Below are positions 1 to 64,000 of a DNA stretch of 64,000 nt, piece after piece. How positions within the stretch are numbered: position 1 is the stretch's first letter; each line of letters opens with the position of its first letter. The notes beneath the pieces were generated by a model that saw only the letters and a program-made list of their open reading frames with translations, was not told the DNA's origin and made no database searches. A program made the position numbers and the translations under genes. Where the stretch lies: assembly GCA_019359505.1 (NCBI GenBank), contig JAHHHD010000010.1, positions 1 to 64,000 of the forward strand. The letters are read 5' to 3'. Origin of the DNA: Drouetiella hepatica Uher 2000/2452 (lineage in GTDB: Bacteria; Cyanobacteriota; Cyanobacteriia; Elainellales; Elainellaceae).

Positions 1-71
1 GGCATCTAAGCGAATTTGTTGGGTATCTGGCAGAAAATGTCGAAGGAATTCCAAGTCCTCTGAAATCCTAA
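1..71 (+). CDS. possible 3' end of a gene cut by the window edge
   Basis: Reading from base 3, the plus strand stays open for 22 codons and stops at TAA (69-71). The predicted tail is hydrophilic and protein-like, with a SEFVGYLAENVEGIP core. The stretch is too short to identify a family, and a chance open frame cannot be excluded. If real, the gene converges on the amidase gene to its right. Confidence 0.3.
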   Translation, partial: HLSEFVGYLAENVEGIPSPLKS

Positions 72-118
72 ACGAGGGATATCTTGATCATGCCGTAAGA
101 TCACCAAAAGTTGGGAAG

Positions 119-179
119 AGCCCCGCCTGGGCGCTTCGCGCCCCACCCTAGATGTCCTCAGCAAACTGGCGACAGCTAT
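119..179 (+). repeat. composite intergenic repeat, partial copy 1 (forward)
   Basis: This copy carries the GGGCGCTTCGCGCCC hairpin core, then GATGTCCTCAGCAAACTGGCGACAGCTAT, written here as one element whose right end GGCGACAGCTAT matches the other copies. The left arm (GCAACCGCC) is missing. It ends 3 bases before the stop codon of the minus-strand amidase gene, so it sits directly in that gene's 3' flank. Confidence 0.75.
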
Positions 180-182
180 GAA

Positions 183-2246
183 TCACCGATCGCTTCCTAT
201 CGAATTTTGCTGAACATATTGCAAAATCCCTTGAGCGATCGCCCTTGCCATGCGATTTCTAAAGCCCTCATCTGCTAGAAGCGGCGCATCTTCACGCCCC
301 GTCACAAAGCCTGTTTCAATCAGCACTGCTGGCATAGAAGTGCGCCTCAGTACATAGAAGCGCGCCTGACGAACGCCTTTGTCATTCATCTTTGTGTCTT
401 GCACGATGCTGTCTTGAATTACCTGAGCCAGTCGTTCGCCACTAGAAAAATAGTACGTCTCGACTCCATTTACCTCAGGGCGATCCATGCTGATGGCATT
501 GGCATGAATGCTGACAAACAGGCTGGCATTGGACTGTTCGGCGATCTGGACACGTGGCTCTAGCTCAACATCGCTGTCGTCGGTGCGGGTCAAGATCACC
601 TGGATGCCCTGCTGCTCTAGATAGGCTGCGACTTGTCGGGCGATCGGCAACACAATTTGCTTTTCTTGCAGTCCGCCAATGCCAACTGCGCCTGGATCTG
701 AGCCGCCATGTCCTGGATCGAGAACTATTAGCAGTCTGCCGCTCTGGAGACTAGGCAGTCCAGCCGATTGAGCGGGTGAAATCAGGCTAGCTGCATTATT
801 CGATCGCGACCCATTTGATCGAGCTACAGATGATCTATCTACACCCGTAGAGTCGTTAGGGGCGCTAGACACAGGCGATCGCTGCATTTCCAGCGCCAGC
901 AGCTGCGGACTAACCATATTTAGGGTACCAAACCGAATGCCTGATGCGGGCTGGAGCGAAATCACCACGGTTTGATCGGTCTGTTGGCGCAGTCGCGCTC
1001 GCAGGACAGGACTGCTTGCTCCGCCCACATCAGATCCAGACACATTAGCCGCCAGCTGAGCTGGAGATAGCGTGATCTGGTAAAGTCCGCTTTGCCATCG
1101 ACCGCTGTAGGTGACGGGGCGATCGGCACGAATCAAAAGCTGATTGCTAGTGGGATTCACCTCAATTCCCTGAATGATTGCCGTTTGAGAGTTTGCTAAA
1201 GGCGCAGCTAGTTCAGGCGATGGTTCAGATGATGGGAGTGCTTCGGGCGACCGTGGTGCGGTGCGCGCAATTGGAGGCGGCAATTGAGGCGATCGCTGGG
1301 GCGTAGCTGAAATTGCCGATGGGCTGGTAGAGGCAGAACGAGCCGCTGCTTGGGGAACTGGGACTGCTAGGTCAGCCACAGCCGCAATTCCTCCCTGAGG
1401 CAGCATCACGATGCCCCCCGCACCGCTAGCAGAAGCCAGCCAGTCAGGACTCTCTTCGGCGACGTGCAGGGTCATTTGTACCTTAGAGCCGCTGGGTTGA
1501 AGTTCCAAATGGCTAATGCCGTAGCGGTTAATAGCGACATCTCGCGCCAACTGCGGCGACAGCTCCGCGCTGTTGACCGTCACCTTGATGGTTTGGCGAT
1601 TGCGTCGGCTACGGCTCACCTCAACTTCAGGTCTAGCCCCCCTCGTTTTCACAAATACACCATCTGCGGTCACCTGTACTCCCTCAATTTGTGTGACCCC
1701 CGCTGCAAGGTTGCTCGGCGAAAGATTGGTGGACGTAGGGCGACTAGAGCGATCGTTTGCCGGAAGCGTCGAACGAGCAGAACCTGTCGGTGGATTGGAG
1801 AGGGAAGGGGCGATCGCTGCCGTGGGCACGACCTGGGGCGGAGGAATCTGTACTGTCCACTGGGTCGGCGAAGCACCGCGAAATAGAATCTGCTGCGGGT
1901 CTAACGTGTAGCCTGGGGAGAGTTCCACGACAATTCTCGTGGTGCTAGCATCGAACTGTTCTACCCGAATTTGCTGAATTTCTCGCCCTGCTTGGCTCAT
2001 AGGCTGCTGGAGCGAGGATGGGGCGATCGTCCCTGGTAGATCAATGACCAGTCTTGTAGGATTGCTCACCAACTGGGCACGAGGCTGCACGCCCTCATCT
2101 GTGTTGAAGTCTAAACGGTTTTGGGTAGGGTCAAACCGCCAAGAGGATAGCTGTCCCGCTTCTACCGGAGCCGCCAAGCAACAAATCCCTAAAAAGCTGG
2201 GTAGCAGCCAATGAATTTTCAAAGCCACCTTCGTACCTTCCCGCAA
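183..2246 (-). CDS. AMIN-domain N-acetylmuramoyl-L-alanine amidase
   Basis: This periplasmic zinc amidase cleaves the bond between N-acetylmuramic acid and L-alanine of peptidoglycan during septal splitting. Residues 1-30 form a signal peptide ending near PVEAG. An AMIN domain follows (about 33-130), and two weaker AMIN-like segments lie near 185-285 and 355-455, separated by Ser/Pro-rich linkers. The catalytic Amidase_3 domain spans about 505-687, with zinc ligands His513 (LDPGHGG) and His581 (SIHAN) and the catalytic Glu644 (IETGF). At 687 residues it is long for the family because of the linkers and repeated AMIN modules. The architecture resembles the cyanobacterial AmiC proteins that act at septa, and in filamentous species in making nanopores. 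It is a single gene with a composite repeat at its 3' end. Confidence 0.93.
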   Translation of the reverse strand: MREGTKVALKIHWLLPSFLGICCLAAPVEAGQLSSWRFDPTQNRLDFNTDEGVQPRAQLVSNPTRLVIDLPGTIAPSSLQQPMSQAGREIQQIRVEQFDASTTRIVVELSPGYTLDPQQILFRGASPTQWTVQIPPPQVVPTAAIAPSLSNPPTGSARSTLPANDRSSRPTSTNLSPSNLAAGVTQIEGVQVTADGVFVKTRGARPEVEVSRSRRNRQTIKVTVNSAELSPQLARDVAINRYGISHLELQPSGSKVQMTLHVAEESPDWLASASGAGGIVMLPQGGIAAVADLAVPVPQAAARSASTSPSAISATPQRSPQLPPPIARTAPRSPEALPSSEPSPELAAPLANSQTAIIQGIEVNPTSNQLLIRADRPVTYSGRWQSGLYQITLSPAQLAANVSGSDVGGASSPVLRARLRQQTDQTVVISLQPASGIRFGTLNMVSPQLLALEMQRSPVSSAPNDSTGVDRSSVARSNGSRSNNAASLISPAQSAGLPSLQSGRLLIVLDPGHGGSDPGAVGIGGLQEKQIVLPIARQVAAYLEQQGIQVILTRTDDSDVELEPRVQIAEQSNASLFVSIHANAISMDRPEVNGVETYYFSSGERLAQVIQDSIVQDTKMNDKGVRQARFYVLRRTSMPAVLIETGFVTGREDAPLLADEGFRNRMARAIAQGILQYVQQNSIGSDR

Positions 2247-2774
2247 TAACCAACTGCTGACCTGTAACTTTAACGCTAAACATGATTTTCGACGCTACTA
2301 ATAGCGTTAATCATGCAGCTTTTGCTGTAAGTTGCCACATTTAGCACTCTTTGTCATCCGTTTTCTAAAGCGATTGTGTAGGATTCTGAGATTCGATAGG
2401 GCGATCGCTCTGCTCGCATCACCTTACAGCGCTTTGTGCTTAGTTGAGTGTGGGTTATTTTTTTAGAAGCCGCGCTCCGCGCGGCTTCTAAAAAAATAGC
2501 TGTGGTTTATGCAATTGAAAACTGCTGTAAGGGCATTCTAATCGGCTCAGGGACAGTCGTTCTTTGTTGCAACTCTTAACGTTTTGGCGATCCAGCCGAC
2601 CTTACAAGCTTGGTAGACTACTGAAAGATGCAAGTAGAGCATGTCGAGCAGCTTTGTTAAGCTCTTGTTACACCTCCAAGTCTTCAGATCTCTCCAGTAC
2701 GAGTTCACCTGGCAAGATCGGAGCTTGGGCGGCTAGATTTTGAACGCAAGACCGAAGGGAGAGCAAGTACACAC
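2247..2774. other. 528-base intergenic region upstream of acsF
   Basis: This region separates the divergent amidase and acsF genes. It must hold both promoters, but no clear -35/-10 pair stands out. The only strong structure is the perfect hairpin at 2456-2498. No credible coding frame was seen. Confidence 0.6.
2456..2498. repeat. long A/T-flanked hairpin (CTCCGCG family, copy 1)
   Basis: This is a perfect 20-base-pair inverted repeat with a 3-base TCC loop. The stem base is TATTTTTTT and the top is GAAGCCGCGC. The A/T runs on both sides make it look like a bidirectional terminator. The same design recurs at 7989, 40134, 52398 and 53910. Confidence 0.85.
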
Positions 2775-3851
2775 ATGGTAGATTCTTTAAAAAAACCTGA
2801 CCTCCAAGAGCTTCGACCTGGAGTAAAAGTTCCAGCCAAGGAGACCATCCTCACTCCCCGGTTTTATACCACCGACTTTGAAGAGATGGCAAACATGGAC
2901 ATCTCGGTCAACGAAGATGAGCTAAAAGCCATCCTGGAAGAGTTTCGGGTGGATTACAACCGCCATCACTTTGTCCGCACAGACGTATTTCAGCAGTCCT
3001 GGGATCACATTGACGGTGAAACCCGTCAGCTCTTTGTAGAATTTCTGGAGCGGTCTTGCACGGCAGAATTCTCTGGATTCTTGCTCTACAAAGAGCTGGC
3101 GCGCAAGCTGAAGGATCGAAGCCCCGTTTTGGCAGAATGTTTCTCCCTTATGTCACGGGATGAAGCCCGTCATGCCGGGTTTTTAAACAAAGCCCTCTCA
3201 GACTTTGGTCTGTCGCTCGATTTGGGATTTTTAACCAAGAGCCGTAGTTACACCTACTTCAAGCCCAAATTCATCTTCTACGCAACCTATCTCTCAGAAA
3301 AAATTGGTTACTGGCGCTACATTACGATCTTCCGCCATCTAGAAGCCCATCCCGAAAATCGCGTCTATCCGATTTTCAACTTCTTCGAGAACTGGTGTCA
3401 GGATGAGAACCGCCACGGCGACTTCTTCGATGCCATTATGAAGGCTCAGCCTCAGTACCTCAACGACTGGCGGGCTAGGCTCTGGTGCCGCTTCTTCTTG
3501 CTGTCAGTCTTTGCCACCATGTATCTGAATGACATCCAGCGATCGGGCTTCTACGCTCTTCTGGGTCTAGATGCGCGGGAATACGACATTCACGTCATCC
3601 GCAAAACCAATGAGGCGACGGGTAGAGTCTTTCCAGTCGTTCTCAACGTCGATCATCCGGAGTTCTTTGAACGGCTCGATCGCTGTACCAAGAACAATGA
3701 AAAGCTAGGGGCGATCGCTTCCTCTGGCACGCCCAAGTTTCTCCAGCTTTTCCAAAAGCTGCCTCTCTATGCCTCTACAGCTAGCCAGCTTTTGCGCCTC
3801 TATCTAATGAAGCCAATTGACACGGCAACCCTAGAAGGCTCAGTCCGATAG
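2775..3851 (+). CDS. acsF: Mg-protoporphyrin IX monomethyl ester oxidative cyclase
   Basis: This is the oxygen-dependent diiron cyclase that forms ring E of chlorophyll (Mg-protoporphyrin monomethyl ester to divinyl protochlorophyllide) at the thylakoid membrane. The 358 residues match the family length. Two diiron motifs of the form E-x-x-H are visible: Glu130/His133 (DEARH) and Glu211/His214 (DENRH), with further carboxylates near Glu98. The ATG at 2775 is preceded by a good ribosome site (AAGGGAGAG, about 10 bases upstream). The gene stands alone, followed by the initiator tRNA. It could be either cyanobacterial paralogue (ChlAI or ChlAII); which one cannot be told here. Confidence 0.96.
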
Positions 3852-4031
3852 CCTTATTGGATTCACAGGGTTTATTGGGATTCACAGGGTTTATTTGAAT
3901 TCATAGAGTCTATGGCTCTGACGCTAGAGGATTTGAACCTCGTCAGAGCCATTATTTTGTGCTTATTCCAACAACACATGTGAAACAGTACCCAAAAAAT
4001 GCGACCTGACAAAAATATGAAAGCTCTGAAG

Positions 4032-4061
4032 TTGTCATATCTATCTTTCTCTTGCTATGCT
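4032..4061 (+). promoter_or_regulatory. candidate promoter of the initiator tRNA
   Basis: A TTGTCA hexamer (4032-4037) and a TATGCT hexamer (4056-4061) are separated by 18 bases. They lie 12 bases before the mature tRNA. This is a motif match only. Confidence 0.45.
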
Positions 4062-4072
4062 GGTTAAAGCGA

Positions 4073-4149
<77 letters not shown>

Positions 4150-4168
4150 AGTTAGTTGGCAGAACTAA

Positions 4169-4212
4169 AAAGAATCCCTATCTCCGTAAAGAGAGATGGG
4201 GATTCTTTTTTT
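4169..4212 (+). terminator. intrinsic terminator after the initiator tRNA
   Basis: AAGAATCCCTATCTC pairs with GAGATGGGGATTCTT (one G-T wobble) around a short CGTAAAGA loop, followed by a T run. It lies 20 bases after the tRNA and just before the 3' end of the convergent dapF gene, so it could serve both. Confidence 0.85.
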
Positions 4213-4217
4213 AAGAC

Positions 4218-5090
4218 CTATAAGCTCATCACGCCTTCAAACACGCGTTGTGCATCTCCCGTCATATAAATCCGATCGCCCGACCACTCAATTTCGAGAC
4301 AGCCGCCCGGAAGCTCAACCGTGGCACGGCGATCGCACCGTCCCGTCAGCACACCTGCCACCAGTGAAGCACAGGCTCCCGTGCCGCAAGCCAGCGTAAT
4401 TCCAGCGCCCCGTTCCCAGACTCTCATTTTCAGATAGTCAGAGCGAATCACTTGAATAAACTCGGTGTTGATCCGCTGCGGGAAAGCCGGATGATGCTCA
4501 AACTGAGTGCCGATCGTCTCTAGGGGAATAGTCGCTACATCCTCTACAAAAGTAATGCAGTGAGGATTGCCCATACTGACACAGGTGACATCCCAGCTTT
4601 TCCCGGCTGCCTGAAGCGGTTGATTAATGACTTTCTCATCCGGCGAAGCCAGCGTCGTCGGAATCTCGGCTGCTAGCAGTCGTGGTAAGCCCATGTCTAC
4701 CGTAACTTTGCCCCCTGCTTCCAGCTTAGGCACGATGACACCTGCCAAAGTCTGAATGCGGTAAGCCCGTCCTTCAGCCTTCTCTGCTATCAAACCAGCC
4801 TCTTCCTCCAGATCAGCGACAAATCTTGCCATGCAGCGAATGCCGTTGCCGCACATTTCAGGTTCCGAGCCGTCGGAGTTGAAGATCCGCATGGTGTAAT
4901 CGCTGTCAGGTTCTCCAGGTACGGGCTGACCGGGCAGAGCAAAGATCACGCCATCAGCACCAATACCAAAATGGCGATCGCACCAAATTACCGCCTGTTC
5001 GGGCGTGAGGCAAGGCTCTGAAGACTGTCGATTGTCGATCAAAATAAAGTCGTTGCCCAAACCGTGATACTTCACAAATGCGATCGTCAT
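4218..5090 (-). CDS. dapF: diaminopimelate epimerase
   Basis: The enzyme converts LL-2,6-diaminopimelate to meso-diaminopimelate for lysine and peptidoglycan synthesis in the cytoplasm. It is cofactor-independent and uses two cysteines as acid and base: Cys80 (MCGNGIRC) and Cys235 (ACGTGAC), both present. The substrate-binding GLGNDF segment is at residues 10-15. The length of 290 fits. The gene starts at an ATG and is divergent from hfq across 142 bases, a neighbourhood common in cyanobacteria. Confidence 0.96.
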
Positions 5091-5232
5091 AAATAACTCC
5101 GTTGCGAGGGTCGAAAATAGGAATTTTAGATCTTTTGTTGGGCTTTATGCCCTGTTGGGTTTTATAGAAAGAGAGACAGATGCCATACTCAAGACATCAC
5201 TCAAAACTTAGCAATAGCACAGGATCACCCCC

Positions 5233-5448
5233 ATGACGGCTGAACTCGAAACCGGATTGCCCAGCATCCGTCAAATTCAAACCCTGATTCGAGAAGAGCA
5301 GGAAGTGGAGCTGAAACTCACCACCAACGATCTGCTGACGGGCAAGATTCGCTGGCAAGACCCCGACTGCGTCTGTATTTTTGACCACTATGACCAGCCG
5401 ACCATCGTTTGGCGGCAGGCGATCGTCTTCCTCAAGCCCAAGGCTTGA
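5233..5448 (+). CDS. hfq: cyanobacterial Hfq-type Sm-like protein
   Basis: This is a 71-residue Sm-fold protein. The Sm1 region (about 20-50) carries ELKLTTNDLLTGKIRWQD, and the Sm2-like end reads IVWRQAIVFLKP where enterobacterial Hfq has the YKHAI motif. Cyanobacterial Hfq lacks the usual RNA-binding surface residues. In Synechocystis it is known to act with the type IV pilus ATPase PilB1 and to be needed for motility and DNA uptake. The assignment rests on length, Sm pattern and linkage to dapF. Confidence 0.88.
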   Translation: MTAELETGLPSIRQIQTLIREEQEVELKLTTNDLLTGKIRWQDPDCVCIFDHYDQPTIVWRQAIVFLKPKA

Positions 5449-5478
5449 AACTCTGGATTGCAAGGGGGCTGAGCGCGG

Positions 5479-7833
5479 TTAGTCTTCACCCGTGACGGCT
5501 TCCAGCACAGGCTCAGCCATAGATTCGTCCATAGGCTCATTCAGAGCACCCAGAGGGATTTGCAGCAACGACTGCGGCTCAGGCGAAGTGGGTGAAATCC
5601 AGTAGCTAGCTTGCTCGATCGAGTGGAAGCTGCCGCAGAGCAAAAGGCGATCGCCTACTTGCAGATCGCTCTGTCCGTTCGGGAAGCGAATGAACTTGCC
5701 CTCTCGCCGAATTGCCTGGATCAATACCCCAAACTGACGGCGAATGTGTAGCTCTGCTAAAGTCTTGCCTACGACAATACTCGTCTCCGGCACCAGCAGC
5801 CATTGACAGGAGGCTTTTTCGCTAGGAATCGCCGTACTGCCCTTCATTAGCTCACCAAAGGCAATTAGCTCATCGGGTTCACCGACGACCAAAAGGCGAT
5901 CGCTCTCTTCCAACATCACTTGAGCATCGGGATAGTCGATTTCTTCACCTGCCGATCGCTGAATTGCCATCAGACTCACGCCCGTCAAACGCCGCAGGTC
6001 AGTTTCTTCGATCGTCATGCCCACTAAGGGTGACTCCTCCGGCAGGGTCAGCCACTTGTTGTTCATGTCCTGTGCGGCAACCTTCAAATCACGAGAAACT
6101 TGGTATGCAGGGCGTTCGGGCTGCAAGTCGGCATAGTGAGAGCTGCGAATTTGCTGAATTTCGCGTTGGATAATCGGCAAGGGCACGCCAATCCCGGTAA
6201 GCAAATGTGCCGAAAGCTCCAGACTCGCCTCAATTTCAGGCTGCACCACCTCTTTTGCACCCAACTGATAGAGCAGCTCAATGTCTTTGTCTTGCGTCGC
6301 CCGAACGATTACATCTAGCTCAGGAGCTACCTCTAGAGCACGTTTCAAAGACAGACGGGTATTCATGGGGTCAGGGAGAGCGATCGCCATGCCCTTCGCC
6401 TGTCCCACATTTGCCGATTTCAGCACATGCAGACTCGCCCCATTGCCATAAACATAGGGAATATTGGCATCGCGCAACTGTTGAATCGCCTGCTCTGACT
6501 GATCAATCACCACCACAGGCTGGCTGTGGGCTTGCAGCATCTTGACAATATTTTGCCCCACGCGCCCATAGCCACAAACCACTACATGATCCTGATTGGG
6601 CAAGCCTTCAGGCACTTCTAGCGGCGCGTCACTGCCCTCCAAAATTGACTTCATCCAGGGCACGGTATCTGCCCAATTCAACAGCATAGGCACCAGACGC
6701 ATCAGAAAGGGGGTAATCATCAGCGTCACGGCCGTTGTGCCCAAGATCAGCAAATAGATGCGTCGAGACACCAGCCCCAACACCTGACCTTTACTCGCCA
6801 AGACAAAGGAAAACTCTCCGATTTGCGCCAGTCCCAAGCCCACAATCAGAGAAGTCTTGAGCGGATAGCCAAAGGCGCGCACTAGCGGCGTGACGATCAG
6901 GAATTTGCCCAGCAGCACTAGCCCCACTAACCCCAAAATTAACTCCAGGTTATTCCAAATAAACGTAGGGTCGATCAGCATCCCGATCGCCGCAAAAAAC
7001 AGGCTGGCAAAAATATCTCGAATTGGCTCCACGTAGGTCAAAGTCTGATCGGCATATTCCACTTCCGAGATCATCAGTCCGGCAATGAATGCCCCCATTT
7101 CGATCGACAAACCCATATATTCCGTGAGCAGCGCAATCCCCAGACACAGCGCCACGGTGCCCAGCAAAAAAAGCTCTCGGCTCTCAGTCCGTGCCAGCAG
7201 CCGCAAAAATGGCGGAATCACCCAGATACCGACCACCACCGCTCCTCCCGCCAGAAGGCTTGTCTTCAGCAGGGCAATACCCACCGCCACGCCAATCTCC
7301 TCAGAAGGGCGATTGAGGGCGGGTAGCACCGCTAGCATCAACCCCAGTGCTAGATCCTGCACCACCAGAATGCCCAGCATGACGCGCCCGTGAGCCGTCT
7401 CAGTTTCGTTGCGCTCCATCAAGCATTTCAACACCACCGCCGTTGAAGAGAGCGATAAAATTGCGCCCAGAAATACGCCCTGCGTCGGCGAAGTCACCCA
7501 GCCTACGCCGACTGAGATTAACGTCGTAATCAGAATCGTCGAGAGGATTTGCAGCGTTCCTCCCCCCAAACTGATGCCTTGAACTTTCTTCAGCTCCGAG
7601 AAAGAAAACTCTACCCCTAGCGCAAACAGCAGAAAGGCTGCCCCAAACTGAGCCAGAGTCTCTACCTGAATCAGCTCTTTGACCAAACCCAGTCCGGCTG
7701 GCCCAACGATCGCCCCTCCCACCAAATATCCCAAGATCACAGGCTGCCGCAGCAATGCTGCCAGTAATCCTCCCCCAGCCGCTGCCGCCAGCACCACAAC
7801 CAGGTCAACAATTAGGCGAAAGTCTTCTTGCAC
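5479..7833 (-). CDS. KefB-type cation:proton antiporter with RCK domains
   Basis: This is a CPA2-family monovalent cation/proton antiporter in the membrane. About 12-13 hydrophobic segments span residues 1-385, with the family's VVQD motif near 157-160. A cytoplasmic TrkA-N/RCK nucleotide-binding domain follows, with the Rossmann loop GYGRVG at 421-426. Two successive RCK-C domains lie near 590-675 and 690-760. RCK domains sense NAD(H), ATP or cyclic dinucleotides in relatives. The doubled RCK-C module makes the 784-residue protein longer than E. coli KefB. It is transcribed convergently with hfq and divergently from the M23 peptidase gene. K+ or Na+ specificity cannot be read from sequence. 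Confidence 0.9.
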   Translation of the reverse strand: MQEDFRLIVDLVVVLAAAAGGGLLAALLRQPVILGYLVGGAIVGPAGLGLVKELIQVETLAQFGAAFLLFALGVEFSFSELKKVQGISLGGGTLQILSTILITTLISVGVGWVTSPTQGVFLGAILSLSSTAVVLKCLMERNETETAHGRVMLGILVVQDLALGLMLAVLPALNRPSEEIGVAVGIALLKTSLLAGGAVVVGIWVIPPFLRLLARTESRELFLLGTVALCLGIALLTEYMGLSIEMGAFIAGLMISEVEYADQTLTYVEPIRDIFASLFFAAIGMLIDPTFIWNNLELILGLVGLVLLGKFLIVTPLVRAFGYPLKTSLIVGLGLAQIGEFSFVLASKGQVLGLVSRRIYLLILGTTAVTLMITPFLMRLVPMLLNWADTVPWMKSILEGSDAPLEVPEGLPNQDHVVVCGYGRVGQNIVKMLQAHSQPVVVIDQSEQAIQQLRDANIPYVYGNGASLHVLKSANVGQAKGMAIALPDPMNTRLSLKRALEVAPELDVIVRATQDKDIELLYQLGAKEVVQPEIEASLELSAHLLTGIGVPLPIIQREIQQIRSSHYADLQPERPAYQVSRDLKVAAQDMNNKWLTLPEESPLVGMTIEETDLRRLTGVSLMAIQRSAGEEIDYPDAQVMLEESDRLLVVGEPDELIAFGELMKGSTAIPSEKASCQWLLVPETSIVVGKTLAELHIRRQFGVLIQAIRREGKFIRFPNGQSDLQVGDRLLLCGSFHSIEQASYWISPTSPEPQSLLQIPLGALNEPMDESMAEPVLEAVTGED

Positions 7834-7988
7834 GGATTTTTAGCTCTAACTCTAATGATAAGAAATCTAAAGTCTTTATAATTTCCAGGATACCGAGTTT
7901 TTGGGGCTTGCTGGGTACAGGTTGCAGAAAATTGTGCGAGATTTTGTATAGTCGCTTTTCCGTAAGGATCACAGGCTAATTAAGCTGT

Positions 7989-8039
7989 AATAGTTTTTTG
8001 GAAGTGTCGCACTCCGCGCGACACTTTCAAAAAACTATT
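7989..8039. repeat. long A/T-flanked hairpin (CTCCGCG family, copy 2)
   Basis: Arms of 22 bases (AATAGTTTTTTGGAAGTGTC and complement) pair with one mismatch around an ACTCCGC-type loop. It matches copy 1 in design, but the stem sequence differs. The stem sequence changes while the loop is kept, as in a mobile or selected hairpin family. Confidence 0.8.
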
Positions 8040-8080
8040 GGGTTTTAATTTGTACATGATCCTAAGCTAAATGAACTGAT

Positions 8081-8153
8081 AGGACATTTAGGGTGGGGCG
8101 CTTCGCGCCCCACCCTAAATGTTCCCGTTCTAACCGCCTTGGCGGTTGCTATA
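8081..8153 (-). repeat. composite intergenic repeat, copy 2 (reverse, left arm missing)
   Basis: The hairpin GGGTGGGGCGCTTCGCGCCCC is followed by TAACCGCCTTGGCGG and TTGCTATA. The GCTGTCGCCAGTTTG arm found in other reverse copies is absent, so this is a shortened copy. Confidence 0.8.
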
Positions 8154-8200
8154 AATTATGAGCAAAGAGTCCTCACACCTTATTAATCAAGAATCATTCG

Positions 8201-9106
8201 ATGGAAAATTACTTGACAAAGTTATGGCTGTCACTACGGCATCAGTTTTGGACAAAGCGACTTTGGGTCAGCGGCTTTCTGGCTTTGGTGGCGCTGCTAT
8301 CTGTGCTGAACAGCGCTGCGATCAGCGGTACGATATCGGTTCAAGCTAGCCCTACTAATCCTCAGCTAGGCGACACGGTAACGGTGTTGATTCAGGCCGA
8401 GACTGGAGCCAGCCCCACTGTGGTGATGAACCAGAAGACCTATCCCGCCTTTGCGATCGCCCCCAACCGTTTCCGTGCGCTCCTGCCTACTACGCCGCTC
8501 GATCGCCCCGGACAGCTCAATATTCAGGTCAATGGCGTTGGAGATCCACAGACCCTAGCCTTGCAGTTGCGCGATCGAGATTTTCCAACTCAGAGCATTT
8601 GGCTCAGCGGCGGCGGCTCAGACGGCACTGATCATGAGTTCAACAAAGTTGATGCTTTTAAGGCATTGGTCACGCCCAACAAGCTTTGGAATGGCAAGTT
8701 TCAGCGTCCTACTGAAGGTGAAATTACAACCATCTACGGCGTACGGCGCTACTACAACGGTGAGTTTGCCCAAGACTACTACCATCGCGGCGTAGATTAT
8801 GGCGCTGACACAGGTGCGCCCATTGTTGCTCCGGCTGCTGGAAAGGTTGCCTTAGTGGGGCGTGAGGCAGACGGCTTCGAGCTGCATGGCAACACAATCG
8901 GTGTAGATCACGGGCAGGGCGTTGTCAGTATTTTTCTGCATCTCAGCCGCATTGATGTCAAAGAAGGAGATGTTGTGCAGGCGGGTCAACGGTTGGGCGC
9001 AGTAGGAGCAACCGGAGGCGTGACAGGGCCTCATTTGCACTGGGGGCTATACGTGAACGGGAAATCGATCGATCCGGTGCCTTGGCGCTACGGCAGTTTT
9101 GAGTGA
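8201..9106 (+). CDS. M23 (LytM) family metallopeptidase
   Basis: This is an envelope-anchored zinc endopeptidase that probably cuts peptidoglycan cross-bridges. A membrane segment or signal anchor lies at about 23-42 (WVSGFLALVALLSVLNSAAI). A beta-rich ectodomain follows at about 45-130, and the LytM domain at about 195-290. The zinc ligands are visible as HRGVDY (His and Asp) and HLHWG (second HxH). The 301-residue length is typical of cyanobacterial single-pass M23 proteins without LysM repeats. The ATG at 8201 has no strong ribosome site. The LytM fold is certain; its substrate and whether it is active or an amidase activator are inferred. Confidence 0.9.
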   Translation: MENYLTKLWLSLRHQFWTKRLWVSGFLALVALLSVLNSAAISGTISVQASPTNPQLGDTVTVLIQAETGASPTVVMNQKTYPAFAIAPNRFRALLPTTPLDRPGQLNIQVNGVGDPQTLALQLRDRDFPTQSIWLSGGGSDGTDHEFNKVDAFKALVTPNKLWNGKFQRPTEGEITTIYGVRRYYNGEFAQDYYHRGVDYGADTGAPIVAPAAGKVALVGREADGFELHGNTIGVDHGQGVVSIFLHLSRIDVKEGDVVQAGQRLGAVGATGGVTGPHLHWGLYVNGKSIDPVPWRYGSFE

Positions 9107-9234
9107 ACGGGTTTGAGTGAACGGGCAAATCTGAGACTTGACAAAATTCTCACGGCTAATTGCGTTAGCTCACCGTGATCTTTTCTAAATCCGGGGCACT
9201 CTAAGACAAGAAGCGGGCGTATTTGCCATGCCTA

Positions 9235-9312
9235 CGTTTTGCCAAGTCCACGTTCGCCCAAGTCCACGTTCGCCAAGTCCACATTCGCCAGATCCACGTT
9301 CGCCAGATCCAC
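9235..9312 (+). repeat. short tandem repeat upstream of comFB
   Basis: About five near-copies of a 15-16 base unit, consensus GTTCGCCAAGTCCAC, lie head to tail. The later copies read CAGATCCAC. The array ends 26 bases before the ATG of the ComFB gene, so it lies in its leader or promoter. Confidence 0.75.
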
Positions 9313-9338
9313 AGTGCTGTGGAGCATAGAAAAACCTT

Positions 9339-9884
9339 ATGAGTATCGAAAAAATTGTTGAACAGGCTCTACAAGATGGCTATCTGACCCCCGCCATGGA
9401 AGCAGAAGTAGGGCGCATCTGTGACACGGCTTCCGAACTGTCTATTGAAGAATATATGGCGCTCGATCGCCTCATGGGTTCGTTGCTGACGGGTGAAGTG
9501 GTTGCGGTACCTCGCAAACAGTTCATTAACGTCATGGAAGAACTGGTGCTGACCGAAGCGATCGCCAGGGTTGCCGAAATTGAGGCGACTAGCGACTGTA
9601 CTTTAGATCTGGGTGACATTGCCGCCTACGCACTCAATCGTCTGCCGCCTCTCTACGCCACAACCGAAGAAGGAGCTGAATATCAACGAGGTCGCGCCAA
9701 AGAAGAAATGCAGGTGCTGATTGCGCAACAGGTGAATGAAGCGATCGCCCGTAGCCTCGATCGCCCAGATTTCTACCCAGAACGACAGGCAATCAGCAAG
9801 GTCATAGGAGATGAGATGCAGAGTCAGCTTAGCTCGTTGCTGAAAAGCAATGCGCACAAGTTTGAGGTTGCACCGCAGCGTTAA
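9339..9884 (+). CDS. comFB: ComFB-family late-competence / cyclic dinucleotide receptor protein
   Basis: The 181 residues carry the ComFB core in the middle: a VMEELV segment (about 66-72) and a conserved CTLDLGDIAAYALNRLPPLY block (about 86-107). ComFB proteins are small dimeric cytosolic receptors. Members in Synechocystis and Anabaena have been reported to bind cyclic di-nucleotides and to affect natural competence or cell size. An N-terminal helical extension and a C-terminal tail (about 120-181) flank the core. The gene is monocistronic, with its own terminator and a tandem repeat in its leader. The family assignment is firm; the ligand is inferred. Confidence 0.82.
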   Translation: MSIEKIVEQALQDGYLTPAMEAEVGRICDTASELSIEEYMALDRLMGSLLTGEVVAVPRKQFINVMEELVLTEAIARVAEIEATSDCTLDLGDIAAYALNRLPPLYATTEEGAEYQRGRAKEEMQVLIAQQVNEAIARSLDRPDFYPERQAISKVIGDEMQSQLSSLLKSNAHKFEVAPQR

Positions 9885-9908
9885 AGGCAAAAGAGATGAA
9901 AATCGATC

Positions 9909-9961
9909 GGGGATTGAATATTGGGAACACAGATTTCCCTGATTCAATCCCCAATTTTTTG
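9909..9961 (+). terminator. intrinsic terminator after comFB
   Basis: GGGGATTGAAT pairs with ATTCAATCCCC, extended by TTGGGAA/TTTCCC, and is followed by a run of T residues. It starts 25 bases after the comFB stop. Confidence 0.82.
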
Positions 9962-9971
9962 TGGCAGCAAT

Positions 9972-10069
9972 CCCCGTCCTAACCGCCTTGGCGGTTAGGA
10001 CGGGGACATTTTTGGTGGGGTGCTCCGCGCCCCACCAAAAATGTCCTCAGTAAACTGGCGACAGCTATA
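9972..10069 (+). repeat. composite intergenic repeat, copy 3 (forward, full)
   Basis: The left module is a perfect 34-base palindrome (CCCCGTCCTAACCGCC and complement, 9972-10005). It runs into a GGTGGGGTGCTCCGCGCCCC hairpin, then ATGTCCTCAGTAAACTGGCGACAGCTATA. It sits between comFB and map. Confidence 0.85.
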
Positions 10070-10138
10070 AGAGCAAAAGCGCTATGGTTTAGACATCGCC
10101 ACATCCAATCCTGGATATTTAAAAGCCCAGTCCGACCC

Positions 10139-10981
10139 ATGAACATCTTGACTGATCTATTATCTCGCCCTCACCAGCCTCGCCCTGACCAGCCTCCCCG
10201 GATTCATAAACGCAGCCGTGGAATTGCGCTGAAAACTCCGGCAGAAATTGAAATCATGCGAGAGGCGAGCAAGATTGTTGCTATCGTCTTGAAAGAAATT
10301 TCAGAATTAGTCGAACCCGGCATGACCACTGCCGACCTGGATGCCCATGCCGAAAAGCGCATCCGCGAGATGGGGGCAACGCCCAGCTTCAAGGGCTATC
10401 ACGGGTTCCCGGCTTCCATCTGTGCCAGTATCAACGATGAGGTGGTGCATGGCATTCCTAACGCTAAGAAGAAAATCCGCAAAGGGGATGTGCTGAAGGT
10501 CGATACGGGCGCATATTTTGCAGGATTTCACGGAGATTCCTGCATTACGATCGCCGTCCTCACCGTCACTCCGGCAGCCGCCAAGCTAATTCGTGTTGCC
10601 GAAGAAACGCTCTACAAAGGTATTGAGCAGGTGAAAGCCGGAAATTTCCTGCTAGACATCGCCGGAGCCGTACAAGACCACGCCGAAGCCAACGGCTTTA
10701 AGATCGTGGAAGACTACACCGGGCACGGCGTAGGACGCAACCTGCATGAAGAGCCTTCTGTGTTCAACTTCCGCACGCGCCAGATGCCTAACGTCAAGCT
10801 GAAGGCAGGCATGACTTTAGCGATCGAGCCGATTCTGAACGCAGGCTCAAAAATTACGCGGACTTTGGGCGACCAATGGACGGTAGTGACGGTCGATCGC
10901 GCCCTCTCAGCCCAGTTTGAACATACGGTTCTAGTAACAGAGACAGGCTATGAGATTTTGACCGATCGATCAAAGGTTTAA
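10139..10981 (+). CDS. map: type I methionine aminopeptidase
   Basis: The cytosolic metalloenzyme removes the initiator methionine from nascent proteins. All catalytic residues of the pita-bread fold are present: His104 (VVHGIPN), metal ligands Asp122 and Asp133 ([13 protein letters not shown]), His196 (GHGVGR), Glu230 (AIEPI) and Glu261 (QFEHT). An N-terminal extension of about 28 residues, rich in Pro and basic residues, precedes the catalytic core; such extensions are common in cyanobacterial and plastid forms. The ATG at 10139 gives 280 residues. The gene is single and converges on the hypothetical gene to its right. Confidence 0.95.
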
Positions 10982-10998
10982 TCGAGCCAAGGTTTAGC

Positions 10999-11760
10999 CT
11001 AGCGCTCGTCCCGGAATTCGTCCCGGAATTCATCTCGGAAACGCCGTTCGTTGAGCGATCGCCGCTTTCTGCCCTCTCGTCCGCCCTCTCGTCCGCCCTC
11101 TCGTCTGCTGCCCTCCTGCCGTCGTCCCATTTGCTTGCTCACCTCGACAAAGGTATCGCGGCGCAGATAGGGATAAGCGGACACCCAGAGGCTGTAGTCA
11201 GGCAGGTAAATATCTGAGACTTTGCCAATCCGGCTCAAATCGGGCACATCGGACATGACCACCATCTCCGCCCGATCGCCAGAACGGATAATCCGGTGGT
11301 CGCGCTTCAGCGGCACCTGAATTTCTGTAACAAATCCAACTTCATCGCCGATTTCCAAGTTGAGCCGCCGCTCGCGGTTCTCTACGATCACCAACTCGCC
11401 TAGCTTATTGACGGTTTCTTCTTTGCCGATCAGTTCTTCGGTGACAAACACGTCTAGAACCTCACCTCGCCACAGTCCGCTGTAGGGGTAGCGGCGACAC
11501 TCAAAATTCTTCAAGCTTGCCCAATACACGGGACTCCAGAGCCAATAGAAGCCCGATGCCAGACCGACCGTGAAGGTCAGCGCCCACAAATCCTCTCCCA
11601 AGACGAGATTCATGAGCAGTGCCACTACAAGACCCACCAGTGAGATCAGCAGCCGCCGCAAAAAATCGGGCAGCTTGCCCCAAGTGTATTTGTACTGCTC
11701 ACTTGTAGCGACTCTAGGAATAAGTTCCTCAAATTTTTTGCGGTTAAGAGAAATGAGCAT
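10999..11760 (-). CDS. conserved cyanobacterial two-helix membrane protein
   Basis: The product is a 253-residue protein of a cyanobacterial family often mislabelled phosphate ABC transporter permease; nothing here supports transport. Two adjacent hydrophobic helices lie near residues 38-80 of this start. A soluble beta-rich region follows, and then an unusual low-complexity C terminus of REGG and FRDE repeats. I chose the ATG at 11760 (MLISLNRKKF) because relatives begin there. An upstream in-frame ATG at 11832 would add 24 residues without family resemblance. Function is unknown. Confidence 0.75.
   Translation of the reverse strand: MLISLNRKKFEELIPRVATSEQYKYTWGKLPDFLRRLLISLVGLVVALLMNLVLGEDLWALTFTVGLASGFYWLWSPVYWASLKNFECRRYPYSGLWRGEVLDVFVTEELIGKEETVNKLGELVIVENRERRLNLEIGDEVGFVTEIQVPLKRDHRIIRSGDRAEMVVMSDVPDLSRIGKVSDIYLPDYSLWVSAYPYLRRDTFVEVSKQMGRRQEGSRREGGREGGREGRKRRSLNERRFRDEFRDEFRDER
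11010..11112 (-). repeat. in-gene tandem repeats encoding the charged tail
   Basis: Two copies of TCGTCCCGGAATTC lie near 11008-11035, and three copies of GCCCTCTCGTCC lie near 11070-11106. They encode the FRDE and REGG peptide repeats at the end of the two-helix membrane protein. Such arrays can change length by slippage in steps that keep the frame only if units are multiples of three (12 bases do; 14 do not). Confidence 0.65.
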
Positions 11761-11959
11761 GGGTCTGGCAGTAGCGAATTGAATTGGAGAGCCGATCGCA
11801 GAACCGATCGCACAACACTCCGAGCCTAACATTACCCTCTGCCCTCTGTCGCTCTGGCTCTCTCAAAAAAGCTCTGACTCTCTTAAAAAAGGGGAGTTCT
11901 TAAGAGGTAAAGACTCCCAAAAAAAGGAAGGACAAAAGTAAATTTACGGATTCTTCTCC

Positions 11960-11987
11960 TTGCCCCAAGAGGTTTAGTGTTTAAAGT
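11960..11987 (+). promoter_or_regulatory. candidate promoter for the small RNA
   Basis: TTGCCC (11960-11965) and TAAAGT (11982-11987) are separated by 16 bases. They would start a transcript near 11993. This is a weak match to the housekeeping consensus. Confidence 0.3.
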
Positions 11988-11992
11988 TCAGT

Positions 11993-12173
11993 ACTTGTCT
12001 CTAGGCTGAGTGGGGGTGCCAAAAGACAAAATGAACTCACTTCTGGAGAACGCGATCGACTGGAAGCTGAACAACTAGGGGGCAATTTAGTTGTTTGGGT
12101 TTCCAGTAACAAAGCGTACTTACAGGTAACGTTGCCTGACCTTGGGGGCTTATAGGGTCAGGCAACTTTTTTT
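11993..12173 (+). ncRNA. candidate small RNA with three stem-loops
   Basis: About 180 bases could fold into three successive local hairpins. The first pairs TGAGT with ACTCA (about 12007-12040). The second is a long stem in which TGGAA and AACAACTA pair with TAGTTGTT and TTCCA (about 12060-12104). The third is a strong GTTGCCTGACC/GGTCAGGCAAC hairpin with seven T residues. I do not recognise it as 6S, SRP, RNase P, tmRNA or a known riboswitch. The 5' end is a guess from a weak promoter match. Confidence 0.45.
12131..12173 (+). terminator. plus-strand intrinsic terminator opposite the channel gene
   Basis: A perfect 11-base-pair stem (GTTGCCTGACC and complement) is followed directly by seven T residues in the plus direction. 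Read on the minus strand there is no T run after the stem, so it does not look designed for the neighbouring minus-strand channel gene. Confidence 0.75.
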
Positions 12174-12192
12174 GCAGATTTTCGGCGCTCTC

Positions 12193-13638
12193 CTAGGCAA
12201 CCTTAGCAACCTGGAGAACCTTACGACGCATCTCCATAATGTCTCCGAGCGTGCTGGCAAAGCGGGGATTGCGAGTCAACAGCATTTGCAGCGTGTCAGC
12301 ATCTAAGATCATCAGTTCTAAGTCATCCAACGCAACGACCGAAACATCGCTGACCTGCTCAGACAAAAGCGATGCCTTCTCGCCAAAGATATCGCCCTGC
12401 GAGAGCCGAGCCACCTGCTGCCTGCCCGATCGCCCTGAAACCGACATTTCCGCATGTCCCTTTAGAACAATATATAGACCTGGCAAGCGATCGCCCTCTG
12501 CCACCACAATCTCATTGCTGCCATAGTCTTGGGTAACGGCGTTGCCATTGAGCTGGTCTATCAGCGTCGGAGCGACTGCGCTCAGGCTTGGAATAGAGTT
12601 CAGCGTTTTGGCAATCCGCACTGACGGATTTTCCACGGTAGGCAGAGAAATTTGAGCTTCATATTCTGTTGAAATTGGGTAGGGAATACTTAGCCCGTGG
12701 CGCTTGGCAACATACCAAAGGCGCGTCGAGAAATCGTTGCGAACCCCCAACGCTTTTTCATAGCTCTCTGCAAATAAACCAATTTTGTAGCTGATGTAGA
12801 AGTCGGCATAGGCTGTCGTCACAACCCAGGGGGGAGGATCTAGCAAAACTCCTTCGGTTTCGAGGGCGGCTTGCTTCAGAATTTGCTTAACTCGGTTGGG
12901 CGGATCATCATAGGAAAACCCAATCTCAAAGGTTTCTACATGTAGACGCGTTGGGCGGCTGAGATTTTTGAAGCTGCCTTTGGCTAACTCTGAATTGGGA
13001 ACCACCAGCAGATCTCGACTCCAGGTTTGCAGATGCACCGATCGCCAGGTTACTTCGATCACCTTGCCTTCATCATCACCGATGCGCACCCAGTCTCCGG
13101 CGGTGAGCGGACGCTCAAACAGCAGCGCAATCCCTGAGAAAAGGTTGCCTAAGCTGTCCTGTAAAGCCAAACCAATCACTAGCGATCCTACACCCAGAGC
13201 CGTGAGCAAACCGCCCAGATCGGCTCCCCAAACGCTGGAAAGGACGATCGCAATTCCCACTAAAATTAGGAAAAATCGGCTCAAGTCAAGAAATAGTTTG
13301 GGAGTTTGGGCTTGCCAGCTGCCAGCGCCTGCCTCCTCAAACAGCACAATGTTGATTAGCGTCAGAACGGCATAGATAATGAACACCCACAGCACCGATT
13401 CCACAACGCGAACCAGGCTAGAGTCCCGCGTCAGATTCAATACTTTGTGCAGCAGCAAAAATAGAGCCAGGGTGGGCAGCACCAAGTTCCGTAAAATGAG
13501 AATGGGAGCCACTAGCGATCGCTTCTTGCGCTCTAGTCGAGCAATCACTTCACCCAGCAAAAACATGAGCAGGGGAAATGCAATGACCAGCGCTCCAATC
13601 CAGGTCAACCAATCGGGCTTAACAATAAAGTCTGGCAT
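12193..13638 (-). CDS. MscS-superfamily channel with a C-terminal cyclic-nucleotide-binding-like domain
   Basis: This is a membrane channel of the bacterial CNG type. Four to five hydrophobic helices are followed by the MscS pore helix (GLALQDSLGNLFSGI), the beta domain (VRIGDDEGKVIEV) and a cNMP-binding fold from about residue 350. In its phosphate-binding cassette the Glu of FGE is kept (Glu420). By register with E. coli CRP, the arginine that binds the cyclic phosphate is Ser430 and the next serine is Asp431, so ordinary cAMP or cGMP binding is doubtful. I start it at the ATG at 13638. That ATG follows an AAGGAG site lying inside the last codons of the upstream sensor gene, whose TAA stop is 2 bases before it. 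The upstream extension to 13782 is a frame shadow. The two genes form one transcription unit. Confidence 0.88.
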   Translation of the reverse strand: MPDFIVKPDWLTWIGALVIAFPLLMFLLGEVIARLERKKRSLVAPILILRNLVLPTLALFLLLHKVLNLTRDSSLVRVVESVLWVFIIYAVLTLINIVLFEEAGAGSWQAQTPKLFLDLSRFFLILVGIAIVLSSVWGADLGGLLTALGVGSLVIGLALQDSLGNLFSGIALLFERPLTAGDWVRIGDDEGKVIEVTWRSVHLQTWSRDLLVVPNSELAKGSFKNLSRPTRLHVETFEIGFSYDDPPNRVKQILKQAALETEGVLLDPPPWVVTTAYADFYISYKIGLFAESYEKALGVRNDFSTRLWYVAKRHGLSIPYPISTEYEAQISLPTVENPSVRIAKTLNSIPSLSAVAPTLIDQLNGNAVTQDYGSNEIVVAEGDRLPGLYIVLKGHAEMSVSGRSGRQQVARLSQGDIFGEKASLLSEQVSDVSVVALDDLELMILDADTLQMLLTRNPRFASTLGDIMEMRRKVLQVAKVA

Positions 13639-13640
13639 GG

Positions 13641-15878
13641 TTACTCCTTGGCATGAGCGGATGACCCAGACAGAGCGATCGCCGGGACATCCTGTGCCAG
13701 AACATCCTGTGCCGGGACAGGATGTTCTGGAGCATCTTGAGCCGGAAGATCGGGCACAAAGTTCTGCCCTTTGACAGACCAAACAGGCACACTCGCCAGA
13801 CCTTTAACCTCTACATTGGCAATCCGCTCAAAGGAGTACAGGTCATGCAAATTGTCGTAGATAGGCTGAGTCACCTGAATGGTATTTTGCCCAGGCGAAG
13901 AGTGAATATCGTGAGCAATTTTCATGGTTTCTCCTGTTAGGGCATAGATAAAGCGAGTTTTGCCAACAATCCCACCCACTACAGATCCTGAGTGAATGCC
14001 AATGTCAAGGCTTAGATCAGTCTTCTGCTGTTGATTAAAACGTCGTATCACCTTGAGAATCTCAAAGGCAAAGTCCATCGTTCGCTTAATGTGATCGACT
14101 CGCGATATGGATAGTCCACAAACTGCGATATAAACGTTACCCACACTTCTCATTTTCTCAACCCCAAAGGGTTCAGCCGCTTCATCAAAAGCAGTAACGA
14201 TATCATTCAGCAAGGTAATGGTTTGGTCAGGTTGCAGTTGAGCAGATAGCTCATTAAAGCCTTCTATTTCGGCATATAAAACGGCAACGTTAGGAAAAAC
14301 ATCGGAGATTTGCTGTTCGCCACTCTTGAGTCGGGCGACGATCGGCGGCGGCAAAACGTTCAGCAATAGCCTTTCATTTTCATGCAGCGCTGTCTGAATC
14401 GTCTGATCCTTTTCATGCAGGCTATGCGCCATCTGATTAAAGGAGTGGGCGAGTTCACCAAATTCATCCTGCGATCGAATATTTACTGCTACATCGGTTT
14501 CACCCGCCTCAATTTGGCGAGTTCCGGAAATCAAGCGCTTGATAGGACGCACAAACAGACGAGACAGCCAGATCGAGAGCAGCGTCACCAACGGCACCAG
14601 AATGGCAGAGGCAACCAGCAGCCTACGGGTGAAGCGATCGACTGGAGCAAAGGCTTCTGACTGATCCATCTTGGCCACCAAACCCCAGTTGAAGTCTCCT
14701 AACTTGATCGGTTGAAAAGCAGAGAGAACCGACTCGCCGCGATAGTCCACGTAGGAGATAGTGCCTGTTTCACCTGCGATCGCCCTTTGTGGAGCCGTTG
14801 TCTGCACCTTCTGGGTCAAAATTGGCGTGCCTAGGCGCTTAATCTGTTCAATGATGTCTTTGGCAACACCTCTCGCTTGAAGCGCTTCGTAATACTGATC
14901 TGGGTTCTCAGCGAACAGGCGTGGCACTGAGCGAACCGAGGTGTCGGGCCCAACCAAAAACGTTTCTCCCGTTTTGCCCAGTCCTGTTTGCTGCCACTCG
15001 CCTCTGGAGGTCATGATCTGGTTGATGCGACTGTCTGGAATCTGGATCAGCAGCGCTCCAATAAAGTCAGTTTTATCGAAGATGGTTGTAGCGATAAAAG
15101 AGCTAGGTCGATTGCGCGAAGCTCGATAGAAGTCAAAATCTGCGCTGGTAACAAAGTTGGGATCTCTTGATTTACGAACTGTCTCCACTGCGTTTGCCAG
15201 ATTGCTGCTGGCGTAAGGCCCTAGATTAAGATTGCTGCCAAAATCCGCCTCTTTCAACGCTGAGTAAACAATGTTTCCTGTATCTACATCAACGAGGTAG
15301 AAATCATAGTAACCAAACTTTTCAACGATGCTCTCAACTAGAGGATGAAAGCGTTGATGAACACGGCTATAGTCGCTACCATCCAACGCATCAACTAGAG
15401 CAATCTTTTTGTCTAAGGGATTAGGATTGCTAACAATGTAGTGATACTGAAGATAGCTTTGCGCAGGAGTCTGAGGTAGATAGGTTTCGGCTAGAGGCGT
15501 ACTGCCGTCAGACAAGTTGCTCGACAGTCCAGGGATAAAGTCTTCTCGGTAAAATTTCTCAACGGACTGCTGCTGTCTTGAGGTCAAATTTACCGTGTTG
15601 AGCTTCTGATAAGCCGCCTTAAACCCTTTCATTGCGTCAATAATGGCAGGCGATTCGCTGAGAGTCAGAACGTGGTTTTCAGTAACTTGAAAGTAGGAAG
15701 AAATCGCCTCTGCTCTTTCAGTTCGGAGGCTAACCAGTTGGTTAAGAATACTGCTGGTCAAAGCCGTTTTGCCGCTGCTGTAGCCAATATAGCCAATAGT
15801 TAAAATGGAGGCAATGCTGATCAGCAGCAGTATGAGCAGCAGCTTCGATTGAATACTCAGCTTGTCAAGAAAGCGCAT
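13641..15878 (-). CDS. membrane sensor with HAMP and a degenerate class III cyclase domain
   Basis: The 745-residue receptor has a transmembrane helix at about 13-33, a Cache-like extracytoplasmic region (about 40-400), a second helix (about 405-430), HAMP (about 430-485) and a cyclase homology domain (about 525-705). The domain has lost its chemistry. The two metal-binding aspartates are Glu537 (YAEIEGF) and Asn581 (VGNVY). The positions of the transition-state Asn and Arg read Lys653 and Asp657. The intact cyclase at 44091-45626 keeps all four. A Pro/Asp-rich tail with AQDV repeats follows. It likely signals by binding or shape change rather than by making cNMP, and its partner is probably the channel encoded 2 bases downstream. 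It could still bind a nucleotide. Confidence 0.88.
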   Translation of the reverse strand: MRFLDKLSIQSKLLLILLLISIASILTIGYIGYSSGKTALTSSILNQLVSLRTERAEAISSYFQVTENHVLTLSESPAIIDAMKGFKAAYQKLNTVNLTSRQQQSVEKFYREDFIPGLSSNLSDGSTPLAETYLPQTPAQSYLQYHYIVSNPNPLDKKIALVDALDGSDYSRVHQRFHPLVESIVEKFGYYDFYLVDVDTGNIVYSALKEADFGSNLNLGPYASSNLANAVETVRKSRDPNFVTSADFDFYRASRNRPSSFIATTIFDKTDFIGALLIQIPDSRINQIMTSRGEWQQTGLGKTGETFLVGPDTSVRSVPRLFAENPDQYYEALQARGVAKDIIEQIKRLGTPILTQKVQTTAPQRAIAGETGTISYVDYRGESVLSAFQPIKLGDFNWGLVAKMDQSEAFAPVDRFTRRLLVASAILVPLVTLLSIWLSRLFVRPIKRLISGTRQIEAGETDVAVNIRSQDEFGELAHSFNQMAHSLHEKDQTIQTALHENERLLLNVLPPPIVARLKSGEQQISDVFPNVAVLYAEIEGFNELSAQLQPDQTITLLNDIVTAFDEAAEPFGVEKMRSVGNVYIAVCGLSISRVDHIKRTMDFAFEILKVIRRFNQQQKTDLSLDIGIHSGSVVGGIVGKTRFIYALTGETMKIAHDIHSSPGQNTIQVTQPIYDNLHDLYSFERIANVEVKGLASVPVWSVKGQNFVPDLPAQDAPEHPVPAQDVLAQDVPAIALSGSSAHAKE
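13697..13730 (-). repeat. hairpin inside the 3' end of the sensor gene
   Basis: CCAGAACATCCTGT and its exact complement flank a GCCGGG loop (14-base-pair stem). It lies within the coding region for the repetitive tail, about 60 bases before the channel start codon, so it could affect mRNA stability or coupling between the two genes. Confidence 0.7.
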
Positions 15879-16514
15879 TTCAATATCTCAGAAGGGGCTA
15901 GATCTCAGAGAAGGCTAGACTTCGGAGGGACTACGTCTCAGGTCACAAAAAGCCAAAACTTCGACCAGAGGCAAGGAGCTAACTTGACTTGCTTTAAAGG
16001 CTTGTTTGCGGGCTGGTTTGAAGGCTTATTTGAGACAGTGACTAAACTCACCTCCACGATGAAGATAGAGTAGGAAGATAACGAATTGATAAAGGCTAAG
16101 CTCATGCATTAGCTGCATCAGTGGGTCTACGGAGGCGTTGATGAAGTGTCGATCGCCCATCCTTACATGAGCTTTACATCAAGAGGCAGAGGATAGAGGT
16201 TCAAGAGAGCGTAGCCCCATTGCTCCAGAATCCTTTACAGAATCTCCGAAAAGGTTAGAGGCAAAGGATCAGGGCAAAGAAGCGGCGATCGCAACTCCTC
16301 TCTTAGATCTTGCTGAACCTATCAATCTGAAGGAGGCGAAATCCAAAATCCGCTCAGTTTGCCCACTCTTTACCCTCAGTAGTCTCCCTAATACGACTCT
16401 ATGAACCGTACGCTATAATTGCTGGTTCGTGGGGTTGCTTTTGTATCAATAATCTGCATTGGCAGCTAAGAAGCTAGCGGATGCAGCAGACAATATGCTT
16501 TGAGGTTGACTTTA
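15879..16514. other. 636-base intergenic region, mostly featureless
   Basis: This divergent region lies between the sensor gene and a small plus-strand gene. It contains short purine-rich imperfect repeats near 15890-15945 (variants of GAAGGCTAGA and TCTCAG) and a TATAAT box at 16414-16419. Frames in it look like chance. Confidence 0.5.
16414..16419 (+). promoter_or_regulatory. TATAAT -10 box upstream of the small protein gene
   Basis: A consensus -10 hexamer lies about 95 bases before the small gene. No good -35 element is found at the usual distance. Confidence 0.4.
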
Positions 16515-16715
16515 ATGCACATGTATTTTGCACAGTGGGAAGCGTACGATGGCCTGGGTCACGTGATTTCACGCGGCAGGCAGATCGTACATACGATCGA
16601 ACCTTTTGATGAAGGCTTACTTCGTCAGTTTGAAGATGGCAAGCGGGCTAAGCTTCTGGAAGAGGGTTTGACCGTCCAGCAGGTGATGATCGCCAACTTG
16701 AATCGTTTAAGCTGA
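16515..16715 (+). CDS. small conserved-looking protein of unknown function
   Basis: The 66-residue acidic/basic mixed protein begins MHMYFAQWEAYDG. I prefer the ATG at 16515 because GAGG lies 9 bases upstream; a TTG at 16500 would add five residues. It has no signal or membrane segment and no family I recognise. A strong terminator 37 bases after the stop, and the ribosome site, support it as a real gene. Confidence 0.6.
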   Translation: MHMYFAQWEAYDGLGHVISRGRQIVHTIEPFDEGLLRQFEDGKRAKLLEEGLTVQQVMIANLNRLS

Positions 16716-16751
16716 GAGACTGATTAGTCAGCTTGAAAGAAAGCAGTTGCC

Positions 16752-16812
16752 CTGATCAGAAATTCCTCTCCCGTTTCGGGAGAGGAATTTCTGATCAGAC
16801 TCTCTTTTTTGG
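16752..16812 (+). terminator. very strong intrinsic terminator
   Basis: A perfect 22-base-pair stem (CTGATCAGAAATTCCTCTCC at its base) with a three-base TTT loop is followed by ACTCTCTTTTTT. It ends the small-protein transcript and also faces the 3' end of the ABC transporter gene. Confidence 0.9.
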
Positions 16813-16847
16813 CAGGAGAGGTTTAGGTTCGTGTGATTGCTTAATGC

Positions 16848-18461
16848 TTAGCGATCGAACTCGACCTGTCCGTTATCCAGTTTGATGAGGCGATCGGCTA
16901 AGTGAAAATAGTGATCATCATGGCTGATCACAATCACAGTCTTGCCCTTTTGCTTCAAGCTCGGCAGAAACTGTCTGTAGAAAAGCTCTTTAAACACAGG
17001 ATCTTGATCGGCGGCCCACTCATCAAACAGATAAATCGGGCGGTCTTCTAAGTATGCCGTCAGCAGGGCAAGCCGCTTGCGTTGTCCTTGCGAAAGCGCG
17101 GTCGTCGAAAGCTTACCTCGCTCAATTTTGACTTTGTGATCAATCTGGAGCTTACTGAGATAATTCTGCGCCAAATGATCGAGATTGACCTGCTCCAATC
17201 CTAAAAGCCGCTCGAACAGGAAAAAATCTGCAAATACGACGGCAAAATGCTGACGATACCATTCCCGATTTTCATCCGTAATCGGCTGTTTGTCTAAAAA
17301 AATTGCGCCCGACTCAGGAATGTAAAGCCCGGTCAGCAGCTTAGCAAAGGTGGATTTGCCGCTGCCGTTTCCCCCGGCGATAAAGGTAATTTCGCCGGGA
17401 TAGAAGGTGATATCGAGCGCTCCCAGAACAAAAGGAGTATCTTCAGGCGATCGCTGATAGGGATACACCAAGTCTCGAAGTTCCAGGCTATGCCAGTCAG
17501 ACTCTGCTTTAGGCGGGCTTGAGAGTGAAGAGCGATCGCTTAAGGACAACCCCAAGTCCTGAATTTTTCGCAGGGCAATATTCGATTGGCTAATCACTGG
17601 AAAGCTATTGACGATGTTCTCCATCGGCATCGTCAGATAGATGAAAGCGAGGATATACCCAGAAATTGCCTCAGGTTGGATAGAGATCAGCTTAGGGAGC
17701 GCAAATAAAACGAACCCCACCGCGAAAAAGAACAGCAGCTTGCCCAAGCTAGAGGAGGCTGCAAACATCGTCAGTCCTCGAATGTTGTAGCGCCGGAAAT
17801 TGATTGCCGTGGGTTCAACTGCGTTTTCTAGAAACATTTGTCGCCGTTGGTAATGCAGCTTCAATTCTTTAATCCCTTCAGTGGTCGAACGGAAGTGATC
17901 AAATAAATAATCTTCCTCCTCACGCGCCAAAGCCAGCAGCTTTTCTCCTTGCCTCAAGAGCCGAATACAGCTCATAACCGCCGCCCCCATTAACGCGAAG
18001 ACCAGCAGCAGCGCCGTCCAGGAAAGCCAGGTAATGTAGATCAGGCAACCTACAACGATCGCCAGATCAATGCACAGCAACGGCAGGACAAACACGGCGC
18101 TAGTAATTGCTCGGACATCCTCTGTCAATGCTGCCAGAAGGCGCGGGTTGCCAATCCGCTCTAGATCGGTAAGTTCTGAAGCCAGAATTTGGCGAATTAA
18201 TCGCATTCGCAAGTGAAACACGGCATGGTGCGAGAGGCGAACCAACACCACCTGAGAGACAATGCTGGTGAGGAGGGCGATCGCTGCCAATCCTAAAAAC
18301 CCCAGCAGCAGCATCGGCGTAGAGGTACTCAAGGGGTGGCTGATGGCATAACTGATTAGCGCAATCAACCCGGCAGAGCTGATGCCGCTCACGAATCCGG
18401 TCAGGGCGGCGATCGTCATCATCTGCCAAGAAGATTGCAGCAAAAACGTCACCAGGCTCAT
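16848..18461 (-). CDS. SyrD/PvdE-type ABC exporter (fused membrane and ATPase domains)
   Basis: The 537-residue half-transporter has six hydrophobic helices (about 1-300) followed by an ATPase: Walker A GGNGSGKS at 363-370, signature LSQGQRKRLA, and Walker B YLFDEWAADQDP. The FDEWAADQDP stretch is typical of the cyclic-peptide/siderophore exporter group (SyrD, PvdE, YojI). I start it at 18461, because its ATG overlaps the TGA stop of squalene-hopene cyclase (ATGA), which implies translational coupling. An upstream start at 18488 would add nine residues. The cargo is unknown; position suggests a hopanoid or lipid-linked product. Confidence 0.9.
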   Translation of the reverse strand: MSLVTFLLQSSWQMMTIAALTGFVSGISSAGLIALISYAISHPLSTSTPMLLLGFLGLAAIALLTSIVSQVVLVRLSHHAVFHLRMRLIRQILASELTDLERIGNPRLLAALTEDVRAITSAVFVLPLLCIDLAIVVGCLIYITWLSWTALLLVFALMGAAVMSCIRLLRQGEKLLALAREEEDYLFDHFRSTTEGIKELKLHYQRRQMFLENAVEPTAINFRRYNIRGLTMFAASSSLGKLLFFFAVGFVLFALPKLISIQPEAISGYILAFIYLTMPMENIVNSFPVISQSNIALRKIQDLGLSLSDRSSLSSPPKAESDWHSLELRDLVYPYQRSPEDTPFVLGALDITFYPGEITFIAGGNGSGKSTFAKLLTGLYIPESGAIFLDKQPITDENREWYRQHFAVVFADFFLFERLLGLEQVNLDHLAQNYLSKLQIDHKVKIERGKLSTTALSQGQRKRLALLTAYLEDRPIYLFDEWAADQDPVFKELFYRQFLPSLKQKGKTVIVISHDDHYFHLADRLIKLDNGQVEFDR

Positions 18462-20446
18462 GGTGACAGCCTCGCGGATAGGTGCCAATATTGCCCTAGC
18501 GCCGTCAGGGGGAAGTGCTGCTGGTAGAGATGGTACTTGAGATAAAAATGGCTGGGAAATCCTGTCCCCGTGAATTCGGCTTCGTCCCAGGTGCCATCAG
18601 GACGCTGCGTATCCACAAGATATTGGATGCCTTGCCGAATCGCCCCTACTGTAGCGGTCTGAGCTGTATTAGTCTGATCTGGGAAGGTTTGCATTGCTTC
18701 TCTGGCTGCCATCAAGCCAATCAGTGCCCATGCCGTTTGGGATGCTGTGCTGATGCCCTGTCCTTTGAGTGCTGGATTGTCGTAGCTCCGACAGGTTTCT
18801 CCCCAGCCGCCATCGGAATTTTGGCAGCTTACCAACCATTCCGCACCGCGCTCCATAGCCTGACGACAAGGCGCACTCAGGGGCTGATTGGGGGAGGCGA
18901 TCGCCGCCAATGCCGCCAACACGCCGCTTGTTCCATAGATATAGTTGACCCCCCAACGCCCAAACCAGCAGCCTTCTGGCTCCTGTTGCTGAATCAAATA
19001 AGTGAGGGCGCGATCGATCCTCTCGAATTCCAGATGATTGTCTCTGCGGCGACTTTCTCCCAGACAGCCCGCCATTTCCAGGACTCGCGCCGTCACATCT
19101 GCGGTGTTGGGATCAATCATTGCCTTAAGATCGGCATAGGGCAAAGCATTGAGCCAATCTTGGTTGTTATTCAGATCAAAGGCTGCCCAGCCGCCCTCCC
19201 GGCACTGCATCGTGGCAATCCAGGCAACTGCCCGATCGATCGCCGCCTGCTTTAATGCCTCGTTGGGCAGTTGCACCTGCTTTAGCGCCATCACAACAAC
19301 CGCCGAATCATCAACATCGGGGTAAAAGCGATTCTCAAACTCAAACGCCCAGGCACCGGGTTTGCCTTGACGATTCTTCACCGCCCAATCGCCATAGTCC
19401 AGAATCTGCTTGCTCAGCAGCCATTCGCCACCCTGCACCAGCGCCGGATGATCGGGGGCTAGACCAGAGGCTGCGAGCGATCGCATCACCAGCGCCGTAT
19501 CCCACACTGGAGAGACACAGGGCTGAATCCGATAGGTGGCAGACGTTTCAATAGCGAAGCGATCGACCGCCTGCAATCCTCGTTCAACGATCGGATCGTG
19601 GGCATCATACTCTAGACAGCGTAGAGCCAGTAAGGAGTTAAGCATTGCTGGAATGATGCCACCCCAGTCGCCTGTTGCTTCCTGCCGCTCCAAAATCCAG
19701 CGTTCTGCGGCGTTGATGCCCTGTTGCCGAAAAGGAATGAGATTGAAGCGTTCGGCAAACTTAAACAATCCATCTAACGTGAGGAAAAGATCTGTCCAGT
19801 CGTGATTACGAGACAGCGCATATCTTGCCGATCCCTCATTTTCAACGTAGAGTTCATCCAGATTAAAGCCCGGAGTTGTGGGAAAAATGGGCTGGCGATC
19901 GAACACAATCAGCAGGGGGACTGTGCTGCCTCTTGCCCAGCTTGACAGCTCGTAAATATTGAAGAAAAAACGATCGGGCAACAGCATGATCCAGGGAGGC
20001 AGTGAAGGGATGCCGCGCCAGTCAAAACAGCCGATTAGCGCTAGGTGAAACTTGGTGAAAATGCGCGATCGCCGGATGCCGCCCCGTTCCAAAATAAAAG
20101 CCTTCGCCTGTTGCAGCGCCGGGTCGCTGGCAGAGACTCCCAAGAGCCGGAGCGCCATGTATGCCTCAATGGAGGTGCTGAGATTGCCTCCATCGCCATA
20201 AAACAGCTCCCAGCCGCCGTGGGATCGCTGCTGCTGCCGAAAGTAGATTTCAGCCTTATGGAGGGGTCTAGACGCATCAGTTCCCCAAATCTTGTGCAAC
20301 AGCACCACCTCAGCCGTCATCGTCACATTCGACTCTAGCTCTGACCACCAATAGCCTGCCGAGTTTTGAATCGAGAGCAGGTAGCCCTGGCTGGCAGCGA
20401 TCGCGGTTTGAACGGCTGGTGTTGTTTCCCGATCTTGAATTTGCAT
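18458..20446 (-). CDS. shc: squalene-hopene cyclase
   Basis: The monotopic membrane enzyme folds squalene into hopene (and hopanol), the first committed step of hopanoid synthesis. The catalytic protonating motif DVDD is at 377-380, almost the same position as in the Alicyclobacillus enzyme. Several QW repeats are visible (for example QNSDGGWGE and QRPDGTWDE, both near the C terminus). The length of 662 is typical. The gene is the first of a two-gene unit with the ABC exporter and is divergent from hpnB across about 200 bases. Confidence 0.97.
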   Translation of the reverse strand: MQIQDRETTPAVQTAIAASQGYLLSIQNSAGYWWSELESNVTMTAEVVLLHKIWGTDASRPLHKAEIYFRQQQRSHGGWELFYGDGGNLSTSIEAYMALRLLGVSASDPALQQAKAFILERGGIRRSRIFTKFHLALIGCFDWRGIPSLPPWIMLLPDRFFFNIYELSSWARGSTVPLLIVFDRQPIFPTTPGFNLDELYVENEGSARYALSRNHDWTDLFLTLDGLFKFAERFNLIPFRQQGINAAERWILERQEATGDWGGIIPAMLNSLLALRCLEYDAHDPIVERGLQAVDRFAIETSATYRIQPCVSPVWDTALVMRSLAASGLAPDHPALVQGGEWLLSKQILDYGDWAVKNRQGKPGAWAFEFENRFYPDVDDSAVVVMALKQVQLPNEALKQAAIDRAVAWIATMQCREGGWAAFDLNNNQDWLNALPYADLKAMIDPNTADVTARVLEMAGCLGESRRRDNHLEFERIDRALTYLIQQQEPEGCWFGRWGVNYIYGTSGVLAALAAIASPNQPLSAPCRQAMERGAEWLVSCQNSDGGWGETCRSYDNPALKGQGISTASQTAWALIGLMAAREAMQTFPDQTNTAQTATVGAIRQGIQYLVDTQRPDGTWDEAEFTGTGFPSHFYLKYHLYQQHFPLTALGQYWHLSARLSP

Positions 20447-20644
20447 AGTTTGCTTTACCGATTTGCTTTACCGAGATGTAGCTTTAGCTTTCTCGCCCTA
20501 GAGCTATCGTGGGGGCGCTAACGCAAGGACAAAGATTCAACGATCGCTTTCTCCAGTGAATAGGAGACATTATGCAAAAGTTATTGTATTGTGCTTCATA
20601 TCATGATTTGTATTATGCGGCTGATGTGACAATGTGAGAACTGT

Positions 20645-21868
20645 ATGACAGGCGAACTTGGGCTAGCATTAGCCGCCTTATCGTCATTGATTTGGATCAT
20701 CCTTTTGGTCGGACGAGGGCAGTTTTGGCAAGCAGATCAAAAGTTAGAATCTCCTGAGATTCAAGGGAAGGCAAAGCAATGGAAAAGCCATAAGCTCAAG
20801 AAATATCCTGCTGTTTGTGTAGTCATTCCCGCTCGAAACGAGGTCGATATGCTGCCGACAACGCTGCCTTCTCTGCTCAATCAAGATTATCCGGGAATCA
20901 TGAGCATTATCTTGGTGGATGATCACAGCACTGATGGCACAGCCGCGATCGCTAAGGCATTGGCTCGATCGCAGCCCAAATCGCAGCAGCCCTTGCCCGA
21001 TCGCCAGCTCTCGGTGATTTCAGGGGAGCCATTGCCCAACGGCTGGACGGGGAAACTTTGGGCGATCGCTCAAGGCATCTGTCAGGCTCAGAGCCAATCT
21101 TCTCCTGACTACTTTTTGCTGACTGATGCCGATATTCAGCATGATCCCCAAAATATCTCGCGCCTGGTGACTAAGGCAGAGCAAGACAAGCTTGATCTGG
21201 TTTCACTAATGGTGCAACTTCGGTGTCAGAGCTTTTGGGAACAGTTGCTCATCCCGGCTTTCGTTTTCTTCTTCCAAAAACTTTACCCGTTTCGCTGGGT
21301 AAATGATCCGGCTCATTCTATGGCTGCTGCTGCTGGCGGCTGTATCCTGATCCGATCGACCATGTTATCTCAAATTGGCGGAATTCAGGCTATTCGGCAA
21401 GCCTTGATTGATGATTGCGCGTTGGCAAAAGCGGTCAAGACTAACGGTGGGCGTATCTGGTTGGGGCTGGGCGATTCTACTCAAAGCCTCAGAGCCTATC
21501 CTTCTTTAATGTCAATCTGGAATATGGTAGCGAGAACAGCTTTTACCCAGCTTAACTATTCTCTGGGGTTACTGCTAGGAACAGCGCTAGGAATGATTCT
21601 AATCTATGGGGTGCCGATGATCAGCATGATTGTCGGACTGTTGACTCAAAATTGGAGTTTGGCGATCGTTGGACTTTTGGGCTGGATACTGATGTCATGG
21701 AGCTATCTGCCAACGATTCAACTTTATCGATGTTCATTGATCCTTACTTTTTGTCTGCCTATGATCGCTTTGCTGTACACGCTAATGACTCTAGATTCTG
21801 CGTTACGCCATTGGCGAGGGCATGGCGGAGTCTGGAAAGGTAGATCGTATTCAGCTGTCATAGACTGA
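20645..21868 (+). CDS. hpnB: hopene-associated family 2 glycosyltransferase HpnB
   Basis: The 407-residue membrane glycosyltransferase has an N-terminal helix (about 5-25) and a GT-A fold. The nucleotide-sugar motifs VIPARNE (about 61-67) and VDDHSTDGT are visible, with DAD as the metal-binding DxD. The C-terminal helices span about 300-385. HpnB is found next to shc in many hopanoid producers; its exact acceptor is not settled. It heads a plus-strand run with the synthase-like gene (178-base gap) and hpnJ. Confidence 0.87.
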   Translation: MTGELGLALAALSSLIWIILLVGRGQFWQADQKLESPEIQGKAKQWKSHKLKKYPAVCVVIPARNEVDMLPTTLPSLLNQDYPGIMSIILVDDHSTDGTAAIAKALARSQPKSQQPLPDRQLSVISGEPLPNGWTGKLWAIAQGICQAQSQSSPDYFLLTDADIQHDPQNISRLVTKAEQDKLDLVSLMVQLRCQSFWEQLLIPAFVFFFQKLYPFRWVNDPAHSMAAAAGGCILIRSTMLSQIGGIQAIRQALIDDCALAKAVKTNGGRIWLGLGDSTQSLRAYPSLMSIWNMVARTAFTQLNYSLGLLLGTALGMILIYGVPMISMIVGLLTQNWSLAIVGLLGWILMSWSYLPTIQLYRCSLILTFCLPMIALLYTLMTLDSALRHWRGHGGVWKGRSYSAVID

Positions 21869-22046
21869 ATGACTTCGTGCCTCGCATGGGTTCAGCCCAG
21901 ATATTTTAAGTTTAATTTCCACCTTTCTTAAACACCCCCTATCAAAAGGAGATGCGGCTTTCTGAATTCTCAGCTTTTATATCCCTTAAAGTATCTCTTA
22001 AAGTTTTAGCGGTTGTGAAAATTTAGTTCTTGTGAGGAGTAACAAC

Positions 22047-22850
22047 ATGGGTTTACTGAAAGATGGCTTGGAAGCTTTGAAGGAGACTAGCCGCACGTTC
22101 TACATTCCCATTAGTCGATTGCCATCGGAACTGCAAGAAGCGGTAGCTTCAGCCTATCTCTGTATGCGGGCGATCGATGATATTGAAGACCACGCAGATT
22201 TGGACAGCGCTACAAAGATCAAGCTTCTGCAAGCCATCAGCCTCACGCTACAGGCCTCAGATCAGCAGATTAACCACAGCGCTTTTGCCAACGTTTTTTT
22301 GGGATACCAAAACTCTTTACCTGAAGTTTCGCTACGGATTGGAGAATGGGCGGCATTGGCTCCTGCGAGCATTGCCCCCCGCATCTGGGATGCCACAGCC
22401 GCCATGTCAGACCGGATGGCGTACTGGGCAGAGAACAATTGGGCAGTCCACACTGAGGCAGATCTAAACCGCTACACCTTCAGTGTGGCTGGGGCGGTCG
22501 GCTTGATGTTGTCCGATCTGTGGGCTTGGTATGACGGCACCCAGACAAATCGAACCGATGCGATCGGCTTTGGTCGGGGTCTACAGGCGGTTAACATTCT
22601 GCGCAATCACGGAGATGACCTGTCGCGCGGCGTAGAGTTCTACCCGGATGGCTGGGGCAATAAAGAAATGCAGCTGTATGCACGACGAAATTTAACCCTG
22701 GCGGATGCTTACACAAAAGCTTTGCCCAAAGGGGCTGCACTAGACTTTTGCAAAATTCCGCTGACGTTGGCTCACGCAACGCTCAATCTAATAGCGATCG
22801 GAGGCGAGAAGCTTAGCCGGAGTCAAGTTTTGGCGCTCACAGAGCAATAA
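22047..22850 (+). CDS. squalene/phytoene synthase-family protein of the hopanoid island
   Basis: The 267-residue all-helical prenyl synthase-like protein begins at the ATG at 22047, preceded by GAGGAG at 7 bases (a GTG at 22032 is the alternative). The first Asp-rich motif is intact (AIDDIED, about 44-50). The second reads NILRNHGDD, where phytoene and squalene synthases usually have NILRDxxED, so one catalytic Asp is Asn. It probably supplies or processes squalene precursors for Shc, possibly as an HpnC/HpnD-like enzyme, but the substitution leaves its reaction open. Confidence 0.78.
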   Translation: MGLLKDGLEALKETSRTFYIPISRLPSELQEAVASAYLCMRAIDDIEDHADLDSATKIKLLQAISLTLQASDQQINHSAFANVFLGYQNSLPEVSLRIGEWAALAPASIAPRIWDATAAMSDRMAYWAENNWAVHTEADLNRYTFSVAGAVGLMLSDLWAWYDGTQTNRTDAIGFGRGLQAVNILRNHGDDLSRGVEFYPDGWGNKEMQLYARRNLTLADAYTKALPKGAALDFCKIPLTLAHATLNLIAIGGEKLSRSQVLALTEQ

Positions 22851-22896
22851 CCGCCTAATTTGTGCAGGGCAAATCTAGAGTAAGAGGAGAATCCTT

Positions 22897-24342
22897 TTGA
22901 AAAGAACGCTGTTTTTGAGTCCGCCCTCATTTGATGGATTTGACGGCGGCGCAGGTGCAAGATACCAGGCAAAGCGAGAGGTCACGTCTTTCTGGTATCC
23001 TACTTGGCTAGCGCAACCTGCTGCTCTGGTGCCGGAAAGCCGATTGGTCGATGCCCCACCGCAGGGGAAAACCGTTGAAGATGTGTTGAAGATTGCCAAA
23101 GATTATGAGCTGGTGATTTTGCATACCAGTACGCCATCTCTCGCCAATGATGTCAAATGTGCAGCAGCCATTAAAGCCCAAAATCCTGCCGTGCAAATCG
23201 GCTTTATTGGGGCACATGTGGCAATTTTGCCGGAGCAGACCCTCCGCGAGAATCCGGTGATTGATTTTGTTTGTCGGCATGAATTTGACTACACCTGCAA
23301 AGAGCTTGCCGAAGATCAGCCGTGGAATCAAATCCGAGGATTAAGCTACCGTGATACGCAGGGCGAACTGCACCACACGCCCGATCGCGATTTGATTCAC
23401 GATTGGGATGCGATGCCCAGCGTTTTGCCTGTCTATGCGCGAGATTTAGATATCAGCAAATACTTCATTGGCTATTTGCTGCATCCCTATGTTTCGTTCT
23501 ACACAGGGCGCGGCTGTCCGGCAAAGTGTAGCTTTTGTCTGTGGCCGCAGACCATTGGTGGACATCAGTATCGCACCAAAAGCCCAGAAGCCGTGGGGCG
23601 AGAGATGGATCAAGCTAAGGCTTTATTTGGCGATCGCGTCCGGGAATATATGTTCGACGACGACACGTTTACCATTGATAAGCAGCGGGCGATCGCCATC
23701 AGCGAACACATGAAGCGGCTGAAGCTGACCTGGAGTTGTAACGCCCGCGCCAACCTAGACTATGACACGCTCAAACAGCTTCGGGACAATGGCTTACGCC
23801 TCTTGCTAGTCGGGTTTGAATCGGGCAATCAGCAGATTTTAGATAATATCCGCAAGGGCATTCGGCTAGAGGCTGCTCGTCAGTTTATGAAACACTGTAA
23901 GGATTTAGGTATTACAGTGCATGGTACCTTCATGATTGGTTTGCCGATCGAAACTCAGGAAACGATCGAGGAAACGATTCGGTTTGCTTGCGAGATCAGT
24001 CCACACACGATTCAGGTTTCGATCGCCGCTCCCTATCCGGGCACAGAGCTATACCGTCAGGCGCAGGAGAATGGCTGGTTCAAAGATAATGTGCTGGTTG
24101 CTAATTCGGGAATTCAGACTTCGACTCTACAATATCCAGGGCTGTCGAATGCTGCGATTGAAGATGCCGTTGAGCAGATGTATCGTCGGTTCTATTTTCG
24201 TCCTAAAGCTATCATCCCAATTGTTCGTGAAATGCTGAGCGATCCGCAAATTTTGGTGCGTCGCTTGCGCGAAGGTGGAGAGTTTTTCTCTTACCTGAAA
24301 GAGCGCCAAATGCAGCAAGCCTCCGCTCATTCTAAAGGCTAG
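22897..24342 (+). CDS. hpnJ: hopanoid radical SAM protein HpnJ
   Basis: The 481-residue protein has an N-terminal B12-binding-like region (about 1-150). The radical SAM core carries the cluster ligands Cys207, Cys211 and Cys214 (GRGCPAKCSFC). In Burkholderia, HpnJ is required to make bacteriohopanetetrol cyclitol ether from the glucosamine form. The TTG start at 22897 is supported by AGGAGA 6 bases upstream. It lies 46 bases after the synthase-like gene, and its TAG stop shares the palindrome CTAG with the stop of hpnI on the other strand. Confidence 0.92.
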   Translation: MKRTLFLSPPSFDGFDGGAGARYQAKREVTSFWYPTWLAQPAALVPESRLVDAPPQGKTVEDVLKIAKDYELVILHTSTPSLANDVKCAAAIKAQNPAVQIGFIGAHVAILPEQTLRENPVIDFVCRHEFDYTCKELAEDQPWNQIRGLSYRDTQGELHHTPDRDLIHDWDAMPSVLPVYARDLDISKYFIGYLLHPYVSFYTGRGCPAKCSFCLWPQTIGGHQYRTKSPEAVGREMDQAKALFGDRVREYMFDDDTFTIDKQRAIAISEHMKRLKLTWSCNARANLDYDTLKQLRDNGLRLLLVGFESGNQQILDNIRKGIRLEAARQFMKHCKDLGITVHGTFMIGLPIETQETIEETIRFACEISPHTIQVSIAAPYPGTELYRQAQENGWFKDNVLVANSGIQTSTLQYPGLSNAAIEDAVEQMYRRFYFRPKAIIPIVREMLSDPQILVRRLREGGEFFSYLKERQMQQASAHSKG

Positions 24343-25571
24343 CCGACCGACTTAACATTTTCATCTAGGATGGGCAGAGACACAAGTTTACCTTCTTTTG
24401 TAGTCTTGAGTCGCCGATCAGACCACTCAAACGTGTTTCCCACAAAGCTGTAGCACCACAGCGCAAAGCTAAGCAGATCACGCAAGGGTACCAGCCATAA
24501 CCATCGTTTTGTAGCAGCATCCTTCAGGATTTTGACCCCCACTAGCCAAGCCACCACAAGTCGGCTGATCCAGGCAAGGCTCAGCACTCCCCAACCGAGA
24601 TGTGATCCCCCAGTAGCCAATAGGAACACTAAACTCGTCACGGTTCCGTAGGTAAAAATCAACCCGACATAGCCCCAAGCGCGGGAGACACGAATACACA
24701 GCATCCAGCGCAACTGACGCTGCCAAGAAGCTGCGAATGTACTGGTTGGCAGCACATGCTCAACAACGTAAGTGGAAAGCACGACCTGATAGCCTATCTG
24801 AGTGGGTAAATATCCCAATTGAAAATCGTCTGCTAAATAATCAGCGATCGCCTCAAACCCACCAATCTCTCTCAGTACAGATTGACGCATCAGGATAGTT
24901 TGACCCATTGCAAAGCGAGTGCCTTCTAGCTGAGTGCTGACTAAAACCCCTGGATGAAAATCGGTCGCTGTGCCGAGGGCTTCTAAGGTTGTCACCCAGC
25001 CTTGAGTAAGAGAGCGATAGAGACAAGTCACCACGCCGACTTTAGCATCGCTCAGAGGCTGAACTATCTCTCGTAAGTAGTTTGGTTCGACTCGAACATC
25101 GCTATCTGCCAGTAACAAGACTTCATGTTCGGCTGCGATTAAGGCGTTTGCGAGATTGCAAACTTTTCGATTTGTGCCAATGGTGTGATGATTCACAATC
25201 AGCCGCATATCGAGGTCTGGAAAATTATCCATTAACTGCCTCACGACTTTGATACTGGGGTCTTGCTGATCCTGTACCCCAAAAATCAGCTGATAATCTG
25301 GATAGTCTTGTTGGCAGAATGATGCAAGGTTTTCATAAAGCTGGTCGCTCAGTCCACAAACGGGCTTGAGAATGCTGATGGGTGGATGAAAGTCCGGAGC
25401 AACATTGCTGGAACGTGACAAGAACTGGATAGCGGCAGTAATGGCATAGCCGTAATATGCGATCGAGGATAGAGCTAAACCTAGCAACAGAAACAGAATT
25501 GAGTCTCCAATGATATTCCAGCCCACATCCACAGAGTATTGAGCAAGCGGAGGCAGTGATAGGTATGGCAT
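24339..25571 (-). CDS. hpnI: hopanoid glycosyltransferase HpnI
   Basis: The 410-residue membrane GT2 enzyme resembles ceramide glucosyltransferase. It has an N-terminal helix (about 25-45), the motif DSD (LLADSDVRVEP), and the processive-type acceptor motif QRQLRW, then C-terminal helices. In characterised systems HpnI adds N-acetylglucosamine to bacteriohopanetetrol, the step before HpnK and HpnJ. It is convergent with hpnJ, with overlapping stop codons. No hpnK, hpnG or hpnH is in the window. Confidence 0.88.
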   Translation of the reverse strand: MPYLSLPPLAQYSVDVGWNIIGDSILFLLLGLALSSIAYYGYAITAAIQFLSRSSNVAPDFHPPISILKPVCGLSDQLYENLASFCQQDYPDYQLIFGVQDQQDPSIKVVRQLMDNFPDLDMRLIVNHHTIGTNRKVCNLANALIAAEHEVLLLADSDVRVEPNYLREIVQPLSDAKVGVVTCLYRSLTQGWVTTLEALGTATDFHPGVLVSTQLEGTRFAMGQTILMRQSVLREIGGFEAIADYLADDFQLGYLPTQIGYQVVLSTYVVEHVLPTSTFAASWQRQLRWMLCIRVSRAWGYVGLIFTYGTVTSLVFLLATGGSHLGWGVLSLAWISRLVVAWLVGVKILKDAATKRWLWLVPLRDLLSFALWCYSFVGNTFEWSDRRLKTTKEGKLVSLPILDENVKSVG

Positions 25572-25935
25572 TGCAATCCTCTAAAAAAACTCAGCTCAGC
25601 GTCAGGGTAGATGAATTAATTCTGCTAAAAATTAATTCTGCTAAATTAGATCTATCGTTAGCGACCTCGTAGCAGATTTTATCGTAAATAGCCGTACCAC
25701 CTGGCTAAGCTGTATCAAACACTCTGGATACTTGAAAGCAGGATATTTGAAAGCAGGGTATCTACAGCTTTCAATTGCCTAAGCCACATAGCTAAACCTC
25801 TAAATTGACTCAAGCGCAAGGCACTGTTAAGACTGATCACTCTGGGTTTTGCTAGTTTTTAAGCCTGTTAGCACTGATTCTGGGATGGGCACAATGATAG
25901 AGGAAAGTTAACTGTATAACAGGTCGAGTGATTCT
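25572..25935. other. 364-base intergenic region
   Basis: This divergent promoter region lies between hpnI and the giant kinase gene. Short direct repeats are present: AATTCTGCTAAA twice near 25617-25645, and a GATACTTGAAAGCAGG-like unit twice near 25727-25760. No gene was seen. Confidence 0.5.
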
Positions 25936-28900
25936 ATGAACCTGACGCGTGGCGCCATCACACTTCCTGGCTACCATATTACCGAGCAAATCTATGCAGG
26001 CTCTCGCACGGTGGTATATCGGGCGATTCGTACAGTCGATCAACGACCTGTTGTCATTAAACTCCTGAAGCACGAGCATCCTAGCTTTAGTGAGCTAGTG
26101 CAATTCCGGCATCAGTACAGAATTACTAAAAATTTAGACGGTTTAGCCGTCATCAAACCCCACACTTTGGAGTCATATCGCAACGGCTACGCTCTAGTGA
26201 TGGAGGACTTTGACGGCATTTCGCTCCGTCAATTTGCTCAGGCAAAGCCGCTGTTGCTCACCCAGTTTTTTCCCATTGCTCTTCAACTTGTAGAGAGTTT
26301 ATACCAGCTACATCAGCAGCGAGTAATCCATAAAGACATCAAGCCCTCCAATGTCTTAATTCATCCTGATTCTCATCAGATTAAACTCATCGATTTTTCT
26401 ATCTCTACGCTTCTGCCTAGAGAAACACAGGAAATTCAGCATCCCAGCCTTCTAGAAGGCACCCTTGCCTATCTCTCTCCTGAACAAACAGGACGCATGA
26501 ACCGGGGGATCGATTACCGCAGCGATTTTTACTCGCTAGGAGTCACCTGCTATGAGCTGCTCACGGGTCAGCTTCCTTTTCCAACCGACGACCCGATGGA
26601 GCTGATCCATTGCCATCTTGCGGTGCAGCCGCCTTTAGCCCATGCCCTCAATGCTGAAATTCCACCGTTGCTGTCTGAAATTGTGGCAAAGTTGATGGCT
26701 AAAAACGCTGACGATCGCTACCAGAGTGCGTTAGGAATCAAACATGATTTGGAAGGGTGTTTGAACCAGTGGCGAGCAAGGGGGAACCTTGCCTGGTTTA
26801 TGTTAGGTCAGCACGATATCTGCGATCGCTTCCTGATTCCAGAGCAGCTTTACGGTCGAGAAGCCGAAGTCATTGAGCTATTGAGCGCCTTTAATCGAGC
26901 TAGCGATGGCAGCACCGAATTGATGCTGGTTGCAGGCTTCTCTGGCATTGGTAAGACCGCAGTGGTGAGTGAAGTCCATAAGCCGATCGTGCGGCAGCGC
27001 GGATATTTCATTCAAGGCAAATTTGATCAGTTTCAGCGCAACATACCTTTTTCTGCGTTTGTGCAGGCTCTCAGGAGTTTGATAAGGCAGATCCTCAGTG
27101 AGAGCGATGCTCAATTGAGGCAGTGGAAGACCAGAATTGCAGATGCTTTGGGAGACAGTGGACAGATCATAATTGAGGTGATTCCTGAACTAGAACAGGT
27201 AATAGATAAGCAGCCCCCGGTACCCGAACTTTCTGGCGGTGCAGCACAAAATCGGTTCAACCTACTGTTTCAGAAATTTATTCAGGTCTTCACCACAGCA
27301 GAACATCCGCTAGTTTTATTTATTGATGACTTGCAGTGGGCAGATTCAGCTTCTCTTCATTTGCTGAAACTGTTGATCAGCGAGGCTAAAACAGGCTATC
27401 TGCTGATTTTGGGAGCCTACCGCGATAACGAAGTGTTTCCGTCCCATCCGCTAATGCTGACATTGGCAGAGATCGAGCGGACGAAAGCCGTTACCACCAT
27501 CACCCTAAAGGCTCTCAGTTTAGAAGATATTAACCAACTGGTTGCGGCAACGCTGAATTGTACAGAAGACCTTGCCCTGCCGTTGACCGAATGGATTTAT
27601 CAAAAAACCCAGGGCAATCCGTTCTTTACCAACCAATTTTTGAAGGCGCTGTATGACGATCGCCTCATTCAATTCGACTACAACAGCGGGCACTGGCAGT
27701 GCGATATGGCGCAGGTACGATCGCTTTCCCTCACGAACAATGTGGTGGAATTTATGGCAATGCAGCTACAGAAGTTGCCAGCCGAAACTCAGAGGGCGCT
27801 CAAGCTTGCAGCCTGTATTGGCAGCTCGTTTGATTTGGCAACCTTGGCGATCGTTGCAGAACAACCGGAAATGGAGATGGCATCAGCTCTATGGAAAGCG
27901 TTGCAGGAAGGCTTGCTCTTACCACAAAGCGAAGTCTACAAGTTTTTTAATCGACCTGCTGAAAATGCCGTTGGCGATACTACTGCTGGCGGCGCTACGG
28001 TTAGCGATACTCTAGATAACTCATCGGCTCAATCTGCGCCCCAATCTGCGCCCCAATCTGCGCCCTACAAATTCTTGCACGATCGCGTTCAGCAAGCTGC
28101 CTATTGCCTGATTGCGGATGATCAAAAACAGATGACGCATCTCAAAATAGGGCGATTGCTCCTTAAGGGCACTCCTTTAGAAGAGCGAGAGGAAAAACTC
28201 TTTGCGATCGTCAACCATCTCAACCAAGGCGCATCGTTGATCGCTGATACTCTAGAGCAACAGGAACTTGTGCAGCTCAATCTGACGGCTGGGAGAAAAG
28301 CCAGAAGTGCGACTGCCTACGGGGCAGCGTTGAGCTATTTCAACACAGGTATTGCGCTGCTGCGGAGCGATTGCTGGCAGCACCAGTACGCCCTTGCCCT
28401 CTCGCTCTACGAAGGCGCAACAGAGGCAGCCTACCTCAGCACTGACTTTGAACTCATGGAGCAGTTGGCAGAATCCGTGCTGACCCATGCTCATTCCTGG
28501 CTCGATCGAGTCAATATTTATGAGATCAAAATTCAGGCTTATGGTCTCCAAAACCGACATCTAGAAGCCTTGCGGATAGCTCGAGAAGTGGTGGCACACC
28601 TGGGGGTGGCTCTGCCAGAGCACCCGACGCAAGATGACATCATCCAGGCATTGCAACAGACGCAAGCGCTGCTGGATGAGCGAGCGATCGAATCTTTGCT
28701 GGAGTTACCCCAAATGACCGCAGCAGAGCCAAGAGCCGCAATGGTGATTCTATCCAGCATCATGTCTACGACCTATCAGGTGGCTCCAGCCCTATTGCCT
28801 CTGGTCATCTTCGCCCATGTCAATTTGTCGGTGCAGTATGGCAATGCTCCGGAGTCTGCCTATGGCTATGTCAAGTATGGGCTGATGCTTGTTTCCATGG

Positions 28901-31900
28901 CGGGGGATTTGGACGCGGGCTATCGGTTTGGACAACTGGGGATAAGCCTCTTGCAGGTTCTTCAGTCCTCAAAAGTCGAGGCTAAAACCATATTTGGCTT
29001 CACCGTTTTCCTCAGACATTTGCGAGAATCCGCAAAAAATACCCTGCATGGATACCTGCAAGCCTACTCTAGCGGACTAGAAACGGGTGATATGGAGTAT
29101 GTTCCCTTGAGCCTCATGTGCTATGACTACACGGCTTATTTCAGCGGACAGGAACTCTCTTCCCTGCGTCAGGCAATGGAAGATCATCGCCAGGTGATTC
29201 AGCAATTGCGCCACGATGCTTGTTTCGCCATTCAAAGTCTTTACTATCAGGGAGTCCTCAATCTCCTGGAGATGACGGCTGAACCCGATCGCCTGTATAG
29301 CGAACATTATAACGAAGATGCGATGATTCAGCTTCATCTCGAAGCCAACCAATTGTTGGTGCTGTTTCAGCTCTATCTCAATAAACTGAGCCTTTCCTAC
29401 CTGTTTCAACGCCATGAGCGGGCATTCAAGCACGCCAATTTAGCAGAACAATATTTAGGTGCAGCGGCAGGACTCCTCCACATTCCTATTTTCTATTTCT
29501 ACGATGCGCTAACTCGATTAGCGCTTTACCCAGAAGTCAGCGAATTAGAGCAAGTTGCCACGCTGGAACGGGTTGCTGCCCATCAAGAAAAGCTGAGTCA
29601 GTGGGCAGTTCATGCACCGAGCAATCAGGCTCAGCGGTGCGCTTTGATTGCCGCAGAACAGTGCCGAGTTTTAGGGGACAAAATTGGGGCAAGTGACCAA
29701 TACGATCGCGCCATTGCACTGGCTAAAAAACACGAATATCTCAATGAAGCAGCTCTTGCGAATGAACTTGCCGCTAAATTTTATCTGGAGTGGGGCAAAG
29801 AGAAAATTGCGCAGGAGTACCTGACAGAAGCCTACTACGGTTATGCTCACTGGGGCGCAAAAGCCAAGGTGATAGATTTGGAGCAGCGCTACCCAAAGCT
29901 CCTCGCCCCTATTTTAGAGCAAGCCGCGACTACGTTTGCACCCACTGAAACAATTTTTGCGATCGAAACTTTATTCCCTCAGACCTCTTTGTCCGGAGGC
30001 AATAGCATCTCGATCGCTCTTGATTTTGCAGCTATTCTCAAAGCCTCCCAAACCCTCTCTAGCGAGATTCAGCTTGAAAAATTACTGAGCACCCTTTTAG
30101 AAATCCTGACGACAACAGCAGGTGCCGACAAGTGTGTGCTAATGCTTACGGGTCTTCAAGTCAGTCAACTCACCGTTGAAGCCGTGGCTCAGGTCGGACA
30201 GCCCGCAGTGATGTTGCAGTCCGTGCTGCTTGAAAACAGCGAAGAGGTGCCGATTAGTTTGGTAAACCTCGTCAGACGAACGCTACAGCCTGCTGTAATC
30301 GTGCAGACCTCTCTGGATTCTGCGCTCTTAGCTGATCCCTATATCTTGCAGCGACAGCCCAAGAGCGCACTCTGTACTCCCATTCTGCACCAAGGCAAGC
30401 TGGTGGGCGTGCTGTACCTGGAAAATAATTTGACCGTTGGAGCCTTTACGCACGATCGCATTGAGCTGCTCAACCTCCTCTGCGCCCAAGCCGCTATTTC
30501 CATCGAAAATGCCAGACTCTACGAGCAGTCTCAAGTCTATGCTCAAAGCTTGGAACGATCGCTTCAGGGGCAGGAGATGCTGTTTGAAGCTGTTTCTGAT
30601 ATCCGGCGATCGCTGGATGTCGATACCATCTTTGCGGTTGTTACCCAGCGAGTGCGCCAGATTTTGAAAGCCGATCGGGTCGGCATCTACCAATTTGATT
30701 TAGCCTCTAATTTGAACGAAGGCGCGATCGTTGCCGAAGACGTGCAGGATGGGTTTCCCTCAGCGCTGCAAATGAAGGTTAGCGATTATTGTTTTGGAGA
30801 ACGGTACGCAGAGCACTACCGGAAAGGGCGAGTTCATGTCGTGTCAAATCTCGCGCAAGCTGATATTCAGCCTTGCTATCGGCAGATTTTAGAGCAGTTT
30901 TTGATTAAAGCAAACATGGTAGCTCCCATTCTATGGCGGGATAAGCTGTGGGGATTGCTCTGTGTACATCAGTGTGCAGAACCTCGGAACTGGTCGGCAG
31001 AAGAAATTCAGTTTGCCAAGCAAATTGCGGTTCAGCTAAGCGTGGCGCTAGAACAAGCAAAGCTGCTAAGCCAGACCGCCGAACAGTCCGCTCAGTTAGA
31101 AGGAGCAATGGAAAATCTTCAGCAAACGCAGCTACAGCTCGTACAGAATGAAAAAATGTCGGCGTTAGGCAATTTGGTTGCCGGGGTGGCGCACGAAATC
31201 AATAATCCGGTTGGCTTTATTATTGGGAACATTCGACCTGCTAAAGACTATGTTAGTGACTTACTAAAACTGCTGGATTTGTATCAGCAACATTATCCCG
31301 ATCCGGTGTCAACAATTGCCCATGAAATCGAAGCCATTGATCTGGATTATGTGCGAGAAGATTTGCCCAAATTGATTGATTCCATGAAGCTAGGGGCTGA
31401 TCGAATTCGCGGCATCAGCAACAGTCTACGCACTTTTTCTAGAGCCGACAAGGACTACAAAGTGCCCTTTAGCCTACATGACGGTATCGATAGCACCATC
31501 CTCATCTTGAAACATCGCCTGAAAGCTACGGATACTCATCCCCTCATTGAAGTGATTAAAGAGTACGGCGATTTGCCTTTAATTGAATGTTTTCCTGGAC
31601 AGCTCAATCAGGTGTTTATGAATATTTTGGCAAACGCGATCGATGCTCTAGAGGAAGCAAATCAGAAACGCCAATCTAACGGGCTAAAGGACAATCTAAA
31701 TCGTATAGAAATACGGACAAACTTAGATAAATCTGGTACACAAGTCGTGATTTCAATTCGAGACAATGGCATTGGTATGTCGGAAACCGTCAGGAAACAA
31801 GCCTTTAATCATTTATTTACGACAAAAGCAGTGGGTAAAGGAACTGGGCTGGGACTGGCGATCGCTCATCAAATCGTTACCGAAAAGCATAGCGGCACAT

Positions 31901-31971
31901 TGTCCATTAACTCAGCATTAGGTCAAGGCACAGAGTTTATCATTACCCTTCCAGTAAACTTAAAGGCATAG
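25936..31971 (+). CDS. Ser/Thr kinase - AAA ATPase - GAF - histidine kinase hybrid
   Basis: This 2011-residue signalling protein combines a eukaryote-like kinase (about 10-275; Lys42, HKD at 132-134 and DFS at 153-155 in place of HRD and DFG) with an AAA/NB-ATPase (Walker A GFSGIGKT at 334-341; LFIDDLQWAD Walker B). A long TPR-like helical region (about 750-1350), two GAF domains (about 1380-1540 and 1575-1720) and a histidine kinase follow. The phosphoacceptor is His1753 (VAHEINNP), with the N box near Asn1899 and G boxes DNGIGM and GTGLGLA. Such HstK-type proteins are common in filamentous cyanobacteria; ligand and targets are unknown. A linker near 700 contains SAPQ repeats encoded by a 12-base tandem repeat. 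No response regulator gene is adjacent. Confidence 0.93.
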   Translation: MNLTRGAITLPGYHITEQIYAGSRTVVYRAIRTVDQRPVVIKLLKHEHPSFSELVQFRHQYRITKNLDGLAVIKPHTLESYRNGYALVMEDFDGISLRQFAQAKPLLLTQFFPIALQLVESLYQLHQQRVIHKDIKPSNVLIHPDSHQIKLIDFSISTLLPRETQEIQHPSLLEGTLAYLSPEQTGRMNRGIDYRSDFYSLGVTCYELLTGQLPFPTDDPMELIHCHLAVQPPLAHALNAEIPPLLSEIVAKLMAKNADDRYQSALGIKHDLEGCLNQWRARGNLAWFMLGQHDICDRFLIPEQLYGREAEVIELLSAFNRASDGSTELMLVAGFSGIGKTAVVSEVHKPIVRQRGYFIQGKFDQFQRNIPFSAFVQALRSLIRQILSESDAQLRQWKTRIADALGDSGQIIIEVIPELEQVIDKQPPVPELSGGAAQNRFNLLFQKFIQVFTTAEHPLVLFIDDLQWADSASLHLLKLLISEAKTGYLLILGAYRDNEVFPSHPLMLTLAEIERTKAVTTITLKALSLEDINQLVAATLNCTEDLALPLTEWIYQKTQGNPFFTNQFLKALYDDRLIQFDYNSGHWQCDMAQVRSLSLTNNVVEFMAMQLQKLPAETQRALKLAACIGSSFDLATLAIVAEQPEMEMASALWKALQEGLLLPQSEVYKFFNRPAENAVGDTTAGGATVSDTLDNSSAQSAPQSAPQSAPYKFLHDRVQQAAYCLIADDQKQMTHLKIGRLLLKGTPLEEREEKLFAIVNHLNQGASLIADTLEQQELVQLNLTAGRKARSATAYGAALSYFNTGIALLRSDCWQHQYALALSLYEGATEAAYLSTDFELMEQLAESVLTHAHSWLDRVNIYEIKIQAYGLQNRHLEALRIAREVVAHLGVALPEHPTQDDIIQALQQTQALLDERAIESLLELPQMTAAEPRAAMVILSSIMSTTYQVAPALLPLVIFAHVNLSVQYGNAPESAYGYVKYGLMLVSMAGDLDAGYRFGQLGISLLQVLQSSKVEAKTIFGFTVFLRHLRESAKNTLHGYLQAYSSGLETGDMEYVPLSLMCYDYTAYFSGQELSSLRQAMEDHRQVIQQLRHDACFAIQSLYYQGVLNLLEMTAEPDRLYSEHYNEDAMIQLHLEANQLLVLFQLYLNKLSLSYLFQRHERAFKHANLAEQYLGAAAGLLHIPIFYFYDALTRLALYPEVSELEQVATLERVAAHQEKLSQWAVHAPSNQAQRCALIAAEQCRVLGDKIGASDQYDRAIALAKKHEYLNEAALANELAAKFYLEWGKEKIAQEYLTEAYYGYAHWGAKAKVIDLEQRYPKLLAPILEQAATTFAPTETIFAIETLFPQTSLSGGNSISIALDFAAILKASQTLSSEIQLEKLLSTLLEILTTTAGADKCVLMLTGLQVSQLTVEAVAQVGQPAVMLQSVLLENSEEVPISLVNLVRRTLQPAVIVQTSLDSALLADPYILQRQPKSALCTPILHQGKLVGVLYLENNLTVGAFTHDRIELLNLLCAQAAISIENARLYEQSQVYAQSLERSLQGQEMLFEAVSDIRRSLDVDTIFAVVTQRVRQILKADRVGIYQFDLASNLNEGAIVAEDVQDGFPSALQMKVSDYCFGERYAEHYRKGRVHVVSNLAQADIQPCYRQILEQFLIKANMVAPILWRDKLWGLLCVHQCAEPRNWSAEEIQFAKQIAVQLSVALEQAKLLSQTAEQSAQLEGAMENLQQTQLQLVQNEKMSALGNLVAGVAHEINNPVGFIIGNIRPAKDYVSDLLKLLDLYQQHYPDPVSTIAHEIEAIDLDYVREDLPKLIDSMKLGADRIRGISNSLRTFSRADKDYKVPFSLHDGIDSTILILKHRLKATDTHPLIEVIKEYGDLPLIECFPGQLNQVFMNILANAIDALEEANQKRQSNGLKDNLNRIEIRTNLDKSGTQVVISIRDNGIGMSETVRKQAFNHLFTTKAVGKGTGLGLAIAHQIVTEKHSGTLSINSALGQGTEFIITLPVNLKA
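28030..28067 (+). repeat. in-gene 12-base tandem repeat
   Basis: Three copies of AATCTGCGCCCC encode SAPQ repeats in the linker between the ATPase and helical regions of the giant kinase. Being a multiple of three, length changes would stay in frame. Confidence 0.8.
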
Positions 31972-32060
31972 AAATTAATCGCATCTGAAACTGCAACTCG
32001 GAAACTGCAACTCAGAAACTGCAACAATGAATCTATAAATAGATTTCATCTTGCATCAAT

Positions 32061-32648
32061 ATGATTCCTCAAGATATTACTCAAACCCTGACTGCCTTAT
32101 TTGGAGAGGCTGTGAGGGTAAACGAACCTGAATCCTGGCAAATTGAAGGCGAGAATTTGCGTCTACTGGTGTTGCTGTCTGAAGATCAAAGCTGGTTGCG
32201 ATCGCTGATCACTATTGCCCCCGCTCAAGAAGCCGCTCCCTACCTAGCGCAACTTTTAGAAGCTAACTTCGATGAAACCCAGGAAACCCGCTACGCCCTG
32301 TTTCAAAACTTACTCTGGGGCGTTTTCCATCACAGCATGGCGACCCTGACCTCTGAGGACTTTCAGGCGGCGATCGCCCGGTTAGTCACGCTCCATCAGC
32401 AGGGACTTTCCGACAGCTTCAGCCGTTTTGCCGAAGCGCAGGTGCGGCAGATTATCCGAGCGGCGAAAATGCAGGGGCAAAGCTTGGCAGCAACGCTGCA
32501 ATCTCTAGAGCGTTTCTACGAAGAGGGAGTCATGGGGGATCTAGATGCTAGCGCTGGCGATCGCAGTACGGTTTTGAGCGCATGGCGCTATCAGCTAGAG
32601 CGGCTGTGGGATGAAGAATCGCAAGATAAATCGCAGGATGAGGCGTAG
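32061..32648 (+). CDS. hypothetical cyanobacterial protein
   Basis: The 195-residue soluble acidic protein has an alpha/beta N-terminal half (about 1-90) with a pattern reminiscent of type III secretion chaperone-like or YbjN folds. A helical C-terminal half follows, ending in a Lys/Asp/Glu-rich tail (ESQDKSQDEA). No catalytic motif is visible. It lies 89 bases after the giant kinase and could be co-transcribed with it. The gene converges on the P450 gene with 2 bases between stops. Confidence 0.7.
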   Translation: MIPQDITQTLTALFGEAVRVNEPESWQIEGENLRLLVLLSEDQSWLRSLITIAPAQEAAPYLAQLLEANFDETQETRYALFQNLLWGVFHHSMATLTSEDFQAAIARLVTLHQQGLSDSFSRFAEAQVRQIIRAAKMQGQSLAATLQSLERFYEEGVMGDLDASAGDRSTVLSAWRYQLERLWDEESQDKSQDEA

Positions 32649-32650
32649 GC

Positions 32651-33997
32651 TCAGTTGAGGCCATGATCGCAGGTGAACCGTACTCGCAAGCCATCTTTAG
32701 GATGCGGTGTCGGCACCGTGATCAGCGTCAGGTCTTGATCGGGCAGCAACGACCAGTTGTAGCCGCGCGCCAAGTGAACGGCGAAGATCTTCATTTCCAG
32801 GCGGGCAAACTCCTTGCCGATGCATTCCCGGATGCCGCCGCCAAAGGGCAGGTAGCCGTACTTCTGGCGATCGACCGTCTGGTTTTGCAGATTTTCTGGA
32901 CTGAAGCGATCGGGGTCAAACGCGTCAGGCTGCGGATAGAGCTGAGTGGCGCTGTGGGTGGCAGCAATCTGGTAGAGCACGTTCCAGCCCTGCGGAATCT
33001 GGTAGCCGTTAAATTCGCAGTCGGCAATCACCTTACGAAAGCCGACGCCTACAGGCGGAACCAGGCGCAAGACCTCGCGCAACACCTGCTCTAGATAGGT
33101 CATTTGCCGCAGATTTTCCAGCGTCAGCGGCCGATCGGCAAAAAGCCGTTGTTCTGCTCGGATCTTGGCCATTACCTCCGGATGCTGCGCCATTAGCAAA
33201 CAGAAAGAGGCGATCGCTGAAGTCAGAGTTTCATGCCCCGCAAACAGCAGCAGCAAAATTTGATCTTTTAGCTCTTCCAGGCTGAGGCGATCGCCCGCTT
33301 CATCTTCAGCCTGAATCAGCAATCCCAAGGCATCCTCACTAGAACTGGGGTGTTGCTGCCGCTGACGAATCAGGTGCTCAAGATCTTGCAGCAAGCGATT
33401 GCGTTCCCTTTGCGCCCGACCAAAGCGCGTCCAAGGCAGTGAGAGCGGGATAGAAAACAGACCCTCGCACCAGACTTCAAAGGCATGACCCAAGCGGGTA
33501 TCTGATCCTCCATCCAGCCCAACTAGCAGCTTGCAGGCAACGTCAAAGGTGTAGCGCCGCAGTTCAGGATACCAGGTCAGTTCGCCTTGAGGAGCCTGCT
33601 GCCAACGCTGGGCATACTGTTGGGTAATGGTCTCGATCGCGGCAATGTATCCTGAGAGCGATCGCGGTGAAAATGCCTGTGCCAGAAGCTTACGCCGCTT
33701 TTGGTGGAGATCTCCCGTTTGCAACGCTAGAGATAAAGGCCCCAACAAAGCACGGGTACTGGGCGGCCAAGTTACCTCAAAACAGGCGCTGTTCATCAGC
33801 ACAAACTGATTGGCTTCCACGCCTCGCATAAAAATCGTCGGGCTACCCAGCAACCGCGTTTTGAATACATCACCATACTGCTGATGACGCTTTTGGGCAA
33901 ACTTAGCATCGCGGAAGAACTTGAGCGTTTCGCCAATCACGGGTAGGCCAAATTCACCGGGTGGCAAGGAGGGCTGAGAAGAATCGATCGGGTTCAT
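32651..33997 (-). CDS. cytochrome P450, CYP120-like
   Basis: The 448-residue soluble P450 shows the heme-binding loop FGGGIRECIG with thiolate Cys392, the I-helix oxygen-activation motif AGHETLT, and the ExxR motif in the K helix (EVLR). The N terminus lacks a membrane anchor. The closest pattern is the cyanobacterial CYP120 family, whose Synechocystis member hydroxylates retinoic acid. A retinoid or other isoprenoid substrate is therefore likely but not shown. It is downstream of and co-directional with the HHL1-like gene (82-base gap). Confidence 0.88.
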   Translation of the reverse strand: MNPIDSSQPSLPPGEFGLPVIGETLKFFRDAKFAQKRHQQYGDVFKTRLLGSPTIFMRGVEANQFVLMNSACFEVTWPPSTRALLGPLSLALQTGDLHQKRRKLLAQAFSPRSLSGYIAAIETITQQYAQRWQQAPQGELTWYPELRRYTFDVACKLLVGLDGGSDTRLGHAFEVWCEGLFSIPLSLPWTRFGRAQRERNRLLQDLEHLIRQRQQHPSSSEDALGLLIQAEDEAGDRLSLEELKDQILLLLFAGHETLTSAIASFCLLMAQHPEVMAKIRAEQRLFADRPLTLENLRQMTYLEQVLREVLRLVPPVGVGFRKVIADCEFNGYQIPQGWNVLYQIAATHSATQLYPQPDAFDPDRFSPENLQNQTVDRQKYGYLPFGGGIRECIGKEFARLEMKIFAVHLARGYNWSLLPDQDLTLITVPTPHPKDGLRVRFTCDHGLN

Positions 33998-34078
33998 AAG
34001 TGGAGTTGCGACAGGTGACTGAGAAATTCTTCGTGAGGCAGGCGAAGTCTAGTCCACAAAAATTCTTGCACAACAACG

Positions 34079-34507
34079 TTAGCCGCGCTTTGTCAAAGCG
34101 GCAAAGCGGTTTTTGATGCCATCGATCGCCCCTTGCCAAGCTCCCTTTGCGCCCGTTGCAGGCTTAACCGCTAGCTGGATCGGCTCATCCTTAAATTCCT
34201 TCAGGCGATAGCCATACTCAAGCTGCGTCTGGTTTTTCTTGAGGATAGGAAACATCCGAAATGCGCCTTGCAGCAGTTGCTCTTGGCTGTCAAAAATGGC
34301 GGCGTTGATCTGGCTCGATCGCTGCACCGAGATCACGCCCACCGGAAACCACTGCTTTTTGTCCTGGATGCGAATATAGACCTCATATTCCGGCAGCCCA
34401 TCCGCCTTCATCTTGTCGTATTTCGTGGAGGCGACAGCGCGATCTTGCGATCGCTTCGAGACTTTGGGCTGAGGTTTGGGCTTTCCGAATCCAGGATTTG
34501 CTGCCAT
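34079..34507 (-). CDS. HHL1-like (DUF6523) protein
   Basis: The 142-residue protein has a basic N-terminal tail (KPKPQPKVSKRSQ) and a compact domain with EYEVYIRIQDKKQWFPVGV. This resembles HHL1, a plastid protein that protects photosystem II under high light. No membrane segment is obvious except a weak one near the C terminus. The role here is inferred from that resemblance only. Confidence 0.6.
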   Translation of the reverse strand: MAANPGFGKPKPQPKVSKRSQDRAVASTKYDKMKADGLPEYEVYIRIQDKKQWFPVGVISVQRSSQINAAIFDSQEQLLQGAFRMFPILKKNQTQLEYGYRLKEFKDEPIQLAVKPATGAKGAWQGAIDGIKNRFAALTKRG

Positions 34508-34629
34508 TGGAATTTTTGTGGGTTTATTAAAAGAGGTGTAATAAAAGTTTACTTGATTCTAATAAAGCCGTCTATCGAAGCCTGAAGAGGTATTGCTTAA
34601 TAGCGGGATGATTTTTTGTTGGAGAGAGG

Positions 34630-35808
34630 CTAAGCCAAAACGACAGGACTTGCCATGGCGCTCAAAACCTCCTGCCTTGCCCACTGATCTGCCGCCAAAA
34701 TGTCTTCTAGCGTTGGCTGGGTGCTGTGGTCTGCCCGATGGCGATCGCACACCTTTTCGATCAGCTTGGGAATATCCAAGAAGCCAATTTTTTCCTCTAG
34801 GAACAGCTCCACCACCTGCTCATTGGCGGCATTCAGTACGGCTGGCATCGAGCCTCCAGCCCGTCCGGCGGCATAGGCAAGCTGCATACAGGGATATTTT
34901 TGATGATCTGGCTCTCGGAAGGTGAGGCTGCCCACTTTTACCAAGTCGAGTGGCTCCCAGTTGGTTGCAAGGCGATCGGGATAGGACAGGGCGTACAGCA
35001 GCGGCAGCCGCATATCTGCCCAGCCAAGCTGTGCCAGTACCGAAGTGTCCTCAAGCTCGATCATCGAATGGATAATGCTTTGGGGATGGATAACGATATC
35101 AATGTGGTCGTAATCCATCCCAAACAGATAATGCGCCTCAATCACCTCCAGCCCTTTGTTCATCAGCGTTGCCGAGTCGATCGTGATTTTGCGCCCCATC
35201 GACCAGTTGGGATGCTTCAGGGCATCGGCGACTGTAACTTCTGCCAGTTTCTCGACGGGCAAGTCTCGGAAGGAGCCGCCCGATGCCGTCAGCAAAATCC
35301 GCCGCAGTCCTTTGTCTGGCACGCCCTGAAGACATTGAAAAATAGCGGAATGCTCGGAGTCAGCGGGCAGCAATTTCACGCCATGCTGCTTGACCAGGGG
35401 CAGCACCACCGCACCTCCGGCAATCAGGGTTTCTTTGTTGGCCAAGGCAATATCTTTCCCAGCTTGGATGGCAGCGATCGTCGGCAATAATCCCGCACAG
35501 CCGACAATTCCCGTTACCACCACCTCAGAATCGCCGTATCTTGCAACTTCCACCACGCCCTCTTCACCCGCCAGCAACATCGGCTGTGGGTCAAGATCGG
35601 CGATCGCCGCCCGCAAATCGGGCAGCAGCGCCGGGTCGCAAATTGCGGCTATCTGGGGACGAAACTGACGAATTTGCTGCGCTAGCAATGCCACATTGCT
35701 CCGCGTCGCTAGACCGACAATCCGAAAGCGATCGGGATACTGAGCCGCAATATCCAAGGTCTGTGTGCCGATCGATCCAGTGGAGCCGAGGAGGGTAATT
35801 GCTTTCAC
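34630..35808 (-). CDS. dxr: 1-deoxy-D-xylulose 5-phosphate reductoisomerase
   Basis: This is the second enzyme of the MEP pathway; it makes 2-C-methylerythritol 4-phosphate with NADPH and a divalent metal, and so feeds hopanoid, carotenoid and chlorophyll synthesis. The NADPH loop GSTGSIG is at 8-14. The metal and substrate motifs [18 protein letters not shown] and [20 protein letters not shown] are visible in order (the last spans about 20 residues). It starts with GTG at 35808. The length of 392 fits. Confidence 0.96.
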
Positions 35809-35953
35809 GGTGGGCGAATATCTTCAATGCAGCCACTCCACTATAGGACGGTTAGGGATCTTGGGGGAAGCAGGAGCGGCATCGCCAAATTGGAGATAAA
35901 TTTATACTTCAACGCCAGAGATGAACTAAAAAGTAGCATTGCCTAGTTTAAGG

Positions 35954-35982
35954 AGGAGAGGAGCGCTCCGCGCCCCTTCTCC
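35954..35982. repeat. imperfect hairpin (CTCCGCG family, copy 3)
   Basis: GGAGAGGAGCG and CGCCCCTTCTCC pair imperfectly around a CTCCG loop. It is a weaker relative of the long A/T hairpins, lacking the T/A runs. It lies in the divergent region between dxr and the AraC gene. Confidence 0.4.
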
Positions 35983-36084
35983 AACAGCAAATCACCCCAG
36001 AGATCAGCAACACCTAATAGAGTTACACGAGGTGAGGGACTATTATCGGTGTTGTCGCCTTGCTGTTGTCGCTTTGTGAATGCT

Positions 36085-36978
36085 ATGCGAACCAACGTTG
36101 CCCCAGATTCTGAAACTTCTCCGCTTGCCGCTATCTTGCCCAGCACGCCTCTTCTTTCTAGTGCCCAGGTGGGTTGGCGGGGCATTACCTTGGAGTATTT
36201 CCGCTATCCGCCCTACGAAACGCCAGAGTATTCTTATCCAGAACATAAAATTGCCATCCACACGCAGGTTCCTCAAAACTTGCAGGTCGAGCGGCGACTA
36301 GATGGGCGGTTTCAGCGTGAACAAGTGACTGAGGAGCAAGTAATTGTCGTTCCAGCGACTGTGAGCCATCGGGTGCAGTGGGATCAAACGTCAGAATTTC
36401 TCATCCTGAGCCTCAGCCCTGATTTATTGAGCCGAGCTGCCTACGAAGCGATCGCCCCTGATCGCGTTGATTTGGTGCCCTGCTTACCCAAGCCTGATCC
36501 GCTGATTCAGCAGATCGGCTTGGCGCTCAAGGAAGAGCTAGTGAATGGGGAAGGCGATCGGCTGTATGTTGATTCCCTCGTGAATTGTCTGGCTATGCAT
36601 TTGCTCAAAAAATACTCGGCTAGCCCAGCCAGCCTGCGTCCCTTTCAGGGAGGACTGTCTCAGCAAAAGCTACAGCAGATCACAGCCTATATTGACGCTC
36701 ATTTAGAACAAGCTCTGACGTTGGCGCACCTTGCCGCCCTAGTGGAGATGAGTGCTTGCTATTTTGCCTGGGTGTTTAAACAATCGATCGGAGTTGCACC
36801 CCATCAATATATTGTTCAGCGGCGATTGGCACGGGCACAGCAGCTTCTCAAAAACTCTGATTGGATGATTGCCGAGATTGCCATTCAATGCGGCTTTTCG
36901 AGCCAGAGCCACCTGACCCGGCTATTTCGTCAGCACTTAGGCACCACCCCAAAAGCCTATCGAACGATGGTTGAGTGA
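36085..36978 (+). CDS. AraC-family transcriptional regulator
   Basis: The 297-residue DNA-binding protein has an N-terminal cupin-like sensing region (about 20-180). A C-terminal pair of helix-turn-helix motifs spans about 200-297: LTLAHLAALVEMSACYFAW and IAEIAIQCGFSSQSHLTRLF. I prefer the ATG at 36085 over the TTG at 36049, since relatives rarely carry the Cys-rich extension. The NHL/SMP-30 gene 115 bases downstream is a likely target or partner. Confidence 0.85.
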   Translation: MRTNVAPDSETSPLAAILPSTPLLSSAQVGWRGITLEYFRYPPYETPEYSYPEHKIAIHTQVPQNLQVERRLDGRFQREQVTEEQVIVVPATVSHRVQWDQTSEFLILSLSPDLLSRAAYEAIAPDRVDLVPCLPKPDPLIQQIGLALKEELVNGEGDRLYVDSLVNCLAMHLLKKYSASPASLRPFQGGLSQQKLQQITAYIDAHLEQALTLAHLAALVEMSACYFAWVFKQSIGVAPHQYIVQRRLARAQQLLKNSDWMIAEIAIQCGFSSQSHLTRLFRQHLGTTPKAYRTMVE

Positions 36979-37093
36979 TCTGCAATCAAAAGATTGGGCA
37001 AAAATTTCAAAAGATTGGGCAAGACGGCAACTGCTGCTATCTGATAGGCTGCTGCTAATCAATTTGATGACGTGTATCCAAAAAAGGATTTGA

Positions 37094-38032
37094 ATGGCTG
37101 CCTCATCCGAGCTACCCCCCATCTTTGCGGCAACCCCTGTTGCTCTTGCGCCCGCCCGCCAAATTGCTGAGTTTCCAGTCAATACTTTTCTAGAAAGCAT
37201 CGCCATCAGCCCTGACAATACGCTGTTCATCACCAGCCACTTAGACGGCAAGGTGCTGAGAATAGGAAAAGAGGGGAAAGTAACTACCTATGCAACGATC
37301 GCAGGCAGAGCCGCAGGACTTGCATTTGCGGCAGACGGCAGTTTGCTCCTGAGCGCCTGGAATGCTGAGAATGTCCCTACTGTATTTACCATTTCGCCGC
37401 AGGGAGAAGCAGCGGTACTGGTCAGTATGCCAGATGCTATTTTCCTGAATGGGCTAACGCCTCTAGGGGTCGATCGCTATCTGATTGCAGACTCCTATCG
37501 AGGCGCGATTTGGGAACTGAATGCGGCTGAGAAAACCGTCAAAATCTGGCTAGAACATGACTGCCTTGCTCGTAGCTCTCTCGATCAAGAGTTTCCGGCA
37601 GTCAATGGACTCAAGATCTATGGCAATGCGCTGTATACGTCTAACACCGCAAAAATGCAGATTGTTAAAATCTTGATTCAGCCGGATGGTCAGCCGGGAG
37701 AACCAGAGATTTTTCTCCAACCCGTCAACCTGGATGACTTCGCTTTTGACCAGGATGGCAATCTTTACGGCACCACCCATATCTACAACAGCGTGGTCAA
37801 AATCTCCCCCAATGGCAGCATCACTACCATTGCCCAGGCGGAACAGGGCATGACGGGAAGTACGGCTCTTGCCTTCGGACAAGGCGAAGGCGATCGCACC
37901 GGAATTTATGTCGTCACCAATGGCGGCATGTCGTTTCCGCCGCCGACGGGGATTGAGCCTGCAAAGGTGGTGCGATTGGAAGTCGGAATTGCCGGATATC
38001 CATTGATTGATAGCAACCGCCAAAGCGGTTAG
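37094..38032 (+). CDS. SMP-30/NHL-type beta-propeller protein
   Basis: The 312-residue protein shows repeated beta-propeller blades of the form SPDNTLFITSHLDGKVLRI and DQDGNLYGTTHIYNSVVKI, as in SMP-30 lactonases and strictosidine-synthase-like proteins. No signal peptide is evident. The ATG has AAAGGA 5 bases upstream. It may hydrolyse a lactone or ester, but the catalytic metal ligands were not confirmed. Its last six residues (SNRQSG) and stop codon are supplied by the composite repeat inserted at 38010. Confidence 0.78.
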   Translation: MAASSELPPIFAATPVALAPARQIAEFPVNTFLESIAISPDNTLFITSHLDGKVLRIGKEGKVTTYATIAGRAAGLAFAADGSLLLSAWNAENVPTVFTISPQGEAAVLVSMPDAIFLNGLTPLGVDRYLIADSYRGAIWELNAAEKTVKIWLEHDCLARSSLDQEFPAVNGLKIYGNALYTSNTAKMQIVKILIQPDGQPGEPEIFLQPVNLDDFAFDQDGNLYGTTHIYNSVVKISPNGSITTIAQAEQGMTGSTALAFGQGEGDRTGIYVVTNGGMSFPPPTGIEPAKVVRLEVGIAGYPLIDSNRQSG

Positions 38033-38099
38033 GACGGGGACATTTAGGGTGGGGCAGCGCCCCACCCTAAATGTCCTGAGCAAACTGGCGACGGCCATA
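38010..38099 (+). repeat. composite intergenic repeat, copy 4 (forward, overlaps a gene end)
   Basis: This full-length copy runs from ATAGCAACCGCC through the hairpin GGGTGGGGCAGCGCCCCACCC to GGCGACGGCCATA. Its first 23 bases are the 3' end of the propeller gene, including the TAG stop. Confidence 0.88.
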
Positions 38100-38134
38100 A
38101 CCGATTTGAATAAATTAACTTGAACGAACCCCCC

Positions 38135-38710
38135 ATGAGTTCTCCAGAGAATTTGAGCGATGATCCTCCCGCGACGGTGGACATTCTTCAGCGAGTCAAG
38201 CCGGGTTGCGAAGCGGAATTTGAGAGCGTTTTGACCGATCTGATTGAAGCAGCAAAAATGTTTGAAGGGCATCTAGGAGTCAATGTCTTTCGCCCCGGCG
38301 ATCGCGCCCATCCAGAATATCGGATTGTTTTCAAATTCGATCGCATCAGCAATCTCAAGCGTTGGGAAACCTCTGCCGTTCGGCAAAAACTGCTCGATCG
38401 CGCCAATCGTCTCACCGCTAACCCAGGTCAAACCTCAATTTTGACTGGGCTGGAAACTTGGTTTACCCTGCCTCAGCAGCCCGGTCTAGCACCGCCGCCT
38501 CGCTACAAAATGGTGCTGCTCACAGGGACAACCATCTATGTATTGATCAATCTCATAAATACCTTGGTGCTGCCACTGCTGGCTCCGTTGCCGCCGCTAC
38601 TACGCACGCTGGTTGTGACGTTTCTCATGGTCGCCATCATGACCTACGGGATAATGCCCCGGCTGACCAAGCTGTTTGCAGGATGGCTTTATCCTCAGTC
38701 TAGGCACTAA
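38135..38710 (+). CDS. antibiotic-biosynthesis-monooxygenase-like domain with two membrane helices
   Basis: The 191-residue protein (ATG at 38135; a TTG at 38120 is possible) has an ABM-type ferredoxin-like domain at about 15-110. Two or more hydrophobic helices follow at about 125-180. ABM domains oxidise polyketide-like aromatics or degrade heme in some families; fused to a membrane tail it may simply bind a lipophilic ligand. It follows copy 4 of the composite repeat and precedes copy 5. Confidence 0.7.
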   Translation: MSSPENLSDDPPATVDILQRVKPGCEAEFESVLTDLIEAAKMFEGHLGVNVFRPGDRAHPEYRIVFKFDRISNLKRWETSAVRQKLLDRANRLTANPGQTSILTGLETWFTLPQQPGLAPPPRYKMVLLTGTTIYVLINLINTLVLPLLAPLPPLLRTLVVTFLMVAIMTYGIMPRLTKLFAGWLYPQSRH

Positions 38711-38717
38711 ATTCAGG

Positions 38718-38798
38718 TATAGCTGTCGCCAGTTTGCTTAGGACATTTTGCGCCCTGCCCAAAATGTCCTCGGCCTAACCGCCTTGGCGGTTGCTATA
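38718..38798 (-). repeat. composite intergenic repeat, copy 5 (reverse)
   Basis: It runs from TATAGCTGTCGCC to CCGCCTTGGCGGTTGCTATA with a degenerate central hairpin. Both ends are intact, so the terminal inverted repeat TATAGCnnnCGCC is clearly seen. Confidence 0.85.
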
Positions 38799-38926
38799 TC
38801 TGTTAGAGGAATACACAGAACAGGAATCAGGATTCATGGTAGAACCGAGGGGAATTGCTTAAGATTGGCATAACTTGTCTGCCTTGTCTGCCCTGAATCT
38901 TGCTCTGAATCTGACTAACCTGCACT

Positions 38927-40114
38927 ATGACTCATCAATCTTCGCTTTCATCGCCTCAACACAACGGGATGCGTTCACACTCATTTGCTATGCCTCCCCT
39001 TGACGAAGATGAAGAGGAGTCTTACGTAGACTATTTTCATGACGCGCCAGGGACAATGCCGGGAACCTTGGCGATCGAATCTAATGCGCCTCACCCCGTG
39101 ATTTTTCTGATCGACTACTGCGACGACAATGCCATCCGCATCAAAATTGACCAGCCTGAAGACTGTGCGCCACATTTGGATACAGAGTCGGTGTCTTGGG
39201 TGGATGTGCAGGGCTTGGGTAGTGAGGACGTGTTGCTGCGGTTGGGCAAAGTGTTTGATCTGCATCCACTGATGCTAGAAGATGTAGTCAACGTACCCCA
39301 GCGCCCCAAGGTGGAAGAATATCCCGATCAGCTTTTGCTCATTGTGCGGATGGCGACCCTGAAAGAAGACGGCAGGAGTTTCACCAGCGAACAGGTCAGC
39401 TTTATTTTAGGTAAAAATCATCTGCTGACCGTGCAGGAAGAGCCAGAGTATGACTGTTTTGGGCCTGTGCGCGATCGCATTCGCACCAATCGCGGCGTCA
39501 TCCGCTGCCAAAAGGTTGATTACCTCGCCTATGCGCTAATTGATGCCCTGATTGATGGGTTCTTTCCAGTGCTGGAAGCCTATGGCGAAATTATTGAAGA
39601 CTTGGAAGAGGAGGTCGTCAGGAATCCCAATCGCCAGACGCTACAGAAAATTCATGCCTTGAAACGAGAGCTGTTGGACTTGCGACGGGCGGTTTGGCCG
39701 CAGCGAGATGCCATTAATTCTCTGATTCGGGACGGCAACCCGCTGATTAGCCCAGAGGTGCGGATCTACCTGCGAGATTGCTATGACCACATTGTGCAGG
39801 TGCTAGACATGATCGAAACCTACCGAGAGCTGGCTTCTAGCTTAATGGATATCTATGTCTCCTCGGTGGGTAACAAAATGAATGAAGTTATGAAGGTGCT
39901 GACGATCATTTCCACCATCTTTATTCCGCTAACTTTTATTGCTGGGGTGTACGGCATGAATTTTGATACCGACCAGCCAGGAAATATGCCAGAGCTAGGA
40001 CAGCCCTACGCTTACGTCATCTGTTGGATAGTGATGATTGCGATCGCTGCTGGACTCATCTTTTTCTTTCAGCGGCGCGGCTGGTTCGACAATTTTTCGG
40101 GCATCAAGAATTAA
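38927..40114 (+). CDS. corA: CorA-type Mg2+/Co2+ channel
   Basis: The 395-residue protein has a large cytoplasmic N-terminal domain and two C-terminal membrane helices. The family's YGMNF motif lies at the end of the first helix, followed by the MPEL periplasmic loop. The N terminus (about 1-70) is an acidic extension (EDEEESYVDYFHD). It forms pentameric channels in characterised members. The gene is single. Confidence 0.93.
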   Translation: MTHQSSLSSPQHNGMRSHSFAMPPLDEDEEESYVDYFHDAPGTMPGTLAIESNAPHPVIFLIDYCDDNAIRIKIDQPEDCAPHLDTESVSWVDVQGLGSEDVLLRLGKVFDLHPLMLEDVVNVPQRPKVEEYPDQLLLIVRMATLKEDGRSFTSEQVSFILGKNHLLTVQEEPEYDCFGPVRDRIRTNRGVIRCQKVDYLAYALIDALIDGFFPVLEAYGEIIEDLEEEVVRNPNRQTLQKIHALKRELLDLRRAVWPQRDAINSLIRDGNPLISPEVRIYLRDCYDHIVQVLDMIETYRELASSLMDIYVSSVGNKMNEVMKVLTIISTIFIPLTFIAGVYGMNFDTDQPGNMPELGQPYAYVICWIVMIAIAAGLIFFFQRRGWFDNFSGIKN

Positions 40115-40133
40115 TGGCGTGGCTGATTTTAGG

Positions 40134-40190
40134 TATGAGTTTTTTTTGAAAGGGGCACTCCGCGACCTTATTCAAAAAAAATTATACTCA
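40134..40190. repeat. long A/T-flanked hairpin (CTCCGCG family, copy 4)
   Basis: TTTTTTTTGAA and TTCAAAAAAAA flank a degenerate GC stem with an ACTCCGC loop, and GAGT/ACTC pairs lie outside. It lies 20 bases after the corA stop and probably acts as its terminator. Confidence 0.7.
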
Positions 40191-40279
40191 GGCTAAGCAA
40201 TGCCGGATTAATTTCTAGCTTCTGGACTGTAGCCGCTGAATGATAGGATTTCTACGATCGCCCAACCTGCGTAAAACCC

Positions 40280-40792
40280 ATGGATTTGAAGTCTCTGATT
40301 CGGGACGTTCCCGATTTTCCCAAGCCCGGTATTGTGTTCAAGGACATCACGACTCTTCTGGATAATCCAGAGGGTTTGCGCTACACCATTGACGCTTTGG
40401 CTGAAAAATGTGCTCCGCTGGCGATCGACTACATTATTGGCATTGAATCGCGCGGCTTCATTTTTGGGATGCCGCTAGCCTACAAAATGGGGCTGGGCTT
40501 TGTACCCATACGCAAGCCGGGTAAGCTACCTGCCGCCGTTTATTCGGCTGAGTATGCGTTGGAATATGGAACCGATCGCGTCGAGATGCACCAAGATGCC
40601 ATGCGCCCCGGCAGTCGCGCTTTGATCGTGGATGACCTAATTGCGACAGGTGGAACGGCGGCAGCAGCAGCAAAGCTTGTTAAACAGGCGGGCTGTGAGA
40701 TTGCTGGATTTGCCTTCATTATTGAGCTGCTGTTTCTAGAGGGTCGTAATAATTTGCCTGACGCGCCAATTATTACCATGCTAGATTACTAG
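40280..40792 (+). CDS. apt: adenine phosphoribosyltransferase
   Basis: The purine-salvage enzyme turns adenine and PRPP into AMP. The PRPP-binding motif [13 protein letters not shown] is near 115-128, and the N-terminal [17 protein letters not shown] block is diagnostic. The length of 170 fits. It is a single gene. Confidence 0.96.
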
Positions 40793-40927
40793 CTCGTTGG
40801 GCTGACTAGAGAGATTCAAGTTGATCAGACAAGCTTTGTGGGGGCAATCTTGTAGGTTGACCTCCAAACGCTCTGGGCAAGTATGCTAATTTTTATGAAG
40901 ATCCTTGGCGATCGCCACCCTAACCAA

Positions 40928-41018
40928 AGCGGTTGCCAGTTTGCTTAGGGCATTTGGGGTGGGGCGCTTCACGCCCCACCCCAAATGCCCCTCTTCTAAC
41001 CGCTTTGGCGGCTGTCAT
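40928..41018 (-). repeat. composite intergenic repeat, copy 6 (reverse)
   Basis: AGCGGTTGCCAGTTTGC is followed by a strong hairpin (GGGTGGGGCGCTTCACGCCCC) and CCGCTTTGGCGGCTGTCATA. The ends are more divergent than in copy 5. It lies between apt and the DUF4079 gene. Confidence 0.8.
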
Positions 41019-41068
41019 AATCAGGTCGAAATACACAGGTCGAAATATTATTAGCAGGTTAGAACACT

Positions 41069-41539
41069 ATGAGCTTTGAGATTCCAGAATCAGTTAAAGT
41101 TTGGAGTCAGTTTTTCCATCCCGTTCTTATGTGGGTGCTGCTGGCGCTGACGCTCTACTCAGCCTATCTTGGCGTTCAGTGGCGACGTGCCCGCAATGCT
41201 GAAGGAGACGCTAAAAAAGAGCTGCTCAAGGGCAAATTCAATACACGCCACTATCAAATGGGTTCGATCTTGCTAGCGCTGATGATACTAGGCACGATCG
41301 GCGGTATGGGAGTCACGTACCTCAACAACGGCAAGCTGTTTGTTGGCTCACACCTTCTGGCAGGATTAGGCATGGCGGGATTAATTGCCACTTCGGCATC
41401 GCTATCGCCCTATATGCAGAAAGGCAATGAATGGGCGCGTTCTGCTCACATCGCTCTGAATACAATTTTGACCGGAATATTTTTCTGGCAGGCTGTGACT
41501 GGCGTACAGATTGTGCAGCGCATTATCAGCAAGATGTAG
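41069..41539 (+). CDS. DUF4079 membrane protein
   Basis: The 156-residue protein has four hydrophobic helices (about 17-35, 60-80, 90-108 and 130-150). It belongs to a family found in cyanobacteria and chloroplasts. A conserved RHYQMGSILLALMI segment and paired histidines resemble heme-binding cytochrome b561-like folds, but no function is established. Confidence 0.82.
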   Translation: MSFEIPESVKVWSQFFHPVLMWVLLALTLYSAYLGVQWRRARNAEGDAKKELLKGKFNTRHYQMGSILLALMILGTIGGMGVTYLNNGKLFVGSHLLAGLGMAGLIATSASLSPYMQKGNEWARSAHIALNTILTGIFFWQAVTGVQIVQRIISKM

Positions 41540-41626
41540 AGAGTCTGAGCTACTCATGGGATGGACATCCTGATTTATCCCATGAACAACAATTTTCAAG
41601 GTTTAGCGGCCTTGCTGTGCAGACTA

Positions 41627-41714
41627 AAGCTGTCGCCAGTTTGGGAAATTTTGGGTGGGGCACTGCGCTCTCCACCCAAAATTTCCCTCTTCTAACCGCC
41701 TTGGCGGTTGCCAT
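41627..41714 (-). repeat. composite intergenic repeat, copy 7 (reverse)
   Basis: AAGCTGTCGCCAGTTTG, a hairpin of TTTTGGGTGGGG and CCACCCAAAA around a CACTGCGCTCT loop, and CCGCCTTGGCGGTTGCCAT are present. The stem core differs from other copies by paired changes (AAATTTTGGG/CCCAAAATTT), so the fold is conserved. Confidence 0.82.
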
Positions 41715-41749
41715 GAATCAGTATTTTTAGAGTGCTGATGAACGATCGT

Positions 41750-42964
41750 TCAGCTTTTGGTAGAGCCATAGATGCGTCCGCGCCATTGAGTCGGCGTGCG
41801 GAGAGCAGACAGGAATATGCGATAGGCGGCAAGAGGATCGGCTAAAGGCGACAGCCAGAAGCTCCAGGATGCTCTCGCCTGACTAAAGTCATAGGAAGGC
41901 GCGATCGCCCACAGCAATCCCACCCGCATCGCTATCAGCCCCAGATTTAGCCCTAGTGCGCTCCAGGCTGTCAGCGAACCATAGCCCAGGACGATCGCTC
42001 CAGCCGTCCCAACGACAGCAATCATCGGCAACCCCTGCACGGCTGCTAAGAACGCCACATCCCCCCAGGTTTGCGCCGGGGAAGCCGCATCTTTAAGATC
42101 GAGCGATCGCCCCCACTCCCGCCAAGTCTCGGCGGCTCCTTCATACATCCGCACCCTTATCAACCGAGATCCATCCAAAAAGCCAACTTTTGCACCCAGT
42201 TTGGCAGCGTTGCGGGCGAGGGTGACATCATCACAAAAAGAGCTGCGGGCGCTCGTGTAGCCATCTAAGGTTTTGAGAAGCGATCGCCGACACAGGAAGC
42301 ACTGTCCGTTTGCCATGACGCGATCGGCTTCAGACTCGCTTCCTGCTGCCCCAAAACGATAGATCAAGGTGATCAGCAAAGCTGGCTGGAGCCAAAATTC
42401 TCCCAAATCTTTGAGAATAAACTGAGGAGCAAGCGAAACCAGATCGTATCCCTGTTGCTCAGCCACTTGGATCAAACTCGCCACCAGTCCGGGCTGCGGA
42501 TAGGTGTCTGCATCAATGCCCAAAATCCATTCGCTCCCAACTGAGCTGTGGAGGAATCCGGTATGCAGCGCCCAAGGGCGACCCACCCAGCCCGGAGGCA
42601 GCGGATCATCCGTGATTAGCCGCAGTCGGGGATCGCTTACCTGAGCAGCTTTCACCCGATCGATTGTGCCATCCTGCGATCGGCTGTCTACCACAATCAT
42701 CTCTCGCACTTCGTAACTCTGCCGACTCAGCCCTTCTAGACAAGGTGCAATCCGGTGGACTTCATTCAGAGTTGGCACCACAATACTGACCTGCCCTAAC
42801 AAATCAGGCGTTGCAGGCTGGAGAATAATCGGCGGAATGCGGCGAGGGGCTTGCAGCAATCGAGACAGCAGAATTGCCACTGCCGGGACTTGCACTAACA
42901 AAAGCAGAAGGGCGATCGCACCTATGACACCAGACAACGTACCGTAAAGCTCAGGAAATTGCAC
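41750..42964 (-). CDS. cruG: carotenoid glycosyltransferase CruG
   Basis: The 404-residue membrane GT2 enzyme has an N-terminal helix (about 8-35), VVPTLNE, DSRSQDGT and the metal-binding DAD motif, then C-terminal helices. In Synechococcus PCC 7002, CruG adds the sugar to the 2'-hydroxyl of myxol in myxoxanthophyll synthesis. The adjacent upstream gene is cruF, which makes the assignment much firmer. It starts with GTG at 42964, 6 bases after the cruF stop. Confidence 0.87.
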   Translation of the reverse strand: MQFPELYGTLSGVIGAIALLLLLVQVPAVAILLSRLLQAPRRIPPIILQPATPDLLGQVSIVVPTLNEVHRIAPCLEGLSRQSYEVREMIVVDSRSQDGTIDRVKAAQVSDPRLRLITDDPLPPGWVGRPWALHTGFLHSSVGSEWILGIDADTYPQPGLVASLIQVAEQQGYDLVSLAPQFILKDLGEFWLQPALLITLIYRFGAAGSESEADRVMANGQCFLCRRSLLKTLDGYTSARSSFCDDVTLARNAAKLGAKVGFLDGSRLIRVRMYEGAAETWREWGRSLDLKDAASPAQTWGDVAFLAAVQGLPMIAVVGTAGAIVLGYGSLTAWSALGLNLGLIAMRVGLLWAIAPSYDFSQARASWSFWLSPLADPLAAYRIFLSALRTPTQWRGRIYGSTKS

Positions 42965-42970
42965 AAAAAA

Positions 42971-43897
42971 TCACTTGCTAGGAACAGGAGCAACGTTCAA
43001 ACTGCCCACTTCATCAGAAGCCATCTCAGCCACGCCAGCGCTATCAAATTGAGGCATCTGACCTAACCGCCCCCATCTCCAGCACAAAACCGCCGGAAGC
43101 ACCCCTAGCAGCAGACCCAAGACAATGGGAATCCAGAACCCCGCCGCCATACTCATGACCATTGCAAAGGTGAAATTTCCCAGGTAAACCACAATGGGCA
43201 AGTTTAGGTCAGCAGCTTGCAGCACGGGCGATCGCTTGCCCCACAGCAGCACAGCCACCGTCATGAATACAATGCCTGTGCCCATCCAGCCCACAAAATT
43301 CTGATAGGGCATTCCAAAAAACGCCCCAGGATGGTGCCAGTACCAAAAAGGCATCGTCGTTTGGCTCATTGCGGGGTCAAGTACAAAGTCCCAGGAGGTG
43401 AGCAGCAGCGCCCCTAAACCGATCGCTCCCGCCTGCGCTAACCAGCCAAATTGAGGCAAACGGCGGCTCAGACCCGTCCGAGCCAGCAGATAAGCCGAAA
43501 GACCTAAATAAAACCAGGAGAGCGGGATTGTGAAAGGCACGAGTCCAGAGATTTTGTAGCCTAAGCCGCTTAGGTAGCTGTAATCCCCAAACGGAAAGCC
43601 TGTGCTGGTGCCCAAAAGTTCGCTGCTTAGGGAGATGCCGATCGCCGGAATCATGAACATTAGCCAGTTGCGTAGCCCCAGAGTCCGGTAAGCATAGAGG
43701 GCAACGGCGATCGTCCCTAACACAATGTAGGCAACGCCACCACCCGCCATACTCCAACGAAACATCATTTGTCCAGCCGGCAGCAGCGACAAAAACTCAG
43801 GGTGGGGTGCCACTAGCAAAATGCCAGCCAGCCCAAATGCCATTGATACCAGATGACCAATCAGGCAAAAACGCTCAACGTTCATCACTCGCCCCAT
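42971..43897 (-). CDS. cruF: carotenoid 1',2'-hydratase CruF
   Basis: The 308-residue integral membrane enzyme has about eight hydrophobic helices. It adds water across the 1',2' double bond of gamma-carotene-type carotenoids en route to myxol. The patterns SSELLGTSTGFPFGDYSY and SWDFVLDPAMS are characteristic. The ATG at 43897 is preceded by AGGAG at 6 bases; a GTG at 43900 is one codon earlier. It forms an operon with cruG. Confidence 0.9.
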   Translation of the reverse strand: MGRVMNVERFCLIGHLVSMAFGLAGILLVAPHPEFLSLLPAGQMMFRWSMAGGGVAYIVLGTIAVALYAYRTLGLRNWLMFMIPAIGISLSSELLGTSTGFPFGDYSYLSGLGYKISGLVPFTIPLSWFYLGLSAYLLARTGLSRRLPQFGWLAQAGAIGLGALLLTSWDFVLDPAMSQTTMPFWYWHHPGAFFGMPYQNFVGWMGTGIVFMTVAVLLWGKRSPVLQAADLNLPIVVYLGNFTFAMVMSMAAGFWIPIVLGLLLGVLPAVLCWRWGRLGQMPQFDSAGVAEMASDEVGSLNVAPVPSK

Positions 43898-43982
43898 CAC
43901 AGACTCCTAGACTCTAAAGACCTAATCTTAAAACTTGAATCTCTAAATCTTAAATATTTGAATTTAAGCGCTTGACCCGATC

Positions 43983-44000
43983 GCAATTTTGGTAAATTGC
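43983..44000 (-). promoter_or_regulatory. inverted repeat near a possible cruF promoter
   Basis: GCAATTT and AAATTGC flank TGGT. On the minus strand a TTGACA (44020-44015) lies upstream and a weak ATTTAC at 17 bases overlaps the repeat, so it could be an operator. Motif evidence only. Confidence 0.3.
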
Positions 44001-44090
44001 AAATCCCACGTCTCTGTCAAGATTACTGCAAAATTATAAGATTTGTAAATTCTAGAGACAACCTCAATTCTGGATATCACGGCTTGCGCT

Positions 44091-45626
44091 TCATAACTTG
44101 CCTATGAGCCAATGGGTTGCGATTTCGCCAAAGCCCCGAACTTCAATGACTCCCCGACGCTCAAGCCAATATTTGTTTTTCAGCCGATCGAAGGTGGCAG
44201 GAGCGATCTGAATGTATCCTGCTTGCCCTTGGGTTTCCATGCGGCTAGCGAGATTAACGGTTTCGCCCCATAGGTCATAGGAAAACTTTTTTGTGCCAAT
44301 CACGCCTGCTACAACGGGCCCTGTATTGATGCCAATTCTGAGCTGAAAGGGTTTGCCTTGGCGCGTCGGAAATTTTGCTACTGTCTGCAACATGGCTAAC
44401 GCCATGTCTGCTACTGCCTCAACATGGTCGCTCTGTGGATTGGGCAAGCCCCCTGCAACCATATACTCATCGCCAATGGTTTTAATTTTTTCTAAGCCGT
44501 ACTGCTCGGCAAGTTGGTCAAACGCCGAAAAAATTTGGTTGAGTATCTCCACCATTTCTTTGGGAGGAACTTGAGCCGCGAAGGGGGTAAAGTTAACCAA
44601 ATCGGCAAACATAACCGTCACGTCGGCAAAGCTGTCAGCGATCGTTTCGGGCTTGCGTTTTAGGCGCTCGGCGATCGACTGTGGCAAAATGCTGAGCAGC
44701 AGCCGCTCGGCTTCTTGGCGCTGGAGACGCAGCTCGGCTTCAGTAAGGCGACGCTCGGTCGTGTCTTGTACGGTACCTTCGTAATAGAGAACCTCGCCGC
44801 TCTCGCCGCGCACGGCTCGAACATTTTCTGAAATCCAAATAATGCCGCCGTCTTTGCGGTAGACCTGCGACTCAAAATCCTCTACTTTGGCGTAGCGCCG
44901 CAGATATGCGTTTAGCTCTTCTCTGCGACCCGGACGGACGTAAAGACTACAAATATTGGTGACAGAAATCATCAGCTCTTCTGCCGAGGCATAGCCGTAA
45001 ATTTTGGCTAGGGTAGGATTAGCGCTGATGTAGCGACCGCTGGAGGTGACTTGAAAAAGCCCTTCTAGACAGTTTTCAAAAATACTGCGGTACTTATCCT
45101 CTGCCTTCTGACGTTCCGTAATCTCGTGATGCAGCCGCTCATTTTGGAGCTGAAGCTCTTGGCGGAGTCGCTGTAACGTCAGGTGAGTCTCGACACGAGC
45201 CAATACTTCTGCAAGTTGAAAGGGCTTCGTGATGTAGTCTACGCCGCCCACAGCAAAGGCTCTGATCTTGTCCAGCACCTCATCTAAAGCGCTGATAAAA
45301 ATGATGGGAATATCGCGGGTCTGCTCGCTGCTCTTGAGCTTTTGACAGATGGTATAGCCGTCCATTTCAGGCATACAGATGTCCATTAAAATCAGCTCAG
45401 GCGGCAGGGTGGCGATCGCCTCCAATGCCAGCTTCCCCGTCTTTACGGCTCTGACCGCATACCCTTTCTGGGTTAGCAAACGAGAAAGCAGCACCAGATT
45501 ATTTGGCGCATCATCTACGATTAAAATACTTCCCCGGCTGGCTTCGGGTGGGTCGCTGTTCATCGTCCCCATTTGACCGTCGATTAGAGTAAATTTTCCG
45601 CTGGAGCCGTACACAGCGTCTAGCAT
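44091..45626 (-). CDS. response regulator - PAS - class III nucleotide cyclase
   Basis: This cytosolic signalling protein has a receiver domain (about 33-150, IVDDAPNN and phosphoacceptor Asp in LILMDICMPEMDG), a coiled coil, PAS with PAC (about 175-300), and a cyclase domain (about 335-505). Unlike the sensor at 13641, the cyclase residues are complete: metal Asp342 and Asp386, base-selecting Lys382, and transition-state Asn458 and Arg462. Glu455 replaces the usual Asp/Thr at the other base-selecting position, so adenylate cyclase activity is likely but not certain. Starts at 45572 or 45563 would also be reasonable. Confidence 0.92.
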   Translation of the reverse strand: MLDAVYGSSGKFTLIDGQMGTMNSDPPEASRGSILIVDDAPNNLVLLSRLLTQKGYAVRAVKTGKLALEAIATLPPELILMDICMPEMDGYTICQKLKSSEQTRDIPIIFISALDEVLDKIRAFAVGGVDYITKPFQLAEVLARVETHLTLQRLRQELQLQNERLHHEITERQKAEDKYRSIFENCLEGLFQVTSSGRYISANPTLAKIYGYASAEELMISVTNICSLYVRPGRREELNAYLRRYAKVEDFESQVYRKDGGIIWISENVRAVRGESGEVLYYEGTVQDTTERRLTEAELRLQRQEAERLLLSILPQSIAERLKRKPETIADSFADVTVMFADLVNFTPFAAQVPPKEMVEILNQIFSAFDQLAEQYGLEKIKTIGDEYMVAGGLPNPQSDHVEAVADMALAMLQTVAKFPTRQGKPFQLRIGINTGPVVAGVIGTKKFSYDLWGETVNLASRMETQGQAGYIQIAPATFDRLKNKYWLERRGVIEVRGFGEIATHWLIGKL

Positions 45627-45955
45627 TTTAGATGGACGATCGCAAAAGATTGCTTAAGATACCACTTAGCCGAGAATTTATCTGTATAGCTCTGAGCGAA
45701 TGCAAACTATTCACTTCCTAGACTACTCTCCCAATCTTGCAGCATCAGCATAATTTTGTAGCCTTAGCTTGAGATGGACTCAGTTTGTTCCCCCTCCTAT
45801 CCAACATTAAGGCTCAAATCTGGGTTAAAAACTAGAAGATTGCAGCTGACGCACCAAAATCGTCCTAAAAGATTGCGGCAAAGATCGTGGCAAGGGGGAC
45901 TGATTCCCATAGACTGGCTATTGAATACCTGACGATACAGAGTTGACGGAAGATT
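45627..45955. other. 329-base divergent intergenic region
   Basis: This holds the promoters of the cyclase gene (left) and the CofE-like gene (right). No repeat, hairpin or coding frame of note was found. Confidence 0.5.
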
Positions 45956-47131
45956 GTGGCGATCGCAAATGTTATCGGGATTGTCTTAGCAGCGCTAGTT
46001 ATTTTTACTGCCCTCAGCCTGCTGTTGTTTGAAATGCAGTTCCGCCGCCGTCTAGGCAATCTGCTAGAGGTTACGGCTGGAACCTGGGATTTGGCAGTTT
46101 ATGAACCGGGCTACTACCGACTGGTGGGCGACTTAGATTTAATCAATCGCACCCAGCGCTTTGAGATTATGGTTCCCCAGCTAGAGGCAGAAGCCACGCT
46201 GCTGTCCAAGGGCAGCCTAGAGGGCATTACAGTCCAGACTAAGGCGATCGCCTGTCACCCGGATGCAGCAGCACGACCCGATGGCTACTGGTTTGCCTAC
46301 ATCGTCAAGCAAAAGCCGACTCAGGTGAAGATTGTTCTAGATATCCGGGGAGAAGATTTAACGGCTTTGCAGGCAGCTTGGGTGCGGGTGAAGTATGTGA
46401 CCTATGGCCCTGGCGGTCGTCTTCCCAAGATGCGGCATATTGTTGTACCCCTAAAATTTCCGGTCGCAGAAGAATCGCAGCGCTGGCGACCTACCGCCAC
46501 TGCGGACGTTTTGCCCGTGCGAACCCACCTGCTCAGCCAGCTAGACGATCCGGTTGAGGTGGTCAAGCGCTATGTTTTACCCCACGCCCAGCCGGGAGAT
46601 ATTGTGACCTTGGGAGAAACGCCCGTGGCGTTGATGCAGGGGCGGTTTCGGCATCCTTCAGATATCCATCCGGGCTGGCTGGCAAAACGGCTTTGCTACT
46701 ACTTTCTGCCCACTTCTAGTCTCGCTACCGCCTGTGGTCTGCAAACCTTGGTGGATGCTGAGGGGGCTTGGCGCGTGTTTTTTGCCTTTGCCGTGGGGGC
46801 GATCGCCAAAAAATTCCTCAATAGACCCGGCGTTTTCTATCAGCTTGCCGGAGAACAGGCTCGGCTGATTGATGATGTGACGGGTACCTTGCCGCCCTAC
46901 GATCAGTTCATTGTCTTAGGACCTAAAAACCCGCAGCAGGTCGTTGACCAAATTCAGCAAGAAACGGGGTTGGCGGCGGCGATCGTAGACGCGAATGACT
47001 TGAAAGCGGTTAAGATATTGGCAGCAACCTCTGGACTTTCTGACAAATTTCTGGAACAGGCTCTGATTACTAACCCGGCTGGCAATGCCGACGAGCAGAC
47101 TCCACTGGTCTTAATTCGTCCGACGGGCTGA
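45956..47131 (+). CDS. membrane-anchored protein with CofE-like (F420-0 gamma-glutamyl ligase) region
   Basis: The 391-residue protein starts with GTG and has one N-terminal helix (about 5-25). A cyanobacterial-specific beta-rich part follows (about 30-175). The region from about 180 to 391 resembles CofE, which adds glutamate to coenzyme F420-0 (LPVRTHLL, PGDIVTLGETPVALMQGR). Membrane anchoring is unusual for CofE. The ligand could be F420 or another substrate. Confidence 0.7.
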   Translation: MAIANVIGIVLAALVIFTALSLLLFEMQFRRRLGNLLEVTAGTWDLAVYEPGYYRLVGDLDLINRTQRFEIMVPQLEAEATLLSKGSLEGITVQTKAIACHPDAAARPDGYWFAYIVKQKPTQVKIVLDIRGEDLTALQAAWVRVKYVTYGPGGRLPKMRHIVVPLKFPVAEESQRWRPTATADVLPVRTHLLSQLDDPVEVVKRYVLPHAQPGDIVTLGETPVALMQGRFRHPSDIHPGWLAKRLCYYFLPTSSLATACGLQTLVDAEGAWRVFFAFAVGAIAKKFLNRPGVFYQLAGEQARLIDDVTGTLPPYDQFIVLGPKNPQQVVDQIQQETGLAAAIVDANDLKAVKILAATSGLSDKFLEQALITNPAGNADEQTPLVLIRPTG

Positions 47132-47156
47132 CCTGATTAACTTAATCTTGATCCCC

Positions 47157-48446
47157 ATGACTTCAGCGCTTCCCCAAACCTCAACGCTTACGATTCGCCC
47201 GTTTCAGCATCGCGACTTAGATGCGATCGTCAGTTTGGCGACCTCCGAAACAGCAGTCGAGTCCAGCAGCACGGTCGAATCCAGTGACAAAGATGTTGAT
47301 TTGGGGCGGCAAATGCAAACCGTCCGGCGTTGGTATGGGCTGCTCAAGTGCCTTAGCCTTTTCCCTAACCCCTTAAGATACTTTTTCTGCACCTATGTTG
47401 CCGAGCAGGTTTCGCAAGTCTGCGGCATGATTCAGGTTGCGCCCTTTAATAAAACCCGCAGCACCTGGTACGTCAAGCAGGTCACGGTTGATGCGGCGAT
47501 TCTAAGCGGCATAACTTCCCTGTCTAGCGACATTGGCTCTCAGCTCCTGCGCCACTGTTTTCAGGCGATTTGGGAAGCGCGTACCTGGCTGATTGAGGTC
47601 AACGTCAACGACAAATCTACGCTGGCGCTCTACCGTCAGAATGGCTTTCAGACTCTAGCTCATCTCACCTCTTGGGCGATCGCTTCAGACATATTGCAGG
47701 CTTTGGCAGAGCGAGAGCCAGACTTGCCAAATCTCTTGCCCGTAAGCAACGCAGATGCCGTCTTGCTGCATCAGCTAGATACGGTTTCTATGCCGCCTCT
47801 CATTCGTCAGGTATTCGATCGCCATGTGATTGATTTCAGGAGCGGTTTGTTTGGCTCGATCGTAAAGCGAGTCAGCCATTGGCTCAATAAGACTGATTCA
47901 ATTAGCGGCTATGTGTTTGAACCTCAGCGCAAGGCAGCGATCGGCTACTTTAATCTCCAGTTTTGCCGAGATGGCTCTCGTCCGCACTACGCCGAGCTGA
48001 CGGTACATCCTGCCTATACCTGGCTCTATCCAGAGCTTTTGGCGCAGATGGCGCGCTTGGTCAAGGACTTGCCGCCGCAGTCGATCCATCTGACCTCAAC
48101 GGACTATCAGCAGGAACGCGAAGAGTTTCTGGAGCAGATAGGCGCGACTCGGAGTGAGCACACGCTGATGATGTCTCGCTCGGTTTGGCACAAGCTACGC
48201 GAATCCCGGTTTGTTGCCTTAGAAGGATTGCAGCTCTCTGAGGTGCTTCAGGGTCTACAGCCCAGCCGCAAGCCTGTACCCGGTCGATTCTCCTTTGTTG
48301 ATTCAATTCCTCAAGACCCTTCTACGGGTGTTGTGCCGCCCTTGAAGGTGGATCTAGCCAAATCTGAACCTGCTAAGTCAGATCGGGTAAAACCTGAGAA
48401 AGGATTTTCCCTGACTGAGTCGGATAATGCCGAGCTATCTAACTAG
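47157..48446 (+). CDS. GNAT-family acetyltransferase-like protein
   Basis: The 429-residue protein has a GNAT domain in its first half (about 1-180; VEVNVNDKSTLALYRQNGF is the typical acceptor-side motif). A second, weaker GNAT-like region lies at about 210-350, with a Pro/Ser/Lys-rich tail after that. I use the ATG at 47157 rather than the TTG at 47148. It follows the CofE-like gene by 25 bases and is probably in its operon. The substrate is unknown. Confidence 0.75.
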   Translation: MTSALPQTSTLTIRPFQHRDLDAIVSLATSETAVESSSTVESSDKDVDLGRQMQTVRRWYGLLKCLSLFPNPLRYFFCTYVAEQVSQVCGMIQVAPFNKTRSTWYVKQVTVDAAILSGITSLSSDIGSQLLRHCFQAIWEARTWLIEVNVNDKSTLALYRQNGFQTLAHLTSWAIASDILQALAEREPDLPNLLPVSNADAVLLHQLDTVSMPPLIRQVFDRHVIDFRSGLFGSIVKRVSHWLNKTDSISGYVFEPQRKAAIGYFNLQFCRDGSRPHYAELTVHPAYTWLYPELLAQMARLVKDLPPQSIHLTSTDYQQEREEFLEQIGATRSEHTLMMSRSVWHKLRESRFVALEGLQLSEVLQGLQPSRKPVPGRFSFVDSIPQDPSTGVVPPLKVDLAKSEPAKSDRVKPEKGFSLTESDNAELSN

Positions 48447-48565
48447 AGCTGCTAGATGCAAGGCTCAGGTAGGGTTCAAGAGGTAGTAATTTTGTGTTGC
48501 ATAGGTTTTGCCCCTACAACGAAAAACCATAACTTGAATATCGCCAATGATAGGAGTGCGACACT

Positions 48566-49021
48566 ATGGCTGATTCCTTCGATCGCCTATCGGCACTGGG
48601 CTTAGATGTGGGCAGAAAGCGGATTGGCGTAGCCGGATGTGATGGCACGGGTCTGATCGCGACTGGACTGACCACAATTGAACGGCGATCGTTCCTAGAG
48701 GATGTGGCGCAAATTCGGGACTGGGTGCAGCAGCGGCAGGCTGAGGTTTTGGTCGTGGGTTTACCCTATAACATGGATGGCTCCATCGGCTTTCAGGCAA
48801 AGCAGGTGCAGAAGTTTGCCGATCGCCTCCAAGCGTCTCTACAACTCCCGGTTGAGTATATGGACGAGCGCCTGTCTTCGGTGCAGGCTGAGCAGTTTTT
48901 GAACGCTGAAAATCGCCCCCTCTCCCAAAATAAGGCGTTGATCGATCGCAAGGCAGCCGCTATCATTTTGCAGCAATGGCTAGATGAACGGCGCTCCAAA
49001 CGTCAAGCTGACAAAGGATGA
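48566..49021 (+). CDS. ruvX: RuvX/YqgF family Holliday-junction resolvase-like nuclease
   Basis: The 151-residue RNase H-like fold protein has the catalytic Asp of LGLDVGRKRIG (about residue 13), the middle motif VVGLPYNMDGS, the Glu of MDERLSS and the last Asp of IDRKAAAIILQ. In E. coli YqgF processes pre-16S rRNA; in other bacteria it resolves Holliday junctions. It is the first gene of a conserved cyanobacterial cluster with the DUF3727 gene and mltG. Confidence 0.93.
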   Translation: MADSFDRLSALGLDVGRKRIGVAGCDGTGLIATGLTTIERRSFLEDVAQIRDWVQQRQAEVLVVGLPYNMDGSIGFQAKQVQKFADRLQASLQLPVEYMDERLSSVQAEQFLNAENRPLSQNKALIDRKAAAIILQQWLDERRSKRQADKG

Positions 49022-49162
49022 CTTTCAATTAATGGCTTTGAGCAAATTCATAACTTTAGTCGCTTCTCTGCCAATCTGCTAACCGCTTGTGCACCGATTG
49101 CGGGATACTTGGGGAGTGTCTTTCAGGATAAGTTAGCCCTCCAACAAATCTGAGCTGAAGCT

Positions 49163-49789
49163 ATGACAAGAAAAAATTTGGGAATGGACGAAACAGCAAT
49201 GGAAGATGATGCGCCAACATTAAGTTTGACCGACGAACAGGGGCGATCGCTGCTGTGTTACGTAGAACGTTCCCTGCCCATAGAAGGCTCAGAATACGTC
49301 CTGCTGCTCCCAGTCGATAGCCCGATTGAAATATTTGCCTGGGAAGAAGATGACGAATCTGAAGACGACGACGAAGTTTTAGTAGACATTGAAGACAGTG
49401 AGCTAGACGAAATCTTTGCGACCGCTAAAGCCGTTCTGGCTGAAGAGAATATGGCGCTTCAAAGAACGGCTCTCACCATGACCGCCAGCGGTGACTTACC
49501 TGAAGTTGCCGAAGAAGACATCATCACATTAGATATTGAAGATGATCAGGGTCAGCTTAATTTTGAACAATTTCAGCAGTTGGCCTCCTTCTTCCATGAG
49601 GATCAGGAGTATGTGATCTGCACCCCTCTCGATCCCCTGCTATTTTTTGCGCGGATGAACAGCAGCGGTCAGCCAGAACTGCTGTCAGCTGAGGAGTTTC
49701 AGCACTTGCTAACTTTAGATGAGTTTAAGGCAATCCAATCCGAATTAGAGCAACACGCCGATTCTATGGATGATGACGAAGAAGATTAG
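49163..49789 (+). CDS. DUF3727 acidic protein
   Basis: The 208-residue, very acidic protein contains two related modules (about 18-60 and 115-165), each starting with a pattern like LTDEQGRSLLCYVE or LDIEDDQGQLNFEQF. An acidic linker (EEDDESEDDDE) joins them. It belongs to a cyanobacterial and plastid family next to ruvX and mltG. Function is unknown. Confidence 0.82.
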   Translation: MTRKNLGMDETAMEDDAPTLSLTDEQGRSLLCYVERSLPIEGSEYVLLLPVDSPIEIFAWEEDDESEDDDEVLVDIEDSELDEIFATAKAVLAEENMALQRTALTMTASGDLPEVAEEDIITLDIEDDQGQLNFEQFQQLASFFHEDQEYVICTPLDPLLFFARMNSSGQPELLSAEEFQHLLTLDEFKAIQSELEQHADSMDDDEED

Positions 49790-49941
49790 ATTGAGCGCCA
49801 GATCCTAGATTTTGAGATTTAATAGTCTAAAATTTCATCCCTGGGTCGGGCCAGATGTTTGGTGATTTAGATACTTGTAATCTGGGCGCTCAAAACGACC
49901 AATGCCCACAGCCTGCCCCAGAGTCTCGCCTTCTACCAACT

Positions 49942-51165
49942 ATGAAAACAGAGAAAACGGCAAAAACGGCAAAAATAGAAAAAACGACAAGAACAGGCGG
50001 CAGCTTCTCCAAATGGTTCTTCTATCTACTGTTGTTTCCTGCCGTCTTGGGCATCTGCACTTGGCAGGGTTGGGCATGGTGGAGTTGGGCAAGCGCTCCA
50101 GTGGATCAGCCCGGTACCGTCTCTGAAGCTGGTGCTTCTAGCGCTCAAGATGCGGGTCAGAATCAGGCGGTGCAGATTAAGATTGCTGAAGGTACTTCTG
50201 CACAGCAAATTGGTGAAGACCTGAAGGCGGCGGGTCTGATTCGATCGCTAGATGCCTGGAATCTATGGACAAAATGGCAATCTCTGCAAAATCAGGCAGG
50301 CAGTTTTCAAGCCGGAGCCTACGAGATTTCTCCTTCCGAATCTTTGCCCAACATTGCCGCAAAGCTCTGGGAGGGTAGAGTTGTAGAACGCAGCTTTACG
50401 ATTCCGGAGGGTTGGTCGATTCAGCAGATGGCAAAGTATTTTGCCGAGCAGGGCTTCTTCTCTGCCGAGGAGTTTGTGGCGGCAACTCAGACTATTCCCC
50501 GCGATCGCTTTCCTTGGCTTCCCGAAAACCTATCGAGCTTGGAGGGCTTCCTCTATCCAGATACCTACCTATTTGCGGGGCAGCTCACCGCTCAAGGCAC
50601 TGTTGATCAGATGCTGGCTCAATTTGAGCAAGTTGCTCTCCCGCTCTATCAACAGGCAAAGGGGCAAACCCCCTACTCGCTGATGGAATGGGTGACGCTC
50701 TCTAGCATTGTGGAAAAAGAAGCGGCTGTAAGCCAAGAGCGCCCTCAGATTGCCAGCGTTTTTGCCAAGCGTCTGAAGGAAGACATTCCTTTAGCTTCTG
50801 ACCCTACTGTGGAGTATGGTCTTGGCATCCGGCAAACTAAAGAGCAACCGCTAACGCTAACCCAGGTAAATACGCCTTCGCCCTACAACACTTACTTGAA
50901 TGCTGGGCTACCTCCCGCGCCGATCGCCAGCCCCGGACGTGCCAGCCTAGAGGTTTCTGTTAATCCAGCCGATACTGAGTATCTTTACTTCGTAGCACGC
51001 TATGATGGCACCCACGTCTTTAGCAGAACTTTGGCAGAGCATGAATCCGCTCAAGACATCATTCGCGACGGGGTAGAAGCGGAGCAAAGGTCTGCTACAC
51101 CTCAGTCTCCAGCTTCACCTACTCTGGTTTCCCCAACTCCAGCTTCTCCAACCTCTGTAAACTGA
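49942..51165 (+). CDS. mltG: endolytic transglycosylase MltG
   Basis: The single-pass inner-membrane enzyme cuts nascent glycan strands and limits their length. The membrane helix is at about 22-45 of this start, then a LysM-like region, then the YceG domain. The catalytic Glu lies in SSIVEKEAA, and the family signatures SDPTVEYGLG and NTPSPYNTY are present. A Pro/Ser-rich tail follows (SPTLVSPTPASP). The ATG at 49942 gives 407 residues; an in-frame ATG at 49855 would add 29 residues. Neither has a clear ribosome site. Confidence 0.9.
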   Translation: MKTEKTAKTAKIEKTTRTGGSFSKWFFYLLLFPAVLGICTWQGWAWWSWASAPVDQPGTVSEAGASSAQDAGQNQAVQIKIAEGTSAQQIGEDLKAAGLIRSLDAWNLWTKWQSLQNQAGSFQAGAYEISPSESLPNIAAKLWEGRVVERSFTIPEGWSIQQMAKYFAEQGFFSAEEFVAATQTIPRDRFPWLPENLSSLEGFLYPDTYLFAGQLTAQGTVDQMLAQFEQVALPLYQQAKGQTPYSLMEWVTLSSIVEKEAAVSQERPQIASVFAKRLKEDIPLASDPTVEYGLGIRQTKEQPLTLTQVNTPSPYNTYLNAGLPPAPIASPGRASLEVSVNPADTEYLYFVARYDGTHVFSRTLAEHESAQDIIRDGVEAEQRSATPQSPASPTLVSPTPASPTSVN

Positions 51166-51215
51166 AGTCGGAGCCTTTGAAAGCAGAAGCCAACCTAAAA
51201 TCTCGAATTCAGGAG

Positions 51216-51257
51216 CCAGAATTCAGAATTGCCACCCTTGATCCTTCTGAATTCTGG
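51216..51257. repeat. inverted repeat between mltG and yqeG
   Basis: CCAGAATTCAGAA pairs exactly with TTCTGAATTCTGG over a 16-base loop. No T run follows, so it may be an mRNA structure rather than a terminator. Confidence 0.6.
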
Positions 51258-51355
51258 TTGATTCAGCAGATTTCAGGGGACAATAAATATAGAGCAAGCG
51301 ATCGCCCATGTTTGTTCGACTGTAATGATCACGATCTATCTAAACACTCTTCGCC

Positions 51356-51877
51356 ATGTCCTGGGGCAAACTCCTTCAACCTGACTTAATTTTAGGAAAT
51401 TCCGTGCTGGATCTTACGCCTGAAATTTTGCAACGGCATAATTTGAAAGGGCTTGTGCTAGACGTGGATGAAACCCTGGTTCCCATGAGCATGGCTGAAA
51501 CCTCAGACGAACTGCGTCTATGGGTTGAGCGACTTAGCCCCACGATCGATCTATGGTTGGTGAGCAACAACCTTAGCCAAACCCGCATCAGCCGTATTGC
51601 CAAGTCGCTGAGTCTACCCTACATCTTGGGTGCGCGTAAGCCCTCACGTCGTAAGCTGCGGCAAGCGGTGACGGCAATGAACCTGCCCGTCGAACAGGTC
51701 GCCATGGTGGGCGATCGCCTGTTTACAGATGTGCTGGCAGGCAATCGTTTAGGTATGTTTACGATTTTGGTAGAGCCGATGGTCAATCCAGAGCAGCTGC
51801 AACAGCGCTACCTACTGCGAGACTTGGAAGTTTGGCTCTCTCACTTTCTGGGCGTTTCCGTGATGCCCAAGCCGTAA
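51356..51877 (+). CDS. YqeG-family HAD phosphatase
   Basis: The 173-residue HAD IIIA enzyme has the nucleophile motif LVLDVDETLV (two Asp residues near 38-40), motif II LVSNN, Lys in GARKPSRRK, and GDRLFTDVLAGNRLG as motif IV. Related enzymes dephosphorylate phosphatidylglycerophosphate or similar lipids. It follows mltG in an order common to cyanobacteria. Confidence 0.87.
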   Translation: MSWGKLLQPDLILGNSVLDLTPEILQRHNLKGLVLDVDETLVPMSMAETSDELRLWVERLSPTIDLWLVSNNLSQTRISRIAKSLSLPYILGARKPSRRKLRQAVTAMNLPVEQVAMVGDRLFTDVLAGNRLGMFTILVEPMVNPEQLQQRYLLRDLEVWLSHFLGVSVMPKP

Positions 51878-51908
51878 TCAAATTTTGGCTAAAACTAAAT
51901 ATCGACCA

Positions 51909-52271
51909 CTAAATATCAACCAGTACAGTAACCGAGGCGATCGCCACTAGCATCTCATCATTTTTGTCGTTGAGGCTAGCGATCGCCCGTCCTTGCACAA
52001 TCATGCCGCCTGCTATGACCGTGAGCATCTTCTGACCAAAGGGTAGAACCGCCAGAACTTCGGCTTCACGGACTTGTTCTGCGTAAGGAACCGCAATTTG
52101 CACTTCAACAATCATCTGATCTGGGTTGTCTAGACCCGCAACTTCCCAAACTCCTGGTAGGGCATTGTGGGCGATCGCGTTTCTCACGGCTCTAGCTGCT
52201 GCAACCGTCGGATCCTGACCATGTTGATCGATCCCCATGCCCATCTCAATTATCAGGCGTTTCAGAGCCAT
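51909..52271 (-). CDS. Lin0512-family protein
   Basis: The 120-residue protein of the Lin0512 family begins with MALKRLIIEMGMGIDQHGQD. It is a small alpha/beta protein of unknown function; no catalytic motif is clear. I choose the ATG near 52271 because GAGG lies 8 bases upstream. A TTG at 52292 would add seven residues, two of which come from composite repeat copy 8. Confidence 0.8.
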   Translation of the reverse strand: MALKRLIIEMGMGIDQHGQDPTVAAARAVRNAIAHNALPGVWEVAGLDNPDQMIVEVQIAVPYAEQVREAEVLAVLPFGQKMLTVIAGGMIVQGRAIASLNDKNDEMLVAIASVTVLVDI

Positions 52272-52287
52272 CTCAATTTCCTCAGGT

Positions 52288-52378
52288 AGCAACCGCCAAG
52301 GCGGTTAGGACAGGGACATTTATGGTGGGGCGTCGCGCCTCACCATAAATGTCCTAAGCGAACTGGCGACAGCCGTAG
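52288..52378 (+). repeat. composite intergenic repeat, copy 8 (forward)
   Basis: This is a full copy: TAGCAACCGCCAAGGCGG, the hairpin GGTGGGGCGTCGCGCCTCACC, and CTAAGCGAACTGGCGACAGCCGTA. It lies directly upstream of the Lin0512 gene. Confidence 0.87.
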
Positions 52379-52397
52379 CATTTAAATTCTAAACAGG

Positions 52398-52448
52398 GCA
52401 GATATTTTTTGAGAGCCGCACTTCGCGCGGCTCTCAAAAAATATCTGC
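52398..52448. repeat. long A/T-flanked hairpin (CTCCGCG family, copy 5)
   Basis: The 22-base-pair stem is perfect (GCAGATATTTTTTGAGAGCC and onward), with a seven-base ACTTCGC loop. It lies 20 bases after composite copy 8, so two repeat families are side by side here. Confidence 0.85.
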
Positions 52449-52548
52449 CTCACAACTAGTTTAAATGGGTATCAGTAAGTTGTATCGGTACCACAACCCC
52501 CATTCGTTGAGAGAAGCCTACTGTGAGTAATTTACGGGTTTTCATTCT

Positions 52549-53079
52549 TTAGCGCTCCCGATGTCCATCTGGATAAATTGTGGACTCATCGACCAAGGCA
52601 CGATCGAGATTGGCTGACTGGGCGCGAAACAAATTACACTGACCCAAATCAGCCCCATCGAACTGAGCCTCTGCCAAATTAGTATTAGACAAGTCTGCGC
52701 CCACCAAATTTGAGCGCTTTAGGCTAGCGCTACGGAGGTTAGCGCTACGTAAATTGGCTGTGGAAAGGTCAGCCTCTTCTAACTGTGCGTATGCTAAATC
52801 GGCTCGCAAAAGACGGGTTCTCTGAAGTTTGGCATTGACAAAGTTAGTCATTTGCAGCCGAGCATGGCTGAGTTCTGCATCCTGAAGTTGAGCATTTTGA
52901 AGATTTGCTCGACTGAGATTGGCATAGGGTAAATAAGCCTTGCTGAGGTCACTGCCTCGTAGGTCGATATCTTGCAAATTGCATTCAAATAAATCCACTT
53001 GACTCAGATCAACCTCTCTAAAATCTCGTCTGCCGTTTTGATATTCGGTCAAAAGGGCCTGAACAGTCATTCTTTGCAT
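52549..53079 (-). CDS. pentapeptide-repeat protein
   Basis: The 176-residue protein consists of about 20 A(D/N)LxX repeats (for example ADLSTANLRSANLRSASL) forming a right-handed quadrilateral beta helix after a short N-terminal helix (MTVQALLTEYQNGRRDF). These proteins can mimic DNA or act as scaffolds; the role here is unknown. I start at 53079 or 53070. The open frame reaches 53184, but the extension has no repeats and lies in intergenic-looking sequence. Confidence 0.85.
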   Translation of the reverse strand: MQRMTVQALLTEYQNGRRDFREVDLSQVDLFECNLQDIDLRGSDLSKAYLPYANLSRANLQNAQLQDAELSHARLQMTNFVNAKLQRTRLLRADLAYAQLEEADLSTANLRSANLRSASLKRSNLVGADLSNTNLAEAQFDGADLGQCNLFRAQSANLDRALVDESTIYPDGHRER

Positions 53080-53524
53080 ACCTACAATACGAACCTTGAA
53101 ACGCAAATCTGAAAGCGCAAATTTTGAAGTATGAGGCTTTGTGAGGGCGATCGTCCTCACAAAGCCCACTGCACCCTTGACCATACCCTCAACCCTAAAA
53201 AGCCTTGAACAAGTTGAGTATTTATGCTCACTATCTTTTGTAAGAGTTTACGGATATCGGTCAGAATTTGCGAAATACTTAACTTTTTTTCAAGATCTCT
53301 TCTAGCCTCTTCTAGCGGTTTGGCAAAGAGCTTGGATGATCAGAACTTGCCAGCCTTGATCCGATCGCTCAATCCGATCGGATTGAGCGATCGGATTGAG
53401 CGATCGCTCAAGGAATAGATGCTGTTTAGGTTCCTTTCGTCAAGGTTTCCTCAATAAAAATTTGCACAACATGAAAGGAGTTGTTACATTGCAGGAAAGG
53501 CTCATCCTCACACCCTGCACTCGC
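53080..53524. other. 445-base intergenic region with palindromes
   Basis: This region lies between the divergent pentapeptide and rhodanese genes. It holds a 38-base palindrome and a second HIP1-centred palindrome (see entry). A 64-codon frame at 53224 looks like chance. Confidence 0.5.
53359..53411. repeat. nested HIP1-like palindromes
   Basis: Positions 53359-53396 form a perfect 38-base palindrome centred on CCGATCGG, with arms containing CGATCGCTCAAT. It is followed at once by TTGAGCGATCGCTCAA (53396-53411), a 16-base palindrome centred on GCGATCGC. The two share the TTGAGCGATCG unit, suggesting local duplication of a HIP1-containing palindrome. Confidence 0.9.
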
Positions 53525-53899
53525 ATGAATCTTCTCTTTGGCATTATTCCCACTCCAGAGCCGCTCAAGCCTCAATCCCGCGTCTATGATTTGAAAACTC
53601 GCCTAGATTGGGGTGAGCCAGCGCTGACGATTGTGGACATACGCGATCGCCAAGAATTTAATTTTTGCCGCATTATGGGCGCCGTAAGCTTGCCCGTGGA
53701 AGGATTGGTTGGTCATGCTTTGGTCAACTTTGAGCTAAATCGCGATCTCTATGTTTATAGCGATGCGGATGAAGACACAGTGGCGGCAGCGGAGAAGCTG
53801 CGTCAGGTCGGATTCCGCAATGTCTCAGAGCTGCAGGGTGGTCTACCCGCTTGGAAAGCCATGGGCTATCAGGTAGAGTCAGGGAAAGCGATCGGTTGA
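53525..53899 (+). CDS. rhodanese-like domain protein without the catalytic cysteine
   Basis: The 124-residue protein is a single rhodanese fold (VDIRDRQEF, then LQGGLPAWKAMGYQV). At the active-site loop, where the sulfur-carrying Cys sits, it reads YVYSDADED, so Cys is replaced by Ser. Such proteins are likely structural or binding modules, not sulfurtransferases. Homologues start near MNLLFG (53525). A TTG at 53489 with AAGGAG 8 bases upstream would add 12 residues and is a real alternative. Confidence 0.78.
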   Translation: MNLLFGIIPTPEPLKPQSRVYDLKTRLDWGEPALTIVDIRDRQEFNFCRIMGAVSLPVEGLVGHALVNFELNRDLYVYSDADEDTVAAAEKLRQVGFRNVSELQGGLPAWKAMGYQVESGKAIG

Positions 53900-53909
53900 G
53901 GTTTAATCA

Positions 53910-53967
53910 GGGATGAATTTTGTACAAGAGGGACACTCCGCGCCTCTCTCGTACAAAAGTTCATCCC
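53910..53967. repeat. long A/T-flanked hairpin (CTCCGCG family, copy 6)
   Basis: GGGATGAA, TTGTAC and AAGAG pair with CTCTCT, GTACAA and TTCATCCC around a CACTCCGCG-type loop, with a few mismatches. It lies 10 bases after the rhodanese stop and probably ends its transcript. Confidence 0.78.
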
Positions 53968-54070
53968 CAAACCCAACGACGATTCTCTAGGCTAGAGTTC
54001 AGGATGGCAATTGGTTCAAGATGGCAATTCAAGACTATGATCCAAGAAAGTTCTGTGAAGACAAGCTTCC

Positions 54071-55912
54071 ATGGTTTCTAGCGGTTGGACATTTTGGAGA
54101 CAGGGTCAGAGGTTAGGTCAGCAATTGGGGCGGAATCGTGGGCTTGCAGCCCTGCTGGCGATCGGTCTAGGGGTAGCAGTTTTCCTGGGTGGCTGTAGTG
54201 CCGATCAGATTAGGGTAAATTCAGCGAGAGGATCGCAGCTCGTTGTTGCTGGGGTCGATCCCAAAACGTTTAACTACCTGCTGAGTCAGGAGGTGCCTAA
54301 CGTATTCAACCGCATTTACTCAGGGCTTCTGACGGAAGATGGCATTACGGGCGAACTCTCACCCGGTTTAGCAGAGTCTTGGGAGGTTTCTCCCGATAAA
54401 CTCCGTATTACCTTTACATTGCATGAAGGGCTGAAGTGGTCGGATGGGGCACCGCTGACAGCAGACGATGTGGTATTCACGTTTAACGATTTAGTTTTTA
54501 ATGAGAAAGTCCCGACTTCCAATCGGGACGCACTGCGCATCGGACAGAAGGGGCTGCTGCCGCAGGTACGCAAAATTGACGATCGCCGTATTGAGTTCAT
54601 CTCGCCAGAGCCGTTTGCGCCATTGGTGAGGGCGATCGCAGGGGGCACAGACAGCGGTGTTGCCATTCTGCCCAAGCATATTCTAGAAAAGACCGTCCGT
54701 GAGACGGATAGCGATGGGCAGCTTAAGTTTCTCTCAACCTGGGGCACCAACACCGACCCAAGTAAAATTGTGGGTAGCGGGCCTTACGTAATGTCAAGCT
54801 ACACGCCCAATGAGCGTGTGATTTTTCAGCGGAATCCTTACTATTGGCGTAAGGATGCTCAGGGCAACCCGCTTCCCTATATTGAGCGGCTGATTTGGTC
54901 GATCGTCGATTCAGGAGAGGCAAGCCTGATGCAGTTTCGATCGGGCGACTTAGACGTGGCAGGCGTGGGCGCAGCAACTTTTTCGCTGCTGAAGAAAGAG
55001 GAAAAGCGCGGGAAGTTTACCATCATTAACTCTGGCGCTTCAGGAGGAGCCTCGTTTATTACGTTTAACCAAAATCAGGGCAAGCGCAACGGTAAGCCGC
55101 TAGTTGATCCCGTTAAGTCTCGCTGGTTTAACACCCTGGCGTTTCGACAGGCGGTTGCCTACGCGATCGATCGCCGCACCATGATCAATAATCTCTATCG
55201 GGGCTTGGGAGAGCCGCTTAATTCAAGCATTTCGGTTCCCAACCCTTACCATCTGCCTGCTGAAAGCGGTCGAATCAGGGTTTACGATTTTGACCCTGAG
55301 AAATCGAAAAAGCTGCTTTTGGATGCAGGATTCAAATACGACAATCAGGGACAACTCTTCGACGCTGATGGCAATCGCGTTCGGTTTACGCTACTCTCTG
55401 TGGCGGGTGGCAGCGGCAACAACCAATTAGAGGCACAGCTTCAGCGAGATCTGGAGCGAATTGGTATTCAGCTCGACCTGCAACTTGTGACGTTTAACGT
55501 CCTTTTGGATAAGACCAGCCAATCGCTAGATTGGGAATGTATCCGCCTGGGTTTCTCTGATCCCGATTTTGATCCCAATGGCGGCACAAATGTCTGGCAG
55601 TTAGACGGCAGGCTGCATATGTTCAACCAATCTCCCTCGCCTGACAAAGAGCCGATTGAAGGGAGAGTCATTGCCGATTGGGAAGCTAGGATGGCTCAGC
55701 TTTACGCAGAGGGGGCACAGACCTTAGATGAAACCAAGCGCAAGGAAATCTATGCCCAAACCCAAATTTTGGCTCAGGAAAACCTGCCCTTCATTAACTT
55801 GGTCAACTCTCTATCCATGGTGGCAGTCCGAAATGATATTCAGGGCGTGAAGCCCTCTCTGCTCAAGGGCACCTTCTGGAATATCTATGAGTTGAAGAGA
55901 GCAAAGAGCTAA
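54071..55912 (+). CDS. peptide/oligosaccharide-type ABC transporter substrate-binding lipoprotein
   Basis: The 613-residue family 5 solute-binding protein has a basic N terminus, a hydrophobic core (LAALLAIGLGVAVFLGG) and lipobox LGGC with the lipidated Cys at about 42. The binding fold continues to the end, with typical SWEVSPDKLRITFTLHEGLKWSDG and FRQAVAYAIDRRTMI motifs. It binds a peptide or similar solute in the periplasm. No permease or ATPase gene is adjacent, so it may act with subunits encoded elsewhere. Confidence 0.92.
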   Translation: MVSSGWTFWRQGQRLGQQLGRNRGLAALLAIGLGVAVFLGGCSADQIRVNSARGSQLVVAGVDPKTFNYLLSQEVPNVFNRIYSGLLTEDGITGELSPGLAESWEVSPDKLRITFTLHEGLKWSDGAPLTADDVVFTFNDLVFNEKVPTSNRDALRIGQKGLLPQVRKIDDRRIEFISPEPFAPLVRAIAGGTDSGVAILPKHILEKTVRETDSDGQLKFLSTWGTNTDPSKIVGSGPYVMSSYTPNERVIFQRNPYYWRKDAQGNPLPYIERLIWSIVDSGEASLMQFRSGDLDVAGVGAATFSLLKKEEKRGKFTIINSGASGGASFITFNQNQGKRNGKPLVDPVKSRWFNTLAFRQAVAYAIDRRTMINNLYRGLGEPLNSSISVPNPYHLPAESGRIRVYDFDPEKSKKLLLDAGFKYDNQGQLFDADGNRVRFTLLSVAGGSGNNQLEAQLQRDLERIGIQLDLQLVTFNVLLDKTSQSLDWECIRLGFSDPDFDPNGGTNVWQLDGRLHMFNQSPSPDKEPIEGRVIADWEARMAQLYAEGAQTLDETKRKEIYAQTQILAQENLPFINLVNSLSMVAVRNDIQGVKPSLLKGTFWNIYELKRAKS

Positions 55913-55995
55913 AAAGAATCAAGAGCGTTGCTAATTTCATACCCAGGTTAAGCAATGCCGAATCAAGAGCTGAAGAGAACAAGGTGTCGCCATAG

Positions 55996-56040
55996 GGTAT
56001 TTTCTGAAAACTCCGCTGTGCCAAGTTTTCAGAAAATACC
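55996..56040. repeat. hairpin after the lipoprotein gene
   Basis: GGTATTTTCTGAAAACT and its exact complement (17 base pairs) flank an 11-base loop containing CCGCTGTG. It resembles the CTCCGCG hairpins and probably ends transcription in both directions. Confidence 0.7.
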
Positions 56041-56067
56041 TTACGCAAGGCAGGACTTCAAGTAAAC

Positions 56068-56559
56068 TTAAGCCGCCCTCGCATTGCTGAAATTAAACTG
56101 ATGCAGCTTTGGCGGCTGTGCAGCTTTGGAAGTGGCTTGCAGTAACCGAGGAATGTCGCCACTGTTGTAGACTCGAAACTCGCTTTCCACGGTGGCTGTT
56201 GCCGTGCGAACCGCCTGGTTTAGCACCAGTGAGCCTTCTGGATCAGACACCGATCGGTGAAAGGTACCGGGAGGCAGTCTCAGAATGTCGCCATTGGCTT
56301 CTAGCCGAACGATATGAAACGGACAATCCCAGGAAAAGTTGACCAGGTAGAATGTCCGTCCGCCCGACAGCGCCAGCAGATTGTCTTGCTGATTGGGGTG
56401 AAGATAGAACTGCCAGTAGCCTTCTGGGCTATTGTTGGGGCTGACGGCGGGACCTTCATGAAAAACCAAATCGCGGGCGTTGGAATCAGAGATGGTGATG
56501 TCAAAAAAACGGACGCTGGGCGTGTCTCGGAATTTTTGGTAAGGAATAAGTTCAAACAT
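56068..56559 (-). CDS. RmlC-like cupin protein
   Basis: The 163-residue soluble protein has a jelly-roll pattern: YWQFYLHPNQQDNLLALSGG, FYLVNF and LRLPPGTFHRSVSDPEGS resemble dTDP-sugar epimerase and cupin folds. The His of GTFHRS may bind metal. It is divergent from a LysR gene (about 170 bases apart), the usual layout of a regulator and its target. The ligand is unknown. Confidence 0.75.
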   Translation of the reverse strand: MFELIPYQKFRDTPSVRFFDITISDSNARDLVFHEGPAVSPNNSPEGYWQFYLHPNQQDNLLALSGGRTFYLVNFSWDCPFHIVRLEANGDILRLPPGTFHRSVSDPEGSLVLNQAVRTATATVESEFRVYNSGDIPRLLQATSKAAQPPKLHQFNFSNARAA

Positions 56560-56640
56560 GGCGATCGCTCCTATTGCGAGAGAAGTCTAAAGACTTGTTC
56601 AAATGCAAGTCGCAAACTCAACTCACAAATGTGTAGATAA

Positions 56641-56666
56641 TTTAACTGCTGTTAACTCTAGTTAAC
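56641..56666. promoter_or_regulatory. phased TTAAC array (possible LysR operator)
   Basis: TTAAC appears three times with an exact 10-base spacing (56642, 56652 and 56662) in the cupin/LysR divergent region. The last two are full GTTAAC palindromes. This is one helical turn apart, suitable for cooperative binding. Confidence 0.45.
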
Positions 56667-56728
56667 CTCAGCATTTTTACAAGATCAAAACCAGCGGCGT
56701 TGGGCATCTATTCAGAAAGTGCATCGAT

Positions 56729-57616
56729 GTGTCAATGAATATTAGCCATTTACGGATTCTACTGATGGTCGTTGAGCAGGGCAGCTTTTCGATGGCGGCT
56801 TTGAAGCTAGATACGTCTCAGGCGGCAGTGAGTCGGGCGATCGCGGCTCTAGAAGATGAGCTTGGCGTATCTTTGCTGACGCGGGGACGCTTTGGGGCAC
56901 ATCCTACATTGGTCGGTGAGCGGGTGCTACATCATGCTCGTGACATTTTGCAATCTCGTGAAAATATCGAATACGAGATCAATTTGGTTAAAGGATTAGA
57001 AGGCGGGCGGGTGCGCATTGCATCTTTCCGCAGTGCGGCGACGCATTTGCTACCGCCAATGATTGCCAAATTTTCCCAGCGGTTTCCCAGTATCGAGGTA
57101 ACGCTGACCGAAGATGATCCGATCGGCATTGAGCAGGCGTTGCGAGAAGGCAGGGTGGATATTGGGCTAGTGCCGCTGCCGCGATCGTCGGAGGAATTTG
57201 AAACCTGGGAAATTGCCCGTGATGAATTTGTGGTGCTGCTACCTCAGCCGCACCAGCCGCCGGAAGCGCTGACCTGGAAAATGCTGTCGGCATACTCGTT
57301 TATTTTGTACAACTACGCAGAATGCACTTCAGCAGTGCGTAATCACTGGGCGCAGACGCAGCAATCGCTGAAAGTTGCCTATGAAATTAAGGAAGATTCG
57401 ACGATCGTCAGCATGGTGGCTCAGGGTTTGGGAGCAGCTATTTTACCCAGATTAGCTGCTTTACCCATTCCTAACGGTGTGGTGGTGCGATCGCTTCCCG
57501 TCAGGTTAGAGCGAGTGATCGGAGCTGCCGTTATAGCAAACGTACTGCATCCACCAGCAGTCTTCGCGTTCTTAGACTTGCTACGCAGCACTGGACTATT
57601 TGCTAAGCGGGGTTAA
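56729..57616 (+). CDS. LysR-family transcriptional regulator
   Basis: The 295-residue regulator has an N-terminal winged helix-turn-helix (about 3-62; SMAALKLDTSQAAVSRAIAALEDELG lies here) and a periplasmic-binding-like effector domain (about 90-290). It starts at GTG 56729 or ATG 56735. It is divergent from the cupin gene, which it probably controls. The effector is unknown. Confidence 0.9.
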   Translation: MSMNISHLRILLMVVEQGSFSMAALKLDTSQAAVSRAIAALEDELGVSLLTRGRFGAHPTLVGERVLHHARDILQSRENIEYEINLVKGLEGGRVRIASFRSAATHLLPPMIAKFSQRFPSIEVTLTEDDPIGIEQALREGRVDIGLVPLPRSSEEFETWEIARDEFVVLLPQPHQPPEALTWKMLSAYSFILYNYAECTSAVRNHWAQTQQSLKVAYEIKEDSTIVSMVAQGLGAAILPRLAALPIPNGVVVRSLPVRLERVIGAAVIANVLHPPAVFAFLDLLRSTGLFAKRG

Positions 57617-57901
57617 GCATTATTGAACGGCATTGAACAGCATTGAACGGCATTGCTCAATCTGGGCATTTTAGAGTTGGCTGACAGGATAGGATCGGCA
57701 AACACAAATTAGGTCGATAACTGTTTTTAACTCAACTGTTAACATTGAAGTAGAAACACCAGTCGCTCTGAAATCAATATTCGTATCATAATATTTTCTA
57801 ATCTTATAAACTCAGAACTTGTTGACGACTTATGAAATCAGCTGTTAACGTGAAGAAATATTTCGCACAACTCTGAGTTTTCGAGTCTACACAAAAGATT
57901 T
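57617..57901. other. intergenic region with a 10-base tandem repeat and TTAAC motifs
   Basis: CATTGAACGG is repeated about four times at 57619-57660. TTAAC sites occur at 57727, 57739 and 57846, resembling the array upstream of the LysR gene. No gene is seen. Confidence 0.5.
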
Positions 57902-58729
57902 ATGGCACAGCTTGCCGCCTTCGAGCACAACTTACGCTACATGTATCCTTATTCGCTTGACGCTCAATTTTTTGAGAATCTGACGGTTTTCTGTGATTTT
58001 GATGGTCCCATTGTAGATGTGTCCGATCGCTATTACCACACCTACCAGTCGAGTCTGACGACCATCGAGGCGCACTACAGGCAAGACGCTGGAACTCAGA
58101 AAACTCTTCATCTCAATTATTTGACCAAAGAGCAGTTTTGGAGCATGAAGCAGGAGCGGATGCCCGACCGAGAAATCGCCATGCGATCGGGGTTGCAGGG
58201 TGATCAAATAGATGCGTTTTTGCGGCAAGTTAGCGAGATTGTTAATCAGCCGGGTCTGCTGCATCAGGATCAGCTTCAGCAAGGCGTCAAGTGGGCGCTG
58301 GCTCTTCTCCATGCTCAAGGCGTTCGTTTAGTGCTGGTGACACTTCGCTGTCAAGAACAGGCAACCCAAATTCTCCGCAGCTATGGCATAGAGCATCTAT
58401 TTAACCAAATTTGGGGCACGCATGATCAAAACGCCGCCTATACAAACCTAGCAGAGCAAAAAACGCAGCTTTTGGCAAATGCGATCGCAGCTTGTCCTCA
58501 CACTTCCCCTATTTCTGCCTGGATGATCGGCGATACAGAAGCCGATATTTTGGCAGGTCAGACGATGGGAATACCCACGATCGCCCTCACCTGCGGGATT
58601 CGTAGTCAAGCCTATCTACAGCGGTTTGAGCCTACTCGCATCCATGCCGATCTGCTGTCGGCTTCTCACTACCTGGTCAGCCAAATGCCCATTCACCAGA
58701 TGTCAGACTCCTTCAAACGTATTGAATGA
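57902..58729 (+). CDS. HAD-superfamily hydrolase
   Basis: The 275-residue phosphatase-like enzyme has motif I FCDFDGPIVD (Asp near 32 and 34), motif II LVTLR, and motif IV GDTEADILAGQTMG. A helical cap lies between motifs I and II (about 50-135), as in phosphoglycolate phosphatase relatives. The substrate is unknown. An ATG at 57941 would shorten it by 13 residues. Confidence 0.82.
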   Translation: MAQLAAFEHNLRYMYPYSLDAQFFENLTVFCDFDGPIVDVSDRYYHTYQSSLTTIEAHYRQDAGTQKTLHLNYLTKEQFWSMKQERMPDREIAMRSGLQGDQIDAFLRQVSEIVNQPGLLHQDQLQQGVKWALALLHAQGVRLVLVTLRCQEQATQILRSYGIEHLFNQIWGTHDQNAAYTNLAEQKTQLLANAIAACPHTSPISAWMIGDTEADILAGQTMGIPTIALTCGIRSQAYLQRFEPTRIHADLLSASHYLVSQMPIHQMSDSFKRIE

Positions 58730-58768
58730 GCGCGGTCTAGCGGCGACTGCTCATGTTACCGCCAGTTC

Positions 58769-59338
58769 TTAAGTCTGTTCAGATATTTGAATCCGCTCCC
58801 ACCAATGGTTAAGCGGATAATAGACCACAGGTGCCCAAAGGCTGCTGAGAATCGCAGAGCTGAGGGCGATTTGCTGATGGTAGATCCAGATCTCGGATAG
58901 CGTACGCTGACCATCTCCGGACTCTGCTCCTAGAGTGCCTAAGCTGAACTGAATGGCAATGATTGTTTCTGCCAAAACCGCCATCCCAAAGACAATCAGA
59001 GCGATCGAAATAAAATCTTCTTTCACATAGCGCGGCTTTTGGATACGGGCAGTCAGAAGACCGACGATCGCCAGACTAAAGGCATGAGTTGGGTTGGGTG
59101 AAGTCATGCCGTCTTGAATCAGCCCCAGAGCCAGACCCGCAAGCGCTCCTTGAAACAGCGTGCGTTTGACACTCCAAGCCACCACCCAAATGAGTAGCCA
59201 GTTAGGATTGGAGGACAGTAACTCCATACCCGGAAGCCGCGTGGGCAATAGGAGCAGACAAAACAGCACTGAAGCAGCCGTCACACAACAATCTAGCAGC
59301 CGTCGAGTCGTAGGATGTAAGGCATGAAGATCGATCAA
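58769..59338 (-). CDS. mreD: rod-shape protein MreD
   Basis: The 189-residue integral membrane protein with five to six helices links the MreBC complex to wall synthesis. Its TTG start (59338) overlaps the TGA stop of mreC, indicating translational coupling. It is the last gene of the mre operon. Confidence 0.88.
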   Translation of the reverse strand: MIDLHALHPTTRRLLDCCVTAASVLFCLLLLPTRLPGMELLSSNPNWLLIWVVAWSVKRTLFQGALAGLALGLIQDGMTSPNPTHAFSLAIVGLLTARIQKPRYVKEDFISIALIVFGMAVLAETIIAIQFSLGTLGAESGDGQRTLSEIWIYHQQIALSSAILSSLWAPVVYYPLNHWWERIQISEQT

Positions 59339-60189
59339 AAGCCATTACCCCTGGGCTGATTCGAGTCGTCGCTCTGGGGCACTGACGGCTCAGATAAAGC
59401 ATTGGTATCTTGCAAATCATCTTCTGCACTCAGATTGCTGGGATCAGCCGCTGCTTGAGGCGTGGAATAAACCATCACCCACTCTAGATGGCTGATGGGA
59501 GCCGATAGCTCAATGACTGCCTCTGGAGCTGGACTTTTGTTGAGATTAACAGATTCCACGGTGCCTATTGGCAGTCCAGGTGGAAACCGTCGGCTGATGG
59601 AGGAGGTTGTCACTACATCACCCGGTCGGACATCAGGAACCTTGTCAAAAAACTCCATGATCACTCGATTGGCCCCTTGTCCCCGCACGTAGCCCATGTA
59701 GCGCGATCGCGTAATGGTTACACCGACTTGACTCGTGGGATCGCTAATCAGCAAAACTCGACTGCTATGATCAGTGACTTCAGTGATGCGACCGACAATG
59801 CCACCGCTAGTGGCGATCGATCCCACCTGAATACCATCTTTCTTACCCCGTCCTAAAATTGTCTGCTGCCACCAATGATCTGGACTGCGACCAATCACGG
59901 GAGCTGCTATACCGTTGCTGGGCTGTTTCGCGGTATAACCCACTAGCTCCTGAAGCTGCTGGTTTTGGCTTTGCAGTTCTGCAATGCGCTGCTCTAGCTC
60001 TAGGGTGCGTGGATCGATCGTCTGCTCGGCGGATGTGGGCAAGCCAGTGAAAGGACGAGCCAACAACTGATAAAGCTCAAAGATCGCTGCACCTTGAGTT
60101 TGACGAACTGCCCAAGAACAAATAACCACTGCGACAACTAGCCCCAGCCGAATTCCATTTCGATCCCACCAACGACGCAGCGTATACAT
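59335..60189 (-). CDS. mreC: rod-shape protein MreC
   Basis: The 284-residue bitopic protein has a membrane helix at about 14-32, a coiled coil (about 58-85, LEQRIAELQSQNQQLQELVG), and a two-barrel periplasmic domain that scaffolds elongation enzymes. A Ser/Asp-rich tail follows (about 250-284). It overlaps mreD by 4 bases and lies 108 bases after mreB. Confidence 0.93.
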   Translation of the reverse strand: MYTLRRWWDRNGIRLGLVVAVVICSWAVRQTQGAAIFELYQLLARPFTGLPTSAEQTIDPRTLELEQRIAELQSQNQQLQELVGYTAKQPSNGIAAPVIGRSPDHWWQQTILGRGKKDGIQVGSIATSGGIVGRITEVTDHSSRVLLISDPTSQVGVTITRSRYMGYVRGQGANRVIMEFFDKVPDVRPGDVVTTSSISRRFPPGLPIGTVESVNLNKSPAPEAVIELSAPISHLEWVMVYSTPQAAADPSNLSAEDDLQDTNALSEPSVPQSDDSNQPRGNGF

Positions 60190-60297
60190 TTAGCCTACGG
60201 TTTCTCGCCTACGATCCTTAGTCCAGAAAGCACCCTGCTCAGAAGCACCTTACTCAAAAACATCCTGCTTAGAAAGGATTAATTCAAAGAGCATTGC

Positions 60298-61341
60298 CTA
60301 GAAGTTTCGAGAACGACCGCTGAAGACACGCTCAAGCTGCTTGAAGTTCTCTAAAACCCTTCCAGTTCCCAGCACCACACAGCTCAGGGGATCAGCCGCC
60401 ACATGGACGACAATGCCCGTCTCATGGCTAATCAGAGTATCTAAGCCCTTGAGCAAGGCACCACCACCCGCTAGCATAATGCCGCGATCGATAATATCGG
60501 CAGCCAGCTCTGGCGGAGTTCTCTCTAGAGTGCGCTTAACTGCTTCAATGATTACCGTTAAAGGCTCAGCCATTGCCTCCCGAATTTCAGGACCTTTCAC
60601 CATCACTGTGCGGGGCAAACCTGACAGCAGATGCAGACCCCGAACATCCATGACCAGCTCACTATCGTCATCCATCGGGTAGGCAGAGCCGATCATGATC
60701 TTGATTTCTTCAGCCGTGCGCTCCCCAATGACCAGGTTGTGCACCTTCTTCATGTAGTTGAGAATTGCCTCACTCAGCTCATCTCCTGCCACTCTGACCG
60801 ATTCACTCAGCACCGTGCCCTGCAAGCTCAAAACAGCCACTTCTGTCGTGCCGCCGCCGATGTCGATAATCATGTTTCCAGTGGGTTCGGCAACAGGCAA
60901 GCCTGCGCCAATTGCTGCTGCTACAGGTTCATCGATCAAGTAAACGTCCCGCGCTCCAGCTTGCGAGGCTGCTTCCATGACCGCCCGTCGCTCAACGCCA
61001 GTTACGCCACTGGGAATGCCGATGACAATTCGAGGGGAAACCAGCGTTCTGCCTTCATTCACCCGTCGGATGAAATGCTTCAGCATTAGCTCAGCCGTAT
61101 CAAAATCAGCAATTACGCCATCTCGTAGAGGTCGCAGGGCAACCACATTACCGGGGGTACGTCCCAGCATTTTTTTGGCATCTTCCCCAACGGCCAGGGG
61201 CACCTTATTTTCCTGATCCATGGCAACCACAGAAGGCTCTTGAAGCACAATGCCCCTACCGGATACATAGACCAGCGTGTTGGCAGTACCCAGATCGATA
61301 CCCATGTCACGCGAGAGTGAAAAGCGATTACGGAAACCCAC
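60298..61341 (-). CDS. mreB: cell-shape actin MreB
   Basis: The 347-residue actin-like ATPase polymerises on the membrane and directs side-wall synthesis. The phosphate-1 motif MGIDLGTANT and phosphate-2 motif IDIGGGTTEVAV are complete. An amphipathic N terminus (GFRNRFSLSRD) is present. The start is GTG at 61341. It is first in the mreBCD operon. Confidence 0.97.
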   Translation of the reverse strand: MGFRNRFSLSRDMGIDLGTANTLVYVSGRGIVLQEPSVVAMDQENKVPLAVGEDAKKMLGRTPGNVVALRPLRDGVIADFDTAELMLKHFIRRVNEGRTLVSPRIVIGIPSGVTGVERRAVMEAASQAGARDVYLIDEPVAAAIGAGLPVAEPTGNMIIDIGGGTTEVAVLSLQGTVLSESVRVAGDELSEAILNYMKKVHNLVIGERTAEEIKIMIGSAYPMDDDSELVMDVRGLHLLSGLPRTVMVKGPEIREAMAEPLTVIIEAVKRTLERTPPELAADIIDRGIMLAGGGALLKGLDTLISHETGIVVHVAADPLSCVVLGTGRVLENFKQLERVFSGRSRNF

Positions 61342-61908
61342 TAGCTTTCTAAGCCCCCAAAATCAATGCTTTAATTTACGAACCACACGATGGCGAATTA
61401 CACCCAAGAATTCTATTACGTTTTCAACATAGAGTCTAGCCGAAGTCAGAAAAGCGACTCAACTGCTTTTTTTACCTGGTTTCTGCTTAGCCATCTTAAG
61501 TATTATCCAGGTGCCCTGATGCGATCCGATCGCCCTGTCTCAATCACTGCTTTAGATAAATTACTCCACGCAGTTCAACTCATCGTAGCAGCAAGTGTAA
61601 AACTTCGCAGAATACGAAGGTGCAATCGACAAATTTTGACTTGAGTCATGCTGAAACCCCTGCAACTGCCCTGTGGGACGCGCAAGCTGTATAGCTTCAA
61701 AATAATATAGGCTATCAGGTCTTAAACTCTAAGAGAATTTTTGGATGCTGATGATAGCTAGTCTAAAAATCTTGTTAGAAGGTTTATAAATCCTCTAATT
61801 TGTAGCGACATGACGAAGGATAGGCTGTTTGCAGTTTATCTGTGGACTATCAGCAAAACGCTTAGCGAAATGATCAAATTTCCGATCATTTTCATACAGA
61901 GACATTAT

Positions 61909-61985
61909 ATATGTCAGCCTTTACACTTACACTATGTCAGCCTTTGCACTATGTCAGTTCATATAGAGTTAATTCATATAGAGAC
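61909..61985 (+). repeat. direct repeats in the ssb leader
   Basis: TATGTCAGCCTTTRCAC occurs twice, then a third TATGTCAG, then TTCATATAGAG twice (61958 and 61973). This short block is unlike the other repeat families. Confidence 0.65.
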
Positions 61986-62111
61986 GTCGAGAGACATTTT
62001 TATGCTGGGAGCCTAAATGGTAAAACTCAAGCTGCCAGATTATAATTGTCTGCTGCCGTCAAAGATTTGCCCAGAGTTCGCTAGAATAGCTAAGATTAAA
62101 GTGTGAATACA

Positions 62112-62130
62112 ATTGTACTGTTATTACAAT
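62112..62130 (+). promoter_or_regulatory. inverted repeat upstream of ssb
   Basis: ATTGTA and TACAAT flank a 7-base spacer about 50 bases before the ssb start. A repressor site is possible, but it does not match the LexA consensus I know. Confidence 0.25.
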
Positions 62131-62180
62131 ATTCAAGTCTTCAATCTCGGTGAGCTGTAGCTAAAACGTTGGAGGAAATA

Positions 62181-62546
62181 ATGAGCTTAAATTTGGTCAC
62201 ACTGGTGGGTCGTGCAGGACGCGATCCAGAAGTTAGGTATTTTGAGTCGGGTAGTGTTGTTTGCAATCTGACGCTGGCAGTCGATCGCCGCCGAAAGAAC
62301 AGTGAAGAGCCAGACTGGTTTAGCCTAGAGATCTGGGGTAAAACGGCAGAAGTCGCGGCTAATTATGTGCGTAAAGGCAGCCTAATTGGCGTAACGGGTG
62401 CGCTGAAATTGGAGCATTGGCAAGATCGGGGCACAGGGATGGCTCGCTCTAAGCCCGTGATTCGAGTCGATCGCCTTGAGCTTTTAGGTTCTAAGCGAGA
62501 CAATGAAGGCGGACAGGGTGGCGGTGAGAGTGACGATATGTATTAG
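62181..62546 (+). CDS. ssb: single-stranded DNA-binding protein
   Basis: The 121-residue protein carries an OB fold from the N terminus (LNLVTLVGRAGRDPEVRYFE, DWFSLEIWGKTAE, then VTGALKLEHW). The Gly/Asp-rich tail ends ESDDMY rather than the usual DDDIPF. It protects single-stranded DNA in replication and repair. The ATG at 62181 is preceded by GGAGG at 5 bases; the longer frame from 62169 is less likely. Confidence 0.92.
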   Translation: MSLNLVTLVGRAGRDPEVRYFESGSVVCNLTLAVDRRRKNSEEPDWFSLEIWGKTAEVAANYVRKGSLIGVTGALKLEHWQDRGTGMARSKPVIRVDRLELLGSKRDNEGGQGGGESDDMY

Positions 62547-62581
62547 AGGAAGCTGTATTAAAGGAAGCCTGAGCGTAACCT

Positions 62582-63082
62582 ATGCCTAAATTTGCAACGA
62601 CCTTGGCATGGCAGCAGGCGGACTTGCTGATGCAGCCTATCTTCATCCGAGTAGTTGACAATATCGGCAAGCGGTTGGAGCAGTCTGCCTGGAAGGGAAC
62701 CTATCATGAGGTGGCGGTCTGGGCAGAAGATGTGCCAGAAGCGACCCAAGCGATCGTCACTCAGCTTCAAGACCAGCTTGCAACCGCCCTGCCTGAGCAA
62801 GTCGATGACATTGAAGCAGCTTTGGCGCAGTTGCCGAGTTCGCACCCTGGATATTTGCTTTGCTTGCAGCAGGGCGATCGCCAAATCACGGTAGATATTT
62901 GGCAGCTCTGCTACCAGATTTGCTTTCGTAACTACAGCCCAGTGCTGAATGCGATGGATGTCAATCTCAAGGTAGAGGTAGATACGAGTTTAATTGACGA
63001 GAGCGGAGACGTTGACTGGATAAAGCTAGATGCTAAAACTCAGCAGATTATCGATCAAATTTTCTCTAGTCTGCCTCACTAA
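62582..63082 (+). CDS. hypothetical cyanobacterial protein
   Basis: The 166-residue soluble acidic protein has no recognised motif. It contains helical segments at about 28-80 and beta-like segments in the second half. It follows ssb by 35 bases and may share its transcript. Confidence 0.65.
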   Translation: MPKFATTLAWQQADLLMQPIFIRVVDNIGKRLEQSAWKGTYHEVAVWAEDVPEATQAIVTQLQDQLATALPEQVDDIEAALAQLPSSHPGYLLCLQQGDRQITVDIWQLCYQICFRNYSPVLNAMDVNLKVEVDTSLIDESGDVDWIKLDAKTQQIIDQIFSSLPH

Positions 63083-63125
63083 GGTTTTGTGTTAAGCACA
63101 GTCCTATCCCTTTCATCTACCTCTT

Positions 63126-63509
63126 ATGGCAAATCAATCTGCACCCGAAATCAAGTTGCTACGCGCAGCGTACGCGGCTTTCAACGCGCGCGATATTGAC
63201 GCTGCTCTTGCCCTCATGACTCCCAATGTAGCTTGGCCGAAAGCGTTCAAAGGCGGTTTTGTCCGTGGGTCTGAAGAAGTCCGCGCTTACTGGACGGAGC
63301 AATGGAGCGAGATTAACCCTCACGTTGAGCCGATCGCCTTTCACCTAGAGGATGCTGGGCAAGTCTTGGTTGAGGTGCATCAGGTCGTGCGCGATCTGAC
63401 CGGAGCCGTACTTGCCGATGAGCATGTTAGTCACCGTTTCACCCTTGAACATGGCTTGATTCAAGCCATGGAAGTCTATGCAATTCCATTGTCCGGTTCT
63501 GGTGCCTAA
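63126..63509 (+). CDS. SnoaL/NTF2-like small protein
   Basis: The 127-residue cone-shaped alpha+beta fold opens with LLRAAYAAFNARDIDAALALM, typical of SnoaL-like polyketide cyclases and ketosteroid-isomerase-like proteins. The ligand is unknown. It follows the hypothetical gene by 43 bases. Confidence 0.8.
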   Translation: MANQSAPEIKLLRAAYAAFNARDIDAALALMTPNVAWPKAFKGGFVRGSEEVRAYWTEQWSEINPHVEPIAFHLEDAGQVLVEVHQVVRDLTGAVLADEHVSHRFTLEHGLIQAMEVYAIPLSGSGA

Positions 63510-63625
63510 CTACGCGCTCTGGTGAACAGAGGCTGGCGTTTAAGTATTCTCTTTCAGTCAGTCTTTGCCTCGCCAGCCTCTGTCGTCGAGTTTGAGATCG
63601 TTAGATAGATTTGTGAGGGCGATCG

Positions 63626-64000
63626 CTAAAACCTTCGACCTAGAAGTCTTTGCCTCATGCCTTCCGCAATTTTTTGTCCCAGATATTCTGGAATCAAGCT
63701 TTCGTTGGGGCCTAGCAAATACAAAATCAGCCGAGTTCGTCCTCGCCAGACCAGCAGATTGGCATTGACGACCAGCAAGTCTTCCTGCCAAATGGCATAC
63801 ATCACTTTGTAGAACAATCCAGGCTGGTTGTCTGCTTCAATCAGCAGGGCGGGCAGGTGAAACACAGGATCGACATAAAATTCAGTTTCTACTTGCTCTA
63901 AGCCTGCATCTAGGTTGAACTCGACTGCCAGCATTTCTTCGACTTCAAAGCGTCCGGCTAGCGCCTCTCGTACAGCTCGGCAAACGTTTTCAGCCGTTTT
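63626..64000 (-). CDS. ACT-like domain protein, 5' end beyond the window
   Basis: The frame is open from the window edge (64000) down to the stop at 63626; the first 22 codons at the edge are in frame and protein-like (CRAVREALAGRFEVEE). The visible 124 residues include a pattern like PALLIEADNQPGLFYKVMYA, typical of ACT regulatory domains, which sense amino acids. An internal Met at 63934 is not the likely start. The full gene extends to the right. Confidence 0.75.
   Translation of the reverse strand, partial: KTAENVCRAVREALAGRFEVEEMLAVEFNLDAGLEQVETEFYVDPVFHLPALLIEADNQPGLFYKVMYAIWQEDLLVVNANLLVWRGRTRLILYLLGPNESLIPEYLGQKIAEGMRQRLLGRRF

Follow-up and report, generated by a model that had tools for sequence, protein, structure and literature searches.

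A mainly cyanobacterial sensor-channel operon family whose signal may not be ordinary cAMP

Background

Channels of the MscS superfamily that carry a C-terminal cyclic-nucleotide-binding domain (CNBD) are known as bCNG channels, and the PBC Arg is the signature of those CNBDs that bind cyclic nucleotides. The papers of Caldwell (2010) and Malcolm (2012) reportedly describe bCNG channels in their titles as cyclic nucleotide gated, and that of Malcolm (2012) is said to present one of them, Ss-bCNGa, which we take to come from Synechocystis, as a channel gated by mechanical tension. When annotations of a cyclase and of a cNMP domain appear together, they are commonly taken to stand for cAMP signalling; the dedicated pair analyzed here bears both names without the phosphate-contacting Arg. 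In marine Synechococcus, adenylate cyclases are reported in the vicinity of an MscS channel regulated by cAMP (PMC7522525), and a Plasmodium protein is described as containing degenerate CNBDs (PMC12422582). Among the titles and abstract openings in the literature searched, we found no description of a sensor-channel pair of this kind.

Results

The window, that is, the whole 64,000-nucleotide stretch of contig JAHHHD010000010.1 of Drouetiella hepatica Uher 2000/2452 that was analyzed, encodes a membrane sensor and an MscS-type channel (Table 1). The two genes form one operon, with an intergenic gap of 2 bases (13639-13640) and with the AAGGAG ribosome-binding site of the channel, 5 bases from its ATG, embedded in the last codons of the sensor, exactly the arrangement that had been described in an earlier note made from the letters of the window. 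The membrane spans and the Pro-rich tail of the sensor were assigned by eye, and a tandem repeat was looked for in the tail and not found.

Table 1. Coordinates of the sensor, the channel and their key residues in the window
Feature	Positions	Strand	Details and source
Sensor gene	13641-15878	-	745 aa; dCache-like region, HAMP, class III cyclase-like domain, Pro-rich tail
dCache_1 match (residues 190-402)	14673-15311	-	Pfam, 29.7 bits, under the cut-off of 45
HAMP domain (residues 437-489)	14412-14570	-	Pfam
Class III cyclase-like domain (residues 528-700; Guanylate_cyc)	13779-14297	-	Pfam; 0/6 canonical catalytic residues
Glu537	14268-14270	-	Metal-Asp 1 position (Rv1625c D256); alignment
Arg577	14148-14150	-	Purine-specifying Lys position (Rv1625c K296); alignment
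Asn581	14136-14138	-	Metal-Asp 2 position (Rv1625c D300); alignment
Ala646	13941-13943	-	Purine-specifying Asp position (Rv1625c D365); alignment
Lys653	13920-13922	-	Transition-state Asn position (Rv1625c N372); alignment
Asp657	13908-13910	-	Transition-state Arg position (Rv1625c R376); alignment
His659	13902-13904	-	Common to 13/14 tree rows of the window's subclade
Ribosome-binding site (AAGGAG) of the channel	13644-13649	-	Inside the last codons of the sensor; direct reading
Channel gene	12193-13638	-	481 aa; MscS core and C-terminal CNBD; ATG at 13638, stop ends at 12193
MscS pore helix, beta and C-terminal domains (MS_channel 1st/2nd/3rd; residues 119-318)	12685-13284	-	Pfam
cNMP_binding domain (PF00027; residues 371-457)	12268-12528	-	Pfam, E 3.9e-16
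Glu420	12379-12381	-	CRP Glu72 position, retained; alignment
Lys421	12376-12378	-	Common to 13/14 tree rows of the window's subclade; the main clade mostly has Met
Ser430-Asp431	12346-12351	-	PBC Arg and next position; phmmer, MAFFT

The cyclase-like domain of the sensor has the Guanylate_cyc fold, and its AF2 model matches class III cyclases. The catalytic roles of D256, K296, D300, D365, N372 and R376 of Rv1625c are taken from PMC4174876; the six sites of the window sensor are spaced as in Rv1625c, with a constant offset of 281, in an alignment of 31 sequences that has no gaps at any of them. Against this template, the two metal Asp are absent (E537, N581), as are the transition-state Asn and Arg (K653, D657), in agreement with the four changes listed in the earlier note, and the comparison with known active members adds the loss of the purine-specifying Lys and Asp (R577, A646), so that none of the six sites has its canonical residue. 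That the domain is chemically dead, as the same note put it, is something that we infer rather than observe, because the replacements of Asp by Glu, Asp by Asn and Asn by Lys might leave weak residual binding of metal or nucleotide.

The best Foldseek matches of the channel are MscS/YnaI; the pTM of its AF2 model is 0.34, and the model therefore supports the fold only. Ser430 lies opposite the PBC Arg of the cGMP-dependent kinase 3shr in the phmmer alignment, and MAFFT concurs, upholding the register in which Ser430 and Asp431 had been assigned to the positions of CRP Arg82 and the residue that follows it.

A search of genome contigs with a single protein found no relative; an alignment query worked. 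In the wider genome searches, the best 4-5 candidates per genome were scored, and per-genome copy numbers are lower bounds; the ORFs of the relatives were read from stop to stop, and some of their N-terminal letters are not real protein. Among 137 distinct related channels, the residue at the PBC site is Ser in 120, Ala in 7, Thr in 4 and Met in 1, with a gap in 5, and Arg is found in none of the 132 readable ones; judging by the alignment, Ser is the norm of this set and not an event specific to the window. A same-strand P0001-like sensor ORF ends no more than 400 bases upstream of 114 of the 137 channels, the window included. Seven channels that closely resemble the one in the window have no sensor next to them, which implies that the channel may function alone and counts against a relay by contact. 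The short ORFs that immediately precede the channel genes of L096, L102, L201 and L169 were considered as sensors and rejected, as they look unrelated on reading; in L169, a P0001-like sensor lies about 550 bases further upstream than the short ORF.

The full catalytic set is present in 3 of 113 related sensors, five of the six residues in 45 and none in 5; the transition-state Arg is missing from 100. That only five sensors have no canonical residue left argues that the catalytic loss in the window is more than chance. The PBC Arg is absent even from the channels beside the three sensors with all six residues, and hence the cyclase losses in the window and the change at the PBC site do not represent one event. 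The joint loss of standard cAMP chemistry that the earlier note proposed thus holds for the operon family, given the rarity of complete sensors and the uniform lack of the Arg, and fails for the window itself, where the residue that does track the cyclase, Glu420, is retained; within the set, the pairs offer no contrast for the suggested check for co-occurrence of the losses, the Arg being absent from every readable channel whatever the sensor.

In two sensors with both metal Asp (L111 and L228), the Asn site is occupied by Lys, as it is in the window, and this, together with the conservative changes of Asp to Glu and Asn, makes residual binding conceivable and argues against the pseudo-enzyme reading. 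Lys or Arg occurs two residues past the Arg site (R+2) in 37 of 46 metal-intact sensors versus 14 of 67 metal-lost ones. A relocated basic residue at R+2 was considered as the replacement for the transition-state Arg and rejected, since in independent pairs the presence of a basic residue at either position, R or R+2, is not tied to the metal site.

Elsewhere, the PBC Arg is the rule: it is present in 30 of the 32 other MscS-CNBD channels examined, including 17/17 and 13/13 in two groups. Complete cyclases are encoded near 13 of these other channels (10/13 and 3/17 loci), and all 15 whole cyclase domains in such neighborhoods keep D, K, D, N and R. The contrast between these groups and the 132 Arg-less channels suggests that the operon family may use something other than ordinary cAMP. 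A simple rule that ties the sensor to the Arg is nevertheless contradicted by three loci: L271 and L272, which are outside the set and have no such sensor closer than about 1.5 kb, are likewise devoid of the Arg (L272 has Glu at the site), and the channel L273, which has no such sensor either, carries the Arg and branches within the family tree.

As far as the alignments and trees can tell, the residue that tracks the predicted competence of the cyclase is the channel Glu (the Glu420 position), not the PBC Arg, and the window keeps it. On the tree of 106 pairs, this Glu is lost only where the metal site of the cyclase is lost: with the metal site intact, 44 channels have the Glu and 0 lack it, and with the metal site lost, the respective numbers are 44 and 18. 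The tree carries 8 changes of the Glu. The Pagel LR for this association is 13.3 over all pairs and 15.0 in the main clade, a value reached in 0 of 367 null simulations. In the 58 pairs of the main clade, the Asp537 column ranks first of 258 sensor columns against the Glu state, and Glu420 ranks first among the 41 channel columns tested (of 84) against the metal site, with each scan fixing one side (the metal-intact definition for the channel scan and the Glu state for the sensor scan); that definition (both Asp present) was picked after inspection of earlier tables. The independent-pairs sign test for metal site and Glu gave p 0.125, and for D1 alone, on the whole channel-only tree, the association was not significant (p 0.10). 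In the main clade, where 8 of 14 metal-lost rows keep the Glu, the link between Asp537 and the Glu favors a nucleotide, not contact, as the connection between the partners. In the window's subclade, 11 of 14 tree rows retain the Glu despite changed metal sites, so the pocket may still bind something, which argues against contact there as well.

For the metal-lost cyclase domains, omega is 0.012-0.222 in 14 pairs of relatives, a rough estimate with dS above 1 in 8 of the 14. Between the window and L057, the cyclase domains have reached saturation in dS, and the low omega, which argues against decay, thus refers to the relatives.

The Drouetiella genome contains three paralogous pairs. A second sensor with 0/6 catalytic residues in the same genome has a C-terminal globin domain, which fits the expectation for a relay module.

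Discussion

We tentatively favor, with somewhat less than even confidence, a scenario in which the pair belongs to a co-diverged family of sensor-channel operons, mainly cyanobacterial, and the pseudo-cyclase of the window relays a signal, probably by contact. The upstream membrane sensor, with its dCache-like region, HAMP domain and class III cyclase fold, presumably controls the MscS-type channel via the CNBD. In the main clade, the partners would still communicate through a nucleotide that the metal site produces or retains and the CNBD senses. In the subclade of the window, this domain of the sensor would have turned from a cyclase into a pseudo-enzyme, and a ligand-driven HAMP rearrangement of its dimer would reach the cytosolic CNBD by contact and not through diffusing cAMP. 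The 2-base gap, the conserved linkage to the sensor and the loss of all six residues from a domain with an intact predicted fold all speak for such a relay. A broader version, less likely than not, is that the whole family has left cAMP, with the cyclase fold repeatedly made into a non-catalytic relay that gates the CNBD channel by contact or by a non-cAMP nucleotide, and with the ribose Glu lost only where the metal site failed.

The cyclase domain of the window might, alternatively, still bind NTP or make a little nucleotide by unusual chemistry, with the CNBD reading a ribose ligand without the canonical phosphate contact. This appears unlikely in view of the disappearance of all six residues, with R577 and A646 in place of the purine selectors, and of the failure of the basic residue at R or R+2 to follow the metal site in independent pairs; yet the scenario would account for the retention of five of six residues in 45 of 113 sensors, the prevalence of Lys or Arg at R+2 in metal-intact sensors (37/46) and the loss of the channel Glu only together with the metal site, and the window itself has Glu537, Lys653 and, in the PBC, Lys421. 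It is less likely still that the channel answers ordinary cAMP from other cellular cyclases, next to a vestigial or modulatory sensor. The same genome does encode cyclases with the full D-K-D-D-N-R set, one of them within the window (44091-45626), channels without an adjacent sensor exist, and bCNG channels are reportedly titled as cyclic nucleotide gated. However, the PBC Arg, which none of the 132 readable channels in the family possesses, is seen by eye in at least 4 of the 22 CNBD matches of this very genome, and the preservation of the sensor beside the channel in 114 of 137 cases, along with the low omega in relatives, is hard to reconcile with a vestigial neighbor.

We attach little credence to the idea that the window domain and a different cyclase of the genome form a heterodimer of the C1/C2 type known from mammals: L060-L063 are partly C2-like (Ser in place of metal Asp 2 and retention of Asn and Arg, but also of metal Asp 1), and the three paralogous pairs would offer potential partners, but neither the C1-type nor the C2-type residues are present in the window domain, the Arg and metal Asp 1 are also missing from the C15 paralogue, and the C11 paralogue has 0/6. 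Similarly improbable is a tension-gated osmotic valve in which CNBD and sensor only tune assembly or threshold; the reported tension response of Ss-bCNGa (Malcolm 2012) would, if that channel belongs to this family, be in line with such a valve, which would leave the dedicated sensor and the correlated residue losses unexplained. Neutral decay, with the cyclase domain as a dying remnant, is the least credible option and already disfavored, for although catalytic residues were lost repeatedly across the family, the frames are open, the sensor stays next to the channel in 114/137, and omega is low in the 14 metal-lost pairs of relatives.

The Arg contrast with other channels and the residue-level coupling of the channel Glu to the metal Asp make the gating of an MscS channel by a receptor through a pseudo-cyclase directly testable. 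A further question thereby becomes accessible to experiment, namely, what a CNBD reads when it is unable to hold cAMP in the normal way.

Comparison with known systems

The PADLOC hits to Pycsar, which consists of the PycC cyclase and a CNBD effector, are weak (E 1e-4 to 1e-5) and restricted to the domains in common, the cyclase-like portion and the CNBD, and the pair in the window differs in having a membrane sensor and an MscS channel. With Rv1625c and the mammalian adenylyl cyclases, the window domain shares the predicted fold and, with Rv1625c, the spacing of the six sites, but all six residues are replaced. Closer are the CHASE2-cyclase loci of cyanobacteria and the phylum of Aeoliella, where the flank retrieved with an MscS-CNBD channel contains a class III cyclase, although not always next to the channel or on its strand. 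These loci differ from the pair in the window in that the PBC Arg is retained in their channels, as are D, K, D, N and R in their whole cyclase domains, and in that the three cyclases given to Pfam are CHASE2, not dCache-HAMP, proteins. The window channel has the same order of domains as bCNG, an MscS core followed by a C-terminal CNBD, but it carries Ser at the site of the PBC Arg (the signature of cyclic-nucleotide-binding CNBDs in general), and is paired with a dedicated upstream sensor that has a cyclase fold.

Architecture of the pair

The sensor and channel genes are separated by 2 bases, and the AAGGAG of the channel falls within the last codons of the sensor. Direct reading of the sequence thus bore out the earlier note on both points, and the residues it had named (Glu537, Asn581, Lys653 and Asp657 in the sensor, Ser430 and Asp431 in the channel) were all right; further losses are R577 at the purine-specifying Lys and A646 at the purine-specifying Asp. 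Pfam recognizes HAMP and Guanylate_cyc domains in the sensor, with a dCache_1 match below the cut-off, and MscS domains and cNMP_binding in the channel. Residue roles in CRP, PKA and the PBC are known, and phmmer aligns Ser430 opposite the phosphate-holding PBC Arg of the cGMP-dependent kinase 3shr. The six catalytic sites of the sensor are gap-free across an alignment of 31 sequences, and the AF2 model of the cyclase domain (pLDDT 87.7) finds its closest structural matches in 5o5l/5o5k, a bacterial cyclase, and in Rv1625c (4p2f). The spacing of the six sites is identical to that of D256, K296, D300, D365, N372 and R376 of Rv1625c, the roles of which are described in PMC4174876, where phosphate binding is the predicted function of Arg376. 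Elsewhere in the window, two ORFs that by eye resemble an ABC transporter and a squalene-hopene cyclase overlap each other and seem unconnected with the sensor-channel pair.

Locations of the genes and other features discussed
Feature	Location	Strand
Sensor gene	window 13641-15878	minus
Channel gene	window 12193-13638	minus
Overlapping ABC transporter-like and squalene-hopene-cyclase-like ORFs	window 16848-20446	
Complete class III cyclase	window 44091-45626	minus
Globin-tailed sensor (contig C11)	L019:2129-4729	
PstS-like ORF (contig C11)	L019:6463-7542	

A family of sensor-channel operons

The same genome encodes three such pairs, in the window and on contigs C15 and C11. The C11 sensor, upstream of its own MscS-CNBD channel, retains none of the six residues and carries a globin domain C-terminal to the cyclase fold (PF00042, E 7e-14), making it a possible haem-sensing pseudo-cyclase. 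By eye, the tails of the L141 and L131 sensors look alike; the C11 channel gene overlaps at its end with an ORF that, also by eye, resembles a PstS-kind lipoprotein substrate-binding protein.

Of 388 genomes searched class-wide, with four candidates scored in each, 79 contained channels at E <= 1e-60; together with a named-genome scan, in which the best 80 of 355 relatives were retained, the search yielded 170 loci, 137 of them with distinct channels (all family counts refer to sequences, many of which are closely related, and not to events). A sensor ORF resembling that of the window, on the same strand and ending at most 400 bases upstream, accompanies 114 of the 137, although L136 has a fragment only. 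The other 23 have none within that distance; for three of these the upstream sequence is shorter than 700 bases, and in L169 a sensor of this kind is located roughly 550 bases farther upstream. Seven channels near the window's kind are without an adjacent sensor (L059, L167, L168, L170, L172, L173 and L174; Crocosphaera/Cyanothece-type where named), and the genome of L167 holds a lone sensor elsewhere (L290) that reads N-S-T-N-K-F at the six sites, none kept. Nearly all relatives from the named-genome scan are cyanobacterial; the two with other titles, L229 (Aeoliella) and L233 (a MAG named as a proteobacterium), both have the sensor.

Loss of the PBC Arg and of catalytic residues

At the PBC Arg site, the 137 channels have Ser (120), Ala (7), Thr (4), Met (1; L120, the end of which looks frame-shifted) or a gap (5), so that the Ser of the window is the norm. 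Among the other MscS-CNBD channels examined, Arg is present in 30 of 32: all 17 from the phylum of Aeoliella (19 matches minus Aeoliella's own and the partial L266), with no sensor of the window's kind in the available sequence (L282 has nothing upstream), and all 13 channels that were recovered from cyanobacteria with one of the 17 as query but not with the window's channel. The two without Arg, L271 and L272, belong to the phylum of the L233 genome; they have Glu, and no such sensor lies within about 1.5 kb of them. An Arg-bearing channel, L273, with no such sensor in its 11.4-kb stretch, is placed inside the family tree (support 81); the Arg was therefore lost more than once or regained. 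In the Drouetiella genome, at least four of 22 CNBD matches (L144, L145, L146 and L151) have, by eye, the ...R-S motif.

Cyclase-like ORFs occur in the fetched flanks of three of the 17 channels (L276, L277 and L283) and ten of the 13 (L321-L333), with varying adjacency and strand. Three of these run through Pfam were all CHASE2-cyclases, and the whole cyclase domains near Arg-bearing channels invariably (15/15) have the D, K, D, N and R, while their purine Asp is replaced by Ala or Thr.

The cyclase domain could be read in 113 sensors. Three (L088, L220 and L235) retain all six residues, 45 retain five, and five (the window, C11, L141, L125 and L135) retain none; 46 have both metal Asp, and 13 have the transition-state Arg. 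Each of the three complete sensors adjoins a Ser-bearing channel. Cyclase loss and PBC Arg loss were therefore not one event, and for the window this does not support the proposal of the earlier note that both partners had lost standard cAMP chemistry together.

Nei-Gojobori omega of the cyclase domain, computed for 19 pairs, is 0.014-0.146 in four metal-intact pairs and 0.012-0.222 in 14 metal-lost pairs, the latter being rough values (dS >1 in 8/14, some rows recurring); for the window versus L057, dS is saturated and gives no value, and the MscS part of the window has omega of about 0.1 at dS 2.5. The low values in metal-lost pairs suggest that selection preserves the degenerate cyclase domains, in relatives at least, and decay is the least likely of the alternatives.

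Correlated loss of the metal site and the channel Glu

Of the 62 metal-lost pairs, 18 lack the channel Glu at the position of CRP Glu72, whereas all 44 metal-intact pairs have it. On a tree of 106 pairs (PBC and catalytic columns excluded; 8 of 114 dropped for broken or missing sites), the Glu changed at least 8 times and the metal site at least 9. In the Pagel test, LR was 13.3 (p 0.0097) over all pairs and 15.0 (p 0.0047) for the 58-row main clade; a channel-only tree gave 12.7 and 16.6, respectively, but metal Asp 1 alone was not significant over the whole of that tree (p 0.10). None of 367 independent-model simulations attained 15.0 (99% point 9.0). The columns of the main clade were also scanned with one side fixed at a time. 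With the Glu state fixed, Asp537 led the 258 sensor columns that have 4-16 departures (15.0, runner-up 8.1), and the transition-state Asn came third. With the metal state fixed, 84 channel columns had 4-9 departures; Glu420 alone among them departs solely in metal-lost rows, and it tops the 41 columns tested by LR (15.0, runner-up 7.9). An independent-pairs sign test (7 supported pairs; about 3.5 in the same direction, 0 opposite; p 0.125) has the right direction and low power.

Of the 14 metal-lost rows in the main clade, six are without Glu and eight retain it; metal Asp 1 is lost and Glu kept in the C15 clade, L066, L118 and L194. The window's subclade has altered metal sites; of its 14 rows, 11 keep the Glu and 13 have His659 and Lys421 in common.

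Discussion

In the main clade, the channel Glu is missing solely from pairs whose cyclase has lost the metal Asp, a pattern that would be best explained if a nucleotide passes between cyclase and channel. Because the expected phosphate contacts are changed on both sides, we infer that this nucleotide need not be cAMP. For the window's subclade, we tentatively favor, as the most likely reading there, a pseudo-cyclase relay acting by contact. Among the alternatives, cAMP might be supplied by other cyclases, and the window itself encodes a protein in which a class III cyclase domain with a complete catalytic set accompanies regions that by eye look REC-like and PAS-like; this protein may provide the cell with ordinary cAMP. 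The window pair might, otherwise, retain residual nucleotide binding, the sensors might work as heterodimers, or the channel might be gated by tension.

The component parts, bCNG channels and class III cyclases, are already known. In searches of the open-licence literature, no paper listed describes the sensor-channel pair, its missing PBC Arg, or a link between the metal Asp and the channel Glu. The sensors of L060-L063 and L119, in which metal Asp 2 is replaced by Ser and the Arg is kept, and which adjoin channels with Ala in place of the Glu, are partly like mammalian C2. Cyclases near an MscS channel are, according to PMC7522525, already known from islands of marine Synechococcus.
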